Below are positions 1 through 64,000 of a DNA stretch of 64,000 nt, piece by piece (positions within the stretch are counted from its first letter, which is position 1; every line of letters starts with the position of its first letter). Under the pieces are notes generated by a model. That model was not told the DNA's origin. It searched no databases and saw only the letters and a list, made by a program, of their open reading frames with translations. Origin of the DNA: Methylocystis sp. Lineage in GTDB: Bacteria > Pseudomonadota > Alphaproteobacteria > Rhizobiales > Beijerinckiaceae. The stretch is from contig PERY01000004.1 of NCBI GenBank assembly GCA_002929055.1, positions 1-64,000 of the forward strand, read 5' to 3'. The position numbers and the translations under genes are program-made.

Positions 1-855
1 CGCTGCGTAAAGCTCAACAACTACTGGTGCGTCAAGCGCGCGGGCTGGAACGGCGAGATCGCCGCCGACGCCGACGGCCATGTCGCCTTCGCCTCGGCCG
101 AGGAAGGCGCGGCCGTCGCGGCCCTGCTGCTGCGCCGCTATTACGTCGACTACAAGCGCCACAGCGCCCGCGCCATCGTCGAGCGCTGGGCGCCGGCGCA
201 ATGCTCGCCAATGGCCGCGCGCCCGATCCCCGGCGCGCCCGCCTCCCGCGCCGGCATGGCGCGGATGCTGCCGCAGCGCGTCGTGCCGATGGGCCTCGCC
301 CCGCGCGGCTTGCAGAACACGCTCCGCGCGCGCTGGCTCGCCGCGCATGGGCGCGGCGGCGTCGGCCCCGCATGGACGCCTGCGCAACGCACCCTGTCCG
401 AAAATCTCGACCTCATGGCCGCGCCCTCGATCATGGAAGGCGTGGCTGAAACCAGATCGAGGCGCAATAGGGCGCGATCGGCCGAACCGAAGCCCGAACT
501 GGAGGCTCCGGAACTGGCGGCGAACGCCGCGCTCGCCGCCAAGCCGATCGCATTGTCGCCGGCGGCGCCGCTGACGGGGATGGTCGACTGCTCCGGGGAA
601 CTCGCGCGCATCGCCAATTACGCGGCGCATCTGGCGGACGGCGTCGCCCCCTCGCCCGACGCGGACCTGCTGCTCTTCACCGTCTCGGGCGATCCGACCG
701 GCAATCTCGCCAGGGCGCTCGCCAACATGGCCGCCGTCGAGATCGGCCCGGCGCGGCCGCGCGGCGCGCTCATCGGAATGGCGGTGGCCCAGCTCAGGCG
801 CCTTCTGGATAGCCCGGCGACGGCCGGGACCGCGGCGCCGCCGCCTGCGCCATGA
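1..855 (+). CDS. Conserved hypothetical protein, N-terminus outside window
   Basis: Frame 1 is open from the first base to a TGA at 853-855, so the gene starts upstream of the window. The visible part opens with a conserved block (RCVKLNNYWC, then GEIA, GHVAFASAEEGA, LLLRRYYVDY, RWAPAQC). A variable Pro/Ala-rich stretch follows, then a C-terminal block around CSGELARIANYAAHLADG. This order of conserved ends and a loose middle is what I recall from a Rhizobiales family sometimes listed under the uninformative name 'structural protein P5'; that recollection is unchecked. No catalytic motif or membrane segment is visible. Function unknown. Confidence 0.75.
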   Translation, partial: RCVKLNNYWCVKRAGWNGEIAADADGHVAFASAEEGAAVAALLLRRYYVDYKRHSARAIVERWAPAQCSPMAARPIPGAPASRAGMARMLPQRVVPMGLAPRGLQNTLRARWLAAHGRGGVGPAWTPAQRTLSENLDLMAAPSIMEGVAETRSRRNRARSAEPKPELEAPELAANAALAAKPIALSPAAPLTGMVDCSGELARIANYAAHLADGVAPSPDADLLLFTVSGDPTGNLARALANMAAVEIGPARPRGALIGMAVAQLRRLLDSPATAGTAAPPPAP

Positions 856-865
856 ACTCTAATCA

Positions 866-892
866 TTGACAGGCATTGCTTTTTTTAAGCTT
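866..892 (+). promoter_or_regulatory. Possible sigma70-type promoter for the HdeA-like gene
   Basis: A perfect TTGACA hexamer lies at 866-871, about 60 bases before the HdeA-like start and just after the preceding stop. The matching -10 element is poor: only AAGCTT or similar lies near 887-892, at a spacing of about 15. It is called because of the -35 match and the position alone. Confidence 0.3.
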
Positions 893-929
893 CACCGTGA
901 TCATGGCCGTCTCAAGGGTGGGAGGGCTA

Positions 930-1238
930 ATGAAAACGATAACAACTCTCGCGGCGATCCTCGCCGCGGCCTCGGCGATCTCCGTCACAACCGCGAAGGC
1001 GGCCGACCGGCTCGACCTCAACACGGTGAAATGCGGCGAGTGGATCGAGAGCGGCAAGGAGAACATCGGCGCGACGATGGCCTGGCTCGACGGTTATTAT
1101 CAGGACGAGAGCGCGCCGCCGATCATCGACTTCGACAAGATGCAGGCCGACGCCGCAAAGCTTGGAAAATTCTGCCGGGAGAACAAGGATTTGGGCCTCG
1201 GCACCGCAGCCGAGAAGCTGCTCGGCGGCAAGAAGTAG
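930..1238 (+). CDS. HdeA/HdeB-family periplasmic acid-stress chaperone homologue
   Basis: A 102-residue secreted protein. Residues 1-24 form a signal peptide ending in a TAKAA-type cleavage site. The mature part has two cysteines, in VKCGEWIE and KFCRENKD, which could form the disulfide typical of HdeA/HdeB. WLDGYY lies between them. Known HdeA binds unfolded periplasmic proteins at low pH. The start at 930 is chosen over an upstream in-frame one because GGAGGG sits just before it and the signal peptide begins there. It is monocistronic, with a strong hairpin after the stop. The family call is good; a real role in acid stress is inferred. Confidence 0.8.
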   Translation: MKTITTLAAILAAASAISVTTAKAADRLDLNTVKCGEWIESGKENIGATMAWLDGYYQDESAPPIIDFDKMQADAAKLGKFCRENKDLGLGTAAEKLLGGKK

Positions 1239-1260
1239 CCGTAAGGCCGGCTAACCGATG

Positions 1261-1290
1261 ACGCCGCCCGCTCCCGCGCGGGCGGCGTTC
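1261..1290 (+). terminator. Hairpin between convergent genes
   Basis: An 11-bp perfect stem (1261-1271 pairing with 1278-1288) with a six-base loop lies 22 bases after the HdeA-like stop. TTCGCATTT follows it. It also lies just beyond the stop of the opposing small gene. The T-run is weak, so it is a plausible rather than certain intrinsic terminator. Confidence 0.55.
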
Positions 1291-1299
1291 GCATTTCCG

Positions 1300-1551
1300 T
1301 CACCAGCCCCAGTGATAGCCGCCCTGGCCGCGTGGGCTGAAATGGTCGTGCGCGCCGAAATGCCCGCCGTGCCACTGGTGGCCTGAGTGGCCGTGACGAT
1401 TGCCGATCCAGGCGCCGCTGCGCCTGTTTTGCTGGTAATGGCGGTTATCGTTATGGCCGTAGTCGGTGCTGAACCTGTCGCGCGCCAGGGCCGGCGCGGC
1501 GCAGGCGAGCGCCAACCCGAAGGCCGCCGCAACGCTCAATCTGACGAACAT
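1300..1551 (-). CDS. Small secreted histidine-rich protein
   Basis: An 83-residue protein with a clear signal peptide (hydrophobic VAAAFGLALACAAPALA, then RDR). The mature part of about 60 residues is unusually rich in His, Gly, Trp and Asn, with stretches such as HGHSGHQWHGGHFGAHDHF. GAGGAAAC stands ahead of the ATG as a good ribosome site. The His spacing suggests metal binding in the periplasm, which is inferred from composition only. I recognise no family. It converges on the HdeA-like gene and is divergent from aroC. Confidence 0.65.
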   Translation of the reverse strand: MFVRLSVAAAFGLALACAAPALARDRFSTDYGHNDNRHYQQNRRSGAWIGNRHGHSGHQWHGGHFGAHDHFSPRGQGGYHWGW

Positions 1552-1681
1552 GTTTCCTCGCTTTTGATTGGGAAAGTCGCTCCCCCACTCTTAACCGCAG
1601 ACCGCTCGCGACGATAGCGGGGCGGCCCAGCGGCCCGGGACGCCGTTTGACCGGGCGCGCGACGCGGCCTAGAAGGCCGCA

Positions 1682-2758
1682 ATGTCCCATAATTCCTTCG
1701 GCCACCTCTTCCGCGTCACCACTTTCGGCGAAAGCCACGGCGTTGCGCTCGGCGCGGTCGTCGACGGCTGTCCGCCCGGAATCGAGCTGACCGAGGCCGA
1801 CATCCAGGGCTTTCTCGACAAGCGCAAGCCCGGCCAGTCACGCTTCACCACGCAGCGGCGCGAGGCGGATGAGGTCAAGATTCTTTCGGGCGTCTTCACG
1901 CGCGACGACGGCGTGCAGGTAACGACGGGGGCGCCCATCGCGCTCGTCATAGAGAACACCGACCAGCGCTCCAAGGACTATGGCGAGATCGCCAACAAAT
2001 ACCGGCCCGGCCACGCCGATTACGTCTACGACGCCAAATACGGCGTCCGCGACTATCGCGGCGGCGGGCGCTCCTCGGCGCGCGAGACCGCCGCGCGCGT
2101 CGCCGCCGGCGCCGTGGCGCGCAAGGTCATTCCCGGCGCGACGATCCGCGGCGCGCTGGTGCAGATCGGTCCGCACAGGATCGACCGCGCGCGCTTCGAC
2201 TGGACGGAGCTGGACAAGAACCCGCTCTTTTGCCCTGACGCTGTGATGGCCGCGCAATGGGCCGATTATCTCGACGGCGTGCGCAAGGCCGGCTCCTCCA
2301 TCGGCGCGGTTGTCGAAGTCGTCGCAGAAGGCGCGCCGGCCGGCTGGGGCGCGCCGCTCTATGGCAAGCTCGACGCCGAGCTGGCGAGCGCGATGATGTC
2401 GATCAACGCCGTGAAGGGCGTCGAGATCGGCGACGGCTTCGCCTCCGCCGAACTCTCGGGCGAAGAAAACGCGGATGAAATGCGCGCAGGTCCGAGCTTC
2501 CTTTCGAACCACGCGGGCGGCGTTCTTGGCGGCCTATCGACCGGCCAGCCCATCGTGGTGCGCTTCGCGGTGAAGCCCACCTCCTCCATCCTCACCCCGC
2601 GCCGCACGATCGACCGCGACGGCAACGAGACCGAGATCGTGACCAAGGGCCGCCACGACCCCTGCGTCGGTATCCGCGCCGTGCCGGTGGGCGAAGCGAT
2701 GATGGCCTGCGTGCTGGCGGATCACTTCCTGCGCCACAGGGGCCAGATTGGCGGGTGA
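1682..2758 (+). CDS. aroC: Chorismate synthase
   Basis: Last step of the shikimate pathway: converts 5-enolpyruvylshikimate-3-phosphate to chorismate using reduced FMN. The 358-residue length is normal. Family blocks are present throughout: [16 protein letters not shown] at the N-terminus, the [18 protein letters not shown] block near residue 125, [13 protein letters not shown] near 275, and the C-terminal [17 protein letters not shown]. The next gene starts 13 bases after the stop, or overlaps it if a TTG start is used, so the two are probably co-transcribed. Confidence 0.97.
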
Positions 2759-2771
2759 GTTCGCCCACGGA

Positions 2772-3767
2772 ATGACTCGCCGTGCCGCCCTCGCCGGCGG
2801 CGCAAGCCTTATTGCATTCGGTGCCAAAGCTGCCGCGCCGCCAACCCTCTTCGTCTCCCACCTTGCGACGCTGGCGCATGACCCCGGCCCAGGCTGGCCG
2901 GACAGTCCCGAGCGTCTGCGCGCCATCTTCCGCGCCCTCGACGATCCGCGCTTCGCCGCGCTCGCGCGCATGGAAGCGCCCGCCGCTTCGCGCGAGGCGC
3001 TGCTGCGGGTCCATTCGTCAGCCCATCTGACGCGGATGGAGAAATCCGCCCCCAACGAAGGCCGTAAACATCTCGGGGCCGATGTGATCATGAGCGCCGG
3101 GACGCTCGGGGCGGCGATGCGCGCGGCGGGCGGCGCCGTTGCGGCGGTGGACGCCGTCATGAAAGGGCAGGCGCGCAACGCCTTCGTGGCCGCGCGTCCG
3201 CCGGGCCATCATGCGCGTGCAGAGACGCCGATGGGCTTCTGCTTCCTCAACAACGCCGCCATCGCCGCGCGTTGCGCCATGGCCACACATGGCGCGGAGC
3301 GCGTCGCGATCGTCGATTTCGACGTGCATCACGGCAATGGCGTGCAGGAGATCTTCTGGAACGAGAGGAACGTCCTTTATTGTTCGACGCATCAGGCGCC
3401 GCATTACCCCGGCACGGGCGCGGTCACGGAGACCGGCGCCCATGACAACGTCGTCAATGCGCCGCTACGCAAGGGCGATGGCGGCGAGGCGTTTCGCGAG
3501 GCGCTGAGAGCGCGCATTCTGCCACGCCTCGACGCCTTCGCGCCCGACCTTGTCATTCTGTGCGCGGGCTTCGACGCGCATCTGCACGACCCCCTAGGCG
3601 GCCTGCGCTTCACGCCGGAAGACTTCCGCAACGTGACGCTGCGGGTGATGGCGATCGCCGCCCGTCGCTGCGAGGGGCGCATCGTCTCGCTTCTCGAAGG
3701 CGGCTATCGCCCGGACGATCTTTCAGCCTGCGCGGCCGCACATGTCGGCGCGCTGATGGAGGCCTGA
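2772..3767 (+). CDS. Histone-deacetylase-fold (class II type) deacetylase with Tat-like leader
   Basis: A 331-residue enzyme of the arginase/deacetylase superfamily. The zinc and charge-relay motifs are intact: RPPGHHA, FCFLNNAAIAA, IVDFDVHHGNG, LCAGFDAH and LLEGGY. Bacterial members deacetylate small acyl-amines or proteins; the substrate here is unknown. The N-terminus is odd. From the ATG at 2772 it reads MTRRAALAGGASLIAFGAKAAA, which resembles a short twin-arginine export leader. A TTG at 2748 would add eight residues and overlap aroC. Typical homologues begin directly at the deacetylase domain. It probably shares the aroC transcript. Confidence 0.85.
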   Translation: MTRRAALAGGASLIAFGAKAAAPPTLFVSHLATLAHDPGPGWPDSPERLRAIFRALDDPRFAALARMEAPAASREALLRVHSSAHLTRMEKSAPNEGRKHLGADVIMSAGTLGAAMRAAGGAVAAVDAVMKGQARNAFVAARPPGHHARAETPMGFCFLNNAAIAARCAMATHGAERVAIVDFDVHHGNGVQEIFWNERNVLYCSTHQAPHYPGTGAVTETGAHDNVVNAPLRKGDGGEAFREALRARILPRLDAFAPDLVILCAGFDAHLHDPLGGLRFTPEDFRNVTLRVMAIAARRCEGRIVSLLEGGYRPDDLSACAAAHVGALMEA

Positions 3768-3772
3768 CACGG

Positions 3773-4546
3773 TCATTTTCGCTCCGCCTTCTCCACCACC
3801 CCGACGAGCGGCCCCATCGGGTGGAACCGGTCATGCCGACCGATTGAGGGGGCGTAGATCGCGGACGCCGAGCCGCCATCGAGGAAAAGCGCATCCCGGC
3901 ATTTCAGCCTGTCGCGAAAAAGCGCGGCAAACTGGTGGAAGGTGACGGGCTGGTTGGAGATTGCGAAGCGCACGATATGGCCGTCCGAAACGCCGACGCC
4001 GTTGCGAAATTTCTCGGACGTGCCGCTCTCGTGGATGCGTGGATTCACCTGGCCGCCAATCAGCAGCATCGGGCCGGACTGGCTCGCATAGGCCGGATGG
4101 GCGCGCGATTTCAAGAAGCGGCCGGTTTCCGTCACGCCCGCCCGCGCGCCGTCGACCCAGAAGACCCCATTGGGCTTCATATGGAAATTGCCTTCGCCCG
4201 CGGCGGTATTGGCGGCGCGGAGTCGCCTGCCGGATTCCACGTAAAGCCCCACAGGCGCGAATTCCGGATCGTACATCCCCGCGTTCATCGCAAACACCAG
4301 CGTCTCGTCTCTTGCGGAGACATCGACCGCCAATCGCGAAAAGCCGCCGAATAGCTCGCCTTTGGCGTCGCGCAAGAACAGACGGATGGCGGCCTTGCGC
4401 GCATCGAATTCGCAGACCGTATAGGAGGCGCCCGCCGCCTCGATCGCGGCGCAGGGCGGCGCGCCAGCAGCTTGCGCGGACGGCGCCGCCACAAGGCATG
4501 CGAGCAGAGAGAGCGACGGCGTTAGCCATCTGTTAGCGATAAACAT
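3773..4546 (-). CDS. Secreted phosphodiester glycosidase family protein (NAGPA/DUF2233)
   Basis: A 257-residue protein with a signal peptide (residues 1-26, ending SAQAAG). The body carries the motifs of the phosphodiester alpha-GlcNAcase fold: VFAMNAGMYDPEFAPVGLYV, MKPNGVFWVDG, RNGVGVSDGHIVRFAIS and DALFLDGGSASAIYAP. Animal relatives remove GlcNAc from phosphodiesters, and bacterial ones act on exopolysaccharide or envelope glycoconjugates. The exact substrate here is unknown. The gene converges on the deacetylase gene with a gap of only 5 bases, so it has its own promoter at about 4550-4700. Confidence 0.85.
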   Translation of the reverse strand: MFIANRWLTPSLSLLACLVAAPSAQAAGAPPCAAIEAAGASYTVCEFDARKAAIRLFLRDAKGELFGGFSRLAVDVSARDETLVFAMNAGMYDPEFAPVGLYVESGRRLRAANTAAGEGNFHMKPNGVFWVDGARAGVTETGRFLKSRAHPAYASQSGPMLLIGGQVNPRIHESGTSEKFRNGVGVSDGHIVRFAISNQPVTFHQFAALFRDRLKCRDALFLDGGSASAIYAPSIGRHDRFHPMGPLVGVVEKAERK

Positions 4547-4715
4547 CTAGCTTCGCCTTATGCGTTATACGCGTCAGGGTTGATCGCCGCTCATCTCGGC
4601 ACGACGCGAAGATTTACACCGAACCGTTAGAATTGAAACGAAATCACAGTTTCAATTGGCAACAAATTCGGCGTAACTCTCGCAATGAGGCGCGGCCTCG
4701 GCGCAGGAGGTTAGG

Positions 4716-5114
4716 TTGCTCGCTTTTGAAATCTGGAAGAACGGCAAGAAGTTGGCGGTTACCGGTCTGACCGAGGGCGGGGCGATGTCGCTCATGCTCA
4801 CCTGGGTCGGCAAGGGCGCCGGCGCTTCTTCGCGGATCGCGGACGGCGTCGAGATCGAGGGACTCGATCTTCGCGTCGGCGGCATCGACTCCGCCGATCC
4901 CGCGAGCGAGCAGAGCGTCGAATGGATCGAGGACACCGCCCTGCGCCTCGACGACGACATTCGCATCCGCATCATCGCGACGGAGGCGGTAGACGCGCCC
5001 GTCCGCCGCGAGCCGACGACGGGCCTCGCCTCGGCGGCGACAGGCATGCGCTTCACGCCCTGCGCCACATGCGGCGCCCCCCGTCTGCAGACGGCCGCCG
5101 CCCCGGCCGAGTGA
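4716..5114 (+). CDS. Conserved hypothetical protein
   Basis: A 132-residue soluble protein that starts at a TTG placed 5 bases after a perfect AGGAGG (4705-4710). That ribosome site decides the start. The first 90 residues look like a compact beta-rich domain (FEIWKNGKKLAVTGL, LTWVGKG, EIEGLDLRVGGID, LDDDIRIRIIATE). The C-terminus has a CATC (CxxC) pair followed by a disordered tail. No known family is recognised. It lies 74 bases upstream of ribB on the same strand and could share its transcript. Confidence 0.7.
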   Translation: MLAFEIWKNGKKLAVTGLTEGGAMSLMLTWVGKGAGASSRIADGVEIEGLDLRVGGIDSADPASEQSVEWIEDTALRLDDDIRIRIIATEAVDAPVRREPTTGLASAATGMRFTPCATCGAPRLQTAAAPAE

Positions 5115-5188
5115 CGCCGAATTGAATCGACGGGCCGGCAAGGCTAGATAAGCGGGACGCGCGCTGATCGCGCATCCCGGAGAGCCGC

Positions 5189-6274
5189 TTGCCCCATTCC
5201 ATCGTCGAAGCCATCGAAGCCTTTGCGCGTGGCGAAATTGTCGTCGTCACCGACGACGACGACCGCGAGAACGAGGGCGACCTCGTCATAGCCGCCTCGC
5301 TGTGCACACCCGAGAAGATGGCCTTCATCATCCGCCATTGCTGCGGCATTGTCTGCACGCCGCTGACCCTTGAGGAGGCGCGCCGGCTGCATCTTGCGCC
5401 GATGGTCGCCGAAAATGACGCCCCGCTCGGCACGGCCTTCACCGTCTCCGTCGATGTCCGCCACGGCCTCACCACGGGCATTTCCGCCGAGCAGCGCTGC
5501 AATACGGTTCGTGCGCTCGCCAATGGCAACATGGGCGCTGCCGATTTCGTGCGGCCGGGACACGTCTTTCCGCTCATCGCCAAGGATGGCGGCGTGCTGA
5601 TGCGCTCCGGCCATACCGAAGCCGCCGTCGATCTGTGCAAGCTGGCGGGGCTGCCGCCAGTCGGCGTGATCTGCGAACTGGCCAATGACGACGGCACGGT
5701 GATGACCGGCGCCCAGATCGTGGACTTCGCAAAAGCCCATAATCTCAAGCTCGTCTCCGTCGCCGACCTCATCGCGCACCGGCAGGCGCGCGACAAGCTG
5801 GTCGAACGCGCCGCGACATTTCCGGTTCACACCGAATTCGGCGACTTCACGGGTCATGCCTATGTGACCCCCTTCGACAGCGTTCAGCATTTCGCTTTCG
5901 TGCTGGGGTCCGTCGGGGATGGACAGGACGTTCCGACGCGGCTGCATCGCGCCGACATTCTTTCCGATGTGATGGGCGGCGCGCCGACCATAAAGAAGAC
6001 GCTCGCCCGCTTCGCGCGTGAGGGACGCGGCGTGCTCGTCTATCTGAGGGACGGAGCGGCGGGCGTCCCCACCAATGTCGTCGGGCGCGCGGAACCCGAA
6101 AATGCCGAGGAGACCCGCAAGCGGCAGTGGCTCGATGTCGGCCTCGGCGCGCAGATATTGAAAGACCTGGGCGTCTCGTCGATCCGCCTGCGCTCGTCCT
6201 CCGCCAAGCCGCGCGCCTTCGTCGGCCTCTCGGGCTTCGGCATCGAGATCACGGCTGTGGAGCCGCTGGAGTAA
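5189..6274 (+). CDS. ribB: 3,4-dihydroxy-2-butanone 4-phosphate synthase with degenerate GTP cyclohydrolase II-like domain (RibBX)
   Basis: Riboflavin biosynthesis. Residues 1-205 are a complete RibB domain (DDDDRENEGDLV, RHCCGIVCTPL, GISAEQRC, GHTEAAVDLCKLAG), which makes the four-carbon precursor from ribulose 5-phosphate. Residues about 210-361 align with RibA (GTP cyclohydrolase II). Where RibA has its zinc-binding cysteine cluster this protein reads VPTRLHRADILSDVMGG, with no cysteines, so cyclohydrolase activity is not expected. Such fusions are known as RibBX. The start is a TTG preceded by GGAGAG. No FMN riboswitch is visible in the 74 bases upstream. Confidence 0.93.
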   Translation: MPHSIVEAIEAFARGEIVVVTDDDDRENEGDLVIAASLCTPEKMAFIIRHCCGIVCTPLTLEEARRLHLAPMVAENDAPLGTAFTVSVDVRHGLTTGISAEQRCNTVRALANGNMGAADFVRPGHVFPLIAKDGGVLMRSGHTEAAVDLCKLAGLPPVGVICELANDDGTVMTGAQIVDFAKAHNLKLVSVADLIAHRQARDKLVERAATFPVHTEFGDFTGHAYVTPFDSVQHFAFVLGSVGDGQDVPTRLHRADILSDVMGGAPTIKKTLARFAREGRGVLVYLRDGAAGVPTNVVGRAEPENAEETRKRQWLDVGLGAQILKDLGVSSIRLRSSSAKPRAFVGLSGFGIEITAVEPLE

Positions 6275-6280
6275 GCGACC

Positions 6281-8806
6281 TCAGGCGGCGATTTCGCCCT
6301 TGCTCGTCATATCCAGCGTGGGGCGCATCCTGAAGAGTTGCTCCACCTCGGCGATGGTGAGGGGCTTGCTCATCAGAAAGCCCTGGATCTCCGTGCAGCC
6401 TTCCGAGCGGATGGCGGCGAGCTGTTCGACGGATTCGACGCCCTCGGCGGTGGTGCGGATGCCGAGGCCATTGGCCAGCGTCGCCACCGCCCGCACGATC
6501 TTGAGCGACTTGGCGTCGCCGTCGATCCGCTGCACGAAGGACTTGTCGATCTTGATCTTGTCGAAGGGAAAGCTCTGCAGATAGCTGAGCGACGAATAGC
6601 CCGTGCCGAAGTCGTCCATGGTGATCTGCGCCCCGATCGCGCGCAAATGATGAAGCGTGTCGAGTGTACGCTCGTCGCCCTCGAGAAGCAGGCTTTCGGT
6701 GATTTCGAGCTCGAGACGCGCCGGATCGAGCCCGGTGGCGGCGACCGCCCCGGTGACGGCCTCACGCACGCTGCCGTGGTGGAACTGCACCGCAGACAGA
6801 TTGACCGCGATGTTGAGATGCTTCGGCCATCCGGTCGCCGTGGCGCAGGCCTCGCGCAACACCCACTCGCCGATCGGCACGATGAGGCGGGTCTCCTCCG
6901 CAAGGGGAATGAAGTGGTCGGGCCGGATGAGCCCCTTCTCGGGATGACGCCAGCGCAACAGCGCCTCGAAGCCGCAGATTTCGCTCGTGCGCACATTCAC
7001 GATCGGCTGGTAATGCAGCTCGAATTCAGACTTAGCCAAAGCTCGGCGCAGATCCCGCTCGAGCGAAGCGCGCGCCTGCATTTGCGCGTCCATCCCTGCT
7101 TCGAAGAAATGGAATTTGCCGCGCCCGTCGGCCTTGGCGCGATAAAGCGCCAGGTCTGCGTTGTGCATCAGCGCCTCTGACGACGCGCCGTCCTGCGGCC
7201 CCACCGCAATGCCGACGCTCGCGCCGATGACGATGCGATGGCCGTCGATGTCGAAGGGCTCGCCGATGACCCGCGTGATGCGCGCCGCGAGCGCGGCGGC
7301 GTCGGACGGCTCGCAGATCATCCGCTCGACGATGGCGAACTCGTCGCCGCCCATACGGCCGATACGGTCGGTTTCGCGCAACTCCGAGCGCAGCCGCTCA
7401 GCCACGAGCCCGAGTAATTTATCGCCGGCCTGATGGCCGAGCGAGTCGTTGACCGATTTGAAGTGGTCGAGGTCGATCATATGCACGGCGACGACTTCGC
7501 CGCGCCTGACATAGGCCAGAGCCTTCTCGAGTTCCTCGGTCAGCCGTATTCTGTTTGGCAGGCCCGTCAGCGCGTCGTGATGGGCAAGATAGGCGATCCT
7601 CGCCTCGGAGCGGCGCTGCTCGGAAACGTCCTGGTGAGTCGCGACGAAGCCACGACCGTCGCGCATCATCTGGACCGAAATCGAAATGCAGCGATCGTCC
7701 GAGAGGCGGCACTGGAAGGTGCGCAGGTCGGCCTCGGAGCGGGCGCGGCGCACCTTCACAACAATGCTTTCCGCCGCTTCGTCGGTCAGCAGACCAGCGC
7801 CGACACGCAAGGCGACAACCTGATCCAGATCGAGTCCGGCTACGAGCTGCTCCTCGGAATGCCCATAGATTTCCAGGTAGCGCGCGTTGCAGAGGACGAG
7901 CTTCCCGGCCGCGTCGTACATTTCGACGCCCTGTACGATGTTGTTCAGCGCCCCGTCGAGCTGCGCGTTTTTCGCTTCCAGAACGCGCTGCTCGACATCG
8001 GCGCCAAAGGAATCGACGGCGTTGGCGACCGCGCCGATTTCATCGTCGCGTTCAAGGAACGGAACGCGTGCGCCGTCGCCGACTCTCCCGTTCATGAAAT
8101 CCGCCAGCGTCGCGAGCGGTCGGGTCACGCGCGCCTGCATCGTCCGTAAGGCGAAGATCGCAAGGCACAGCCCGAGGACGAGCGTACCGGCCATGACGGA
8201 CAGAAACCATTTTTGCTGGCGCTCAGCGGTTTCTTCAACCGATTTAGCCAACTGGTTGGCGTCCGCCACGATCTCGGTGACGAGTTGGCGATGCGCACGG
8301 AAGGCGTCGCTCATCCTTTTGAAGGAGGCGAGCGCCCCCGCCCGGTCGCCGCTCCTGAGCGCGGGCAGGAAGTCATCGTCGACTTCCGACCAGAAACGAC
8401 GCGCTTCCCTATCGGAGTCGACCGTCAGCTTGCGCTTGACGTCCGCCGAGATGGTGGATGCCGTCCAGTAGGCGTGACGGGCGACGTATTGCGCATGCAG
8501 ATCACGCAACCTCACAATACCGCGATCGAGACCTTCGTCGAACGGCGCATAAGCCAGATTGCTCGCCTCCTGATAGGCCTCAACGACAAAGAGCGGCGGC
8601 GGCATGATGTCCGCGACGAGATCCTTGCTGCTCGCGATGCGCTCGTACATGGCGCCGCCGATCCGCACGGCGTCAATGGAGAGGACAGTGACAAACGCCA
8701 TTGCGACGATGCCGATGACAGCGAAGGTATTGAATACCGCGGTCAGCTTCGCGATGCTTCCGGGCAGGGCGAAACCCCGCCTGCCATCTTGTGTCGGCGA
8801 ACCCAT
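6281..8806 (-). CDS. Membrane GGDEF-EAL cyclic-di-GMP enzyme with HAMP and PAS domains
   Basis: An 841-residue dual-domain signalling protein. It has a membrane helix near residues 21-45, a periplasmic helical sensor of about 150 residues, a second helix at about 200-222, and HAMP at about 223-270. A PAS domain follows (about 280-395), then GGDEF with the motif intact at 486-490 and an I-site RETD at 477-480. The EAL domain has EALLRW at 614-619 plus NLSAVQF, EITES, DDFGTGYSSL and EGVES. Both catalytic sites look functional, so it may make or degrade c-di-GMP depending on the signal. It converges on ribB with a 6-base gap. Confidence 0.93.
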   Translation of the reverse strand: MGSPTQDGRRGFALPGSIAKLTAVFNTFAVIGIVAMAFVTVLSIDAVRIGGAMYERIASSKDLVADIMPPPLFVVEAYQEASNLAYAPFDEGLDRGIVRLRDLHAQYVARHAYWTASTISADVKRKLTVDSDREARRFWSEVDDDFLPALRSGDRAGALASFKRMSDAFRAHRQLVTEIVADANQLAKSVEETAERQQKWFLSVMAGTLVLGLCLAIFALRTMQARVTRPLATLADFMNGRVGDGARVPFLERDDEIGAVANAVDSFGADVEQRVLEAKNAQLDGALNNIVQGVEMYDAAGKLVLCNARYLEIYGHSEEQLVAGLDLDQVVALRVGAGLLTDEAAESIVVKVRRARSEADLRTFQCRLSDDRCISISVQMMRDGRGFVATHQDVSEQRRSEARIAYLAHHDALTGLPNRIRLTEELEKALAYVRRGEVVAVHMIDLDHFKSVNDSLGHQAGDKLLGLVAERLRSELRETDRIGRMGGDEFAIVERMICEPSDAAALAARITRVIGEPFDIDGHRIVIGASVGIAVGPQDGASSEALMHNADLALYRAKADGRGKFHFFEAGMDAQMQARASLERDLRRALAKSEFELHYQPIVNVRTSEICGFEALLRWRHPEKGLIRPDHFIPLAEETRLIVPIGEWVLREACATATGWPKHLNIAVNLSAVQFHHGSVREAVTGAVAATGLDPARLELEITESLLLEGDERTLDTLHHLRAIGAQITMDDFGTGYSSLSYLQSFPFDKIKIDKSFVQRIDGDAKSLKIVRAVATLANGLGIRTTAEGVESVEQLAAIRSEGCTEIQGFLMSKPLTIAEVEQLFRMRPTLDMTSKGEIAA

Positions 8807-9204
8807 GTCCCGTTACCGCTCCTCGCCTTGCGCGGATCAGCCAGGGCCCGGGTGACGGGGCGGCGGAAAAATCCGGGCAAGCGTTTCAACCAATGGGCCG
8901 GGCCGTCTCTGCAAACCCGAAGTTGCAATACTCGCCGACACAGCCTTAGCGTTAGTCACAAAAGTTAAACGGGGCATGAAATGAAAGCCAGACTGGACCC
9001 AAGCTTTGCCGTTCGTGGCGCAAACTCTGGCGACACTGGAAAACCAATTCCTGCCCGATTGCGCGACTCTTGGCCGCAGCCTGAGCGCCGCTTCAGGCTA
9101 AGCTTCCCGTTTACATACGGTTTTTTGCAGAGAAGTCCGGAACGGGGGAAGCAGATGCACAATTTCTGGTTGCAATAAAAAATGGACGAATTGCTAACCT
9201 TGTT
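8807..9204. other. Intergenic region with no convincing gene
   Basis: 398 bases between the 5' end of the GGDEF-EAL gene and the 3' end of the Xer gene. It is more AT-rich in its second half, with short A- and T-runs near 9118-9126 and 9175-9183. It must hold the GGDEF-EAL promoter. A 65-codon plus-strand open frame at 8981-9178 has no ribosome site or recognisable similarity. I see no tRNA, dif-like or riboswitch structure. Confidence 0.5.
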
Positions 9205-10209
9205 TCACTCCGCGCGCGGATGGGCGGACAGATAGGCGTCGAGCAGCCGCTTTTTGTCGACGGCGGTATAGATTTGCGTCGTCGAGAGAGAGGCGTGTCC
9301 GAGCAACTCCTGTATGGCGCGCAGATCGCCGCCGCGCCCCAGAAGATGCGTCGCGAAGGAGTGGCGCAGCGCATGCGGCGTCGCACTGTCGGGAAGACCC
9401 AGCGCCCCCCGCAGGCGCTCGACTGCAAGTTGCACGATCCTCGGCGAGAGCGGTCCGCCCCGCGCGCCGACGAAAAGCGGCCCACCGGTCAGATCATATG
9501 GGCAGGCGGCGACATAGGCCTCGATCGCGTCGCGCACGGGCGCGATGACGGGCAGCGTCCGCGTCTTGCCGCCCTTGCCCGCGATCGTCACACGGTCGAT
9601 GCGGCCGACCGGCGCATTCGCCCGCGCAATGGACAGCGCCTCGGAAATGCGCAGGCCGACGCCATAGAGCAGCGCCAGGACGGCGGCGTCGCGGGCGAGC
9701 ACCCATGACTCCCGCGCCTCGCCTGCGCGCTGGTCGGGATCGATGAGATCGCGCGCGTCCCTGATGGTGAGCGCCTTGGGAAGGCTATGCGGCTTTTTGG
9801 GGGGGCGGATGGCGGAGAAGAAATCGGTCCTCGCGAGGCCCTTCTTCTCGAGGAAGCGGAGAAAACTGCGGATGGCGGCGATCGCCCGCAGCAGCGAGCG
9901 GCTCTCCAACCCGTCGTTGCGGCGCTTCGCCAGATAGGCGCGCATATCCGCCGGCAGCAAGGCCGAGAGAGCGGCGGCGTCGGGCCGCGCGCCGAGATGC
10001 CCGGTGAGAAAGACGAGGAAGCCCGCAACGTCGCGCGCATAGCCCTCGATCGTGTAGCGCGAGGCGCGCCTTTCCCCCGAGAGCGCCTCCATCCAGAGCG
10101 CCGCCTCCTGCGCAATCTGCGGGGTGGCGCTGAAACAGGCCGCGCCGGGGAGCGGCTTTTGGGCTGGCGCCGCCGGCCGGACCCGGAGCTTCGATGACGA
10201 TTCGCGCAT
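9205..10209 (-). CDS. xerC: Tyrosine recombinase XerC
   Basis: A 334-residue site-specific recombinase. The N-terminal SAM-like DNA-binding domain spans about residues 28-125. The catalytic domain has R187 (GLRISEAL), a Lys in GKGGK at 212-215, H279 and R282 (HALRHSFATHLL), H305 (LLGHASLSTTQIY) and Y314. Length and motifs fit the chromosome-dimer resolvases XerC/XerD better than a phage integrase. XerC rather than XerD is a judgement from overall style. The first 27 residues are a Pro/Ala-rich extension. No attachment site, integron or phage gene lies nearby, so it is read as housekeeping. Confidence 0.88.
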   Translation of the reverse strand: MRESSSKLRVRPAAPAQKPLPGAACFSATPQIAQEAALWMEALSGERRASRYTIEGYARDVAGFLVFLTGHLGARPDAAALSALLPADMRAYLAKRRNDGLESRSLLRAIAAIRSFLRFLEKKGLARTDFFSAIRPPKKPHSLPKALTIRDARDLIDPDQRAGEARESWVLARDAAVLALLYGVGLRISEALSIARANAPVGRIDRVTIAGKGGKTRTLPVIAPVRDAIEAYVAACPYDLTGGPLFVGARGGPLSPRIVQLAVERLRGALGLPDSATPHALRHSFATHLLGRGGDLRAIQELLGHASLSTTQIYTAVDKKRLLDAYLSAHPRAE

Positions 10210-10264
10210 ACGCGCAGCTTCGCGCGGAAAACTTAAGAGAACCCGCGCGGCGGTCGGATTTGGC

Positions 10265-10588
10265 TTATTTGCCCGACTGAATCTCGGCCTTCGCCATAGC
10301 GAGCATCTCGTCCATCGTGCGGCGAATCTGATGCTCGGACTGATCGACGCCGGCGGCCTCGAAATCCTTCTTCAGAGTCGCGACGACACGCTCGTCTGCG
10401 TCGGCGGAGACCTCGGCCGCCACCAGGGCGTCGGCGTAGGCCTGCGCGTCGGCGCCGGTCTTGCCCAGCTTTTCCGAAGCCCAGAGCCCGATGAGCTTGT
10501 TGCGGCGGGCCTCGGCGCGGAAACGCAGCTCTTCGTCATGGACGTAGCGTTTCTCGAACGAGTCTTCGCGTTGGTCGAAAGTGCTCAT
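10265..10588 (-). CDS. DUF1476 protein, F1-ATPase zeta-subunit family
   Basis: A 107-residue, charged, mostly helical protein that begins MSTFDQREDSFEKRYVHDEE. The family (DUF1476) includes the alphaproteobacterial zeta subunit, which inhibits ATP hydrolysis by F1Fo-ATP synthase through its N-terminal helix. The start at 10588 is preferred because GAGG lies six bases upstream; a second ATG two codons earlier leaves no room for a ribosome site. It stands divergent from purC, the usual Rhizobiales arrangement. Family assignment is strong; the inhibitor role comes from family knowledge. Confidence 0.88.
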   Translation of the reverse strand: MSTFDQREDSFEKRYVHDEELRFRAEARRNKLIGLWASEKLGKTGADAQAYADALVAAEVSADADERVVATLKKDFEAAGVDQSEHQIRRTMDEMLAMAKAEIQSGK

Positions 10589-10961
10589 GTCCATCCTCGG
10601 CCGGTTTGCTCTAATGATGAAATCGGGGGGCGAATCCGCTTCGCGCCGCACGCATATAGGCGCATTCGCGGCTGATGCCAATGCCAAGCCGGGCGCCAAG
10701 GCCGCGGCACGTCGGCGGCGATTTACAAGAAGCTGAAACTCGACAGAAAAGAGGAAGTTGTGTCGTTTCCGCAATTCAGGTAGTTTATGAAAGAACTTCT
10801 GAGCGGGACGCCGACTTGTCACTGGCCCCCAAAGACGCTACGACCGCGCGCATAGGCGGTCGGTCACCCTATCCCGCACCTTGGACGAATGTCGGACGTG
10901 GGACCATATCGGAAGGAGCCGTGGCCGACTCATGGACTTTCTCAAGCCCCGGTTGATCCCA
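10589..10961. other. Divergent intergenic region between the zeta-subunit gene and purC
   Basis: About 370 bases (340 if purC starts at 10932). It should hold the divergent promoters. A strong GGAAGGAG lies at 10911-10918 but stands 13 bases from the ATG at 10932 and 43 from that at 10962. Neither strand shows a convincing gene. No purine riboswitch fold could be recognised by eye. Confidence 0.45.
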
Positions 10962-11726
10962 ATGAACCGTCGCCGCCGCATCTACGAAGGCAAGGCCAAG
11001 GTCCTCTACGAGGGCCCTGAACCCGGCACGCTCATCCAGCACTTCAAGGACGACGCCACCGCCTTCAACGCCAAGAAGCACGAGGTGATCGACGGCAAGG
11101 GCGTGCTGAACAACCGCATCTCGGAATATATCTTCCAGAACCTCAACAACATCGGCGTGCCCACGCATTTCATCCGTCGGCTGAATATGCGCGAGCAGCT
11201 CATCCGCGAGGTGGAGATTGTTCCGCTCGAGGTCGTGGTCCGCAACGTCGCGGCGGGCTCGCTCGCCAAGCGCCTCGGACTCGAGGAAGGCACGCAACTG
11301 CCGCGCTCGATCATCGAGTTCTATTACAAGAACGACGCGCTCGACGACCCGATGGTGTCGGAAGAGCACATCACGGCGTTCGGCTGGGCGACACCGCAGG
11401 AGATCGACGACATCATGGCGCTCGCCATCCGCGTCAACGACTTCCTGTCTGGCGTGTTCCTTGGCGTCGGCATCCGTCTCGTCGACTTCAAGATGGAATG
11501 CGGACGTCTGTGGGAAGGCGACATGATGCGCATCGTCGTCGCCGATGAAATCTCCCCCGACAGTTGCCGACTTTGGGACATCAAGTCCAACGACAAGCTG
11601 GACAAGGACCGCTTCCGCCGCGACATGGGCGGGCTCGTGGAGGCCTACACCGAGGTCGCCCGCCGGCTCGGAGTCATGCAGGAAGGCGAGACCGTCCGCG
11701 TCGGCGCGCCGAAGCTCGTTCAGTAG
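10962..11726 (+). CDS. purC: Phosphoribosylaminoimidazole-succinocarboxamide synthase
   Basis: Purine synthesis: ATP-dependent joining of CAIR and aspartate to give SAICAR. The 254-residue form starting [13 protein letters not shown] matches the conserved start of alphaproteobacterial PurC. An in-frame ATG at 10932 would add ten residues ([10 protein letters not shown]) and is nearer to a GGAAGGAG, so that start cannot be excluded. Family motifs include [49 protein letters not shown] and [19 protein letters not shown] strong terminator follows, which separates it from purS and purQ downstream. Confidence 0.95.
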
Positions 11727-11750
11727 GCGGCGCCGCCCTGCAACAAAGAA

Positions 11751-11775
11751 AGCCCGCCAACCCGGCGGGCTTTTT
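11751..11775 (+). terminator. Intrinsic terminator after purC
   Basis: An eight-base stem (11751-11758 with 11764-11771, GCCCGCC core) and a loop of five bases are followed by a T-run at 11771-11775. An A-rich stretch precedes the stem. It lies 25 bases after the purC stop. Confidence 0.85.
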
Positions 11776-11875
11776 CGTTTATGGGCCTGCATGGCGACGC
11801 GCGCGCGGGCTTTGACGAAGGCGCGACTTGTTCGCTGCGCCCCTCAGCTTCATGTCTTGTCGGAAGGAGCCCAGC

Positions 11876-12319
11876 ATGAACGCTCAAAATTCCCTTCCCA
11901 CCGCCGCCAGATGGCTCGGCTACGCCGGCGCCCTGCCTTTCGTCGCCGGCGCCTTGGCCTCTCTGGCGCGCGACCCGAACTGGGCGCCCTTCGGCCATGC
12001 GCTGCTGGTGCATTACGGCGCGATCATCCTTTCCTTCATGGGCGGCGTGCACTGGGGCGCGGCGATGCTGCGCGGCGACGAGGGCCCTGGCCCGCTCGGG
12101 CGCAGCGTCGTCCCCTCGCTTGTCGCTCTGCTCGCCGCGCTGATCGGCGGGGCGCCGGGCCTCGCGATCCTCGCCGCGGGCTTCGCGGGGCTGCTGGTCT
12201 ATGACGAACGGGAGACGCGCGCCGGCCGCCTGCCGCCATGGTACCCGTTCCTTCGCCGACCGCTGTCGGCGATTGTCGTCGCCTGCCTGCTCGCAGGCGC
12301 GGCGGCGTGGGGGCTTTAA
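11876..12319 (+). CDS. DUF3429 family small membrane protein
   Basis: A 147-residue protein with about four or five hydrophobic segments: ARWLGYAGALPFVAGALASL, LLVHYGAIILSFMGGVHWG, LVALLAALIGGAPGLAILAAGFAGLLV and a C-terminal AIVVACLLAGAAAWGL. The FMGGVHWG motif between helices is the mark of the DUF3429 family. The inner-membrane role is unknown. GGAAGGAG stands before the ATG and decides the start over an upstream in-frame ATG. Its stop overlaps the end of the convergent membrane-protein gene by four bases. Confidence 0.82.
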   Translation: MNAQNSLPTAARWLGYAGALPFVAGALASLARDPNWAPFGHALLVHYGAIILSFMGGVHWGAAMLRGDEGPGPLGRSVVPSLVALLAALIGGAPGLAILAAGFAGLLVYDERETRAGRLPPWYPFLRRPLSAIVVACLLAGAAAWGL

Positions 12320-13005
12320 TCCGCCTCGTAATGATCGAGGCGTTTCTTGTGGTCGGCGATCACCGTCTTGTAGCGCGACACCTTTACGGCGGGAGGGGCA
12401 ACGGCGCGAAGCGCGGCTTCTGTCTCCTCCGCCTGTTTGCGCGGATAGCTCACGAGAAGATAGACGCGCCCTTCGGCGGTCCGGCCCAGGCCGAGTTTCG
12501 CCAGTTCGAACCAGCTTGCGCCCGCCGCCTCCCGCGACTGGAGAAAAACGACGAGCGCATTCCAGTTGTAGTTCGTTTCATCGGATTCGACGCTCTTCAG
12601 CGTCCGAACGAGCGCGATTTCCGCCACCGCAGACCATGGAAACTGCTTCGGGTCGGCGCCCGGCAGGGGCGCGACGTCGACGCCTGAGGCGCCCGCGCGA
12701 AGGGTCACCGCGCCATCCTCCGCGAACCATCGCCGGGCGTCGATGGGCAGCCGCGCCAATATCGCGAGGCCCGCGCCGCCGAAGGCAAGGCAAAAGGGAA
12801 CGACGAAGAGCATGGGGGCGTCCCTCGCTCCCATTGAATAGAACCAGACCGCAAAGCCGGTGAGGAAGGCGCCCAAAACGACGCCGAGCGCGAGCGCGCC
12901 CCATTTCTCCCTGTAGATGACGACGTCGCCGCCCTCGCGCCGCAAGCCGAGCTTCAAGCCGCCCTCCGTTGATCGCTTTGCTCCCGCCGGCAATGTCGCG
13001 CGCAT
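12316..13005 (-). CDS. Hypothetical membrane-anchored protein
   Basis: A 229-residue protein from the ATG at 13005; the frame is open further upstream but would run into the purS promoter area. After about 30 residues there are two adjacent membrane helices (LALGVVLGAFLTGFAVWFY and MLFVVPFCLAFGGAGLAILARL). A cytoplasmic domain of about 140 residues follows, with VDVAPLPGADPKQFPWSAVAEIALV and VYLLVSYPRKQAEETEAAL. The layout resembles small PH-domain-like bacterial membrane proteins, but I do not recognise the family. It is divergent from purS with 88 bases between the starts. Confidence 0.65.
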   Translation of the reverse strand: MRATLPAGAKRSTEGGLKLGLRREGGDVVIYREKWGALALGVVLGAFLTGFAVWFYSMGARDAPMLFVVPFCLAFGGAGLAILARLPIDARRWFAEDGAVTLRAGASGVDVAPLPGADPKQFPWSAVAEIALVRTLKSVESDETNYNWNALVVFLQSREAAGASWFELAKLGLGRTAEGRVYLLVSYPRKQAEETEAALRAVAPPAVKVSRYKTVIADHKKRLDHYEAD

Positions 13006-13093
13006 AAGTGAACCGCGCCTTACGTCAGCGGGCGCTTGCCCTTTGCGCCCAAGGCCGCTAACCCTGTCGCATCCCAAACGGAACGCGAGTCCC

Positions 13094-13330
13094 ATGAAAG
13101 CACGTGTCGTCGTCACCCTGAAAAACGGCGTCCTCGATCCGCAAGGCAAGGCGATCGAAGGCGCGCTGAAGTCGCTCGGCGTCGAGGGCGTCGCCAGCGT
13201 GCGTCAGGGCAAGGTGTTCGACGTGGAGGTCGCGGGCGCCGACGCGGCGGCCGCGAAGGCGCAGCTCACCGCCGCCTGCGAGAAGCTCCTCGCCAACACC
13301 GTAATCGAGAATTACCAGATCGACCTGTGA
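13094..13330 (+). CDS. purS: Phosphoribosylformylglycinamidine synthase subunit PurS
   Basis: A 78-residue small subunit of FGAM synthase. It bridges the PurL synthase and the PurQ glutaminase so that ammonia can be channelled. The sequence has the ordinary PurS pattern: [25 protein letters not shown], then [12 protein letters not shown], ending [11 protein letters not shown]. The start is the ATG at 13094. purQ follows after 115 bases that contain a palindromic repeat, instead of the usual very short gap. Confidence 0.95.
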
Positions 13331-13344
13331 TGCAGGCCATACCC

Positions 13345-13425
13345 CGTCATTGCGAGCGAAGCGAAGCAATCCAGGGCCGCGCCGGTTCGCTGGATCGCGT
13401 CGTCGCTGCGCTCCTCGCAATGACG
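13345..13425. repeat. REP-like palindromic intergenic repeat
   Basis: An imperfect palindrome of about 81 bases sits wholly between purS and purQ. Its ends are exact inverted copies of 12 bases (CGTCATTGCGAG at 13345-13356, CTCGCAATGACG at 13414-13425). Further partial pairing lies inside, around GCAATCCAG and CTGGATCGC. Units with these ends are a familiar dispersed repeat in alphaproteobacterial and other genomes. In RNA it would fold into a long hairpin that could affect mRNA stability between the two cistrons. Confidence 0.75.
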
Positions 13426-13445
13426 TGCGAGAGGAAGCGAATCCC

Positions 13446-14135
13446 ATGAAAGCCGCCGTCATCGTCTTCCCGGGCTCCAATCGCGAAGGCGACATGGCGC
13501 TCGCGCTCGAGCAGGCGACGGGCCAGAAGCCTGCGATGCTCTGGCACGCCGACCATGAGCTGCCCTCGGGGACGGATCTCGTCGTGCTGCCGGGCGGTTT
13601 CTCCTATGGCGATTATCTGCGCTGCGGGGCCATCGCCGGCCGCGCCGCCATCATGGATGCGGTGCGCGCCCACGCCGCGCGCGGCGGGCTCGTCCTCGGC
13701 GTCTGCAACGGCTTCCAGATTCTCTGCGAGAGCGGCCTGCTGCCGGGCGTGCTGATGCGCAACGCCAATCTGCGCTTCATCTGCAAGATGCAGCATCTGA
13801 AGGTCGAGCGGAACGACACGGCTTTCACGCGCCAATACGCGAAGGGACAGGTGATCGAGGTCGCCATCGCCCATGGCGAAGGCAATTACGAAGCCGACGA
13901 CGCGACGATCCAACGCATCGAGGGCGAAGGTCTCGTCGCCTTCCGCTATTGCGACGCCAATGGCGTCCTCGGCGGCGCGGCGAACCCCAACGGCTCGCGC
14001 AACGACATCGCCGGCATTTATTCCGGGAAGCGCAACGTTCTCGGCCTGATGCCGCATCCGGAAAATCTCATCGACCCGCTGGTGGGCGGGATCGACGGGC
14101 GCGCGCTATTCGAGAGTCTTGCAAAGGCGGCGTGA
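13446..14135 (+). CDS. purQ: Phosphoribosylformylglycinamidine synthase glutaminase subunit PurQ
   Basis: A 229-residue class I glutamine amidotransferase that supplies ammonia to PurL. Motifs: [31 protein letters not shown], the nucleophile elbow GVCNGFQIL and the catalytic His/Glu in LMPHPEN. The ATG at 13446 gives the normal length; longer in-frame extensions would begin inside the palindromic repeat. The large subunit gene purL, usually found next, is not in this window. Confidence 0.96.
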
Positions 14136-14202
14136 CCGCGCTGCCTTCTGCGGGCTTGCAGCCCAAATCAGGGATGCCCCTTCAAGCGATAGGAACACGG
14201 CC

Positions 14203-14559
14203 ATGAGCTATGTCGACGGTTTCGTCATCCCTGTGCCCGAAGGAAACAAGGAAGCCTATCGGAGCGCAGCGGAAAAGTTCTGGACCTATCTTCGGGACAA
14301 CGGCGCCCTGCGGGTCGTCGAATGCTGGGGCGACGACGTGCCGGACGGGAAGGTCACCGACTTCAGGCGCGCCGTCGCGGCGCAGGCGGGCGAGAATGTC
14401 GTTTTCTCCTGGGTGGTCTGGCCGTCGAAAGAGGTTCGCGACGCTGCGCATGCCAAGATGCATGACGACCCCGCGATGCAGGGCGCGGCCATGCCCTTCG
14501 ACGGCAAGCGCATGATCTTCGGCGGCTTCGCGCCCATACTGGACCTCGGCGAGGGCTAA
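14203..14559 (+). CDS. DUF1428 family protein
   Basis: A 118-residue soluble protein. It has the DUF1428 pattern: MSYVDGFVIPVPEGNKEAYR, then RVVECWGDDVPDGKVTDF, FSWVVWPSKEVRDAA and MPFDGKRMIFGGF. The family adopts a ferredoxin-like dimeric alpha/beta-barrel fold (YbaA type), and its function is unknown. The ATG at 14203 is preceded by AGGA. The gene ends one base before the stop of the convergent holA gene. Confidence 0.88.
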   Translation: MSYVDGFVIPVPEGNKEAYRSAAEKFWTYLRDNGALRVVECWGDDVPDGKVTDFRRAVAAQAGENVVFSWVVWPSKEVRDAAHAKMHDDPAMQGAAMPFDGKRMIFGGFAPILDLGEG

Positions 14560-15582
14560 TCACCGCCCGCGCACTGCCTTCGCCACACGCCACAACGCCC
14601 GCTCGGCCTCCATCTGCGCGCTCGCGGCATTGGCGCGGGCGCGGGTCTGGGCCTCGCGCAGCGGCTCGATGAGCGGGGCGAGGCGCGCGGACGACCAGGC
14701 CTTGAGCTGCGCCTCCATCAACCCGCTGTGCATGAAGCCGAAGCCCGCGCGAAAGAGCGCGTTCTTCCCGACGTCCATGCGCCCGCCCTCTCGCTCCATC
14801 GCGATGCGCGCGCGATGCAGGGCCACCGCATAGCGCAGCGCGCCAAAGAGCACGCCGCCCGGCTCGCCCCCTTGCGCGAAATAGGCGTCGAGAGTCTCGC
14901 CAGCTTCGCCGCCGAAAGCCGCCGTCACGACGCGATCGGAGGCGATGTTCGAAGCATGCGCGACGATCGCCTCGACGTCCGCGGCCTCCACATGCTCGCG
15001 GCCATGCATGTACAGGATGAGTTTCGCCAGTTCGCCGCGGCTCATCAGCCTGTCTTCGCCGAGCGCGGCGAGCAGCAGCGCGCGCGCCTCGGGGCTCGCG
15101 ACGAGTCCGGCCTCCTTCAGGCTGCGGTCGACGAGCGCGTGAACGTCCTGTTCCGTGTCCGGCTGGCACTCGATCCCGGCGCCGCCCTTCGCGCTCTCCA
15201 CGAGCTTGCGCAGCGGCGCGTCCTTCTTCAGCGCGCCCGCGGTGAGCACCACCGTACAGGCGGCGGGCGGCGCGGAAACGAGCGAGGTGACGGCGGGGAT
15301 GACCGACTTGGCGCCGGTCTCGACGAGGATCGCCCGTTTGCCGCCAAAGAGCGGCGTCGTGTTGGCTTCATCCAGCAGCGTCAGCGGATCGGCGGAGACG
15401 GCGTCGCCCGAAAGTTCGACGAACTGGAAAGGATCCCGCCGGTCGTCGACGCGCTGCGAAATGATCGCCAGCGCGCGCTCGCGCACCATGCCGGCGTCGG
15501 CGCCGTGGACGAGGAAGAGAAAGACGCCCTCGGGCGGTGAAGCGACGAAGCGCTCGGCGTCCTTGTGCGGGACAGCGACCAA
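14560..15582 (-). CDS. holA: DNA polymerase III delta subunit
   Basis: A 340-residue clamp-loader subunit that opens the sliding clamp. Three-domain organisation is visible. The degenerate AAA+ region opens with FLFLVHGADAGMVRERA and FQFVELSGD. A lid region contains LAALGEDRLMSRGELAKLILY, and the C-terminal collar contains RMDVGKNALFRAGFGFM. The start is a TTG with GGAAGGG eight bases upstream. It is the last gene of leuS-lptE-holA, the standard order in Rhizobiales. Confidence 0.93.
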   Translation of the reverse strand: MVAVPHKDAERFVASPPEGVFLFLVHGADAGMVRERALAIISQRVDDRRDPFQFVELSGDAVSADPLTLLDEANTTPLFGGKRAILVETGAKSVIPAVTSLVSAPPAACTVVLTAGALKKDAPLRKLVESAKGGAGIECQPDTEQDVHALVDRSLKEAGLVASPEARALLLAALGEDRLMSRGELAKLILYMHGREHVEAADVEAIVAHASNIASDRVVTAAFGGEAGETLDAYFAQGGEPGGVLFGALRYAVALHRARIAMEREGGRMDVGKNALFRAGFGFMHSGLMEAQLKAWSSARLAPLIEPLREAQTRARANAASAQMEAERALWRVAKAVRGR

Positions 15583-15624
15583 TTCAAGCGCCCTTCCATA
15601 AGCGGCGGCCGCCCGCCTGCAACG

Positions 15625-16173
15625 TCAGTTCACCGACGGCGGGCGCCGCGCCGCAAGCTCCGTCGCAACGCGGGTGCGGATGGTGTCCGCGATGACCTTG
15701 GCGTTGCGGATCTCCGCGTCGCGCGCGGCGCGCACATTGGCGAAGCGGTTGGAGAAGCGGTCGTAGCTGGCGATGTTGACGGCGGAGCCCGACGTCACTT
15801 CGACATTCTGCGGCCAGGTGACGAGCTTGTAGTCGGCGTCGACGATCACCGTGGCGGAGGTCGCGCGCCCCGTGACCGTGTCGAGGATCGGCGTCTGAAC
15901 GCGCTCGCGCAGCGTGACGATGAGGCGGTAGCGCGGCTGCACGGTGGAGCCCGTGCCGTTGAGCGCGAAGATCAGCTCGTTGTGGACGTAATGACCCGTG
16001 CGGCCGGGAATCTCCTCGACCTGGATCGCCTGAAGTTCGGAAGCGAGCGGCGAAGAGTCGAGCCCGCCGCTCACGCCGTAGAGCGGCTCGATGCAGCCGG
16101 CGAGCGGGAGGGCGAGGCCAAGGGCGAGGACGGCGCCGAAAAAGCGGGCGAGGGCCTTGTCACACGACGACAT
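15625..16173 (-). CDS. lptE: LPS-assembly lipoprotein LptE
   Basis: A 182-residue outer-membrane lipoprotein that plugs the LptD barrel and helps to insert lipopolysaccharide. The N-terminus has a hydrophobic leader and a lipobox LAGC at about residues 24-27. The rest is a beta-rich domain ([43 protein letters not shown]). It overlaps the end of leuS by 14 bases and precedes holA by 42. That context is a large part of the identification, because LptE sequences diverge widely. Confidence 0.9.
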
Positions 16174-18793
16174 TGACGATCCTCTTCGGCACGTAAATGA
16201 ATTTCTTCAACGGCTTTCCTTCCATGGCGCGGACCACGCCATCTTGCGCCAAAGCCTCTTTGCGAATCGTTTCCTCGCCGGCGTCATGAGCGACGAGGAT
16301 TTCCGCGCGCTTCTTGCCGTTCACCTGCACCGGCAGGCTTATCAAATCCTGCGCCACAAGGACAGGATCGGCCGCCGGCCACTCGGCTTCCGATACCAGC
16401 CCTTTGTGGCCGAGATCGGTCCAGCATTCCTCGGCCACATGCGGCGTCATGGGCGCGACGAGGCGCACCAGCGCGTCGGCCGCCTCGCGAAAGGCGAAGG
16501 CGAGGTCGGGGGAGACGGGGGTCTCCGTCACCGCGTCCAGCGCCGCCGTGAGTTCATTGGAAAACTCGCGGATGCGGGCGATGGCGCTGTTGAAGCGCAG
16601 GCGCTCGATATTCTCGCTGGCCTGGGCGATGGTCTTATGGGTCGCCTTGCGCAGCTTCAGCGCCTCGGGGCCGATCTCCCCCGGAGCCTGCGCGCCCACG
16701 GGCGCGGCGACGCGGCCAAGCTCCCCGGTCGTGCGCCACAGACGCTGCACGAAGCGCCAGGCGCCCTGCGCGCCCTCATCCGACCAGATGACGTCGCGGT
16801 CGGGCGGGCTGTCGGAGAGCACGAAGAGGCGGGCCGTGTCGGCGCCATAGCTCGCGACGATGTCGTCGGGGTCCACCGTGTTCTTCTTGGACTTCGACAT
16901 CTTCTCGATGGGGCCGATCTCGACCTCGGCCCCGCTGTCGAGCAGAAAGGCGCGGCGCCCGCCCTCGCCGCCTTCGAGGCGGATCGCGGCAGGCGAAACC
17001 CATTGCCCGTCGGCGCGATAGGTTTCGTGCACCACCATGCCCTGCGTGAAGAGGCCGGCGAAGGGCTCGGCCACGGCCGCATGACCCGAGTCGCGCATGG
17101 CGCGGGCGAAGAAGCGGGAATAGAGCAGATGCAGGATCGCATGCTCGATGCCGCCAATATATTGATCGACCGGCAGCCAGCGTTTCAAAGCCTCGGGCGC
17201 TGCGGGGGCGTCCTCATTCCTGGGGTCGGTGAAGCGCGCGTAATACCAGGACGAATCCACGAAAGTGTCCATGGTGTCCGTCTCGCGCCGCGCCGGCTTG
17301 CCGCAGGAGGGACAGGGGACGTTCTTCCATGTCGGATGGCGATCGAGCGGATTGCCCGGCTGGTCGAAGCTCACATCCTCGGGCAGCCTGACCGGAAGTT
17401 CGGCGTCCGGCACCGGCACGGCCCCGCAGGTGTCGCAATGGACGATGGGGATCGGGCAGCCCCAATAGCGCTGGCGGGAAATCCCCCAGTCGCGCAGCTT
17501 GTAATTGACCTTGCGGACGCCCTGCGGCGCATTGAACAGCGCCGTCGTCTCAAGGCGGTTGGCGACTTCGTTCTTCGCGACCTCGACCGAAAGACCGTCG
17601 AGAAAAGCCGAGTTAACGAGTTGGCCGTCCGCGTCGAAGGCTTCGCCGCTCCCGGCGATCCTGGCTTCGAGTTCTGCGGCGTCGACGCCCTCGGGGCTGA
17701 CGACGACCTTGAACCCGAGCCCGTATTTCGTCGCGAAATCGAGATCGCGCTGGTCATGGGCGGGACAGCCGAAGATGGCGCCCGTGCCGTAGTCCATCAG
17801 GATGAAGTTCGCGACATAGACCGGCAGCGTCCAGGAGGGATCGAAGGGGTGCACGACGCGCAGGCCGGTGTCGAAGCCCTGCTTCTCGGCCGTCTCGATC
17901 GCCTCCGCCGAAGTCCCGCCGCGGCGGCATTCATCCGCAAAGGCCGCGAGTGCGGGGTTGTTTTCGGCCGACGCTTTCGCCAGCGGATGATCGGCGGCGA
18001 GCGCCACGAATTTCGCGCCAAAGAGCGTGTCGGCGCGGGTCGTGAAGACCTCGATCTCCCGCGCCCCGCCCAGCGGCTGCTCAAGCGCAAAGCGCACCAG
18101 CATGCCCTCGGAGCGGCCGATCCAGTTGCGCTGCATGAGGCGGACCTTGTCGGGCCAGCGCTCGAGCGTCTCCAGCGCCTCGAGCAGTTCGACGGAGTAG
18201 CTCGTGATCTTGAGGAACCACTGGGTCAGTTCGCGCTGCTCGACGAGCGCGCCGGAGCGCCAGCCGCGACCGTCGATCACCTGCTCATTGGCGAGCACCG
18301 TATGGTCGACCGGGTCCCAGTTCACCTTGGATTTCTTGCGGTCGACGATGCCGGCCATCAGGAAGTCGAGGAACAGCTTCTGCTGGCGCCCGTAATATTC
18401 CGGATCGCAGGTCGCGATCTCGCGCGACCAGTCCAGAGAGAGGCCGAGCGTCTTGAGCTGCGCCCGCATTGCGGCGATATTGGCGTAGGTCCATTCCTTT
18501 GGATGCGCGCCGGTCTGGGCGGCGGCGTTTTCGGCGGGCAGGCCGAAGGCGTCCCAGCCCATGGGATGCAGCACGTCATAGCCCTTGGCGCGCATGAAGC
18601 GGGCGATGACGTCGCCCATCGAATAATTGCGCACATGGCCCATGTGCAGGCGCCCCGAGGGATAGGGGAACATCTCGAGCACATAATATTTCGGCGCCGC
18701 AGGCTTCGCCCCCGCCTTGAAGACCTCGCGCTCCTCCCAGATTTTCTGCCAGCGCGGCTCGGCTTCGGCGAAATTATAGCGGTCGGGTCTCAT
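16160..18793 (-). CDS. leuS: Leucyl-tRNA synthetase
   Basis: An 877-residue class Ia synthetase that charges tRNA-Leu. The ATP-binding motif appears as HMGH in [17 protein letters not shown] near residue 45, and the KMSKS loop is intact in [16 protein letters not shown]. The CP1 editing domain is present, with the block around [20 protein letters not shown]. The start ATG is followed by [20 protein letters not shown], a normal LeuS N-terminus. It heads the leuS-lptE-holA operon. Confidence 0.98.
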
Positions 18794-18894
18794 GGAGGGC
18801 GGCTGTCCGGTGGGGCTTCAGGATTAGCGCCCCTAAATGCCGGGCTGCCGGGGGGATGTCAAAGGGGAGACCCTTCCCGCTCATCTCCGCGCCG

Positions 18895-19482
18895 CTAAAC
18901 CGCAATTCTCTCCGCCGTCTTGGCCGCCAGCCCCATCGCCACCCAGCCGACGCCCTCGAAAAGCAGGTTAACGCCCAGAAACAGCCCCATCACATAGAGG
19001 CCGGAGGCGGGCCATTCAGCGAGGATCAAAGCGCCGAGCACAAAGCTCAGCGCCCCGGCGATGGCGATCAACTCCCAGCGGCCGAGGTCGCGTAGCTGGT
19101 AGGCGAGCGCCATCTTGATCACGCCGCCCGCGATGAGCAGGGCCCCGACGAGCGCGGTGAAGGAGACGGCGGCGAGGATCGGGAAGCGCGCCGTCGCTAC
19201 GCCCGCGAAAAGCGTCATGGCGCCTACGACGCCCCAGAGGACCGCCCTGCCCCACGGCCGCATTTGAAACGCCGTGATGATTTCCCACGCGCCCGCCACC
19301 ACCATCGCCGCTGCGATATACACGATGGCCACGACGGTCGCCGCGAAGACATTCAAGAGCGCAAAGGCGCCGCCCAGAATGAAGAGAGCGCCGAGCGCGA
19401 CGATCCAGCCCCATTTAGCCCGGCAGCGCGCCGTGTGCACGCCCGTATGAGGCGCTCGAGAAGCTTCGCTCCTTGTCATCAT
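18895..19482 (-). CDS. HdeD-family (DUF308) membrane protein
   Basis: A 195-residue protein with six predicted membrane helices in three hairpins, typical of HdeD: WGWIVALGALFILGGAFALL, VAIVYIAAAMVVAGAWEIITAF, VLWGVVGAMTLFAGV and two further pairs. E. coli HdeD is linked to acid resistance at high cell density; its mechanism is unclear. The start at 19482 is set by GGAGGGAG eight bases before it; a longer frame begins inside that site. It lies 100 bases upstream of leuS on the same strand. An HdeA-like protein is also encoded in this window, but far away. Confidence 0.87.
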   Translation of the reverse strand: MMTRSEASRAPHTGVHTARCRAKWGWIVALGALFILGGAFALLNVFAATVVAIVYIAAAMVVAGAWEIITAFQMRPWGRAVLWGVVGAMTLFAGVATARFPILAAVSFTALVGALLIAGGVIKMALAYQLRDLGRWELIAIAGALSFVLGALILAEWPASGLYVMGLFLGVNLLFEGVGWVAMGLAAKTAERIAV

Positions 19483-19562
19483 CTCAAGCTCTCCCTCCTC
19501 CATGGCGTGGTCTCAAAGCGCCGGGCCGCCCGCTAACGGGGCGGCCCCGTGGCCCTTCAGGC

Positions 19563-20705
19563 TCAGAATGAACGCCCGAATTCCAGGGTTTGGCGCTGAG
19601 TGGGTTTCTGCGGTCCCGCAACCCGATCCACCGCCGCCACGACCTCGTCCGGCGCCGTGTGATGGGCCATGTGGCCCGCTCCCGGGATAACGATCAGTTC
19701 GCTCTGGGGGATCTCTTCATGGAAGCGCTTCGCCTGGCGGTCCAAATCCACCATCTTGTCGCCGTCACCCGTCAGGATCACGATGGGAAGCCTGAGCTCA
19801 CGGTAACGGCTCTGCAGCTTCATCGCGGAAGCGACCATAAGGACGCTGTCCTCCGCCTCGGCGCCGATCTGCAGCGGCCGGGCTGCGAAGCTGTTGGGAA
19901 ACCCCTGCTCGAACCGCTCCGTCACAGGGGCGGGCGAAAACAGCCAGCGCAGGATCCCGGGGAGGAAAAGCCGCGTCAGCGGCGGAGAGATCGTGTAGCG
20001 CATGACGTCGCCAAGACCCGGCATGGCGGTGACGGACATGAAAAACACGTCGGCGCGCGCGGTGGGATAAAAATAGCCGCCGACGATGACGAGGCCCTGG
20101 ACCAGCGAGGGATGCTGGAGAGCAAGGTCCAGGGAGATCAACGAAGCAAAGGAATGGCTGACGATCGTCAGGCGATCGACGCAAAGCTGGGAGAATGCCT
20201 TCTCCAGCAGTTCGGCATAGGCGCCGGGCGTCCAGACGCGATGCGGACGCTCGCTGTGACCGAAACCGGGCCGATCGAAAACGATGACACGATAACGTTC
20301 CGCCAGTTTGTCGACGACGCCGCTCAGGAGAAAATCCTCCGCGAGCGTCAGATTGCCGTGAATGAGCGTCACGACGTCGCCCTTGCCCTTGTCGATATAA
20401 TGTAGCCGCACGCCGTCCACGGTGATGAAACGACCGATTGGCGGATGTTCGCTTTCGTCCCGGCGCGTCCGACGAATATTGTAGTAGGCGAGCGCCCCCA
20501 TCGCCGCCACGACGCCGATCGCCGCCGCGCCGATGGCGACCGGCGCCGCGGCGCGTCGCCTTGGGCCCGCCCCGAGCGCGCTCCTGGCGCGCTTGGCGGC
20601 GTCGTCCAGTCGGCTTCCGCCATTGTCGAGCCAGCGCGTGGCTTCCGAGCGGGCGGCTCCAGCGGAGTCGGCGAGCGTCTTTTGTACGGATGTCGTCAAG
20701 CTCAT
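19563..20705 (-). CDS. Alpha/beta hydrolase with N-terminal membrane anchor
   Basis: A 380-residue protein. Residues 1-50 are a polar helical segment, followed by one membrane helix at about 53-75 (VAIGAAAIGVVAAMGALAYY). The hydrolase domain starts near 90. Catalytic residues look complete: S185 in a variant elbow SHSFA instead of G-x-S-x-G, D316 in TGDGDKMVD and H345 in PGAGHMAHH. The oxyanion block LIHGNLT and VFDRPGFGHSERP are typical of the epoxide hydrolase/esterase-like group. The start at 20705 follows AGGGAAAC. The substrate cannot be told. Confidence 0.85.
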   Translation of the reverse strand: MSLTTSVQKTLADSAGAARSEATRWLDNGGSRLDDAAKRARSALGAGPRRRAAAPVAIGAAAIGVVAAMGALAYYNIRRTRRDESEHPPIGRFITVDGVRLHYIDKGKGDVVTLIHGNLTLAEDFLLSGVVDKLAERYRVIVFDRPGFGHSERPHRVWTPGAYAELLEKAFSQLCVDRLTIVSHSFASLISLDLALQHPSLVQGLVIVGGYFYPTARADVFFMSVTAMPGLGDVMRYTISPPLTRLFLPGILRWLFSPAPVTERFEQGFPNSFAARPLQIGAEAEDSVLMVASAMKLQSRYRELRLPIVILTGDGDKMVDLDRQAKRFHEEIPQSELIVIPGAGHMAHHTAPDEVVAAVDRVAGPQKPTQRQTLEFGRSF

Positions 20706-20832
20706 GTCGGTTTCCCTCATGCGAAATGGCTCAACGCGCGGAGCGGCGCAGTGTTTCAACCTTCGCGCGAGGATGGATTTCTTCGCCCGGAGCGCATATC
20801 AGCAGGGCCTCCCCCTCGACTGGATCGACGCC

Positions 20833-21504
20833 GTGACAGCTCTCGACCGCCTCAACGCCACCAAAGCCGCCATTGCCCGCGCGGCGACCGACTGTGATCG
20901 CGACCCCGGCGCGGTCACGCTCGTCTGCGTGACCAAGACCTTCCCCGCCGAAGATGTGGTTCCGCTTCTCGAAGCGAGCCACCGCGTCTATGGCGAGAAC
21001 CGCGTGCAGGAGGCCACGGGCAAATGGCCCCCACTGCGCGAGAGATTCCCCGGGATCGAGTTGCATCTCATCGGACCGCTGCAATCGAATAAAACGGCGG
21101 AAGCGGTGGCGTTGTTCGATGTGATCCAGACCGTCGACCGCGAGAAGATCGCGCAGGCGCTGGCGGAGGAAATGAACAAGCAGGGCAAGAGCCCGCGCAT
21201 TTTCATTCAGGTGAACACCGGCGCCGAGCCGCAGAAGGCGGGCGTGCTCCCTCAGGACGCCGACGCCTTCATCGCCGCCTGCCGCGAGACGCATGGGCTG
21301 AAGATCGCAGGCCTCATGTGCGTGCCGCCGCTCGATGAACAGGCCTCGCCGCATTTCGCGCTGCTGGCGGAGCTCGCGAAGCGCAACGGACTGAAGGAAC
21401 TCTCGATGGGGATGAGTTCCGATTACGAACTCGCGATCCAGTTAGGAGCAACCTATGTGCGGGTGGGCTCAGCGATCATGGGAATGCGCGACTATTCGAC
21501 GTAG
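20833..21504 (+). CDS. yggS: YggS/PROSC-family pyridoxal-phosphate-binding protein
   Basis: A 223-residue alanine-racemase-like TIM-barrel protein that binds PLP and keeps vitamin B6 and amino-acid pools in balance; it is not a racemase. The PLP lysine is in LVCVTKTFPAEDV. Other blocks are YGENRVQEATGKW, HLIGPLQSNKT, VNTGAEPQKAGV, LMCVPP and LSMGMSSDYELAIQLGATYVRVGSAIMG. A GTG at 20833 gives the normal start (VTALDRLNATKAAI). An ATG at 20773 would add 20 residues; neither has a strong ribosome site. Confidence 0.92.
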   Translation: MTALDRLNATKAAIARAATDCDRDPGAVTLVCVTKTFPAEDVVPLLEASHRVYGENRVQEATGKWPPLRERFPGIELHLIGPLQSNKTAEAVALFDVIQTVDREKIAQALAEEMNKQGKSPRIFIQVNTGAEPQKAGVLPQDADAFIAACRETHGLKIAGLMCVPPLDEQASPHFALLAELAKRNGLKELSMGMSSDYELAIQLGATYVRVGSAIMGMRDYST

Positions 21505-21527
21505 ATGACGGCGATTCAGATCGGATC

Positions 21528-21818
21528 TTGACGCGCTGGTCGGCCGTCGAAGACGGCGACGGTATCGGATATGATATCCTCAGCTTTGAACCCGATGGTC
21601 GTGAACGATTGATTGAGGTGAAAACAACCAACGGGTGGGAGAGAACGCCGTTTCATATAACGAGAAACGAACTGGCCGTCGCTGACGCCAATCGTAATTC
21701 TTGGCATTTGATTCGCTTATGGAATTTTGCACGAGAGCCCAGAGCCTTTTCGATTCAACCACCCCTCGACGTTCACGTAGAGCTGACGCCAACCAGTTTT
21801 CTTGCATCGCTGAACTAA
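21528..21818 (+). pseudogene. DUF3883 domain remnant (C-terminal fragment)
   Basis: About 96 codons that match only the C-terminal DUF3883 domain. The nuclease-like core reads GDGIGYDILSFEPDGRERLIEVKTT, with the D and ExK residues of a PD-(D/E)xK-like site, then TRNELAVAD and WHLIRLWNF. Full-length relatives are usually much longer ATPase, helicase or restriction-like proteins. The first codon is a TTG with no ribosome site, directly after the yggS stop, and the reading frame runs on upstream inside yggS without a sensible start. Local base composition is clearly more AT-rich than the neighbours. Probably a leftover of a horizontally acquired gene. Confidence 0.65.
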
Positions 21819-21822
21819 GCGA

Positions 21823-22368
21823 TCACCCAACCACAATCTCCGCCCCCCGCCCCAGCATTGGCAGCAGCCGCGCCATATCCTGCGCGCGCAGCGCCACGCA
21901 GCCGGCCGTCGGTCCTAATTCTTCCGTCGCGATATGGAAGAAGATCGCGCTACCCCTGCCCCTCACGCGCGGCGTGATGTTGTAATCCATCACGCCCACC
22001 ACATCGTAGAGGCTGTCCTTGCGCCACATTTCTTCGTGGCTCAGCCGCGAGGGCGGCCGCAAAGGCCGATTGTAGAGAAAACTGCGCGCATCGTCGCACC
22101 AGATGTCGTCCTTGCGCGTCACTCGCCACGTCGCCTGCAATTGCGCCGGCTTGCGCAGGTAGAAATACAACAACCGCCAGCGTCCGGCGGGCGTCGCGCC
22201 ATCGCCTTCGCGCTTGTCATGAGTGATCCCCGCGCGGCCGAGCGCGCAAGGCAGCACGAGCGCGCCCGCGACGAGCCGCCCCTCGTGCGGCCGGCCGCCG
22301 ATGCGGCGCGAGACATGAAGCCGCCTGACCTTGTTTGCGCCCGGGTTCGCCATGGTAGAAGATCGCAT
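21823..22368 (-). CDS. L,D-transpeptidase (YkuD) family protein
   Basis: A 181-residue protein with the YkuD catalytic block near the C-terminus: FFHIATEELGPTAGCVALRAQDMARLL, holding the His and the Cys nucleophile. Upstream are GRAGITHDKREGDGATPAGRWRL and YNRPLRPPSRLSHE. This short form lacks a clear signal peptide. Such proteins cross-link peptidoglycan or attach proteins to it. A second ATG at 22353 (MANPGANK) is an equally good start; neither has a strong ribosome site. It is divergent from the winged-helix gene. Confidence 0.88.
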   Translation of the reverse strand: MRSSTMANPGANKVRRLHVSRRIGGRPHEGRLVAGALVLPCALGRAGITHDKREGDGATPAGRWRLLYFYLRKPAQLQATWRVTRKDDIWCDDARSFLYNRPLRPPSRLSHEEMWRKDSLYDVVGVMDYNITPRVRGRGSAIFFHIATEELGPTAGCVALRAQDMARLLPMLGRGAEIVVG

Positions 22369-22410
22369 TCTGGATTATTCCCGCAGCTATAGCAGAGATC
22401 GCGACGCGAG

Positions 22411-23046
22411 ATGACACGCCGGCTCACCATCGCCGCGGGACCGGCTCTTGCGACGAGCCTCGCAGAGCAGATGGACGCGCTGGGCGGCTACACGCTGCAA
22501 AGGCTCGCGCCCGGCGAGGCGCCCGCCGCCCCCTGGCCCGACGCGCTCGTGCTCGACGCGGCCTTTTGCGACGCCGCCGCCCTTGCGGGAATGGCGCGGG
22601 AAGGCGGCTTTACCGGCGCGCTGGTCGTCATCGTTGATCACGAACTGATCATGCCGGAAGCCGATGCGGCGCTTGTCCGTCCCTTCCGCTTCGCCGAACT
22701 GCTGGAGGCGATCGACGCCTCCTGCCCGCGCCGAGAGGGCTGCGACGGCCCACGAGGCCTGCGTCTGACCGAAAAGGAAGCGGCGATCATCGCGCGGCTT
22801 TCGGCGGCCAAAGGCGCGGCGATTCCAAAATCCGAATTGCTGGCCGACGTCTGGGGCTACGGCCCGAATGTCTCGACACGGACCCTCGAGACCCATATCC
22901 ATCGGCTCCGACGCAAAATCGAAGCGGACCCGGCCCGCCCGCGCAGGCTGCTGACTGAAAAAGGCGGCTATCGACTCGCAAAGTTCGACGCTGAAGGCGC
23001 AATCTGGGTTCCAGCGCCTCAAAAAAGCGATAAGACTGAGGTTTAG
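22411..23046 (+). CDS. Winged-helix response-regulator-like protein with degenerate receiver
   Basis: A 211-residue OmpR-type layout. The receiver-like half (1-105) keeps an Asp at the phosphorylation position (D49 in LVLDAAF). It has lost the N-terminal acidic pair (TIAAGPAL instead of DD), the switch Thr/Ser (VIVDH) and the conserved Lys (R90 in ALVRPFRF). The C-terminal winged helix (115-195) is well preserved: LTEKEAAIIARL, SELLADVWGYGPNVSTRTLETHIHRLRRKIE and LLTEKGGYRL. It probably binds DNA without classical phosphorelay control. It lies 11 bases upstream of the cyclic-nucleotide-binding gene. Confidence 0.85.
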   Translation: MTRRLTIAAGPALATSLAEQMDALGGYTLQRLAPGEAPAAPWPDALVLDAAFCDAAALAGMAREGGFTGALVVIVDHELIMPEADAALVRPFRFAELLEAIDASCPRREGCDGPRGLRLTEKEAAIIARLSAAKGAAIPKSELLADVWGYGPNVSTRTLETHIHRLRRKIEADPARPRRLLTEKGGYRLAKFDAEGAIWVPAPQKSDKTEV

Positions 23047-23057
23047 CTGGAAATGGC

Positions 23058-23510
23058 ATGACCTCGCTCGACGACGACATCGACAATCTCACCCGCATTC
23101 CGCTTTTCGCGATCTTCGAGCCGGGCGCGTTGCGCATGCTCGCTTTTTCGTCGGAGACGCGGCTGCTGCGCGCGGGCGACGCGCTGTTCCGGCGCGGCGA
23201 GGAGTCCGACTGCGGATACATTCTCACCATGGGCGCCATCGCGCTCCTCACCCATGACGACGGGCGCTCGCCCGCCCATGTCCTTCGCCCCTGGGCGCTC
23301 ATCGGGGAAATCGCGCTGGTGACCCCGTCGCTGCGGCCGGTGACCGCGCGGGCGCTGGAGCCGAGCACCGTGCTGAGGATCAGCCGCGCGCTTTTTCATC
23401 AAATTCTTGAACAACATCCATCGACTGCGGCGCGCGCGCGGGACTTCTTCCGCGAAAGGCTCGTCGATTTCTCGCGCAATGCGGCGGCCGGCCTCGGCGT
23501 GAAGCATTGA
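23058..23510 (+). CDS. Cyclic-nucleotide-binding domain protein
   Basis: A 150-residue single cNMP-binding domain with no DNA-binding or catalytic domain attached. The beta-roll starts at ETRLLRAGDALFRRGEESDCGYILTMGAIAL. The phosphate-binding cassette reads LIGEIALVTPSLRPVTARALEPS, keeping the Gly-Glu and an Arg. Stand-alone domains like this act as sensors or protein partners. Being 11 bases after the winged-helix gene suggests the two are co-made and may work together; that is inferred. Confidence 0.85.
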   Translation: MTSLDDDIDNLTRIPLFAIFEPGALRMLAFSSETRLLRAGDALFRRGEESDCGYILTMGAIALLTHDDGRSPAHVLRPWALIGEIALVTPSLRPVTARALEPSTVLRISRALFHQILEQHPSTAARARDFFRERLVDFSRNAAAGLGVKH

Positions 23511-23527
23511 AAGCGATTTACGCTATG

Positions 23528-23546
23528 GCGAGAAAAGTCTCGCTTT
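23528..23546 (+). terminator. Short possible terminator after the cyclic-nucleotide-binding gene
   Basis: A six-base perfect stem (23528-23533 with 23538-23543) with an AAAG loop and three Ts lies 18 bases after the stop. Weak T-run. Confidence 0.4.
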
Positions 23547-23648
23547 CCCCTCTCGACGCAGCTTGAATAAGGCTTAAATCTGTAAGTTGTGCGTGAGTTC
23601 GGCGGGCCTTGCGTAGGGCAGTGTGTCGCCCGCATACGGAGGAAAGAT

Positions 23649-24068
23649 ATGCATAGAGGCCTTAAGACAGCGCTCTCCGGCGCTCTTTGCGGCGCAGTCC
23701 TGGCCACTGCGCTGCCGGCGGAAGTTCTCGCGGCGCCGATGGCGGCCCCGCTCTCCACGGTCGGCGTCTCGGCCCCCGTCGACAAGGTCTGGTATCGGCG
23801 CGGATGGGGCGGCTATCACGGCGGCTATCATCGCCAAGGCTATTACCGTCGGGCCAACCCGGGCGCCGCGATCGCCGCAGGCGTCGGCCTTGGCCTCCTT
23901 GGCGCGGGCCTCGCGGCCTCCAGCGGCGGCTATTATGGCGGCTACTACCCCTATTACGACCAGGGCTACTATCCCTCTTATTACGGCGGCGGCTGGGGCG
24001 GTGGCGGTTGGGGCGGTGGCTGGGGTGGATATGACGCCGGCTGGGGTGGCGGCTGGGGCGGCTGGTAA
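23649..24068 (+). CDS. Secreted glycine/tyrosine/tryptophan-rich protein
   Basis: A 139-residue protein with a signal peptide of about 29 residues (ALSGALCGAVLATALPAEVLAAP). A central RRANPGAAIAAGVGLGLLGAGLAAS segment could insert in a membrane. The last 45 residues are nearly all Gly, Tyr and Trp in GGYY and GWGGG repeats. GGAGGAAAG before the ATG at 23649 decides the start. Such low-complexity tails are common in Rhizobiales envelope proteins of unknown role; surface or aggregation functions are possible. A strong terminator follows. Confidence 0.75.
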   Translation: MHRGLKTALSGALCGAVLATALPAEVLAAPMAAPLSTVGVSAPVDKVWYRRGWGGYHGGYHRQGYYRRANPGAAIAAGVGLGLLGAGLAASSGGYYGGYYPYYDQGYYPSYYGGGWGGGGWGGGWGGYDAGWGGGWGGW

Positions 24069-24097
24069 GCCCTCAAATCGCGACGAAATTCCATGAC

Positions 24098-24125
24098 GGC
24101 GGCGCCCCGGCGCCGCCGTTTTTTT
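24098..24125 (+). terminator. Intrinsic terminator after the Gly/Tyr-rich gene
   Basis: A nine-base perfect GC stem (24098-24106 with 24109-24117) is followed by seven Ts at 24119-24125. It lies 30 bases after the stop. Confidence 0.88.
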
Positions 24126-24144
24126 AACGCCGTCGCATCTATAA

Positions 24145-25830
<1,686 letters not shown>

Positions 25831-25864
25831 TCGGCCGCAACTGAATCTTAGCGATAGAATTAAA

Positions 25865-25892
25865 TGCCGCCGGGTCCGTTAGTCCGGCGGCA
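25865..25892. repeat. Inverted repeat between pgm and a small hypothetical gene
   Basis: Nine-base perfect arms (TGCCGCCGG at 25865-25873, CCGGCGGCA at 25884-25892) flank a ten-base loop. The T-rich side lies upstream on the plus strand, so as an intrinsic terminator it would read better on the minus strand. No minus-strand gene ends here, so its role is unclear. Confidence 0.5.
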
Positions 25893-25942
25893 ACCTCGCG
25901 CCCCGATGATCCCCTTCGATTGCATACGAAGGTTCGATCGTC

Positions 25943-26374
25943 ATGATGAACGGATTGGTCAATTACGGCGCCACCCGCGTGCTGGGCCTCGGCGTCGTCG
26001 GCGTGGGGCTCGGCGTCTTCTATGTCGTAGACCAATACGACAAGAAGAATAATTACACGCCCATACAGGCGCGCGTCAGCCGGGTCGAGGAAAAATGCTA
26101 CATGGAGAAGCGCAGCGGGCGTTCGACCTGGACGTCGGACATGCTGGCCTGCGAGCGCGCTCAGGAAATGGTCAAAAGCCATCCCAACTGGCTAGGCTAC
26201 ACGGTGAAATACAAGATCAACGTGAGCTATGATTACGTCTCGCCAGTGGATAACCGCACCCATTCCGGCAGCCGCGTGATGAGCGCCTATCCGGACGGCA
26301 AGAAGATTTATCCCGGCTCGCAGATCAGTATCCGCGCCTCGAAGTCCGACCCCAACAAGACACGGGAAAGCTGA
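25943..26374 (+). CDS. Hypothetical single-pass membrane protein
   Basis: A 143-residue protein with one N-terminal membrane helix (VLGLGVVGVGLGVFYVVDQYD) and an exported domain of about 110 residues. The domain has two cysteines (EEKCYME, MLACERA) and a beta-rich pattern (YTVKYKINVSYDYVSPVDNRTHSG, YPGSQISIRASKSDPNKTRES). The second half resembles the DUF3592-type fold in style only. Two ATGs in tandem (25943, 25946) are possible starts. Function unknown. Confidence 0.65.
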   Translation: MMNGLVNYGATRVLGLGVVGVGLGVFYVVDQYDKKNNYTPIQARVSRVEEKCYMEKRSGRSTWTSDMLACERAQEMVKSHPNWLGYTVKYKINVSYDYVSPVDNRTHSGSRVMSAYPDGKKIYPGSQISIRASKSDPNKTRES

Positions 26375-26434
26375 CGGCTCGCCTTCCGCAGCCTGCCCCC
26401 GCTATAAATGCGGCTGGCGCGCAGGAGGGCGAAG

Positions 26435-27751
26435 ATGAGCGAAGCGGACGCAGGCTTGCAATGGGTGGAGCATGAATCGCGCGCAGCGATCCTCTCGGAG
26501 CTTCACGCCCGTCCCTTTCTGCCGCTGCAGGTTCCGCGCCGCATCTATCATTTCGCCTGCGCCACGAGCCACGAGGAGACGCGGGCCGACCGCGCCGCGC
26601 TCGAGCAGCTTGCCCTGACCTGGAACGCGGAGCCGCCCGTTGGCGACGCGAAATTCCACTATCTACGCCTGGGCGATTGGCGGCTGCGATGGGAACAGCA
26701 TACCGAGTTCACCACCTATAGCTGGTCCACCGGGTTCGACGCGCAAACGCCATTCTCGCACCCGGACCCGTTTGCGACGGGCGAAATAGCTTTCCGCCCG
26801 CCCGGCCGTCTTCTCGTCGCCTCGCATCTTTGCGTCGTCGACAATGCGCGCCCGCTGGAGGAACTGGCCGCCCAATTCAACGCGCAGAGCCTTTGCGTCA
26901 TCGGCCTCGGCAAGGACTGCGCCCATGCGCTGACCGATTTCGCGCTCGACGCCTATGGCTTCACGCGCTTCGCCATCAGGATAACCGATGCGCCGCCGAT
27001 CGAGGCCGGCCGTCTCGCGCAGCGGCTGCTGGAGGTCGAGACTTATCGCACGCTGGCGCTGCTCGGCCTGCCCATCGCGCGCGAGGTTTCTCCCGATCTC
27101 TCCTTGATGGAGGACGAACTCGCAGACATCACTCATGCGCTCTGCATGCAGCACAATTCGCGGACCAATCACGATCTCCTGAGGCGGCTCTCCGATCTGC
27201 TCGCAGCCGGCGAAGCGCTGTCGATCCGCACCGCCTTCCGCTTCGGCGCGAGCCGCGCCTATCACGCGCTCGTCAAGAGCCGGCTGGAGCTTCTGCAGGA
27301 GACGAAGGAAGGCCAGTATCCGACGATCTCCCACTTCCTGCGCGCCCGGCTCGATCCGGCGATCGAAACCTGCAACGCGGTCGAATCGCGGCAGACGCGC
27401 TTTTCCGCCGACGTCGCCCGCGCGACTAATCTCATGCGCACCGGCATCACGCTCGACATGGAGCGGCAGAACAGCACGCTCCTTGACGATATGGTCCGAC
27501 GCACGCGGCTCCAAATGCGGCTCAACGGCATGGTGCAGGCGATCTCCTTCGCCGGCCTCGCCTATTATCTCGTCGGGCTCTTCGCCTATGTCGCGAAGGG
27601 GCTGAAGGAGGCGGGGTTTTTCCCCGCGTCCGTTTCGGCGGAAACGCTCGACGCTGTAGCCGTGCCGGTCGCGCTGCTCTTGTCCTGGGCCTTCATGGCG
27701 CGGGTGCGCGCGCTTTCAACCCGCGCGGCGCAGGAGGAGAAGGTGGATTGA
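26435..27751 (+). CDS. DUF3422 family membrane protein
   Basis: A 438-residue protein recognised by its N-terminal block HESRAAILSELHARPF and the long acidic/aromatic region that follows (WEQHTEFTTYSW). The central part is helical. Two membrane helices lie near the C-terminus (AISFAGLAYYLVGLFAYVAKGL and AVAVPVALLLSWAFMARVRAL). The start is fixed by AGGAGGGCGAAG directly before the ATG. The family is widespread in proteobacteria and has no established function. Confidence 0.88.
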   Translation: MSEADAGLQWVEHESRAAILSELHARPFLPLQVPRRIYHFACATSHEETRADRAALEQLALTWNAEPPVGDAKFHYLRLGDWRLRWEQHTEFTTYSWSTGFDAQTPFSHPDPFATGEIAFRPPGRLLVASHLCVVDNARPLEELAAQFNAQSLCVIGLGKDCAHALTDFALDAYGFTRFAIRITDAPPIEAGRLAQRLLEVETYRTLALLGLPIAREVSPDLSLMEDELADITHALCMQHNSRTNHDLLRRLSDLLAAGEALSIRTAFRFGASRAYHALVKSRLELLQETKEGQYPTISHFLRARLDPAIETCNAVESRQTRFSADVARATNLMRTGITLDMERQNSTLLDDMVRRTRLQMRLNGMVQAISFAGLAYYLVGLFAYVAKGLKEAGFFPASVSAETLDAVAVPVALLLSWAFMARVRALSTRAAQEEKVD

Positions 27752-27831
27752 ACGGCGTGACGCTCAGCTTGTGCGGGCGCGGGCGCAGCAGATAGAAGAC
27801 TTTCGGATAAGCATTTCAGAAAGAGGATGTA

Positions 27832-28278
27832 ATGAACCTATTCGCCAGGACGCTGATCGCCTTTGCATCGCTCGCCGCCTTCGCCGCTGTTCCCGCAAGC
27901 GCGCAGGACCGGCCTGCCAAACCCTCGGGCCGCGTCACCATTCACCAGACGCAAATCGCCTTCATCGCCTCGGGGGCCGTCGGCGGCGGCACGCTCACCT
28001 TCAAGGGCCGTTCCTACAAGTTCAAATTGGGCGGCCTTGGCGTCGGCGGGGTCGGCGCCTCGCGTCTCGATGCTTCGGGCTCGGTCTACGACCTGGAAAA
28101 AGTCTCCGACTTCTCAGGCGCCTATGCGGCGATTCGGACAGGCTGGGCTCTTGGCGATCGCGGCAGGGGAAAAGTATGGCTGCGCAACGCCAATGGCGTC
28201 ACGATCAGCCTTCAGGGCAAGCGCAAGGGTTTGCAGACCGCGCTTGGCGCCGAAGGCGTCGTCATCTCGCTGAACTAG
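27832..28278 (+). CDS. Secreted hypothetical protein
   Basis: A 148-residue protein with a signal peptide (residues 1-25, ending ASAQD). The mature part is glycine-rich and probably all-beta: GGGTLTFKGRSYKFKLGGLGVGGVGASRLDASG, YDLEKVSDFSGAYAAIRTGWALG and LRNANGVTISLQGKRKG. I have seen similar periplasmic proteins in other proteobacteria but cannot name the family with confidence. AGAGGATGTA precedes the ATG. It converges on xseB with no gap. Confidence 0.72.
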   Translation: MNLFARTLIAFASLAAFAAVPASAQDRPAKPSGRVTIHQTQIAFIASGAVGGGTLTFKGRSYKFKLGGLGVGGVGASRLDASGSVYDLEKVSDFSGAYAAIRTGWALGDRGRGKVWLRNANGVTISLQGKRKGLQTALGAEGVVISLN

Positions 28279-28536
28279 CTACTCCACATCGAGCGGCGCG
28301 ACGCCTTTGGCGGCGCCGTTCTCGCCGATGGTGATCTTCTCGACGCGGGCTTCCGCTTCCGCCAGCAGCTTCTCGCAGCGCTCCTGCAGCGCCTTGCCGC
28401 GCGCATAGAGCTTCACCGAGTCGTCGAGCGTGACGGCGCCCTTCTCGAGGTCGCCGACGATGCTCTCGAGTTCCGCCATGGCTTTCTCGAAGGGCATGGC
28501 CGCGACGTCTGCGGCGGCTGGTTTTTCGCTTGTCAT
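28279..28536 (-). CDS. xseB: Exodeoxyribonuclease VII small subunit
   Basis: An 85-residue partner of XseA in the nuclease that degrades single-stranded DNA. The family pattern is complete: PFEKAMAELESIVGDLEKGAVTLDDSVKLYARGKALQERCEKLLAEAEARVEKI. AGGAAAAG precedes the ATG. It lies 48 bases after the P450 stop on the same strand and may be read through from that operon. In many Rhizobiales xseB sits between a deacetylase gene and dxs; here it does not. Confidence 0.95.
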   Translation of the reverse strand: MTSEKPAAADVAAMPFEKAMAELESIVGDLEKGAVTLDDSVKLYARGKALQERCEKLLAEAEARVEKITIGENGAAKGVAPLDVE

Positions 28537-28584
28537 GCCGCTTTTCCTACCCCAGCCGAGCGCGCTTGGCTACGCTGGCGAAGC

Positions 28585-29949
28585 TCAGTCGCTGACGACG
28601 GTGAAGTGCTGCGGAAAGGGCGGCGTGTCGCCGCCGTCGATTTCTCCGGCGGGGCGCAGGTTCTCGCGCGCGAGGATGGGCCGGAGCATCACGGGCAGGA
28701 CGGCGTGATTGATGTAGGCGCCGAAACATTCGTGGAAGCCGTAGCCCCAGAGAATATAATCCCCCCAAGGCCTGTCGGTGCGAAATGCGCGCGGGTCGTC
28801 GACCTTCAGTGGATCGAACATCGCCGAGAGATTCGCGGCGAAGACCATCGTTCCCTTCTTGATGCGGCGCGCGCGCAAGGTGGAGGCGGCGATCGTCACG
28901 TCGTGATTGGCGCGGCGATAGATCACCGGATTGATGGGATTGAAGCGAAGCGCCTCGAAGATATAGGCGCCGAGCGCGGCGTCGTCCCCAGCCTGTGCCG
29001 CCGCCCGGGCGCCGGACAGAGCCTCGGGCTTCGAGAAGAGCACGTCGAGCGCGCAGACCGACGCCTTCGAGAGCGTGGGAATGGCGCCGATGATGATGCC
29101 GACGAGATTGTTGCGGATGGCGAGATCGGTGAACTCCGGTCGGCTCGCCTGCAGCGCGAGCGCGCGGCCGAGAAGATCGTCCTTCTTTTCGCCGCTCGCC
29201 TTGCGGCGCGCGACAGCCTCGTCCACGCAGGCGCAGAGCTTCTGCGCGCAATCTTTCGCGCGGGCCTCCACCGCGGGATCGGCCGCAAGTTCCGCAAAGA
29301 GCCACCAGAACAGCACCGTCGACCAGGCGATGAGCTTATCTTCTTCGGGAGCCGCCACGCCGAAATAGTCGCGAACGATCGCCGCCGGCACGCGGGTCGT
29401 CAGCTCCGGGGGAAGGTCGATGCGATCGGGGTGCTCGGCGGCGAGCCGTTCGGCTTCGCGCCGCGCCAGCGGCTCGATGATCGTCTTGACGTCCTCGCGC
29501 GCCATGATGAGCCGCATGATGGAAACGTCGTGCTGATATTCGGCGCTGTTCTGCATGCCGAGAAAGAAGTTCTCTCCGTTCGAAAAATTTTCACGGTCAG
29601 TGAGCTTGCGCATGCGCGAGCCATAGACCACGGCGAAATCCGCCTCGCGGTCCAAAACCTCGATCACATCCTCGGCTCGGGTGACGAAAGCCGTTCCCGT
29701 GTTCTCATAGGACTTCACCAGCACTTTCGAGAGAACAAGGTTGGGAAGGACCGCACGCAACACCGTGAAAATATGGATGGCGGTCGAGTTCTTCCTGAGT
29801 TCCGGCGCGAGACGCGCCTTGAGCGGCCCCTGCCCCTTCCTCAGCGCGCCGTAGAATATCCTGACGAGCGCGACGAGAGAGATCGCCGCATGCGCCCAAA
29901 TCAGCGCGTGATTTTTCACAAGCGCGAAAATATTGTTGAAAAAGCTCAT
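28585..29949 (-). CDS. Cytochrome P450 with atypical I-helix, possible peroxygenase or hydroperoxide isomerase type
   Basis: A 454-residue P450. The K-helix ExxR is E332-R335 (FEALRF), and the heme-thiolate loop is WGYGFHECFG with Cys408. The I-helix reads NNLVGIIIGAIPTLSKA (about 281-296) and lacks the usual (A/G)Gx(D/E)T acid-threonine pair that activates oxygen. Loss of this pair is known in P450s that use peroxides directly, such as CYP74 and fungal Ppo fatty-acid hydroperoxide isomerases. The block RPWGDYILWGYGFHECFG and NLRPAG after it look Ppo-like to me, unchecked. No membrane anchor is certain. The gene starts 11 bases after the DyP gene's stop. Confidence 0.88.
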   Translation of the reverse strand: MSFFNNIFALVKNHALIWAHAAISLVALVRIFYGALRKGQGPLKARLAPELRKNSTAIHIFTVLRAVLPNLVLSKVLVKSYENTGTAFVTRAEDVIEVLDREADFAVVYGSRMRKLTDRENFSNGENFFLGMQNSAEYQHDVSIMRLIMAREDVKTIIEPLARREAERLAAEHPDRIDLPPELTTRVPAAIVRDYFGVAAPEEDKLIAWSTVLFWWLFAELAADPAVEARAKDCAQKLCACVDEAVARRKASGEKKDDLLGRALALQASRPEFTDLAIRNNLVGIIIGAIPTLSKASVCALDVLFSKPEALSGARAAAQAGDDAALGAYIFEALRFNPINPVIYRRANHDVTIAASTLRARRIKKGTMVFAANLSAMFDPLKVDDPRAFRTDRPWGDYILWGYGFHECFGAYINHAVLPVMLRPILARENLRPAGEIDGGDTPPFPQHFTVVSD

Positions 29950-29959
29950 GAGGCGCTCA

Positions 29960-31657
29960 TCAGGTGGGATCGACAGCCCCTTGCGCAATCAGGCGCAGGG
30001 CGGTCAGGCTGGGCACGAAGAAATAGTCGCCGCCGCGGGTCTCCACGAATTGCGGGAGACCTTCGACGATAAAGGGCGGGCGGGCGCCGTCCGGGTCCGC
30101 GGGCACGACGAATTTCGCCTTGGGCCCGTTGCGCTTGCGCGCATCGGGGTCGGACGTTTCGGCGCCTTGCGAATGATTGCCGACGATCGGACATGTGTCG
30201 CTGCCCGCGCGCGCGTCGAGCCCGTAATTGACCCACTGCTGTTGAACGAATTCAAATTGCCGGAAGAGATCGGCGCAGACCGTGAGCATGACGATGCCAT
30301 GCTCGCCCTCATCCGTCGCATCCGGGCCGGAGGCGCCATAAGGCAGGCCGCGACGTAAAATCCGGCGGCGGTTGTTGAGCACCGAGCCGCCCCTGAGCAA
30401 CGGATCAGCCTTTGGACGCGGATCGAGCCCATCGCGCGTGTTCGTGCGGCGGATATGCGAGGTGAGCGGGCACTTGCCACCCTTTGGATCGTCCGCGAAG
30501 GCGAAGTCGGAATAGGCGAGTTGCAGTTCCTTCTCTAATTCGCGGCGGCGCAACGGGTCGCCGAACTGGCTTTTCTTGAGCTGTTTCAGTTCGGCTTTCT
30601 TCGGGCCGTAAATGTCATCGAACTTGCGCTTTTCTTCGGGCGTCGGCGCCTTGGAGAGCGGCACGCCGTCACGCCAGCGCCCGATCATTTTGGCCACCAA
30701 CAATTCGCGCGCCTCATCAGCATCGGCGATGCCCGAGACCTTCTGGAAATCCGCCGCGGCCTTTACGAGGAAGTCCCGCCAGCTCTTCACATTCTCATGG
30801 ATCTTCCGGTAAGCCATGAAGGTTCCGTTTCGGAAGAACGGAATCGGCGTGATGGGGCCCGATGTTTCCTGCGCCTCGTCGGGATAGCCCAGAAGAAACT
30901 CGCCGGTGGCGATCGGGCGCCATTTCCCGTCGCCGTCCACCGCGCCATTGCCGCGCGCCTGAAGCTGCGCGTCGCCGAATGTGTATTGGCCTTCGAACAC
31001 CGGATCGCTGATGCCGTCAGCGAAACCGAAATGCTCCGAGCGGCGCGCCTCGCCATCCGGCCCGAAGAGCGCGTTCAAATCCTGATGCGGCTCGCTCTTC
31101 GCGCCCTTCTGGTTGTGGCCGACGAGCAGCGTGACTTGGTTGTCCCGCGCAAACGTCTTCACCTGCTCGGTCAGCTCGTCCATTTGCGCCCGCGTATCCG
31201 GCTGCGCGTTGAGCGACACGAGAATATGCGCCGGCTTTGCGTCGGCCTGCCAGATTTCATCCCATTTCTCGCGCCAGCCCGCGCCCTCGAAATCATCGCC
31301 GAGCATGCGGGCGCGCTTCGCCATGCCGTCGATGAAAGGATCCGGCATGGCGCGCAAGGTGCGCGTCGAAACGCCGAGCGCGGCGAGGCCCGGGAAAGTG
31401 AAAGCGACATTGAGAGTCGCCGCCGGCTTGGGCACGAGCCGCTCGCCGGGCCGGGAGGGTTTGCCCTCCCAGCGCAGCGCGCTCGTCACAAGCGGCCGCA
31501 GGGCCTCGATGAACTTCTGTCCGTTGGCGGCGCGGCGATCGGGATCGCCCACGTCGTCGATGTGGAAGAGGATGAGGCGTCCATAGGGAAACCCCTGCTT
31601 GCCATAGCCGGCGATGATATTGCCCTGGATGTCGGCGAGATCGAGCGTAACGGCCAT
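29960..31657 (-). CDS. DyP-type heme peroxidase family protein
   Basis: A 565-residue protein starting MAVTLDLADIQGNIIAGYGK, a fungal-type DyP N-terminus. The distal motif GFADGISDP (D214, G215) is intact. The proximal heme His is probably H401 in LTSHIRRTN, and the distal Arg lies in NNRRRILRRGLPYG (about 429-440). No Tat or Sec leader, so it is cytoplasmic. DyP enzymes oxidise diverse substrates with hydrogen peroxide. At about 565 residues it is longer than most bacterial DyPs. A GTG at 31663 is an alternative start overlapping the upstream gene. It is flanked by the P450 and an uncharacterised membrane protein. Confidence 0.92.
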   Translation of the reverse strand: MAVTLDLADIQGNIIAGYGKQGFPYGRLILFHIDDVGDPDRRAANGQKFIEALRPLVTSALRWEGKPSRPGERLVPKPAATLNVAFTFPGLAALGVSTRTLRAMPDPFIDGMAKRARMLGDDFEGAGWREKWDEIWQADAKPAHILVSLNAQPDTRAQMDELTEQVKTFARDNQVTLLVGHNQKGAKSEPHQDLNALFGPDGEARRSEHFGFADGISDPVFEGQYTFGDAQLQARGNGAVDGDGKWRPIATGEFLLGYPDEAQETSGPITPIPFFRNGTFMAYRKIHENVKSWRDFLVKAAADFQKVSGIADADEARELLVAKMIGRWRDGVPLSKAPTPEEKRKFDDIYGPKKAELKQLKKSQFGDPLRRRELEKELQLAYSDFAFADDPKGGKCPLTSHIRRTNTRDGLDPRPKADPLLRGGSVLNNRRRILRRGLPYGASGPDATDEGEHGIVMLTVCADLFRQFEFVQQQWVNYGLDARAGSDTCPIVGNHSQGAETSDPDARKRNGPKAKFVVPADPDGARPPFIVEGLPQFVETRGGDYFFVPSLTALRLIAQGAVDPT

Positions 31658-31659
31658 CT

Positions 31660-32688
31660 TCACGCTCCCATGCCGATTGTGCCCGCGCCCTGCGTGGGCG
31701 CGGCGACGTTCTTTGGATCGTGTGCAGCGGCGAACGTCTGGAAACGCGCCTGCAGCTCTTTAGCGGAGGCTTCGTCGTCACCGGCGGCGAGAAGCTGATT
31801 GTCAATGGCGAAGCGCGTGAAATGATCACGCAGATAAAGCGCCTTCAGCACATCGGGCAGCGTCGCGTCCGGCGCGGCGGGAAAGGACTTCTCGCCAGCG
31901 TGCTTCGCCATCATGATGATAACCAGGAGGCCCGTGAGAGCGGCGAGAAACACATGCAGGAGCCACAGCAGATGCGAGGCTGAGCCGCCGATCGCCTGCA
32001 GCAGGAAATAGACCGCCGCGGCCACGGCCAGAAAGACGCCGGTGAATCGCAAGATGCTGATTTCAGGCAGCGCGCCCTCCTCCAGGTGAAGGCTGTCGGG
32101 CTTCTTCTTGAGCGGTATGCCGTCGAGAAAATAGTCGTGGAAAGGCATGGTCGTCTTGAGCTGGCAGCGCGCGATATAGGCCGCAAAACTCTCCGCGTCC
32201 GTCACCTCGTCGAAGCGCTCGCAGTGCCGGAACACCTCGCGCAGTTCGTCGCCCGCGCTCGTCCAGAGCTCCTTCAGATAGGCGTCCCGCTCGCTGGCGT
32301 CGCCGCTCCTGGCGTCGAAGTCGGCGGAGAAGAAAAGGAACGGGTTGGAAAGATGGTCCTGGTCCTGCGGCGTGACGGGATTGATGTGAAAGCGCGCCGG
32401 CAGCAGCAGTTCCGTCAGGACCGTGAGGAGCGCGTTGATCGGCTTGCGCCCGACATAGGCGACATCCTCGATGACGACCATGCGCACGAAATGATTGCGC
32501 ATATTCTTGGCGAAGGGGCTGACGCCCGTTGCTTCCGGAACCTGCTGCGCGGTTTTCAGCCCGGCAAGAGCACTGCGCAACAACTGCACAGGAGAGGTTT
32601 GCGCGCCGGTCCTGGGGTCTTCGACGGCGGCGGTCTTCACCGGAATGAGCGTCGAAAGAAAATAAGCTCCACAATCGAAATTCGGCAT
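31660..32688 (-). CDS. Uncharacterised membrane protein of the P450-DyP operon
   Basis: A 342-residue protein beginning MPNFDCGAYFLSTLIPV. Residues 50-190 are a soluble domain with NHFVRMVVI (65-73), PFLFFSADFD (116-125), FRHC (153-156) and RCQLKTTMPFHDYF. Two membrane helices follow at about 213-231 and 237-260. A C-terminal cytoplasmic part contains LPDVLKALYLRDHFTRFAIDNQ. The HFxR and LFFSADFD motifs recur in the upstream gene's product. No known family is recognised. Its stop lies 2 bases before the DyP ATG, so tight coupling is likely; an anchor for the peroxidase or P450 is a guess. Confidence 0.8.
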   Translation of the reverse strand: MPNFDCGAYFLSTLIPVKTAAVEDPRTGAQTSPVQLLRSALAGLKTAQQVPEATGVSPFAKNMRNHFVRMVVIEDVAYVGRKPINALLTVLTELLLPARFHINPVTPQDQDHLSNPFLFFSADFDARSGDASERDAYLKELWTSAGDELREVFRHCERFDEVTDAESFAAYIARCQLKTTMPFHDYFLDGIPLKKKPDSLHLEEGALPEISILRFTGVFLAVAAAVYFLLQAIGGSASHLLWLLHVFLAALTGLLVIIMMAKHAGEKSFPAAPDATLPDVLKALYLRDHFTRFAIDNQLLAAGDDEASAKELQARFQTFAAAHDPKNVAAPTQGAGTIGMGA

Positions 32689-32727
32689 GACGTTTCCCGC
32701 AAGAAAGAGAAGAAATGAAGCGACGGC

Positions 32728-33357
32728 TCAGGCGCCGTTGCGTTTTCTTTCGGCGAAATAGGTGTCGTTGCTTGCAACCGGCGCATAACCCTGCGCGCCA
32801 AGATCATGCTGCACTTTCAGCAGCCGCGCGACATAGGACTTGCGGAATTCAGCCGGCGAGAGTTCGCGGCTCTCCTGTGCGAGCGCGAGCAGCTCCCGCC
32901 GCACGCGCAGCGCCGACTTCACGTCCCATTGCGCGGCGCCGGGCGTCGCATTGTAATAGAAGTCCGTGTCCGCCTGATTGACGCGGATATATTCCTTGAA
33001 GGGCGTTATCGGAATCGACTGGGGATATTTCGTGCTGGTGGTCCAGAAGAAATCCAGCCCGCTCGGGAACCCGTCCGCGAAGGCGTCGATATACTGATCC
33101 CAGGTTCCGTTAAAATTGCTGCAAAAGAGCAGATAGTCGTTTTGCAGATTCTGCTTGCCCTGGCCGAGATCGGTCCAGTCGTCGCGTCGCACGATCACCC
33201 AGCGCGCGAAATGAATGAATGACAGGCCGAGAAGCGATGTGAGGGTCGACGGCTTCGCCCGCGCGAACATGAAACTGAATTCATTTAGCCAGGTGAGATA
33301 ACGCCGCATCGGCGAAATGGCGTTAATTGCGTAAGCTTTTCCAGCGACGTTCGACAT
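32728..33357 (-). CDS. Uncharacterised first protein of the P450-DyP operon
   Basis: A 209-residue protein that begins MSNVAGKAYAINAISPMRRYL; GAGG nine bases before this ATG supports the start. It contains FIHFARWVIVRRDDW (48-62) and NDYLLFCSNFNGTWDQYIDAFADGFP (73-98), which echo the HFVRMVVI and FLFFSADFD motifs of the next gene's product. The remainder (FFWTTSTKYPQSIPITPFKEYI) is aromatic-rich. No signal peptide or certain membrane helix. Probably a dimeric ferredoxin-like alpha/beta domain by style, function unknown. It is 39 bases upstream of the membrane-protein gene. Confidence 0.78.
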   Translation of the reverse strand: MSNVAGKAYAINAISPMRRYLTWLNEFSFMFARAKPSTLTSLLGLSFIHFARWVIVRRDDWTDLGQGKQNLQNDYLLFCSNFNGTWDQYIDAFADGFPSGLDFFWTTSTKYPQSIPITPFKEYIRVNQADTDFYYNATPGAAQWDVKSALRVRRELLALAQESRELSPAEFRKSYVARLLKVQHDLGAQGYAPVASNDTYFAERKRNGA

Positions 33358-33450
33358 AGCAAGCGCCTCGAAATTCAAAAATCAATCCAAAGCGAAGCCT
33401 ATGGCCAATCTCCAAAAAAGACAAGACACCGTGAAGGTTACGTTACAACG

Positions 33451-34845
33451 TCAGTGATCCTCAGGCTCCGCATGTCCGACGATCCGAACGATTTCGGGAT
33501 ATTCTTCGCGCACGCGCCGCTCCAGTTCATCCACCGCAGCGTGCATCGCCTCCACCGACGCCGCGGCCTCCACGCGGCAATGATAATTGACGACAAGGCC
33601 GCCCGCAGTCTCGCGCACGCGCACGTCATGCACGTCCGAGATATATGCAAGGGGCTCGGCGAATCGATCCAGCGCCTGCACGATCTCGCTCGCAAAGGCG
33701 GCGTCGGCGTCGCGCCCGATCAGAACATGTGGCGACAAGGGCTCGATATGCGTTTCGATCTCGACGTCGGAGCCGAACTCGTCACGAATGGCGCTTTCGA
33801 AGCTGGTGGCGATGGCGTGGGCGCGTCCGACGGGCATGGCGCCGTCGAGTTCGATGTCGAGGCCGATGCAAAGCCGCCCCGCGATCTCCTGCGCGATGAT
33901 GTGATGCGCCGTGACGTGACGGCGTGAGGCGACGAGCATGATGCGCTCCACGATCGTCTCGTCGTCGAGCGCATGGGCGCTCGTGGCCACGGTCACGCGC
34001 GCATGGGGCGCGACGCCAAGAATGGCGGCCGACACCATTTCCTTGATGCGCGCCGCCTGCTCGACCCGAAGGCTGCGGGCGACGCCGATCACCGCCTCGC
34101 CGACGACCTCCGCCCCCATGCTGCGCAACCGCAGCGCGTCGAGGGAAATGACGCCCGGCACATTCCGGATCGCTGTTTCGAGCTGGGGCGCAAGGTCGCC
34201 GGGAGCCGCATCGAGCAGCGTATCGATCGTCCGGCGGCCAAGGCGGTAGCCGGCGACGGCGATAAAGCCGGCGACGCCGAAGGAGGCGAGCGCGTCGCCC
34301 TGCGGAAAGCCGAAATGCACGGCGGCGATGCCGATGAGCGCGAGGACCGAGGAAACAAGGTCGCTCGCAAAATGCATGGCGTCGGCGGCGAGCGCGTCGC
34401 TGCGCTCCTCCTTCGCGATGAGGCCAAGCTGGCGCGCGCGCACGAAGTCGACCACTATCGAGCCTGCAAGCACGCCATACACGGGCCAGCCGACGTCGAT
34501 CACAACATCGGATTCTCCCAGCCGGCGAATGGCCTCGCCGACGACGACGAGGGCGAGGCCGAACAAGAGGCCCGTCTCGACAAGCGCGGCCAGCGCCTCA
34601 TATTTACCATGTCCGAAGTGATGCTCCGCGTCGGCGGGCTTTTCCGCCTCCCGCACCGCGTAATAGGTCAGAGCCGTCGCGCCCGTGTCGACGAAGGCGT
34701 GACCGGCCTCGGAAAGCAGCGCCAGCGACCCCGACCAGAGCCCGGCGGCGAGCTTGGCGGCGGCAAGCAGGGCGCTTGCGGCGATGGAGGCCCTTGCGGC
34801 CGTGAGCTTGCGGCTGGCGCGGGGCTGTAGGGTTGTTTGGGTCAT
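33451..34845 (-). CDS. Cation diffusion facilitator family transporter
   Basis: A 464-residue inner-membrane metal/proton antiporter. The six-helix domain spans about residues 18-215. Metal-site motifs are HAFVD in helix 2 ([11 protein letters not shown]) and DAMHFASD in helix 5. GHGKYE marks the cytoplasmic loop. The C-terminal part is unusually long (about 250 residues) and seems to hold two or more ferredoxin-like metal-sensing modules in tandem ([49 protein letters not shown]). The metal, Zn, Fe, Mn or Co, cannot be assigned. Confidence 0.92.
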
Positions 34846-34955
34846 GGGGCTTTGGGGCTGGCTTCCCGGGAATCCCTACCAAGCGACTGGCCGGATCGCA
34901 ATCAAACGGAACCGGCGCCGCGAGAGTTCCGCTGTTACAAACAAGGGAGCAAGGC

Positions 34956-35396
34956 ATGAAGTTTCTGCATACGATGATCCGGGTGGGCGATCTGGACCGC
35001 TCCCTGCATTTTTTCTGCGACATTCTGGGTCTTTGCGAGGTGCGCCGCACCGAGAGCGAAAAAGGGCGTTACACGCTCGTCTATCTTGCGGCGCCCGCGG
35101 ATCTGGAGCAGGCCCGCCGCAGCGGCGCGCCGACGATCGAACTCACCTATAACTGGGACGAGCATGAGTATGCGGGCGGGCGGAACTTCGGCCACCTCGC
35201 CTTCGCCGTGGATGACATCTACGCTGCCTGCGCCAGGCTTCAGCAGGCCGGCGTGACGATCAACCGGCCGCCGCGAGACGGCCACATGGCCTTCGTGCGC
35301 ACGCCCGACGGGATTTCCATCGAGCTTCTGCAAAGAGGCGAGGCGCTCACGCCGGCAGAGCCTTGGGCCTCGGCGGCGAATGTCGGCGCGTGGTGA
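34956..35396 (+). CDS. gloA: Lactoylglutathione lyase (glyoxalase I)
   Basis: A 146-residue VOC-fold enzyme that converts the methylglyoxal-glutathione hemithioacetal to S-lactoylglutathione. The four metal ligands match the family: H5 (FLHTMIRV), E62 (IELTYNW), H80 (GHLAFAV) and E123 (SIELLQ). The block [11 protein letters not shown] is standard. The ATG at 34956 follows GGGAGCAAGG and gives the usual GloA N-terminus; longer in-frame starts have no support. A tail after the domain ([14 protein letters not shown]) is not conserved. Confidence 0.95.
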
Positions 35397-35798
35397 GGCG
35401 CGGTTGCGTCGGCGGCCCTGCTGCGCCGCAAAAGCCCGACTTGCGCGTGGACGTGAGCATATGCAGCGAAGAAATTTCATTTCCGGATGAAACTTGGGCC
35501 GGTCTGACGCGTTGAGCCATCATGGACGCACTGTGTGGGCGTGCGGATCGTCACAACCCAGGTCTTAAACCGGTCGCGTGACAGTCACAGACTCGGTGTA
35601 GAAGATGTGATGCGATTCCGGCTCGCAACAGGCCGAACCGCTCGCAACAGGCCGAACCGCTCGCAGCGCAGAGCACGTGCGCCGGAGCGCAGCCCGTGGG
35701 CTCACGTGGCCGACACTCTTGGTTTTCAACGCGAGAAGCGCAATCAACAAGAAGAGGCGAACAGGCTGAAACAAGAAATGGAAAAGCGGAGGAACCCC
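35397..35798. other. Intergenic region containing a 19-bp tandem duplication
   Basis: 402 bases after gloA. Two head-to-tail copies of a 19-base unit (gctcgcaacaggccgaacc) occupy 35621-35639 and 35640-35658, with a partial third copy after. The frame of the downstream gene is open through most of this stretch, but the strong ribosome site lies much further down, so I treat it as leader or promoter DNA. No tRNA or known RNA fold seen. Confidence 0.5.
35621..35658 (+). repeat. Two perfect tandem 19-bp repeats
   Basis: Positions 35621-35639 and 35640-35658 are identical; the first nine bases occur a third time at 35659. Located about 140 bases upstream of a small hypothetical gene. Confidence 0.8.
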
Positions 35799-36152
35799 AT
35801 GCTGGTTACGGATCTGATCCATTCCTGCTCAAATGAGAAGGTCGCACAGGCTGCGCTTATGTGCATCGGCGGCCTCTTTGCGGAGCGCGTTCGCGCGGCC
35901 GCTGAGGAAAAGGGCGTGAGTGTTGGCAGATTCGTCGTCGCCGCGGTGCATGACTTTGCGCGGCGAGCGGACGACGGCGTTCGGGAAGCTCTCCGCGAGA
36001 GGGTTTCCAGGGCGGATCAGCCGCTGCTCAAAGGCCTGCGCGCCGTGCTCGAAACGGCTCTCGAAGACGGAAATTTGCTCGTCGACGACGAAATCCCTCT
36101 GGGTCGCCGCGTGATGATTGAAGCCAATTGGGCCGGTCTCCAATATCAGTAA
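35799..36152 (+). CDS. Hypothetical protein
   Basis: A 117-residue soluble, mostly helical protein from the ATG at 35799, which is preceded by GCGGAGGAACCCC, a strong ribosome site. It has IHSCSNEKVAQAALMCIGGLFAERVRAAAEEKGVSVGRFVVAAVHDFARRADDG, then a basic/acidic helix and MIEANWAGLQYQ at the end. The middle (SVGRFVVAAVHDFARRA) resembles ribbon-helix-helix-like or small regulatory helices in feel, but no family is recognised. A strong terminator follows, so it is a single-gene unit. Confidence 0.7.
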   Translation: MLVTDLIHSCSNEKVAQAALMCIGGLFAERVRAAAEEKGVSVGRFVVAAVHDFARRADDGVREALRERVSRADQPLLKGLRAVLETALEDGNLLVDDEIPLGRRVMIEANWAGLQYQ

Positions 36153-36176
36153 GGCCGCCGCCCGCTCTGGAGCGCA

Positions 36177-36207
36177 AAGCGACATCGCGCAGCGGTGTCG
36201 CTTTTTT
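36177..36207 (+). terminator. Intrinsic terminator
   Basis: An eight-base perfect stem (AAGCGACA at 36177-36184 with TGTCGCTT at 36196-36203), an 11-base loop and a T-run through 36207. It lies 24 bases after the hypothetical gene's stop. Confidence 0.85.
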
Positions 36208-36255
36208 CTTGCACGAGTCTATATGCGTCCGAGAGCTCTTTTCTCAATTGGGTGA

Positions 36256-36900
36256 ATGGCGCAGTTTCTCGACCAGACGCAGATCGCTTCGCTCCTTTCA
36301 GCCTATGGCTACTGGGCGATTTTCGTTGTGGTCGCGCTTGAGAGCGCAGGCGTGCCGCTGCCGGGCGAAACGATGCTGGTGGGCGCCGCGATCTATGCGC
36401 GGCTGTCCGGCGCGTTGTCCATCGACGCCATCGTTTTCGCCGCGGCGGGCGGCGCGATTGTCGGCGACAATGTCGGCTACTGGATCGGCCGCGAGTTCGG
36501 CGTGAAATTTCTGGAGCGCCACGGCTGGCGTGTCGGCCTCGGCCCGGAGAAGCTTCGCCTGGGACAATATCTCTTCTACAAATGGGGCGGCGCCATCGTT
36601 TTTTTCGGCCGCTTCGTCGCTGTCCTGCGCATACTCGCCGCCCTGCTCGCCGGGGCCAATCATTTGCCAATCGGCCGCTTCTTTTTTTACAACGCGGCGG
36701 GAGGGATCGTCTGGGCCATGGTCTTCGGCTTTGGCGCCTATTATCTCACGGCGGGCTTCGAGAAAGTCGAGGGCCCGATCGCCACGCTCGGGGGCCTGGG
36801 CGCAGTGATCGGTCTTTTTGTGCTCTGGCGCTATTACAAGGCCAATGAAGAGCGGCTGATCCGGGAAGCCGACGCCGTGCTCTCGCAGCGCAAGCGATGA
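36256..36900 (+). CDS. DedA family membrane protein
   Basis: A 214-residue inner-membrane protein of the DedA/SNARE-associated family, members of which move undecaprenyl phosphate or other lipids across the membrane. Family blocks: the re-entrant VALESAGVPLPGETMLVGAA, IVGDNVGYWIGREFG, and FFGRFVAVLRILAALLAGANHLPIGRFFFYNAAGGIVWA. Four to five hydrophobic segments are visible. It meets the convergent DUF2244 gene with no gap. Confidence 0.93.
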   Translation: MAQFLDQTQIASLLSAYGYWAIFVVVALESAGVPLPGETMLVGAAIYARLSGALSIDAIVFAAAGGAIVGDNVGYWIGREFGVKFLERHGWRVGLGPEKLRLGQYLFYKWGGAIVFFGRFVAVLRILAALLAGANHLPIGRFFFYNAAGGIVWAMVFGFGAYYLTAGFEKVEGPIATLGGLGAVIGLFVLWRYYKANEERLIREADAVLSQRKR

Positions 36901-37392
36901 TCAGCCGAAGCGAGGGCCGAGCCTGGCCGTCGCGAGCGCGCGCGACAGGTCGCGGGCGAGGTCCGCTTTCTGGCGAGGCCCGAGGAAAGCCCCGATTTCC
37001 ACCGTTTCCCCGCGCGAGACCAGCGCGACGCTCTGGGTGCCGAATTCCTCGTGCACCTTTTGCTCGAGCCGCACCCAGGAGGGGTTGAAGCGCCATTCGC
37101 GCCGCCGCCCGCCTGCCCCGACCCTGGCGAAGACGAGTTCGATGGGGGTAATATCCAGCGTCTCATAGGCGCGGGCGTCTCGGAAGCTGAGTCGGAAGGC
37201 GATCCACAGCGCCAGCGCATCCAGCCCCATGAAGCCCGCGACCGGCCAGGCGCCGAGGAGGAGGAATGGAATGGCGAAAATGACCTGCGCGGCGCAGAAG
37301 GCGGCGATGAAGAGGTAGAAGGCGCGCGGGGTCATGGAGCGGTGCGGCGAAAGCCGGGTGCTGTAGATTGGCTCTTCGAAGGGTTCGGCCAT
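36901..37392 (-). CDS. DUF2244 family membrane protein
   Basis: A 163-residue protein from the ATG at 37392 (MAEPFEEPIYSTRLSPHRSM). Two close membrane helices (FYLFIAAFCAAQVIFAIPFLL and WPVAGFMGLDALALWIAF) precede a beta-rich cytoplasmic domain (RREWRFNPSWVRLEQKVHEE, VALVSRGETVEIGAFLGPRQK). This matches DUF2244, which occurs near nth in Rhizobiales. The function is unknown. The nth gene starts divergently 50 bases away. Confidence 0.88.
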   Translation of the reverse strand: MAEPFEEPIYSTRLSPHRSMTPRAFYLFIAAFCAAQVIFAIPFLLLGAWPVAGFMGLDALALWIAFRLSFRDARAYETLDITPIELVFARVGAGGRRREWRFNPSWVRLEQKVHEEFGTQSVALVSRGETVEIGAFLGPRQKADLARDLSRALATARLGPRFG

Positions 37393-37442
37393 AAGCTCGA
37401 CCAGCGCTTCCGTCACTGCGACCCAGAAGATATAACCCCGCA

Positions 37443-38138
37443 ATGGCGGGGAAAAATAGCGAAAAATCGAAGAAGAAGCGTCGCCTGCCGGCGGCGGAAG
37501 CCGCGCGCATCGAGGCGATCTTCGCGCGGTTCGAAGCGGCGAACCCCGAACCCAGGGGCGAACTCTCCTACACCAACCCCTTCACTTTGCTCGTCGCCGT
37601 GGTCCTGTCGGCGCAGGCGACAGACGCCGGCGTCAACAAGGCGACGCCCGCCCTTTTCGCTTTGGCCGAGACGCCGGAGAAGATGGTTGCGCTGGGCGAA
37701 GAGCGGGTGCGCGATCTCATCAAGACCATCGGCCTCTTCCGCACCAAGGCGAAGAATGTCGTGGCGCTCTCGCAACTGCTGATCGAGCGTCACGGGGGCG
37801 ACGTTCCGCAGGACCGCGACACGCTGACGGCGCTGCCCGGCGTCGGCCGCAAGACGGCGAATGTCGTGCTCAACATCGCCTTCCATCAGCCGACGATCGC
37901 GGTGGACACCCACCTCTTTCGCATCTCGAACCGACTGCCGCTCGCGAAAGGCGCGACGCCCGAGGCCGTCGAGGCGGGGCTGGAAGCCGTCGTTCCGGAA
38001 AAATATCTCCTTCACGCGCATCACTGGCTGATCCTGCACGGCCGCTATGTCTGCAAGGCGCGCAAGCCCGAATGCGCCCGCTGCATTCTGTTCGATCTTT
38101 GCAGGTTCAAGCAGAAAACCGCGGAGGAGGGTCCGTGA
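37443..38138 (+). CDS. nth: Endonuclease III (DNA glycosylase/AP lyase)
   Basis: A 231-residue base-excision repair enzyme for oxidised pyrimidines. The helix-hairpin-helix with the catalytic Lys is LPGVGRKTANVVLN and the catalytic Asp is in IAVDTH. The four cysteines of the iron-sulfur cluster appear in CKARKPECARCILFDLC with the usual 6-2-5 spacing. The N-terminus is a Lys-rich extension (KNSEKSKKKRR). Confidence 0.97.
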   Translation: MAGKNSEKSKKKRRLPAAEAARIEAIFARFEAANPEPRGELSYTNPFTLLVAVVLSAQATDAGVNKATPALFALAETPEKMVALGEERVRDLIKTIGLFRTKAKNVVALSQLLIERHGGDVPQDRDTLTALPGVGRKTANVVLNIAFHQPTIAVDTHLFRISNRLPLAKGATPEAVEAGLEAVVPEKYLLHAHHWLILHGRYVCKARKPECARCILFDLCRFKQKTAEEGP

Positions 38139-38206
38139 CTTCGTCGCTGACGGCGCGGCCTGTCCGCCTTACTCTGCCGAGAGACACAAACCCGATGGAG
38201 TTTCGC

Positions 38207-38662
38207 ATGTCCCGGAAAGCCGCCGCCCTCGCCTCGTTTCTCCTTTTTCCCGGCGGCGGCGCCCTCGCCGACGGCGTCGACCTGAAGGGCTTCCACGGCA
38301 AAGTGAAAGCCGAGCTGACCGACCTTGGCCACCTCTCCGAGCTGAACGGCAAATACCGCATCCGCGTCACTGAAGTGACGATGGACCCGGGCGGCTATAT
38401 GCATGCCCATCATCACCTCGGCCCCGGCCTGCGCTGCATCCAGTCCGGCGAGTTGAAATATGACATCGGCGGCAAGACAACGATCTACAAGTCGGGCGAT
38501 TGCTTCACCGAGACGGGCGCGATGACGCATGAATCGAGCACCGTCGGAACGGCGCCGGTGGTGCTGCTGAATTTCGAACTGCTGCCGGCGGCCATGCCGG
38601 AGGGCAAGGGCTCGATCATCCCGGCGCCGGAAGACGAGGGGCGCGCGCACGAGGGTCACTGA
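38207..38662 (+). CDS. Periplasmic cupin domain protein
   Basis: A 151-residue protein with a signal peptide (AAALASFLLFPGGGALADG). It has one cupin barrel with the metal-type motif GYMHAHHHLGPGLRCIQSGEL and the second motif GDCFTETGAMTHESSTVGTAPVVLLNFEL. The role of such single cupins is unclear; quercetinase-like or sensor functions have been proposed for relatives. GGAG lies before the ATG at 38207. It is downstream of nth on the same strand. Confidence 0.85.
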   Translation: MSRKAAALASFLLFPGGGALADGVDLKGFHGKVKAELTDLGHLSELNGKYRIRVTEVTMDPGGYMHAHHHLGPGLRCIQSGELKYDIGGKTTIYKSGDCFTETGAMTHESSTVGTAPVVLLNFELLPAAMPEGKGSIIPAPEDEGRAHEGH

Positions 38663-38976
38663 CCGCGCATAAGCGTCGCAGGATCGATTCCGTTCCATCT
38701 GCAGATGAGCCCGTCGCGGCGCGCCTCGAAAACGGAGACCAGAGCGGCGACGCCGCTCTCCGCCTCGACAGACTCGACACCGGCGGCGACATCCTGCGGC
38801 GCGAAACGGACGCTCGCGCCGGCCGCTTCCGCGGCCTGATTGCAGGCGGCGACGAGATCGAGCCGCGCGCGCCGCGCAATGGGGGCGACGGCGTCGTCCT
38901 CCCGCGGAAAGAGGCGCCATGCGAGAAGCAGCGCCAGAACGACGCCCGCGACAACGAGAAGGCGCCGCCCGCTCAC
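38656..38976 (-). CDS. Small membrane-anchored hypothetical protein downstream of a DUF815 ATPase
   Basis: A 106-residue protein. The GTG start overlaps the stop of the DUF815 gene in a GTGA arrangement typical of translational coupling. One N-terminal membrane helix (RRLLVVAGVVLALLLAWRLF) is followed by an exported domain with two cysteines (LVAACNQAAEAAG, GLICRWNGIDPATL). I recognise no family. Coupling suggests that it works with the ATPase or simply shares its transcript. Confidence 0.65.
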   Translation of the reverse strand: MSGRRLLVVAGVVLALLLAWRLFPREDDAVAPIARRARLDLVAACNQAAEAAGASVRFAPQDVAAGVESVEAESGVAALVSVFEARRDGLICRWNGIDPATLMRGQ

Positions 38977-39821
38977 AGCGTCTTGCCCAGTCGCCCGGCA
39001 AGGTCCGTCACGAACTGCCACGCCACGCGGCCCGAACGCCCGCCCCGGATCATCGACCATTCCAGCGCCTGCGCGCGAATGTCGGCCTCCGGCGCCTCCA
39101 GCCCGAAGTGGCGGGCGTAGCCGAAGACCATGGCGAGATAATCGTCCTGGCTGCAATTATGGAAACCGATCCACAGGCCGAACCGGTCGGAGAGAGAGAC
39201 CTTCTCCTCCACCGCCTCCTTGCCGTGGATGGCGTGGGCGCTCTCATTCTCCACCATGTCGCGCGGCATGAGATGGCGCCGGTTGGAGGTGGCGTAGAAG
39301 ATCACATTGGCGGGCCGCCCCTCGACGCCGCCTTCGAGCGCGGTCTTCAGCGCCTTGTAGCTCGTCTCCGCGCCGTCGAAGGAAAGATCGTCGCAGAAGA
39401 CGATGAACTGGAAGGGCGCGTCCGCGAGCGCGCCGAGAAGATCGGGCAGCGCCTCTATGTCCTCGCGGTGGATTTCGACAAGCTTCAGCCGCCCCTCCCC
39501 CGCCAGCGCGCCATGCACGGCCTTGACCAGCGAGGACTTGCCCATGCCCCGCGCGCCCCAGAGCAGGGCGTTGTTGGCGGGCAGGCCCTGGGCAAAGCGT
39601 TCCGTGTTGGAGAAGAGAATGTCGCGCTGGAGGTTGATGCCTTCGAGCAGCTTGAGGTCTACGCGGTTGACCTTGACGACGGGGTGGAAAAGCCCACCCG
39701 CCGCGCGCCAGACGAAGGCCTCGACGGCGGCAAATCCCGGCGCGGGCGGGGCTGCGGGCGCAAGGCGCTCGAGCGCTTCCGCGATGCGGGATAAATGGGC
39801 GACGATTTCCTTCTTCGGCAT
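38973..39821 (-). CDS. DUF815 family AAA ATPase
   Basis: A 282-residue P-loop protein. The Walker A motif is LLWGARGMGKSSLVKA (about residues 86-101), and a Walker B-like FIVFCDDLSF is followed by the sensor region VIFYATSNRRHLMPRD. The block SLSDRFGLWIGFHNCSQDDYL is characteristic of DUF815. The cellular role is not established. It is divergent from glnE with about 100 bases between, and translationally coupled to the small membrane gene. Confidence 0.9.
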   Translation of the reverse strand: MPKKEIVAHLSRIAEALERLAPAAPPAPGFAAVEAFVWRAAGGLFHPVVKVNRVDLKLLEGINLQRDILFSNTERFAQGLPANNALLWGARGMGKSSLVKAVHGALAGEGRLKLVEIHREDIEALPDLLGALADAPFQFIVFCDDLSFDGAETSYKALKTALEGGVEGRPANVIFYATSNRRHLMPRDMVENESAHAIHGKEAVEEKVSLSDRFGLWIGFHNCSQDDYLAMVFGYARHFGLEAPEADIRAQALEWSMIRGGRSGRVAWQFVTDLAGRLGKTL

Positions 39822-39919
39822 AATGGTCCCGAGTTGATCCTTTGGGCTGATTTACGGGCATAGCGGGATTATACCAAAGCGCATAGGCCGCGTGAGACGG
39901 CCGGGACGAGGAACCGCCT

Positions 39920-42904
39920 GTGACGCTCGACGCCGACGCCCTGCTGACGCGGGCGAAAACCTTCATCATCCCCGCAGACGCAGAGAAGGCGCAAAAGGCG
40001 CTCGACCGCGTGCTGGAGAAGGATGCGATCGGCGCCCTCGCGGCTTTCCTGGCCGCACATCCCAAGGCGCGCGACCTGCTGTCTGGCGTCTTTGGCTGCT
40101 CGCCCTATCTCGCCGACCTCGCCGCGCGGAACCCGGCGCGGCTCGCGGTGGCGCTCGCCGCCGATCCACAGACGCGCGTGAACGCCCTCATCGACGAGAC
40201 CAGAGCGATGGAGACCGACGATGAAGCCGACCTCATGCGCCGCCTGCGTCTCGTGAAGCAGGAGGCCGCGCTCGTCATCGCGCTCGCGGACCTCTCCAGG
40301 GCCTGGGGGACGCTGCAGGCCACCGACGCCCTCACCCGCATCGCGGACGCGACGCTCTCCGCCGCCATCCGCTTCACGCTGCGGCAGGCGCAGCATGCGG
40401 GAAAGCTCGAGCTCGCCGACCAGCGCGATCCCGAGCGCGGGTGCGGCTGGATATTCCTCGGCATGGGCAAGGGCGGAGCCTATGAGCTGAACTACTCATC
40501 CGATATCGATCTCATCGTCTTCTTCGACCGCTCGCGCGCGCGCGTCGCGGAGCCGTCGGAAGACGTCGATCTCTTCGTGAAGCTGACGAAGCGCATCGTG
40601 AAGATCATGAGCGAGCGCACCAGCGACGGCTATGTGTTCCGCACCGATCTGCGCCTGCGGCCCGACCCTGGCGCGACGCCCATCGCCATTCCGCTGGAGG
40701 CCGCGCTCTCCTATTACGAAAGCATGGGCCAGAACTGGGAGCGCGCCGCTTACATCAAGGCGCGGCCGGTCGCGGGCGACCTTTACGCGGGCGACGAATT
40801 TCTCAAGGAGCTCGCGCCCTTCATCTGGCGCAAATATTTCGATTTCGCCGCCATCGCCGACGTGCATTCGATCAAGCGGCAAATTCACGCGCATAAGGGC
40901 CATGGCAAGATCGCCGTCGTCGGCCACAACATCAAGCTGGGCCGCGGCGGTATTCGCGAGATCGAATTTTTCACGCAGACACAGCAGCTCATAACCGGCG
41001 GTCGCGACAGGCGCCTGCGCGGCCGCGCGACGCTGGAGATGCTGGATCAGCTTGTCGAGAGCGGCTGGGTGCAGCCGGGAACGCGCGACGAACTGCGTGA
41101 ATGCTATCTCTTCCTCCGCGACGTCGAGCATCGCATCCAGATGGTCGCCGACGAGCAGAAGCACACTTTGCCGGATACTGAAGAAGGCGTCGACACGATC
41201 GCCCGCATGATGGGCTTTGCAGGCTATGAGGCGTTCGCCGAAGCGTTGCTGAGGCGGCTGGACATTGTGCAGGGGCATTACGCCGAATTGTTCGAGAGCG
41301 CGCCCGAGCTGTCATCGACAGGCGGCAATCTCGTCTTCACGGGTGACGACGACGATCCCGGCACCATCGAGACGCTCGCGAAGATGGGCTATAAAGACCC
41401 AAGAATGGTCACCGCGACCATCCGCGGCTGGCATTTCGGCCGCTACGCCGCGACACGCTCCACCGTCGCGCGCGAACGCCTCACCGAACTCACGCCCATC
41501 GTGCTCGAAGCGCTCGCCGCCACCGACAACGCCGATCAGGCGTTCCTCGCCTTCGACAAGCTGGTCCAGAAACTGCCTGCCGGCGTGCAGCTCTTTTCGC
41601 TGCTCGTCTCGCATCCACGGCTGATGACGCTGCTCGCCGCCATCATGGGCGCGGCGCCGAAACTCTCCGCGACCATCTCGCGCCGCCCGCTGGTGCTCGA
41701 CGCGCTGCTGGAGCCCGCCTTCTTCGAGACCGTGCCCGGCGAACAGGAGTTGAAGCAACGCCTCGACGCGCAATTCTCCGAGGCGCGCTCCTATGAAGAC
41801 GCGCTGGATCGCGCGCGCATATTCGGGCAGGAGCAGAAATTCCTCGTCGGCGTGCGCGTTCTCACCGGGTCCGTTTCGGTTTCGGAAGCCGGCGCCGCCT
41901 ATACGCGCCTCGCCGAAACGCTCATCTCGGGTCTCTTTGACGCCGTCTGCGCGGAATTTGAAAAGGCGCATGGCCGCATCGAAGGCGGCGTGGCGGCCGT
42001 CGTCGCCATGGGCAAGCTCGGCGGGCGTGAGATGACCGCGGCCTCCGATCTGGACCTGATGCTCCTTTATGACGCCGATCCCTTCGCGGAGTCGATTGGC
42101 GGAGAACGAAGATTGCCGACGCCACAATATTACGCCCGACTCACGCAGCGGCTCATTACGGCGCTCTCGGCGCCCACAGCCGAAGGCCTGCTTTACGAGA
42201 CGGATTTTCGCCTGCGTCCCTCGGGCAACAAGGGACCGATTGCGTCAAGCCTCAAATCGTTTGAGCTTTACCAGGCGGACGAGGCCTGGATCTGGGAGCA
42301 CATGGCCCTCACCCGCGCCCGCGTCATCGCGGGGCCGGCCGAGTTCGCCGCGCGCGTCGAGATCGCGATCCGCGACGCGCTGATGCTGCCGCGCAGTCCC
42401 GAAAAGCTCAAAACGGACGCGCTCGCCATGCGCCGCCTGCTGGAAAAGGAGAAAGGCTCATCCAATCCCTGGGAGGTGAAGCAAGTCGCGGGCGGGATGA
42501 TCGACGTCGAGTTTCTCGCGCAATATCTCATGCTGCTTTACGGCAAGGAGCGGCCCGAAGTCTTCTCGACGACGACGCCCGAAGCCCTGCGGCGGCTTCG
42601 CGACGCGGGGCTTCTCGCACGCGACGCAGCGGAGACGCTGCTCGAAGCCTATCGCCTCTATCAGGGACTCACACAATTGCTGCGACTCTCCATAGACGGG
42701 GCATTTATGCCAGCGGAGGCGCCGCGCGGGCTCGCCGAACTGCTGCTACGAGTCGGCGACTCTCCCAACCTCTCCCACCTCGAGTCGCTGCTGATCGAAA
42801 CGGAAAGGCTAACCCGGGAACTCTTCGTGGCGACTCTCGGACCCGTCAAAGGGGCCGAGCTTTCCGGCGGCAGGGAGTTGTCAGAAGCGCCCCCGCAGGC
42901 ATAG
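39920..42904 (+). CDS. glnE: Bifunctional glutamine synthetase adenylyltransferase/adenylyl-removing enzyme
   Basis: A 994-residue regulator of glutamine synthetase; it adds or removes AMP in response to PII and glutamine. Two nucleotidyltransferase domains are visible: the removing half with GMGKGGAYELNYSSDIDLIVFFD (from about residue 180) and the adding half with MGKLGGREMTAASDLDLMLLYD (from about 697). Both keep the GG...(S)SD.D core. The start codon is GTG. It is not next to glnD or glnB in this window. Confidence 0.97.
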   Translation: MTLDADALLTRAKTFIIPADAEKAQKALDRVLEKDAIGALAAFLAAHPKARDLLSGVFGCSPYLADLAARNPARLAVALAADPQTRVNALIDETRAMETDDEADLMRRLRLVKQEAALVIALADLSRAWGTLQATDALTRIADATLSAAIRFTLRQAQHAGKLELADQRDPERGCGWIFLGMGKGGAYELNYSSDIDLIVFFDRSRARVAEPSEDVDLFVKLTKRIVKIMSERTSDGYVFRTDLRLRPDPGATPIAIPLEAALSYYESMGQNWERAAYIKARPVAGDLYAGDEFLKELAPFIWRKYFDFAAIADVHSIKRQIHAHKGHGKIAVVGHNIKLGRGGIREIEFFTQTQQLITGGRDRRLRGRATLEMLDQLVESGWVQPGTRDELRECYLFLRDVEHRIQMVADEQKHTLPDTEEGVDTIARMMGFAGYEAFAEALLRRLDIVQGHYAELFESAPELSSTGGNLVFTGDDDDPGTIETLAKMGYKDPRMVTATIRGWHFGRYAATRSTVARERLTELTPIVLEALAATDNADQAFLAFDKLVQKLPAGVQLFSLLVSHPRLMTLLAAIMGAAPKLSATISRRPLVLDALLEPAFFETVPGEQELKQRLDAQFSEARSYEDALDRARIFGQEQKFLVGVRVLTGSVSVSEAGAAYTRLAETLISGLFDAVCAEFEKAHGRIEGGVAAVVAMGKLGGREMTAASDLDLMLLYDADPFAESIGGERRLPTPQYYARLTQRLITALSAPTAEGLLYETDFRLRPSGNKGPIASSLKSFELYQADEAWIWEHMALTRARVIAGPAEFAARVEIAIRDALMLPRSPEKLKTDALAMRRLLEKEKGSSNPWEVKQVAGGMIDVEFLAQYLMLLYGKERPEVFSTTTPEALRRLRDAGLLARDAAETLLEAYRLYQGLTQLLRLSIDGAFMPAEAPRGLAELLLRVGDSPNLSHLESLLIETERLTRELFVATLGPVKGAELSGGRELSEAPPQA

Positions 42905-42994
42905 ATACGCCCCATTCGTCACGCAGGAACTTCTCGCGCCGGCCGTGGCGGCGGCTTTTCTGGGGCGTTTGGGCCCCGTTTTCTGGAGCATATC

Positions 42995-43894
42995 ATGTCA
43001 CATGCCCCCAAAAATGCGCGTCTTCGGGCTCGCGCTGCGCTCGGGACGGTCGGGCTCGCCGTCCTGCTGGCGGCCGGCCTCTGCGGCGGCGCGCAGGCGA
43101 AGGTTCTGGCCAAGGTCAATGGCGTCGAGATCACCGACGAAGACCTCAAGATCGCCATGGAAGACCTCGGCCCGGGCATCCCCCGCCAGCTCGAGGGCAA
43201 GGCGCGCGAGAGCTATGTGATCGACTTCCTCGTCGACGAGCAGCTCGTCGTCCAGAAGGCGCAAGCCGACAAGCTGGCCGAAACACCTGATTTCGCCAAG
43301 AAAATGGCCTATCTGCGCGACAAGGCGCTGATGGAGACGCTGCTCGGCAATGTCGCGAAGCAGGCGGCGACCGACGCCGCCATCAAGGCCACTTACGAAG
43401 AAGCGGCCAAGAACCAGAAGCCCGAGACGGAATATCACGCCCATCACATCCTGGTGCCGACCGAGGAAGAGGCCAAGAAGGCGCTCGCGCGCGTGAAGGG
43501 CGGCGAGGATTTCGCCAAGGTCGCTGGCGAAGTCTCCAAGGATCCCGGCTCCAAGGGCGGCGATCTGGGCTGGTTCACCAAGGACCGGATGGTCCCCGAA
43601 TTTGGCGAGGCGGCCTCGAAGCTGAAGCCGGGCGAACTCTCCGAGCCCGTGAAGACGCAGTTCGGCTGGCACGTCATCAAGCTCGACGAATCGCGCCCGA
43701 AGACCTTCCCGCCGCTCGATCAGATCAAGGATCAGGTCGCCCGCTACGTGGTGCAGAAGGCGCAGAGCGAACTGGTCATGAAACTGCGCGAAGGCGCCAA
43801 GATCGAGCGCGCGGACGCGCCGGCCGACGCAAAGGCCGCCCCCGCTCCGGCGGCGCCGGCCGCCCCCGCGGCGAAGCCCGCCGAAAAGAAGTGA
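42995..43894 (+). CDS. Parvulin-type peptidyl-prolyl isomerase, exported
   Basis: A 299-residue PpiC/SurA-like foldase. It has a signal peptide (LGTVGLAVLLAAGLCGGAQA), a helical chaperone domain beginning VLAKVNGVEITDEDL, and the parvulin domain at about residues 145-240 (EYHAHHILVPTEEEAKKAL, VSKDPGSKGGDLGWF, PVKTQFGWHVIKLDE). The last 30 residues are an Ala/Pro/Lys low-complexity tail. It probably acts in the periplasm on outer-membrane proteins. GGAG precedes the ATG. Confidence 0.93.
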   Translation: MSHAPKNARLRARAALGTVGLAVLLAAGLCGGAQAKVLAKVNGVEITDEDLKIAMEDLGPGIPRQLEGKARESYVIDFLVDEQLVVQKAQADKLAETPDFAKKMAYLRDKALMETLLGNVAKQAATDAAIKATYEEAAKNQKPETEYHAHHILVPTEEEAKKALARVKGGEDFAKVAGEVSKDPGSKGGDLGWFTKDRMVPEFGEAASKLKPGELSEPVKTQFGWHVIKLDESRPKTFPPLDQIKDQVARYVVQKAQSELVMKLREGAKIERADAPADAKAAPAPAAPAAPAAKPAEKK

Positions 43895-43900
43895 TTACGC

Positions 43901-43931
43901 CGCCGGCGCGCTGAACCGCGCGCCGGCGTTT
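43901..43931 (+). terminator. GC-rich hairpin between convergent genes
   Basis: Ten-base perfect arms (43901-43910 with 43919-43928) with an eight-base loop are followed by three Ts. It lies directly after the parvulin stop and before the patatin gene's stop. T-run short. Confidence 0.55.
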
Positions 43932-43934
43932 GTC

Positions 43935-45695
43935 CTATCGCTGCGGGAAGAACGCCTTCCGCACGTCGTCGACCGCATGGTCCACGAGGTCGGTCGCCTT
44001 GTTGAAGGCGAAGGCCGTGCCAACGCGCTTTGCACCCCACCTTTCCGCCCATCCGAAGAAACGGTCGCCCACAGGCAGATCGACGTCGACAAGCCTGCCG
44101 ACGACTTTCCTGGCGCGCGCGTGAATGAGAGCGCGCAGATCGTCGCGCCTGTCCGGGCGAAACAGCTCCTCCGGATCCGGAAGGTCGTCGCGCGAAATGA
44201 CGATCTCCTTAGAGAGACGTTCCGTCAGCGGGATGATGGGAAAGCCCTCCTGACCGCCATGCTCCCTGGTGGGCAGCATCTTGGCTTCGACGCTGTTTGG
44301 CTTGCGCACAAGCCATTTTTTGCGGTCGCCCGAAAAGTCCTGAAAAAGCTCCGCCGTTACCGGGAGGTTGAAATGCCAGCGCAAAAACGCCTGAGCGTTG
44401 CGCCGGCCCAGAAGATAGTCGTGCCGCCGGAACGACTGGTGCAGGAAACCGCCGAAGCCGCCCATCACGCCGCAAGCGATCGGATATTTCTTCGATTCAG
44501 GCGTTCCAACGTCCTCGCGCGTTGGCGCGATGAGATAGCGCGAATAATAAGTCTCGTCCGCTGCGCGGGCGAGTTCGTCGGGCTTGAAGCGCGCCTGACT
44601 GACGAGGGCCGACAGCAGAGCGCTCGAAATGCTGACAAGGCCGAGATCACGATTGAGGGCGCTGGAACCTCCCTCTCTGATCGTCGCTTCGAGATAATTC
44701 GGGAAGGGCGCGACGAGAATGACCGCGCGGTCGGTCTTGATTCCATCGGGCGCATTTCTGAGGGCGGCGCCGCCGGACAGATAGCGCCGCGTCATCTCCA
44801 GCGGCTCATTGTCGATTGTGCCGCCATCGACGGAGATGAATTCATAGGGGTCGATCTTGTCGATCCAGTTGTCGGGCGGAATGACCTTGAAACCGTCCTG
44901 ACCGTCGTATCCCACGCGCGACGCGTAACGATATTCGTCTGGCCTCCGGCTGAGCCTGCGCGGCGCGAGGCCGATCGGAAACGCTCCGGTCGCCTTCGCC
45001 GCCGTGCGGTAGAGATCCCACTCCTTCGTCGCCGTGTCTCTCACGTCGAGCGCATAAACGCCGTCCTCCGGCGTGGGCGCGACGCCGATCTTGAAATCGA
45101 TGAATTCGCCGTGGTTGAGCATGCCGTAGCGGCGCGGATCGTCTGCGCCGTAAACCTCGAAGGAATACGGCACGCCCCGCAGATTCGTCAGCGTCAGCCG
45201 CAGCCGCAGGGAGCGATCGTCGCCGCGTCCGACCCATTTGCGGGGCGCAATCGCGCCCTCGAGGTCGAAAGCGTCCCCGACGATGCGGTCGATCACGTCG
45301 CAGCATAAAAGCGAGCGCACGGGCTCGCCGTCCGGGGCGTCGTCGACGTCCGTCGTCTCCAGCAGGCGGCGAATGTCGATGTCCTCGACCCAGGAGGAAT
45401 AGAGCCGGTTGGCGCGCCTGCCGGGGGTCTGGCGACCCGGCTCATCCGGCCAAACATGATCGAAGGCGTCCCGGAAAGCGTGGAGCCCGCAGATAGCGGA
45501 CGTCATGCCGCCAGCGGAGGCGCCGGACATGATGGAAATGCGGACGTCGTGCGTGGGGCCGTCCCATTCGGGCTTTTCCTTCGCCTCGTGATAGGCGTCC
45601 AGCGCCTCGAACAGGAAATCCATGACCCCGGCGGTATAGGCGCCTGCGGAAATCGCGCCGGCCATCGTCAGGCCGATTTCAAAGCTTTTTGTCAT
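43935..45695 (-). CDS. Patatin-like phospholipase family protein
   Basis: A 586-residue protein. The nucleophile elbow is GASAGG (SIMSGASAGGMTSAI), the oxyanion region is AGAISAGAYTAGVMDFL, and the second catalytic residue is in SVDGGTIDNEP, so the Ser-Asp dyad is intact. The C-terminal 250 residues have no clear domain. Its length is much above a bare patatin domain. There is no signal peptide, so it is probably a cytoplasmic lipid acyl hydrolase. GGGAGG stands five bases before the ATG at 45695; an upstream in-frame start is not supported. Confidence 0.9.
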   Translation of the reverse strand: MTKSFEIGLTMAGAISAGAYTAGVMDFLFEALDAYHEAKEKPEWDGPTHDVRISIMSGASAGGMTSAICGLHAFRDAFDHVWPDEPGRQTPGRRANRLYSSWVEDIDIRRLLETTDVDDAPDGEPVRSLLCCDVIDRIVGDAFDLEGAIAPRKWVGRGDDRSLRLRLTLTNLRGVPYSFEVYGADDPRRYGMLNHGEFIDFKIGVAPTPEDGVYALDVRDTATKEWDLYRTAAKATGAFPIGLAPRRLSRRPDEYRYASRVGYDGQDGFKVIPPDNWIDKIDPYEFISVDGGTIDNEPLEMTRRYLSGGAALRNAPDGIKTDRAVILVAPFPNYLEATIREGGSSALNRDLGLVSISSALLSALVSQARFKPDELARAADETYYSRYLIAPTREDVGTPESKKYPIACGVMGGFGGFLHQSFRRHDYLLGRRNAQAFLRWHFNLPVTAELFQDFSGDRKKWLVRKPNSVEAKMLPTREHGGQEGFPIIPLTERLSKEIVISRDDLPDPEELFRPDRRDDLRALIHARARKVVGRLVDVDLPVGDRFFGWAERWGAKRVGTAFAFNKATDLVDHAVDDVRKAFFPQR

Positions 45696-45883
45696 AAATG
45701 CCTCCCTGGAATTTGATGTGCGGAAATCGTCATCGAAGCATGTGAGCATGACGGGCCTGTAAAGTCTTGTCGACTATGGGGAGTTCTGACCGCAATCGCG
45801 TCGGAGCGCCATTCTCGGCTTGACGCCGGGTTCCCGCCCGGTCAAACCGCCCTGCCCGCTCTGTAACGCACGGATTTCGCCTG

Positions 45884-47131
45884 ATGGCCCACGATGCCCC
45901 CCTCTCCCCGCTCGCGCCGACGACCATTCCAGAAATCGCGCCGCTCGAAGGCGTGCGCTTCGCGGCGGGCGCAGCCGGCATTCGCTACGCCGGCCGCACG
46001 GATGTGATGCTGGCCCTGCTCGACGAGGGGACGACCGTCGCGGGCGTCTTCACCAAGTCGAAGTGCCCCTCCGCGCCGGTCGACTGGTGCCGCGCGAAAC
46101 TCAAGGGCGGGAAGGCGCGCGCGCTTGTCGTGAACTCCGGCAACGCCAACGCCTTCACCGGCAAGACCGGCGCGGAGGCTGTGAAACTCTCCGCCAAGAT
46201 CGCCGCCGCCGCGACCGGCGCGAGCGAGCGGCAGATTTTCGTCGCGTCGACCGGCGTCATCGGCGAACCGCTCGACGCCTCGAAATTCGACGGCGTTCTG
46301 GAGAAGCTTGCCGCCGAGGCGCGGCCCGACGCATGGGCGCAGGCCGCGCGCGCCATCATGACGACCGACACATTCCCGAAACTCGCGACGCGCAAGGCGT
46401 CCATCGGCGGGGTCGAGGTGACGGTCAGCGGCATGGCCAAGGGCGCCGGCATGATCGCGCCCGACATGGCGACCATGCTCTCCTTCGTCTTCACCGACGC
46501 GCCCATCGCCGCCGAGGCGCTGCAGGCGCTGCTGTCGAAATCCGTGCAAAGCTCCTTCAACGCCATCACCGTCGACAGCGACACCTCGACCTCCGACACG
46601 CTGCTGCTCTTTGCGACGGGCGCCGCCAAAAGGCGCGGCGCGCCGAAGATCGAGAAGGCGACCGACAAGCGTCTCGCTGATTTCAAGAAGGCGCTCGACG
46701 CCGTGCTGCTCGACCTCGCCCATCAGGTGGTGAAGGACGGCGAAGGCGCGCGCAAATTCGTCGAAGTGACGGTGACGGGCGCCGAAAGCGCGAAAGCCGC
46801 CAAGCGCATCGCGCTCTCCATCGCCAATTCGCCGCTGGTGAAGACGGCGATCGCCGGCGAAGACGCCAATTGGGGCCGCATCGTCATGGCTGTCGGCAAG
46901 GCCGGTGAGAAGGCCGACCGTGACCGCCTCGCGATCTGGTTCGGCGGCGTGCGCGTCGCGCACAAGGGCCTGCGCGATCCCGCCTATGACGAGGCGGAAG
47001 TCTCGCAGATCATGAAGCGGCAGGAGATCGTCATCAACGTCGACATCGGGCTCGGCGAAGGCGCCGCGACGGTGTGGACATGCGACCTCACCAAGGAATA
47101 TGTCGCCATCAACGGCGACTATCGCAGTTGA
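45884..47131 (+). CDS. argJ: Bifunctional ornithine acetyltransferase/N-acetylglutamate synthase
   Basis: A 415-residue arginine-biosynthesis enzyme that recycles the acetyl group from N-acetylornithine to glutamate. It cleaves itself at an Ala-Thr bond, seen here in [14 protein letters not shown]. Other family blocks: [62 protein letters not shown]. The C-terminus [16 protein letters not shown] is complete. mutT starts six bases after the stop, a common Rhizobiales pair. Confidence 0.97.
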
Positions 47132-47136
47132 GCCAG

Positions 47137-47538
47137 ATGAAGCTCCTCCTCGTCGTCGCCGCCGCGCTCGTAGATGAAGACAATCGCGTGCTCATCGCGC
47201 AGCGCCCCGAAGGCAAGCAGCTTGCCGGGCTCTGGGAGTTCCCCGGCGGCAAGCTCGATCCCGGCGAGCGGCCCGAGGACGCGCTGATCCGAGAATTGGA
47301 CGAGGAACTCGGCATCAAGGTGAAGGCGCCCTGCCTCGCGCCGCTCACCTTCGCGAGCCACGCCTATGAGGAGTTTCATCTCCTCATGCCGCTCTATGTC
47401 TGCCGCAAATGGGAAGGCTTCGTGGCGCCCGCCGAGGGGCAGGCGGTGAAGTGGGTGTGCGCGCGCGATCTGCGCAATTACGCCATGCCGCCAGCCGACG
47501 CGCCGCTCATCGCGCCGCTGATCGATCTCCTGGGCTGA
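47137..47538 (+). CDS. mutT: 8-oxo-dGTP diphosphatase (MutT, Nudix)
   Basis: A 133-residue enzyme that removes oxidised dGTP from the nucleotide pool. A complete Nudix box is present: GGKLDPGERPEDALIRELDEELGI. WEFPGG upstream and VKWVCARDLRNYAMPPADAPLI downstream are typical of MutT. It is co-transcribed with argJ. It converges on the histidine kinase gene with no gap. Confidence 0.95.
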   Translation: MKLLLVVAAALVDEDNRVLIAQRPEGKQLAGLWEFPGGKLDPGERPEDALIRELDEELGIKVKAPCLAPLTFASHAYEEFHLLMPLYVCRKWEGFVAPAEGQAVKWVCARDLRNYAMPPADAPLIAPLIDLLG

Positions 47539-48603
47539 CTATTCCCGCACCATCGCAAAACTCGCAGGAATCGAGAGCGTCCAGATCAACCCGTCGGGCG
47601 GGAAGCTCAACGTGGCCTCACCGTCCAGCGCCTGCGCGACGAGCTTCTTGACGACCTTGTGGCCAAATCCTTCCTTCGGCGGCATGGCGAGCGCCGGGCC
47701 GCCGCTCTCGCGCCATTCGATATTGAGCCTGCCGTTCTCGAAGCCCCAGGCGAGCGAAATATTTCCCTCCGGCCGCGACAGCGCGCCAAAGCTCAGCGCA
47801 TTGGTCGCCAGTTCATGCAATGCGAGGCCGATGTTTTGCGCGGCCTCCGGTTTCAGCATGATCTTCGGGCCTTCGATTCTGGCGTGTTCGCTGAGGCTGT
47901 CCTTCGCGACGTCGAGGCAATAGGCCATCTGCGCGCGCACGAGATCATGCATGGAGGCGCCGCGCCAGTCCTGCGAAACGAGAAGATCATGCGCCATGGA
48001 GAGCGCCTGCAGGCGCGCCCCGAATTTGCGCTGGAACTCTTCCACGGAAGGCGAGCCCGCAGCCGTCTGGCGCGACATGGCCTGAACGACGGCCAGAAGG
48101 TTCTTCGAGCGATGCACCAGCTCGCGCAGCAGGACACGGACATGCTGCTCGCGCATCTTGCGCTCGGTGATGTCGCGCGCGGTGCCGAGAATGCGCACGG
48201 CGCGGCCGTCCTCGAAGAAGGTGCGGCCGCGGATCGACACCCAGCGCTCGACCTGATCCTTGACGCCGATAACGCGATATTCGATTTCGTAGTCGCCTTC
48301 ATAGGTCGGATCGAGCGCGAGTCCGACCGCCTCCTTGCTGCGGCGCCGGTCCTGCGGATGAAGCGCATTGCGGAAGATTTCGAAGCTCGGGTCGACGTTT
48401 TCGTCTAACCCCCACAGCCGCCTCACGCGCGCATCAAGATGCACCTCGCCGGTGACGAGATTCCAGTCCCAGACCCCCGTGCGCCCCGCGTCCAGCGCGA
48501 GTTGCATGCGCTCCAGCGCATAGGCCTGATCCTTGATCGCGTCACAACCCGAGGGCGGCGCGCGCTCCTCGCCGGCGTCGGAGAGAGTGTCCGTATCGCT
48601 CAC
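47539..48603 (-). CDS. PAS-containing HWE-family sensor histidine kinase
   Basis: A 354-residue soluble kinase. A PAS/PAC domain spans about residues 35-150 (GVWDWNLVTGEVHLDARVRRLWGLDE, WVSIRGRTFFEDG, LGTARDITERK). The phospho-acceptor box is LVHRSKNLLAVVQAMSRQT with the His. The ATPase has LALHELATNALSFGALS, and the family-defining W-x-E is EWRESGGP. No membrane helix, so it senses a cytoplasmic signal, perhaps light or redox; no LOV cysteine motif is apparent. No response regulator is adjacent. Confidence 0.92.
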   Translation of the reverse strand: MSDTDTLSDAGEERAPPSGCDAIKDQAYALERMQLALDAGRTGVWDWNLVTGEVHLDARVRRLWGLDENVDPSFEIFRNALHPQDRRRSKEAVGLALDPTYEGDYEIEYRVIGVKDQVERWVSIRGRTFFEDGRAVRILGTARDITERKMREQHVRVLLRELVHRSKNLLAVVQAMSRQTAAGSPSVEEFQRKFGARLQALSMAHDLLVSQDWRGASMHDLVRAQMAYCLDVAKDSLSEHARIEGPKIMLKPEAAQNIGLALHELATNALSFGALSRPEGNISLAWGFENGRLNIEWRESGGPALAMPPKEGFGHKVVKKLVAQALDGEATLSFPPDGLIWTLSIPASFAMVRE

Positions 48604-48663
48604 GCATCACCTTTCATGGGAGACGTCAGTATAGGCCGGGACGGCCGCAGGCGCGAGCGCTGA

Positions 48664-50679
48664 TCAGATGTCCAGAAGATCCGCTGAAAAAGCCGCCTTT
48701 TCCTGGATGAAGGCGAAGCGCGCCTCGGGTTTGTTCCCCATCAGCCGCTCCACGCAATCGGCGATTTCCTCGCGCTCTTCTCCCTCCAGAACGACTTTCA
48801 GGAGCGTGCGCTTCGAAGGGTCCATCGTCGTCTCCTTGAGCTGCTGGGCGCTCATCTCGCCCAGCCCCTTGAAGCGGTTGACCTCGACCTTTCCCTTGCC
48901 ATTCAGGACGGTTTTGATCAACTCCTCGCGATGGTCGTCGTCGCGCGCATAGACGGTCCTGGCGCCCTGTGTGAGCTTGTAGAGCGGCGGCTGTGCAAGA
49001 TAGAGATGGCCCCTCTCGATCAGCCGCGGCATCTGCCGGTAGAAGAAGGTGATGAGCAGCGAGGCGATATGGGCGCCGTCGACGTCGGCGTCCGTCATCA
49101 CGATCACTTTGTCGTAGCGCAGATCGTCGTCGCGGTAATGCGCGCCCAGTCCGCAGCCCAGCGCCTGTGCGAGATCGGAGAGCTGCTGGTTTGCGTGCAG
49201 CTTGTCCTTGGTGGCGGAGGCCACATTCAGAATCTTGCCGCGCAGGGGCAGCACCGCCTGCGTGTTGCGATTGCGGGCTTCCTTGGCCGAGCCGCCGGCG
49301 GAATCGCCTTCGACGATGAACAGCTCCGACCCTTGCGCGGAATTATTCGTGCAGTCGACGAGCTTGCCCGGCAGCCGCAGTTTGCGCGTCGCCGTCTTGC
49401 GCGCGACATCTTTTTCCGCCCGGCGGCGCAGACGCTCCTCGGCGCGCGTAATCGCGAATTCGAGCAGCTTGTTGGCCTGCGTCGGCGCGGCGGCGAGCCA
49501 ATGATCGAAGGCGTCGCGCACCGTGCTCTCGACGATGCGGGAGGCCTCGGCGCTCATCAGGCGGCTCTTGTTCTGGCCCTGGAATTCCGGCTCGCGGATG
49601 AAAACGGAGATCATCGCCGCGGCCTGACCCATAACGTCGTCGCCGGTCACGTCCCTGGCGCGCTTGCCCTGGCTGGTGCGCTCGGCGTGGTCCTTCAGCG
49701 CCTTCAGCAGCGCGCTGCGAAAGCCCGCCTCATGCGTGCCGCCGTCCGGCGTCGGCACGGTGTTGCAATAGGAGTGAACGAAGCCGTCGTCCTCCGCGAA
49801 CCACGAGACGGCCCATTCCAGCGAGCCGTGGCCGCCCTCGCGCGTCACCTTGCCGGTGAAGGGCTGGTCGGTGACGAGCTCATTGCCGTGGGTCTCGCGG
49901 GCGAGATAATCCTTCAGCCCCCCGGGAAAGCGCAGCACCGCCTCGGCCGGCGTATCGGAGCCCGCGTCGATCAGCGAGGGATCGCAGCGCCAGCGAATCT
50001 CGACGCCGCCGAAGAGATAGGCCTTGGAGCGCGACATTCGGAAGAGCCGCGCCGGCTTCCAATGGGCGTTGTCGCCGAATATTTGCGCATCCGGCTTGAA
50101 GCGCACGCGCGTGCCGCGGCGGTTGTTGATCTTGCCGAGCTTCTGGAGCTTGCCGAGCGGTATCCCGCGCGAAAACTCCATGCGGTAAAGCTGCTGCTCG
50201 ATCGCGACTTCGACCTCGACCTTCTCGGAAAGCGCGTTCACGACCGAGACGCCGACGCCATGCAGGCCGCCCGAGGTCTGATAGGCGCCGCTATCGAATT
50301 TGCCGCCGGCGTGGAGCACGGTCATGACCACTTCCAGCGCGGACTTGTCCTTCATCTTTGGATGCGGTCCGATCGGGATGCCGCGGCCATTGTCGGAGAC
50401 GGTCAGCCAGCCGTCCTTCTCCAGCGTCACCTCGATAAAGGTGGCGTGGCCGGCGACGGCCTCGTCCATGGCGTTGTCCAGCACCTCGGCGAAGAGGTGG
50501 TGCATCGCGGCTTCGTCGGTGCCGCCGATATACATGCCGGGGCGCCGGCGCACGGGCTCCAGCCCCTCCAGAACCTCGATGGAGGCGGCGGAATATTCGA
50601 CGGGACCGCTCTTTGCTGCGGGTTTGGGCGCGGGCGCCTTGCGAGGCGCGCCGCCGAAGAGATCAGGTTTCGTGGCCAT
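48664..50679 (-). CDS. parE: DNA topoisomerase IV subunit B
   Basis: A 671-residue type II topoisomerase ATPase subunit needed to unlink daughter chromosomes. The GHKL motifs are EVLDNAMDEAVAGHA, VSDNGRGIPIG and TSGGLHGVGVSVVNALS. The TOPRIM domain contains FIVEGDSAGGSAKEARNR and MTDADVDGAHI. The short GyrB-like type without a C-terminal insert fits ParE rather than GyrB. The N-terminal 25 residues are a Pro/Ala/Lys-rich extension. Confidence 0.96.
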   Translation of the reverse strand: MATKPDLFGGAPRKAPAPKPAAKSGPVEYSAASIEVLEGLEPVRRRPGMYIGGTDEAAMHHLFAEVLDNAMDEAVAGHATFIEVTLEKDGWLTVSDNGRGIPIGPHPKMKDKSALEVVMTVLHAGGKFDSGAYQTSGGLHGVGVSVVNALSEKVEVEVAIEQQLYRMEFSRGIPLGKLQKLGKINNRRGTRVRFKPDAQIFGDNAHWKPARLFRMSRSKAYLFGGVEIRWRCDPSLIDAGSDTPAEAVLRFPGGLKDYLARETHGNELVTDQPFTGKVTREGGHGSLEWAVSWFAEDDGFVHSYCNTVPTPDGGTHEAGFRSALLKALKDHAERTSQGKRARDVTGDDVMGQAAAMISVFIREPEFQGQNKSRLMSAEASRIVESTVRDAFDHWLAAAPTQANKLLEFAITRAEERLRRRAEKDVARKTATRKLRLPGKLVDCTNNSAQGSELFIVEGDSAGGSAKEARNRNTQAVLPLRGKILNVASATKDKLHANQQLSDLAQALGCGLGAHYRDDDLRYDKVIVMTDADVDGAHIASLLITFFYRQMPRLIERGHLYLAQPPLYKLTQGARTVYARDDDHREELIKTVLNGKGKVEVNRFKGLGEMSAQQLKETTMDPSKRTLLKVVLEGEEREEIADCVERLMGNKPEARFAFIQEKAAFSADLLDI

Positions 50680-50816
50680 GAGCCGATATTAGCGCGATTC
50701 GGCCGGGGATGCGCCCGAGCTGTGGACGAGGGGCTGACGGGTGCGGGAGCCTTTAACGGCCTCGCAAGGCCGGGAGCTTACCCTATCCGTCCACCCTTCC
50801 CCTCCCCGGAGCCGCC

Positions 50817-52052
50817 ATGTCCCTGCCCACGGTCGTCATCTGCGTCGACCACGCCTATGTCAGCGGCGGCCAGTCCAAGGTCGCGATCGAGAGCGCCATC
50901 GGGCTCAAGGCGGCCGGCTGCCGGGTGATTTTCTTCGCCGCCTGCGGTCCGGTGGACGAACGCCTCGAGGCGGCAGGGGTGGAGACGGTCTGCCTCGGCC
51001 AGCACGACATATTGGGCAATCCCTCGCGCCTCGCCGCCGCCCGGCAGGGCATATGGAACGCCGAGGCCGCGAAGGCCCTCGCCGAGACGCTCGATCATCT
51101 CTCCTGCGACCGCACGATCGTCCATGTGCACGGCTGGGCGAAGGCGCTCTCGCCGTCGATCGCGAAACCCATTCAGGCCGCGGGCCTGCCCGCCGTCTAC
51201 ACGATGCACGAATTCTTCCTGAATTGCCCGAACGGCGGCTTCTACAACTTCCAGAAGAAGGAAGTCTGCGCGCTGAAGCCCATGTCCGCCGCCTGCTGGG
51301 CGACCAACTGCGACTCGCGCAATTATCCGTTCAAACTGTGGCGCAACGCGCGCCTCTTCGTCGCCGAGCATGTGGCGCATCTCGGCGAAACCTTCTCCGA
51401 CATTCTGCTGCTCTCAGATTTGCAGGAGCAGGTGCTGCAGAACTGCCTGCCGAAGGACGCCGGCATCCATCGCGTGACGAACCCCGTGGAGGCGGAGCCG
51501 CTCGGCCCCAAGCCTGATCCCGCCACCGGGGATTATCTGTTCGTCGGCCGCCTTTCGGCCGAAAAGGGCGCCTTCCTGTTCGCCGAGGCGGCGCAGCGCG
51601 CGGGCGTGATCCCCGTCTTCATCGGCGACGGGCCGATTGCGGGGGAACTCGCCGCCCGCTTCCCTCAGGCGCGGCTTCTGGGCTGGCGCGCGCCCGCGGA
51701 GGTGCGCGAGGCGATGCGGGCGGCCCGGGCGCTGGTCTTCCCCTCGCTCTGGTATGAAACATTTGGCCTCACGGCGTTGGAAGCCAAGGCCATAGGCACG
51801 CCGACCATCGTCGCCGACGGCTGCGCCGCGCGCGAAGCCGTCGAGAACGGCGTCACCGGCCTGTGGTTCAGGAGCGGCGACGTCGACTCGCTGGCTTCCG
51901 CGATCCGCGAGGCGAACAATGACGCGGTGATCGCGCAGATGGCGCAGGCCGCTTATGACGCCTATTGGGCGGCGCCGGCGACGCTGGAGCGCCATGTGGC
52001 GGAGACGCTCAAAGTCTATGACGAGATGCTTGCGCGGGAGGGGGCGGCCTGA
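50817..52052 (+). CDS. Family 4 glycosyltransferase
   Basis: A 411-residue GT-B glycosyltransferase. The acceptor half opens VVICVDHAYVSGGQSKVAIESAIGLK. The donor half has YLFVGRLSAEKGAFLFAEAAQRAG, FIGDGP and the retaining-enzyme E-x7-E motif in ETFGLTALEAKAIGTPTIV. A Cys-rich stretch in the acceptor half (NCPNGGFYNFQKKEVCALKPMSAACWATNC) is typical of some GT4 members. The sugar and acceptor are unknown; no polysaccharide cluster surrounds it. GGAG precedes the ATG. Confidence 0.9.
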   Translation: MSLPTVVICVDHAYVSGGQSKVAIESAIGLKAAGCRVIFFAACGPVDERLEAAGVETVCLGQHDILGNPSRLAAARQGIWNAEAAKALAETLDHLSCDRTIVHVHGWAKALSPSIAKPIQAAGLPAVYTMHEFFLNCPNGGFYNFQKKEVCALKPMSAACWATNCDSRNYPFKLWRNARLFVAEHVAHLGETFSDILLLSDLQEQVLQNCLPKDAGIHRVTNPVEAEPLGPKPDPATGDYLFVGRLSAEKGAFLFAEAAQRAGVIPVFIGDGPIAGELAARFPQARLLGWRAPAEVREAMRAARALVFPSLWYETFGLTALEAKAIGTPTIVADGCAAREAVENGVTGLWFRSGDVDSLASAIREANNDAVIAQMAQAAYDAYWAAPATLERHVAETLKVYDEMLAREGAA

Positions 52053-52054
52053 CG

Positions 52055-52294
52055 CTAGTCTCCACGCCGGGCGCGCGCCAGAATCTCCACGCATTCGGCG
52101 TCACGTCCCGCCTTTTGCATGGCGAGGGCCTTTTCCTGAGCGGCGAACATACGCTCAGCGCCCTCTTTCGTGAATTTGCTCACCTGCAACATATGCTGAA
52201 AGGCGCGCAGCTCCGTCGCGCAATCGCCCGCGTGGGCCGAAACTGCGGCGAAGAGGATTGCGCCCGCCGCAAGGACACTCGACATATCCCTCAT
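52055..52294 (-). CDS. Small secreted hypothetical protein
   Basis: A 79-residue protein with a signal peptide (SSVLAAGAILFAAVSAHAGD). The mature helix contains two cysteines (GDCATELRAFQHM, RDAECVEILARAR). AGGAGG seven bases before the ATG at 52294 fixes the start. No family recognised. It converges with the glycosyltransferase gene and is divergent from the ABC transporter. Confidence 0.7.
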   Translation of the reverse strand: MRDMSSVLAAGAILFAAVSAHAGDCATELRAFQHMLQVSKFTKEGAERMFAAQEKALAMQKAGRDAECVEILARARRGD

Positions 52295-52421
52295 GAAGCG
52301 CCCTCCTGCATGGCCACGGGAGAAACTCCCGCGCAACGCCGCGCCTTGCAACGGTCTGGCGCCGGTTCTAGGAAGGCTTTTGCAACGGCGGCCCGGGAAG
52401 AACAAGACGAAGGACCAGGAA

Positions 52422-53402
52422 ATGCAACGAAGCCTCGCTCGCGCCGCCCTCAGCGTCGCCGCCGCGCTCCTTCTCGCCGTCCCGGCCCATGCCGAAAAAC
52501 TGCGCCTCGCCTTGCAGAAGACCGGCACGACCGGCTGGGAGATGGCGGTGGTCAAAGCCTGTGGGCTCGACAAGGAGGCCGGGCTGGAGCTGGACGTGAC
52601 CGAGCTCGCCTCGCCCGAGGCCGGCAAGATCGCCATTCAGGGCGGGAGCGCGGACATCATCGTCTCGGACTGGCTGTGGGTGGCGCGCGAGCGGGCGCAG
52701 GGCGGAAAGCTCACGCTCTACCCCTATTCCACCGGCGTCGGCGCCGTGATGACGAAAAACACGGCCATCAAAAGCCTGAAAGACCTCGCAGGCAAAAAAC
52801 TCGGCGTCGCGGGCGGGCCGCTCGACAAGAGCTGGCTCATGCTGAAAGCGCATGCGCTGCAACAGGGCGTCGATCTGGAGAAAAGCGCGACCATTCTTTA
52901 CGGCGCGCCGCCGCTCATCGCCGAAAAGGCTCAGCAAGGCGAACTCGACGCCGCGCTGGAGTTCTGGAATTTCGCCGCCGATCTCGAGGCTAAGGGCTTT
53001 GCGCGGGCGATCGAGATCGCCGATGTCGAAAAGGCGCTCGGCGCCAAGGGAAACGTCGTCATAACCGGCTATGTCTTCGACGAGGCTTTCGCGGCGAAGA
53101 ACAAGGACGCGCTGTCGCGCTTCTTCGCGATGACGGCGAAGGCGAAGGCGCTGATCGCTTCGGACGACAAGGCCTGGGCGGCCGCCGCGCAGCGCATCGG
53201 CCCGAAGGACGCGGCGACGCTCGAAATCTACCGCAAGCGCTATGTGGCGGGCATTCCCGGGCGCAGCGTCGCGGATGAGGAAGCCGACGCCGCGGCGCTT
53301 TACAAGGTTCTGGCGCAGATCGGCGGCGAGAAGCTCGTCGGGCCGGGCAAGACTCTCGATCCCGGAACCTTCTACAAGGGCGGCGAGGTCGCCAGACGTT
53401 GA
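52422..53402 (+). CDS. NitT/TauT-type ABC transporter substrate-binding protein
   Basis: A 326-residue periplasmic binding protein with a signal peptide (ALSVAAALLLAVPAHAE). The type II fold is visible: KLRLALQKTGTTGWEMAVVKACGLDKEAGLELDVTEL, QGGSADIIVSDWLWVARERAQG, LKDLAGKKLGVAGGPLDKSWLM and GELDAALEFWNFAADLEAKG. It resembles the SsuA/TauA/ThiY group (sulfonates, nitrate, pyrimidine precursors), but the ligand cannot be read from sequence. Permease and ATPase genes follow with overlaps. Confidence 0.88.
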   Translation: MQRSLARAALSVAAALLLAVPAHAEKLRLALQKTGTTGWEMAVVKACGLDKEAGLELDVTELASPEAGKIAIQGGSADIIVSDWLWVARERAQGGKLTLYPYSTGVGAVMTKNTAIKSLKDLAGKKLGVAGGPLDKSWLMLKAHALQQGVDLEKSATILYGAPPLIAEKAQQGELDAALEFWNFAADLEAKGFARAIEIADVEKALGAKGNVVITGYVFDEAFAAKNKDALSRFFAMTAKAKALIASDDKAWAAAAQRIGPKDAATLEIYRKRYVAGIPGRSVADEEADAAALYKVLAQIGGEKLVGPGKTLDPGTFYKGGEVARR

Positions 53403-54136
53403 TCCGGGTCGCTTCGCTCGCGGCGCTTCTCGCGCTCTGGCAGATCGGCGCCGTTTTTTCCGATCCGCGCCGCCTGCCGGGGCCGCTGGCGGTGTTCGAG
53501 ACGATCCTCGCGGAGGCGGCTTCGGGCGCGCTCTTTTCCAACCTCGCAATCACGCTGGCGCGCGTCGCCGCATCATTCGCGCTGGCGATGAGTCTGGGCA
53601 CCGCGATCGGCTATCTCATGGGGCGCAACAGGCTCGCCGACCGGTTGCTCGATCCCTGGCTCGTCGCGCTGCTCAATCTGCCGGCGCTCGTCGTCATCGT
53701 GCTCGCCTATGTCTGGGCCGGCCTGACCGAGATTGCGGCGATCAGCGCGGTTGCGCTCAACAAGCTCCCCAACGCCGTCGTGGTCATTCGCGAGGGCGCC
53801 CGCGCGCTCGATCCGCAACTTCAAGAGATGGCGGAGGCCTTCCGTTTTCCGCCCGGCGCGCGGATGCGGCATCTGGTCCTGCCGCAGCTTGCGCCTTACC
53901 TTGCGGCCGCGACACGCTCGGGACTCTCGCTCGTGTGGAAGGTCGTGCTCGTCGTGGAGCTGCTCGGCCGCTCCAACGGCGTGGGCTTTGAAATCAACAT
54001 GGCGTTCCAGCTCTTCGACATGAAGCTGCTGCTCGCCTACGCTCTTCCCTTCGTCGCGCTCATGCTCGGCGTCGAAACCCTCTTGGTGCAGCCCCTTGAA
54101 CGATATGTCGCCCGCTGGCGGCGCGGCGTCGCTTAA
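53399..54136 (+). CDS. ABC transporter permease (NitT/TauT type)
   Basis: A 245-residue inner-membrane permease with about six helices. The TTG start overlaps the stop of the binding-protein gene by four bases (TTGA), indicating coupling. The coupling-helix EAA region is EMAEAFRFPPGARMRHLVLPQLAPYL. The N-terminus RVASLAALLALWQIGAVFSDPRRLPGP is typical of SsuC/TauC-like permeases. Confidence 0.92.
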   Translation: MIRVASLAALLALWQIGAVFSDPRRLPGPLAVFETILAEAASGALFSNLAITLARVAASFALAMSLGTAIGYLMGRNRLADRLLDPWLVALLNLPALVVIVLAYVWAGLTEIAAISAVALNKLPNAVVVIREGARALDPQLQEMAEAFRFPPGARMRHLVLPQLAPYLAAATRSGLSLVWKVVLVVELLGRSNGVGFEINMAFQLFDMKLLLAYALPFVALMLGVETLLVQPLERYVARWRRGVA

Positions 54137-54836
54137 CGTCGCGATCGCACATAAGGATCACCTTCGCGCCAGCGGCGAGCCCCTGCGCGCGCTGGAGGAT
54201 CTGCGCCTGACGCTTCCGGCGGGCCAGGCCGGCGCCGTCGTCGGGCCGTCTGGATGCGGCAAGACGACTTTGCTGCGCCTCATCGCCGGGCTCGATCGCG
54301 ATTACGTGGGCCATATCGCCTTGCCGGCGCATGGGCGGCTCGGCATGGTCTTTCAGGAGCCCCGGCTTCTGCCCTGGCGCAGCGTCGCCGACAACATCGC
54401 CATCGCCGCGCCGGAGGCGAGCAGCCCCGAGATCGCCGCGCTCCTCGACGACCTCGCGCTGACGGAACATGCGACGCATTTCCCCGGCGAATTGTCGCTC
54501 GGACTCGCCCGCCGCGCGGCGCTGGCGCGCGCGCTCGCCGTGAAGCCCGATCTCCTGCTGCTGGACGAACCGCTCGTCTCGCTCGACGCCGCGCTCGCGC
54601 GCGGACTGCGCGACAAGATTGCGGCGCTGATCGATGAGAAAAGGATCACGACTTTGATCGTGACTCATGATCTTGCCGAGGCGATTGCGCTGGCCGACAG
54701 GGTGTTTCTGCTATCGCCGCGCCCGGCGCGCATCGTCGCGACGCTCGACATCCCAGCGCCGCGCGCGCGCCTCACGAAAGCGAGTGGGTTAGCGCTGGAG
54801 ACGCAGGCGCGCGAGGCCTTGCTGCGATCTCAGTAA
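54105..54836 (+). CDS. ABC transporter ATPase (NitT/TauT type)
   Basis: A 243-residue nucleotide-binding subunit that starts inside the end of the permease gene (32-base overlap); a TTG at 54096 is an alternative start. Walker A is GPSGCGKTTLLRL, Walker B is LLLLDEPLVSLDA, and the switch His is in LIVTHDLAEA. The signature motif reads LSLGLARR instead of the usual LSGGQ/M, which is unusual. MVFQEPRLLPWRSV is the Q-loop. It completes a three-gene importer. Confidence 0.92.
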   Translation: MSPAGGAASLNVAIAHKDHLRASGEPLRALEDLRLTLPAGQAGAVVGPSGCGKTTLLRLIAGLDRDYVGHIALPAHGRLGMVFQEPRLLPWRSVADNIAIAAPEASSPEIAALLDDLALTEHATHFPGELSLGLARRAALARALAVKPDLLLLDEPLVSLDAALARGLRDKIAALIDEKRITTLIVTHDLAEAIALADRVFLLSPRPARIVATLDIPAPRARLTKASGLALETQAREALLRSQ

Positions 54837-55159
54837 GCGGTCGCATTCTGAAGGCATTCGAGGCCCGTCAACGCACCGACCACATTGGCGAGCGTATAGG
54901 GTGAAACATGCTCGGCGTGGCCGATTCGCTCGGCGCGAAAAGCCTCCATCCGCATGGGGCCGAAACAATCGACCGCATAGAGACCGTTGGAACGCAACGA
55001 AATGACGATCGAGCGCACGCCGCGCGGATTCGGATGAATGAGTCTCAGGCTGACCTGGGCAGCGTCATTTCCGGCGACGCGCGCGCCGATTTCCTTCAGG
55101 CGCGCTTCGCCCCCGAGATGTCGGATAACTTCGGCACAGAGCGTATTTGTACTGTTCAT
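54830..55159 (-). CDS. Hypothetical protein
   Basis: A 109-residue protein from the ATG at 55159 (MNSTNTLCAEVIRHLGGE), which has GGTGAG close before it. The body contains RVAGNDAAQVSLRLIHPNPRGVRSIVISLRSNGLYAVDCFGPMRM and ends with a helix (VSPYTLANVVGALTGLECLQNATAY). No signal peptide, no family recognised. It overlaps the ATPase gene's stop by seven bases on the other strand. Confidence 0.65.
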   Translation of the reverse strand: MNSTNTLCAEVIRHLGGEARLKEIGARVAGNDAAQVSLRLIHPNPRGVRSIVISLRSNGLYAVDCFGPMRMEAFRAERIGHAEHVSPYTLANVVGALTGLECLQNATAY

Positions 55160-55274
55160 ATTTCTCACCGGCGTCGTGGCTTTACATTTCCCCGAACGGC
55201 CCGTCATCTATGGCGCCAACATGGTAATTTTCCGTTTCCAAAATCGGCTATCTAATGGATTTTCCGTCCGAATT

Positions 55275-55964
55275 TCACCAATCGATTTCCGCCCCCCGGT
55301 AGTCCAGATAGCGCTTGGTGCCCGCCAGGGTCAGCCCGTCGGCGATGCGGATGACGCCGGCCGCGCTTTCCTCGACCCCGATCGTGGCGTTTGGCCCGCC
55401 CATGTCCGTGCGCACCCAACCGGGATGCATGGAGACGACCGCGATTCCTTCGGGCTTCAAATCTTCGGCAAGGCATTGCGCGATCTTGTTCAGCCCGGCT
55501 TTCGACACGCGATAGCCGACGTTGAACGTCCCCTCCAGCGCCATCGAGCCCAGCACGCTCGACATCAGAATGATCCGCGGACGCTCGCCGCCCCGCAAAA
55601 GCGGGAGAAACGCCTGAACGATGCGCAGCGGCCCGAGCGTGTTGACATTAACGAGATCGAGCACGCCCTCGAAATCCGTATCCAGCGTCGACTGACGCTG
55701 CGGCCCATAGGCGCCGGCGTTGGCGATGAGCACGTCGACGGGCTCCTCCACCTGCGCTGCGGCGCCATAGATCTGCGCTTCGTCGCGAGTGTCGAAGACG
55801 AGAATGCGGCCCCTGCCGCCCGCAGGCGCGAGCGCGTCCATGAGCGCGGCCCGTCCGGCTTCGCTGCGCACGCTCGCGGTCACGCGTTCGCCGCGCTGCG
55901 CGATTTGGCGCGCCAGTTCCAGTCCAATGCCCCGGCTGGCGCCGGCGATGAGCCAATGCGACAT
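55275..55964 (-). CDS. Short-chain dehydrogenase/reductase
   Basis: A 229-residue classical SDR from the ATG at 55964 (MSHWLIAGASRGIGLELARQ). The cofactor motif is GASRGIG. The NAG motif reads LIANAGAY, the catalytic Ser lies in ILMSSVLGSM and the Tyr-Lys pair in YRVSK. HPGWVRTDMGG is typical of the CsgA/C-factor-like subgroup. The substrate is unknown. It is divergent from the M48 peptidase. Confidence 0.9.
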   Translation of the reverse strand: MSHWLIAGASRGIGLELARQIAQRGERVTASVRSEAGRAALMDALAPAGGRGRILVFDTRDEAQIYGAAAQVEEPVDVLIANAGAYGPQRQSTLDTDFEGVLDLVNVNTLGPLRIVQAFLPLLRGGERPRIILMSSVLGSMALEGTFNVGYRVSKAGLNKIAQCLAEDLKPEGIAVVSMHPGWVRTDMGGPNATIGVEESAAGVIRIADGLTLAGTKRYLDYRGAEIDW

Positions 55965-56064
55965 GTTGAAACTATCTCCGTTACGCTCCGCGAGACATAT
56001 AGCGCGGCCGCTTGTCTTTGGCGCTTCCAATGCTAGCGTGGGCGCAACGAGCGGGGGGAAGTCC

Positions 56065-57168
56065 ATGACGCCGCAGGACGGCAACAGCGGCGAAAGCGGC
56101 AAGAACGGCAAAGCCACCTATTTCGACGGCTACGCAGACAGGCGCCGCGCCGTTGAGCTTGTCTTTGGGCCCGCGCTGGAGATCGTCGAAGACGGCGACT
56201 TGCTCGCAGCCTGGCCCTACGCCGAGGTGCGCCGCCTGCCGCCGCCCGGCGGAATGATGCGGCTCAAGGCGCTCGGCGCACCCAAGGGCGCCCGGGTGGA
56301 GGTCGACGACGCCTGGACCCGGGCCGAAATTCAGCGGCATTGCCCCCTGCTCGCCGGCGAGAGGGAGGCGCCCAATCTTGAGGGGCGCAAGCGGCTCGCC
56401 TATGGGGCGGCGGCTGCCGCGCTTTTCGGCGCCTTTCTGTGGGGCGGCGTGCCGCGCATGGCGGGTATCATCGCCCCGGTCATCCCGGTGGAATGGGAGA
56501 AGAAGCTGGGAGAGGCGACCGACGAGGAAGTTCGCAAGACCCTCTCCGGCAAGAGCTGCGCCGCGCCCAGGGGCGCTGAAGCTCTGGCCAAGGTTTCAAA
56601 GCGCCTGCAGGACGCCTCGCATCTGCGCCTGCCTGCGACGATCGAGACAATCGAGTCGAAGACGCCCAACGCCTTCGCCCTGCCCGGCGGCAAGGTCTAT
56701 CTGCTCTCGGGGCTTCTCGACAAAGCCCGGTCCCAGGACGAAGTCATCGGCGTTCTCGCCCATGAACTCGGCCATCTGGAGCATCGCGATCATATGCGCC
56801 GCATCATCGCCGCGGGAGGCACGGCGCTGCTGGTGAGCCTCGTCTTCGGCGACGTCTCCGGCGGCGCTGCGATGATCGTCGTGGGCAATTCGCTGCTCAA
56901 CGCCGCGCATTCGCGCGAGAACGAGGCCGAGGCGGACGCCTTCGCGGCCCGGACGCTGGAGCAGATCGGCCGCCCGGCGAAGCCGCTCGGGGAACTGCTG
57001 GTAAGGATCACGAACGAGGACGGCGGCAGCGACACGCTCGCCATCCTCCACGACCACCCGCTGAGCGAGGCCCGGCTCGCCAAGCTTGCGGCCGAAGACA
57101 AGGGAATGCTCGCGCCCGCGCTACTGACCGACGCCGAATGGAAGGCGCTCAAGGCGATCTGCGATTGA
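56065..57168 (+). CDS. M48 family membrane-associated metallopeptidase
   Basis: A 367-residue protein. The first 110 residues form a novel-looking cytoplasmic domain (ATYFDGYADRRRAVELVFG). A membrane helix follows near 115-135 (AYGAAAAALFGAFLWGGV). The peptidase domain has zinc motif HELGHLEHRDH and third ligand in ENEAEADAFAARTLE. PNAFALPGGKVYLLSGLLD is the standard block before the active site. It resembles BepA/Oma1-type quality-control peptidases. GGGGGGAAG lies before the ATG. Confidence 0.9.
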   Translation: MTPQDGNSGESGKNGKATYFDGYADRRRAVELVFGPALEIVEDGDLLAAWPYAEVRRLPPPGGMMRLKALGAPKGARVEVDDAWTRAEIQRHCPLLAGEREAPNLEGRKRLAYGAAAAALFGAFLWGGVPRMAGIIAPVIPVEWEKKLGEATDEEVRKTLSGKSCAAPRGAEALAKVSKRLQDASHLRLPATIETIESKTPNAFALPGGKVYLLSGLLDKARSQDEVIGVLAHELGHLEHRDHMRRIIAAGGTALLVSLVFGDVSGGAAMIVVGNSLLNAAHSRENEAEADAFAARTLEQIGRPAKPLGELLVRITNEDGGSDTLAILHDHPLSEARLAKLAAEDKGMLAPALLTDAEWKALKAICD

Positions 57169-57171
57169 CGC

Positions 57172-57203
57172 AAAAAACCCTCCCCCGCGTTGGCGGGAGA
57201 GGG
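57172..57203 (-). terminator. Intrinsic terminator of rpoH
   Basis: On the minus strand a GC-rich hairpin (arms at about 57192-57203 and 57178-57188, one imperfection) is followed by six Ts (57172-57177). It lies about 22 bases after the rpoH stop and abuts the end of the M48 gene. Confidence 0.8.
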
Positions 57204-57224
57204 CCTGATTGGGCCCGTTGCTGA

Positions 57225-58109
57225 TTACATAGCCGCAGCGTGCGCCTCCTCCATGCGGGCGACGCCGCTCTTGACCGCGGCCTGCACCTTCTCGAAGGCG
57301 CGCACCTCGATCTGGCGCACGCGCTCGCGGGAGACGCCGAACTCCTCGGAGAGTTGTTCCAGCGTCACCGGATCGTCGGCGAGCCGCCGCGCCTCGAAGA
57401 TGCGGCGTTCGCGCGGGTTGAGCACGTCGAGCGCGCCGCGCAGCGCGGTGAGGCGGTTGGTGCTTTCCTCCTGCGCGGCGAGCAGGTTCTCCTGGCTCTC
57501 GCTGTTGTCGACGAGCCAGTCCTGCCACTCGCCTTCCCCCTCCTCGCGCAGCGGCGCATTGAGCGACGCGTCGCCGCCCATGCGGCGGTTCATCTCGATC
57601 ACGTCCTGCTTCGAGACGCCGAGGCGCGTCGCGATTTTTTCGACGTTCTCGGGGCGCATGTCCCCCTCCTCGAAGGCCGAGATCTTGCTCTTGGCCTTGC
57701 GCAGGTTGAAGAACAGCTTCTTCTGGCTCGCGGTGGTGCCCATCTTCACGAGCGACCAAGACCGAAGGATGTATTCTTGAATCGAGGCGCGTATCCACCA
57801 CATCGCATATGTGGCGAGACGGAAGCCGCGGTCGGGCTCGAAGCGCTTGACGGCCTGCATCAGGCCGACGTTGCCCTCCGACACGATCTCGCCGATCGGC
57901 AGGCCATAGCCGCGATAGCCCATGGCGATCTTGGCGACGAGCCGCAGATGCGACGTCACGAGTTCGTGCGCGGCTTTCGGGTCTTCATGCTCGCGCCAGC
58001 GCTTGGCGAGCATATATTCCTGCTGGGGCTCCAGCATGGGGAAACGACGGATTTCGGCGAGGTAGCGGGCAAGCCCGCCTTCCGCGACGATGGGCAAGGA
58101 ATTCGCCAT
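57225..58109 (-). CDS. rpoH: RNA polymerase heat-shock sigma factor RpoH (sigma-32)
   Basis: A 294-residue group 3 sigma factor that directs heat-shock transcription. Region 2 is FRLATYAMWWIRASIQEYILRSWSLVKMGTTASQKKLFFNLR, with the RpoH box QKKLFFNL. Region 4 ends with LEQLSEEFGVSRERVRQIEVRAFEKVQ. The start is set by AGGAGGGACGAGAT before the ATG at 58109. About 250 bases upstream are free of genes and should hold its promoter. The gene has its own terminator. Confidence 0.96.
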   Translation of the reverse strand: MANSLPIVAEGGLARYLAEIRRFPMLEPQQEYMLAKRWREHEDPKAAHELVTSHLRLVAKIAMGYRGYGLPIGEIVSEGNVGLMQAVKRFEPDRGFRLATYAMWWIRASIQEYILRSWSLVKMGTTASQKKLFFNLRKAKSKISAFEEGDMRPENVEKIATRLGVSKQDVIEMNRRMGGDASLNAPLREEGEGEWQDWLVDNSESQENLLAAQEESTNRLTALRGALDVLNPRERRIFEARRLADDPVTLEQLSEEFGVSRERVRQIEVRAFEKVQAAVKSGVARMEEAHAAAM

Positions 58110-58362
58110 ATCTCGTCCCTCCTGGCGGGCTCCCGGGGCGGCAAGTCCGCAATGGTCGATCGCGACAATCGCCGACCGCAACGAAGGGTAGTATAGGCCG
58201 GAAACGATGGGCGGGAAAATGACCTGTGCGTGACAAGTCGCTAAAGTCGGGATTAAGATTCTGTAATAAAGCGCCCGCAAAAGCGATCGGCGGTTAAGCT
58301 TGCGCCGCCATCAAGCTACGAAAGCGGTCAATTTTTGCGTTGAAATTGTCAGTCGCGGGCCG

Positions 58363-59877
58363 CTATTTACTCATTGTCCCGAGCACATTGCGCAGGATTG
58401 TCCTTGAAATCTGAGTGCCTGCGGAGCGCGCGGCGCTCTGGACCGCGGAGCGCAACGCAATTTCGGCCGGCGACAGCTTCTTGCCGCGCGCCGATCCAAA
58501 GAGCGAGCCGAGCACGCCGCCAATGACGCCGCCGAGCATGCCGCCGCCGCCCGCCTCGGCCTTGGCGCCCTCAGTGCGGCCCTGCAGCGTCTCGAAGGCT
58601 GATTCCCGGTCGACCGCCGTGTCGTATTTGGAGGCGAATTTGCTGTCCGACATCACGGCCTCGCGCTCCTGCGGGGTGATGGGGCCGACGCGGGCCGCTG
58701 GCGGAGCGATGAGAACGCGGTCCACCGTCTCGGGCGCGCCCTTCGCGCCCAGCATCGAGACCAGCGCCTCGCCCACGGCGAGATTCATAATGGCTTCGGC
58801 CGTTTCGAACTCCGGGTTTTTGCGGAAGGTCTCGGCGGCAGCCCGCACAGCCTTCTGGTCGCGGGGCGTGAAGGCGCGCAGCGCGTGCTGGATACGGTTG
58901 CCGACCTGGCCGAGAACCGTATCGGGAATGTCGAGCGGGTTTTGCGAAACGAAATAGACGCCGACGCCCTTGGAGCGGATGAGACGCACCACCTGCTCGA
59001 TCGCCGAAAGCAGCGCCTTGGGCGCGTCGTCGAAAAGAAGATGCGCTTCGTCGAAGAAGAAGACGAGTTTCGGCTTGTCGATATCGCCGACTTCGGGAAG
59101 CGCCTCGAACAACTCCGAGAGCATCCACAGCAGGAACGTCGCATAGAGCCGCGGCGAACGCATCAGCTTGTCGGCGGCGAGCACGTTGATGACGCCCCGC
59201 CCGTCGCGGTCCGTTCGGATGAAATCGTGAAGATCGAGGGCGGGCTCGCCGAAGAATTTATCGCCGCCCTGCGTCTCGAGCACGAGAAGCTGGCGCTGGA
59301 TCGCGCCGACGCTCGCCGAAGCGATATTGCCATATTTTGTTTTGAACTCCGCCGCGTTTTCGCTCACATGCAGGAGCGCGGCGCGCAAATCCTTCAGGTC
59401 CAGCAGCAGGAGCCCCTGCTCGTCCGCCACCTTGAAGACGATGTTGAGCACCCCCTCCTGCGTGTCGTTGAGCTCGAGGAGGCGCGCCAGCAGCAGCGGC
59501 CCCATTTCCGAGACCGTCGCGCGGACCATGTGGCCCTGCTCGCCGAAAATGTCCCAGAAGGCCACCGGAAAGCGGTCCGGGGCATATTCGACGCCGATTT
59601 CCTGCGCGCGCTTGACGAAAGCGGCCTTGCCGTCGCCCGCCTGCGAGAGCCCGGCAAGGTCGCCCTTCACGTCGGAGAGAAAGACCGCAGTCCCCGCATT
59701 GGAGAAGCCCTCGGCCAGCAATTGCAGCGACACCGTCTTGCCGCCGCCCGTCGCGCCCGAGATCAGCCCGTGGCGATTGCCGAGCGCGAGCGTGAGATGG
59801 CGATAGGCGCGGGGCCCCGCCCCATGCGTCGCGCCGACAAGGATTTTTCCGGGAACGGCGTTGGGAGTGTCGCTCAT
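58363..59877 (-). CDS. HerA-like ATPase (DUF853 helicase-like)
   Basis: A 504-residue P-loop protein of the HerA/FtsK group. Walker A is [17 protein letters not shown] (about residues 38-54), Walker B is [17 protein letters not shown], and [31 protein letters not shown] is the sensor block. [22 protein letters not shown] near the C-terminus is a Gly-rich link. In other bacteria HerA works with NurA nuclease, but no nurA is nearby. The role of DUF853 proteins in proteobacteria is not established. Confidence 0.92.
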
Positions 59878-60040
59878 GTCGGCTCGCTTTGGAATCGATT
59901 GATTGGGGTCAAGCTACATCATTCTCATAGGCGTCGCATCTCGCCGGCGGACAGCCCGACGGGAGGCTCCCAGCGACGGCCCAGCGGCGGCTTGGCGAAT
60001 GAAGCGAGGCGGGATAAGTTCCGGCTCCGAGAGGGTATCC

Positions 60041-60391
60041 ATGAGGGTAAGTCTGTCGATTGTCGGCTTGATTGTCGTCTTCGGCGTCGGGCCGGCTGTC
60101 GGCGCGCCGAAACCCAAGCCGGATTCCCCCAAGCTTGCAGCAGCCGTCAATCTGGAGAACAAGCGCCCGGTGTCGCTGCTGAATTTCGAGATTGTGATGC
60201 CAGCCAGGGACAAAATCCCCGAGGTGGTCGTCGGCAAGCTCGACAAACCGCTTGGCGCGGGGAGCGCCGCCAGCTTTCCACTCACCGGCGGCGCCGGTTG
60301 CGTCTTCGAAGCGCGCTGGGCCTTCGAGGACATCAAGGACTCCGGCGAAGTGGATTTGTGCAACGACGCGCATATCGTCCTCGTCGACTAG
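60041..60391 (+). CDS. Secreted hypothetical protein
   Basis: A 116-residue protein with a signal peptide (SLSIVGLIVVFGVGPAVGAPKP). The mature part looks like a single Ig-like or beta-sandwich domain: LENKRPVSLLNFEIVMPARDKIPEVVVGKLDKPL, FPLTGGAGCVFEARWAFEDI and VDLCNDAHIVLVD. It has two cysteines. GAGAGGG precedes the ATG at 60041. I have no firm family. The SCO gene follows on the same strand after 63 bases. Confidence 0.72.
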   Translation: MRVSLSIVGLIVVFGVGPAVGAPKPKPDSPKLAAAVNLENKRPVSLLNFEIVMPARDKIPEVVVGKLDKPLGAGSAASFPLTGGAGCVFEARWAFEDIKDSGEVDLCNDAHIVLVD

Positions 60392-60454
60392 CCACGCCAA
60401 AAAAAAGCAACGGGTCGCGACAAGCAGCGGCGCAAGGGAAACGGGAAACGCAGT

Positions 60455-61099
60455 ATGTCGAAGGCGTCAGTAAAGGGCGGCAAGCCGGGCAAGCGCGGAG
60501 ACAAGAGCGGGAATAGCGGTCCTTCCGTCTCCCGGAATTTGCTCATCGGCGCCGGCGCCGTCTTCGCACTCATCTTCGGCGTTTTCGTCGCAATGACCAG
60601 CAACAAGCCCCCAGCGCCGCCGGCTTCGGCCATCGGCGGACCCTTCCAGCTCACCGCGCACACCGGGCAGCAGGTGAGCGAGAAAGATCTGCTGGGACGT
60701 CCGTTCCTCGTCTTCTTCGGCTACACCCATTGTCCAGACGTGTGCCACACGACGCTGTTCGAGATGTCGGAGATTCTCCGCGCAATGGGGCCCCAGGCGA
60801 AGATTGGCGCTGTCTTCGTCACCGTCGATCCGGAGCGCGACACGACCGAAACGTTGCGCGAATATCTGTCGAACTTCGACTCCCGCATCATTGGCTTGAC
60901 CGGGCCGCGCGCGCAACTGGAGCCCATGTTGCGCGGCTACCGGATCTACGCGAAGCGCGCCGGGGGAAAAGACGAAGACTACGCCGTCGACCATACGACA
61001 GTGGTGTATCTCATGGATAAGAACGGCCGCTACGTGTCCTCTTTCGACGTCGGCCGCAAGCCGGAAGAAGCGGCCAGGGAACTCGAGCGCTATTTGTGA
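60455..61099 (+). CDS. SCO1/SenC-family copper chaperone
   Basis: A 214-residue membrane-anchored thioredoxin-fold protein that delivers copper to the CuA centre of cytochrome oxidase. An N-terminal helix (LLIGAGAVFALIFGVFVAM) anchors it. The CxxxC copper site is in YTHCPDVCHTTLFEM, and the distal His is in YAVDHTTVVYLMDKNG. VTVDPERDTTETL is the usual family block. A Lys/Gly-rich N-terminus precedes the helix. Confidence 0.93.
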   Translation: MSKASVKGGKPGKRGDKSGNSGPSVSRNLLIGAGAVFALIFGVFVAMTSNKPPAPPASAIGGPFQLTAHTGQQVSEKDLLGRPFLVFFGYTHCPDVCHTTLFEMSEILRAMGPQAKIGAVFVTVDPERDTTETLREYLSNFDSRIIGLTGPRAQLEPMLRGYRIYAKRAGGKDEDYAVDHTTVVYLMDKNGRYVSSFDVGRKPEEAARELERYL

Positions 61100-61197
61100 C
61101 TCGATCACAGTAGCGCAATCTCGCCCCAAAAAAAAAAATTCGCGCCCGTTTCGTTTTTCGAACTCGCGACTCGCGACGCCTTTCGCTAGCATGACGC

Positions 61198-61956
61198 ATG
61201 CTTCGACTTCTGCGTGACGGCCCGCGAAGCGGCTCGTCCCTCATCACTCTCGAGCACGCCGGCGAAACGATCGTCGTCGCCTTGCGTCGCGCGCCAACGG
61301 CGCGGCGCTTCACTTTGCGCGTGCGCTTCGCGGCGCGGGACGCGGTTCTCACCATGCCGCAACGCGCGTCGCTGCGCGACGCGCGCGCTTTCGCGGAGCG
61401 TCACGCTGCATGGATCGCGGCGCGTCTCAATCGTCTGCCTGCGACGATCCCCTTCGCGAATGGCTCCATTATCCCGCTGCGCGGCGTCGACCACGCGCTG
61501 ATCCATTTCCCCGAAAAGCGCGGCACGGTCTGGACGGAGGCGCGGGAGGACATCGAGACGGGCGTCGCGCTTTGCGTCGCCGGAAAGGCGGAGCATGTGC
61601 ATCGCCGCGTGCAGGATCATTTCAAGCGCGAGGCGCGGCGCGACCTCGAAGGCGCCGTCGCCCGACACACCCTGGCGCTGGGCCTGCCGCCGCGCGGAGT
61701 CGGCCTGCGCGATCCGGTGAGCCGCTGGGGGTCATGTTCGGCGACGGGGTCGCTCAATTTTTCCTGGCGGCTCGTCATGGCGCCGCCCTTCGTTCTGGAC
61801 TATCTTGCCGCGCATGAGGTGGCCCATCTGGTCCATCTCGACCATTCGCCACGGTTCTGGGCGCTGGCCAGGAAGCTTTGCCAGGAGACAGATTGCGCGG
61901 AAGCGTGGCTTTCCGCGCATGGCGCTCATCTGCACAAGTATGGAGCGAAGGAATGA
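61198..61956 (+). CDS. YgjP-like (DUF45) metallopeptidase
   Basis: A 252-residue protein of the SprT/YgjP group. The zinc site is HEVAHLVHLDHSPRFW, and the core block RWGSCSATGSLNFSWRLVMAP precedes it, as in the family. The substrate is unknown. The downstream DUF2380 gene begins inside its stop codon (ATGA), so the two are translationally coupled. A run of eleven A residues at 61127-61137 lies upstream. Confidence 0.9.
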   Translation: MLRLLRDGPRSGSSLITLEHAGETIVVALRRAPTARRFTLRVRFAARDAVLTMPQRASLRDARAFAERHAAWIAARLNRLPATIPFANGSIIPLRGVDHALIHFPEKRGTVWTEAREDIETGVALCVAGKAEHVHRRVQDHFKREARRDLEGAVARHTLALGLPPRGVGLRDPVSRWGSCSATGSLNFSWRLVMAPPFVLDYLAAHEVAHLVHLDHSPRFWALARKLCQETDCAEAWLSAHGAHLHKYGAKE

Positions 61957-62474
61957 CGTTCGACAGGCGCCGTTTTCTCTCAGCCGCGGCGCTCATTCCC
62001 TTCGCCGCGCGGGCCGAGCCGGGACTGAAGACCGGCAAGAAGCTCCTTGTCCTCGACTTCGAGATCATCGACACCTCCAGTGAGCCCGTCGACCAGCGCG
62101 CGGACCACGCCCGCCGCCTGTCGCAGGCGCGCGACGCCATTGCGTCGGGCCTCGCCGCAGCCGGGACATATGAGATCGTCGATCGGGCGGCCATCCAGGG
62201 CGACCTCGATCAGGTTCTGAAACAGACCTACATCCGCACCTGCAACGGCTGCGAGACAACTCTCGCCAGGAAGGCGGGCGCCGACCTCGTGCTCACAGGC
62301 GTCGTCAACAAGGTCAGTACGCTGATTTTGAGCATGGGCGTCTCGATGACGCGCGCATCATCCGGCCAGCTCGTTTACCATCAGGGCTTCGACTTCCGCG
62401 GCGACAACGACCAGTCCTATGCGCGCGCCGCGAAATTCTTCACGGAGCGGATCGCGCGCGAACCAGTGAGCTGA
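61953..62474 (+). CDS. DUF2380-type exported protein with Tat-like leader
   Basis: A 173-residue protein beginning MTFDRRRFLSAAALIPFAARAE, a clear twin-arginine leader. The mature part matches the DUF2380 pattern: KLLVLDFEIIDTSSE, GTYEIVDRAAI, a CNGC pair (RTCNGCETTLARKAGADLVLTGVVNKVS) and a beta-rich end. CxxC suggests metal or disulfide chemistry. It overlaps the metallopeptidase gene by four bases and the acetyltransferase gene follows eight bases later. Function unknown. Confidence 0.83.
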   Translation: MTFDRRRFLSAAALIPFAARAEPGLKTGKKLLVLDFEIIDTSSEPVDQRADHARRLSQARDAIASGLAAAGTYEIVDRAAIQGDLDQVLKQTYIRTCNGCETTLARKAGADLVLTGVVNKVSTLILSMGVSMTRASSGQLVYHQGFDFRGDNDQSYARAAKFFTERIAREPVS

Positions 62475-62482
62475 GGCAGGAA

Positions 62483-63460
62483 ATGAGCGAGACGAGAAGC
62501 GGAGAAGCGCCCCCGGCCTGGTCCGCGACCTTTTCCCGCCCCCGCGGCGCGCTGCTTCAGGCGCTCGTCACCCGCGCGCAGGCGCTGCCGCCGATCCGCA
62601 TGGGCGTCGTTCACCCTTGCGACCGCCCCTCGCTCGAAGGCGCGCTGGCCGCGCGCGACAAGGGCCTCATCGTCCCCACCCTCATCGGCCCCTGCAAGAA
62701 GATGGAGGCCGCCGCGCGAGAGGCCGGCGTCTCGCTCGAAGATGTCGACATCGTCGAGGCGCCGCATAGCCACGCCGCCGCGGATCAGGCGGTGGAGCTG
62801 GTGCGCCGGGGCAAGCTGCACGCCATCATGAAAGGGGCGCTGCATACGGACGAACTGATGACCGCCGTGGTGCGCGACGGCACGGGACTGCGCACCGACC
62901 GGCGCATCAGCCATGTCTTCGTCATCGACGCGCCTACTTATCACAAGCTGCTGCTCGTCACCGACGCGGCGATCAACATCGCGCCGACGCTCGACATCAA
63001 GCGCGACATCGTGCGCAACGCAGTGGATATGGCGCACGCTATCGGAATTGCGCGCCCGAAGGTCGCGATCCTCTCCGCCGTGGAGACGGTGGAGGCGAAA
63101 ATTCCTTCGACTGTCGAAGCCGCCGCTCTGTGCAAAATGGCGGATCGCGGACAGATCGCGGGCGCCATTCTCGACGGACCGCTCGCCTTCGACAACGCCA
63201 TCTCGCGCGAGGCGGCCGAGGCGAAACACATTACCTCCGAGGTGGCGGGCGACCCCGACATACTGATCGCGCCCGATCTCGAATCCGGCAATATTCTGGC
63301 GAAACAGCTCGTTTTCCTCGCGGGAGCGGACACGGCGGGCATCGTGCTCGGCGCCCGGGTTCCCATCGTCCTCACCAGCCGGGCGGACGACGTCGAGTCG
63401 CGCGTCGCCTCCTCGGCGCTGGCGCAGCTCTTCGCGCACCGCAAGCGCGAGACGGCCTGA
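62483..63460 (+). CDS. Phosphate acetyl/butyryltransferase family enzyme
   Basis: A 325-residue PTA_PTB-domain protein that exchanges phosphate and CoA on short acyl groups. Family blocks: RMGVVHPCDRPSLEGALAARDKGL, AIMKGALHTDELM, ISHVFVIDAPTYHKLLLVTDAAINIAPTL, VAILSAVETVEAKIPSTVEAA and GAILDGPLAFDNAIS. It matches the C-terminal half of the larger enoyl-CoA hydratase/phosphate acetyltransferase proteins but stands alone here. No acetate or butyrate kinase gene is adjacent within the window. AGGCAGGAA stands before the ATG. Confidence 0.92.
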   Translation: MSETRSGEAPPAWSATFSRPRGALLQALVTRAQALPPIRMGVVHPCDRPSLEGALAARDKGLIVPTLIGPCKKMEAAAREAGVSLEDVDIVEAPHSHAAADQAVELVRRGKLHAIMKGALHTDELMTAVVRDGTGLRTDRRISHVFVIDAPTYHKLLLVTDAAINIAPTLDIKRDIVRNAVDMAHAIGIARPKVAILSAVETVEAKIPSTVEAAALCKMADRGQIAGAILDGPLAFDNAISREAAEAKHITSEVAGDPDILIAPDLESGNILAKQLVFLAGADTAGIVLGARVPIVLTSRADDVESRVASSALAQLFAHRKRETA

Positions 63461-63529
63461 AGTTCCGTTTACGGGGAATTGACCCGCTTGCGGGAAGCTC
63501 TCGGCCGTCCTCTCAGGCGGCGCGCTGTC

Positions 63530-64000
63530 ATGACGTTCCTCAAGCCGTTTTATCTCCTGCTGGCGCTCATCGCGCTGCAGCTCTTTCCGCTGACGGGCGT
63601 CTTTCTGATGATCGTCGCCGGGGCCTTGATCACGGGGCTCGTGGTCCATGTCGTTCTTGTCCTGATGGCCTTCGACGCGCTGACGCGGCGCGGCCCCGCC
63701 TGGCTGCTGCTGTTCCCGGCGCTGTTCTATGGCGGCTATTATCTGCGCTACGCCCAGCAGGAGCGAGAGATCGCCCGCGTCTCGAACGATCTTTCCGCCA
63801 CCAATCCCAAACGCATCCTCGACTTCGACCCCGACGCGCATTCGCTCGTCATGAAGGACGCCGGCGGCTTCGTCTCCGCGCACGACGTTCCCGTCGCCTA
63901 TACGGTAAACAAGAACTTCCAGCCGGAAGGACATTTGTCGTACCGGCTGATCCCGCGGGCGCAATGCGACGCCGTGAAGAAAGACACGCAGGCCCGCATC
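63530..64000 (+). CDS. Membrane protein, C-terminus outside window
   Basis: 157 codons open to the last base, starting ATG ACG TTC at 63530. The product starts MTFLKPFYLLLALIALQLF and has three hydrophobic segments (FYLLLALIALQLFPLTGVFLMIVAGALITGLVV, HVVLVLMAFDAL, AWLLLFPALFYGGYYLRYA). A soluble domain follows (ARVSNDLSATNPKRILDFDPDAHSLVMKDAGGFVSAHDVPVAYTV). The gene continues beyond the window. No family recognised. Confidence 0.68.
   Translation, partial: MTFLKPFYLLLALIALQLFPLTGVFLMIVAGALITGLVVHVVLVLMAFDALTRRGPAWLLLFPALFYGGYYLRYAQQEREIARVSNDLSATNPKRILDFDPDAHSLVMKDAGGFVSAHDVPVAYTVNKNFQPEGHLSYRLIPRAQCDAVKKDTQARI

Follow-up and report, generated by a model that had tools for sequence, protein, structure and literature searches.

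The four genes described here, which encode two proteins of an unnamed family (U1 and U2), a DyP-type peroxidase and a cytochrome P450, are almost certainly linked (Table 1). Whether they constitute one membrane-associated two-heme system, held together by U1 and U2, in which a peroxide-using P450 gives an oxylipin-like product, we regard as an evenly balanced question; taken separately, a peroxide-driven P450 is likely and oxylipin chemistry is plausible. Because the gene set recurs and its parts are fused in relatives, an undescribed bacterial counterpart of the fungal two-heme enzymes that produce fatty-acid signals is suggested. Throughout, the window is the whole stretch of Methylocystis DNA that was analysed, 64,000 nucleotides long.

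Table 1. Genes of the operon, with positions in the window.
Gene	Position	Strand	Product and sequence features
U1	32728..33357	-	209 aa; unnamed family; motif IHFARW...SNFNGTWDQYIDAF; homologous to U2
U2	31660..32688	-	342 aa; U1 paralogue; inserted hydrophobic hairpin (212-230, 240-258), probable membrane anchor
DyP-type peroxidase	29960..31657	-	565 aa; Asp214, His401 and Arg432/435/436 kept
P450	28585..29949	-	454 aa; ExxR and heme Cys kept; I-helix IGAIPT; hydrophobic N-terminal stretch

All four open reading frames of the preliminary description are present at the lengths it gave, and its intergenic gaps of 39 and 2 bases are right; the last gap is 10 bases, not 11. The P450 scores 34.6 bits against a Pfam cut-off of 22.8, and both peroxidase domains, DyP_N and Dyp_perox_C, exceed theirs (36.9 and 26.6 bits versus 27.5 and 20). 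No Pfam model exceeds its cut-off on U1 or U2, and no NCBIfam model does so on any of the four proteins, the DyP superfamily model TIGR01413 reaching 91.0 bits on the operon peroxidase, below its cut-off of 100.5. One promoter-like and 15 terminator-like matches fall within 28250-33800, none of them usable. The arrangement is more than chance, because it recurs in tens of genomes.

That recurrence was charted by a scan with U1 alone, which defined a set of 74 loci. A DyP is encoded in 72 of these, the two exceptions (L049 and L091) both stopping at a contig edge, and a second U protein is likewise found in 72, the exceptions being L086, where U1 and U2 share one reading frame, and L091, which ends. 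Wherever a locus has room, U1 and U2 thus accompany the DyP, which bears out the earlier proposal of two dedicated accessory proteins. The P450 is less constant: it lies nearby in 48 of the 74 loci and was not detected in 19 of the 67 with room. The search for conserved order that had been called for across bacteria finds 46 of the 74 loci with the P450 gene downstream of, and co-directional with, the DyP gene, and the order U1–U2–DyP–P450 is kept in Alpha-, Beta- and Gammaproteobacteria, one cyanobacterial MAG and Actinomycetota. Within the family of the window's organism, U2 occurs in 18 of 298 genomes (its own included), and the 18 loci from the other 17 all carry U1, U2 and DyP in order, with the DyP of L021 cut by a contig edge and the U1 of L037 split over two frames; in three family loci the P450 is fragmentary and the other three genes are still present. 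Viral contigs scanned with the DyP yielded no relative. A GST-like gene directly follows the P450 in 14 of the 74 loci (Pfam was run on three such reading frames), and a CMD-family protein does so in L052. The other recurrent neighbour clusters, of 5-11 loci each and judged by eye, resemble antisense reading frames and local transporter or regulator genes.

The functional link between DyP and P450 that had been proposed is supported by single-chain fusions in relatives. One chain of 1,400–1,630 aa combines a P450, a hydrophobic hairpin, a U1-like domain and a DyP (1408 aa in L115, 1471 aa in L121), and the fused chains also hold a segment weakly similar to U2. In L123, L125 and L132 the fusion is a single coding sequence in a complete plasmid record, and in L150 DyP and P450 are fused in the opposite order. 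The U1-like part was recognised with E values of 1.7e-7 (L115), 6.2e-7 (L119), 4.6e-6 (L121) and 9.5e-8 (L122) by a profile built without these four sequences. A second profile, A5, consists of the window's U1 and the U-like parts of L035, L046, L101, L104, L106, L109, L110, L111, L114, L115, L119, L121 and L122, all of which therefore match it by construction, the four fusions included.

U1 and U2 are homologous to each other (hhalign probability 99.3, E 5e-20) and, by this profile comparison, are paralogues; the same kind of comparison finds no sequence homology between either and the operon DyP. The two hydrophobic segments of U2 and the N-terminal one of the P450 (residues 15-33) come from simple hydropathy. 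Structure prediction gave no usable model of U1 (pLDDT 46), and the U2 model has no Foldseek match at E <=0.001; a ferredoxin-like fold of the dimeric alpha+beta barrel (ABM-like) type is a tentative candidate for U2.

The peroxidase belongs to the DyP superfamily by its two Pfam domains and its catalytic residues. Asp214, which we take to be the distal Asp of the GxxDG motif, is found in 78 of 79 aligned rows, and His401, presumably the proximal His, and Arg432, Arg435 and Arg436, among which we assume the distal Arg, are found in all 79.

The P450 keeps ExxR and the heme Cys, as originally stated, and the Glu, Arg and Cys of these motifs are found in 82 of 82 aligned rows, which places it in the P450 superfamily; among 12 aligned sequences its motifs are strongly conserved. 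The I-helix had been read as lacking the acid-Thr pair. The acid is indeed replaced by Pro and the Thr is retained, so the statement holds for the acid only; the acid-alcohol pair of class I monooxygenases is accordingly not found. Loss of the acid marks 68 of 72 distinct DyP-linked P450s (69 of 73 rows with L146, a duplicate identical to L066) versus 2 of 8 unlinked ones, a contrast that counts related sequences and so describes a pattern without testing significance; the acid persists in four DyP-linked P450s. Here unlinked means that the fetched stretch of about 11 kb holds no DyP, and the eight come from six genomes. The count covers 81 rows; set aside were L036, four P450 pieces shorter than 380 aa (two from L077, one from L028 and one from L037) and, as repeats, L039, L040 and L042. 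On a P450 tree of 66 rows, from which 16 of the 82 were dropped (15 operon rows judged similar to kept ones, and the broken L036), the acid label needs three changes, which is compatible with one origin.

The absence of a ferredoxin or reductase gene beside the P450, noted at the outset, stands as far as a pattern of limited sensitivity can tell: none was recognised nearby. Near 48 P450 loci the ferredoxin patterns matched two spurious-looking reading frames only (the 3Fe-4S/4Fe-4S pattern was run without a control), and the 2Fe-2S pattern is of limited sensitivity, since it catches 2 of 7 Fer2 loci in the window's own genome, where such genes exist elsewhere. The P450 profile has 248 PDB matches; in the best 60, many of which carry no family name, every named one is an ordinary bacterial P450 or P450nor, and the names CYP152 and CYP74 do not occur.

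More distant U–DyP cassettes lie on plasmids. Twenty-four records were opened, hand-chosen rather than random, and 13 of these regions have an annotated catalase-family gene; 7 of the 13 also hold genes for oleate hydratase, 3-hydroxyacyl-CoA dehydrogenase, a thioesterase or a patatin, with oleate hydratase beside the catalase-like protein in three cassettes. Two catalase-like proteins compared with the PDB by phmmer gave no match at E 0.001. The L127 region carries katG and a Fur regulator.

We propose that the U1–U2 pair would act as ferredoxin-like subunits that tether DyP to P450 at the membrane, allowing an intermediate to pass between the two hemes. The P450 would skip the O2/NAD(P)H cycle and consume peroxide or an organic hydroperoxide directly, like CYP152 or the Ppo P450 domains, while the DyP would form a hydroperoxide by radical chemistry on lipid, or remove the excess. 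Least secure is the chemistry at either end: an unsaturated lipid may serve as substrate, a fatty acid being the probable one, and yield an oxylipin-like compound that might sometimes be passed to the GST-like fifth enzyme. For this two-heme reading, which the preliminary description had advanced, speak the accessory proteins, the gene order, the DyP–P450 link, the acid-less I-helix and the lack of a recognised redox gene; the retained Thr, the four linked P450s with an acid, the loci in which the P450 is missing or broken and the named PDB matches tell against it. A stronger version, which we put forward tentatively as possible but doubtful, is an undescribed class of bacterial membrane-bound oxylipin synthases, in which the DyP would make a lipid hydroperoxide, a self-sufficient P450 would rearrange it, U1 and U2 as a ferredoxin-fold pair would keep the two hemes together and the small catalase-like protein would be an alternative second enzyme.

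The loci with an intact U1-U2-DyP set and a missing or broken P450 would also fit lipid-peroxide detoxification, in which a membrane-bound U1-U2-DyP reduces lipid hydroperoxides or H2O2, the P450 or catalase-like protein is an optional scavenger and no signal product is made. The catalase-family genes of the plasmid regions, the katG and Fur genes of L127 and the CMD-family protein of L052, from a family that includes AhpD peroxidases, point the same way. A P450 would, however, be a costly scavenger, its motifs are strongly conserved, and the GST-like genes and the fatty-acid genes of the distant cassettes suggest metabolism; we consider this explanation rather unlikely. Lower still we place a conventional P450 monooxygenase fed by a distant ferredoxin, with the DyP shielding the membrane from uncoupled H2O2. 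The kept Thr, the four acid-bearing linked P450s, the ordinary bacterial P450s among the named best matches and the Fer2 genes of the window's genome are consistent with it, but the prevalent loss of the acid, the lack of a recognised redox gene nearby (within the sensitivity of the pattern) and fusions that join the P450 to DyP, not to a reductase, make it improbable. Carotenoid-degrading DyP enzymes are known, and membrane anchoring would suit the degradation of a membrane carotenoid or other isoprenoid, not a fatty acid, by DyP and P450; what argues otherwise is only the fatty-acid genes by the distant catalase-like cassettes, as carotenoid genes may have gone unnoticed among the recurrent neighbours, which were judged by eye. 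We consider this version very unlikely.

If the two-heme system exists, its presence in several bacterial phyla on an unrelated peroxidase would amount to an independent origin of two-heme lipid-signal chemistry. It would tell what one DyP lineage does and put names to two orphan protein families, and the single-chain P450–DyP enzymes of relatives would be candidates for biocatalysis. The oxylipin-synthase version, if true, would mean that bacteria had reached, by convergence and without COX, an equivalent of prostaglandin and Ppo biosynthesis. In the part of the literature searched, by titles and abstract openings, no DyP–P450 operon, fusion or U1/U2 neighbourhood appeared, and a search on oleate hydratase turned up nothing related.

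Among known systems, the operon DyP is closest in the PDB to 8re3, entered as "Peroxidase, putative", and to D-type DyPs (7anv). It shares with known DyPs the Asp, His and Arg residues and both Pfam domains, but its constant U1/U2 neighbours and the P450 fusions of its relatives are described for none of them in the literature searched. CYP152 enzymes (P450BSbeta, OleT) resemble the operon P450 in lacking the acid-alcohol pair and in the absence of a recognised redox-partner gene nearby. Excerpts of PMC5818669 give Arg-Pro in place of that pair; the operon P450 has Pro-Thr with no Arg at the site, Arg-Pro occurs in no aligned row, and we reject the assignment. Plant AOS (CYP74) has Asn321 at the distal I-helix position, yet not as an indispensable residue (PMC13049297, in excerpt), and the operon P450 has Thr there, a comparison of residues and not a tree. 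Coral fusions of a catalase-related AOS or HPL with LOX couple a catalase-like heme enzyme to a hydroperoxide source (PMC5617202, in excerpt), which the small catalase-like protein of the distant U-DyP cassettes recalls; unlike the cassettes, the coral system has a lipoxygenase as its first enzyme, and in the five aligned cassette proteins Ala stands at the position of cAOS Thr66. Lipid signals are made by a peroxidase and a P450, two heme enzymes, in fungi and also in animals, where the two are separate proteins (excerpts of PMC13049297). Ppo (linoleate diol synthase, DOX-CYP), which makes a fatty-acid hydroperoxide and isomerises it, as the operon may do, is among the closest analogues, and the suggested functional analogy is supported: a peroxidase paired with a self-sufficient P450, as we infer for the operon, a fused chain in its relatives and an I-helix without the usual acid-alcohol pair. 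Identity with Ppo is rejected, as the operon peroxidase is a DyP rather than a COX-like heme peroxidase and the window's genes are unfused (fused in L115, L121, L123, L125, L132 and L150); the operon also differs from Ppo in adding the U1/U2 subunits and the hydrophobic hairpin, and in having Pro in place of the acid with the Thr kept.

Four minus-strand genes, encoding the unnamed and mutually homologous proteins U1 and U2, a DyP-type peroxidase (DyP) and a P450, follow one another with intergenic gaps of 39, 2 and 10 bases, and their sequences are best read as specifying a membrane-associated two-heme system in which the P450 likely consumes peroxide. Pfam confirmed the DyP and the P450 and returned nothing above cut-off for U1 or U2, and no NCBIfam model exceeded its cut-off with any of the four proteins. 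Asp214, His401 and Arg432/435/436 are kept in the DyP, while hydrophobic segments comprise two in U2 and one N-terminal stretch in the P450. The literature searched, coverage of which is partial, did not describe an operon or fusion that joins DyP and P450.

Coordinates of the operon and of related features; L-numbers designate fetched loci or regions holding relatives
Feature	Sequence	Positions	Strand	Remarks
U1-U2-DyP-P450 operon	window	33357-28585	minus	four genes
U1	window		minus	209 aa
U2	window		minus	342 aa
DyP-type peroxidase	window		minus	565 aa
P450	window		minus	454 aa
Catalase-like-U-DyP cassette (beside oleate hydratase and 3-hydroxyacyl-CoA dehydrogenase)	L155	2372-5483		plasmid
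Same gene set	L156	2372-5489		plasmid
Same gene set	L160	2460-5566		plasmid
U-DyP protein	L153	6926-10534		1202 aa; last ~460 residues without Pfam match at E 0.01
Divergent P450 (I-helix VANPQ), U1, U2, DyP, then GMC oxidoreductase and alpha/beta hydrolase	L104	1263-9743		Crenothrix
CMD-family protein	L052	14612-15211		Falsiroseomonas; begins 6 bases past P450
DyP-P450 fusion	L150	710-3733		1007 aa; order reversed relative to the other fusions; P450 very divergent

The strongest evidence that the parts function jointly is their fusion in one chain. Among the top P450 relatives that lie outside the operon, L115 (1408 aa) and L121 (1471 aa) are single ORFs in which a P450 and a weakly U2-similar segment are joined to a hydrophobic hairpin, a U1-like domain and a DyP. 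Plasmids of Pararhizobium, Novosphingobium and Sulfitobacter carry the same build as single deposited CDSs. Nine fusions supplied the U2-like segment that hhalign matched to the wider U2 set (E 7e-5, probability 63), the first U2 set (E 4.6e-4, probability 33) and U1 (E 1.3e-3, probability 18). In L119, L122 and L147, the P450 adjoins a fusion of hairpin, U1-like domain and DyP.

The four-gene set and its order, which the preliminary description had proposed as a unit, also recur as separate genes. In the window's family (Beijerinckiaceae), U2 is present in 18 of 298 genomes, including the window's own, and the order U1, U2, DyP holds in all 18 loci from the other 17 genomes (U1 of L037 is split over two frames). 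A complete P450 is present in 13 of these, fragments of one in L028, L036 and L037, and none in L033; in L021 the contig edge truncates the DyP and the P450 would fall beyond it. When 296 family genomes were searched for P450, a copy turned up on a separate contig of L021's genome. The P450 thus seems the most expendable part, being fragmentary or absent in four loci where U1, U2 and DyP remain. U2 is missing from all 20 same-genus genomes listed alongside the window's, which suggests that the operon was lost, or gained horizontally, in the genus.

With the U1 alignment as sole query, which does not select for neighbours, genome contigs yielded at least 74 loci, four of them (L039, L040, L042, L108) repeats of family genomes; the matches listed span Alpha-, Beta- and Gammaproteobacteria, a cyanobacterial MAG, a Solibacteraceae MAG, Frankia and Streptomyces. 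Among these listed matches, a second U protein occurs in 72 of 74 loci (both U in a single ORF in L086), a DyP likewise in 72, the two DyP-less loci (L049, L091) stopping at a contig edge, and a P450 in 48, of which 46 lie downstream of the DyP on the same strand (convergent in L093, upstream in L104). No P450 was matched in 26; seven of these leave less than 1.5 kb of room, so that 19 of the 67 listed loci with room show no P450. In 14 of the 74 listed loci the P450 is followed by a GST-like gene, as it also is in family locus L035 (Pfam was run on those of L063, L062 and L035). The ORF after the P450 in L051 equals the CMD-family gene of L052 in length and spacing. Split genes (U2, DyP and P450 in L077; U2 in L088) reflect decay or sequence errors.

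Across the window's class (Alphaproteobacteria), a diverse U profile matched 9 of 289 genomes, including the window's own. Among nine regions from the other eight, DyP adjoins or is fused to U in eight (L152 stops at a contig edge), a P450 occurs in five (L146 to L150, on the opposite strand in L149) and a catalase-like protein in L154; L151 and L153 have neither. We regard linkage of the operon members as nearly certain.

The U-DyP pair also travels with another putative partner. In the 24 plasmid regions opened from among those listed, a U-like protein is fused to DyP, adjoins it or lies one gene off (L166). Some of these regions are mobile copies that hardly differ from one another and so do not count as independent. 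A catalase or catalase-family gene of about 320-385 aa is annotated in 13 (L157 has a P450 as well), a P450 without catalase occurs in four (by profile alone in L125), and seven have neither. Five catalase-like proteins keep the R...Y......R pattern; among them Pfam Catalase scored above cut-off in one, below it in three and was absent from one. The catalase-like protein of L164 scored above cut-off. Among records from Agrobacterium, Novosphingobium, Roseomonas, Shinella, Sphingobium and Methylobacterium, the U protein of the L155/L156/L160 cassette is >90% identical (74% for the L160 copy), which points to the catalase-like-U-DyP unit being mobile. Fatty-acid genes lie near seven of the 13 catalase-bearing regions (L129, L133, L155, L156, L158, L160, L161), with oleate hydratase near the cassette in three (L155, L156, L160). 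Lipid or oxylipin chemistry may be the business of the system, a suggestion that we offer tentatively.

That the P450 is peroxide-driven is the reading we moderately favour. Its I-helix had been described as devoid of the acid-Thr pair; the motif, IGAIPT, bears this out at the proton-relay acid position, which is Pro, but Thr is kept. In an alignment of 81 rows, the acid is absent from 69 of 73 P450s beside or fused to DyP (68 of 72 without the repeat L146), 59 of the 69 being Pro-Thr, and from two of eight with no DyP within the stretch fetched. The claim that no ferredoxin accompanies the P450 agrees with a pattern scan around 48 P450 loci, which matched solely two spurious-looking ORFs, the 2Fe-2S pattern recovering two of seven Fer2 control loci of the window's own genome and the 3Fe-4S/4Fe-4S pattern being run without a control. 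The main counter-evidence is that the P450 is optional and that four linked P450s (L122, L147, L148, L157) still bear the acid. The P450 tree has long branches and may be compatible with one origin.

Among known systems, the best 60 of the 248 PDB entries matched by the P450 profile are each named as an ordinary bacterial P450 or P450nor, or bear no family name. Assignment of the window P450 to the CYP152 peroxygenases was ruled out because these carry Arg-Pro (PMC5818669) at the I-helix pair that reads Pro-Thr here. Fungal CYP partners are self-sufficient as far as known, and their distal position is occupied by Asn, Thr or a nonpolar residue (PMC13049297), so that the kept Thr is compatible with hydroperoxide use. 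Finally, coral catalase-related AOS has Thr66 before the distal His (PMC5617202), whereas the five plasmid catalase-like proteins have Ala at that site.
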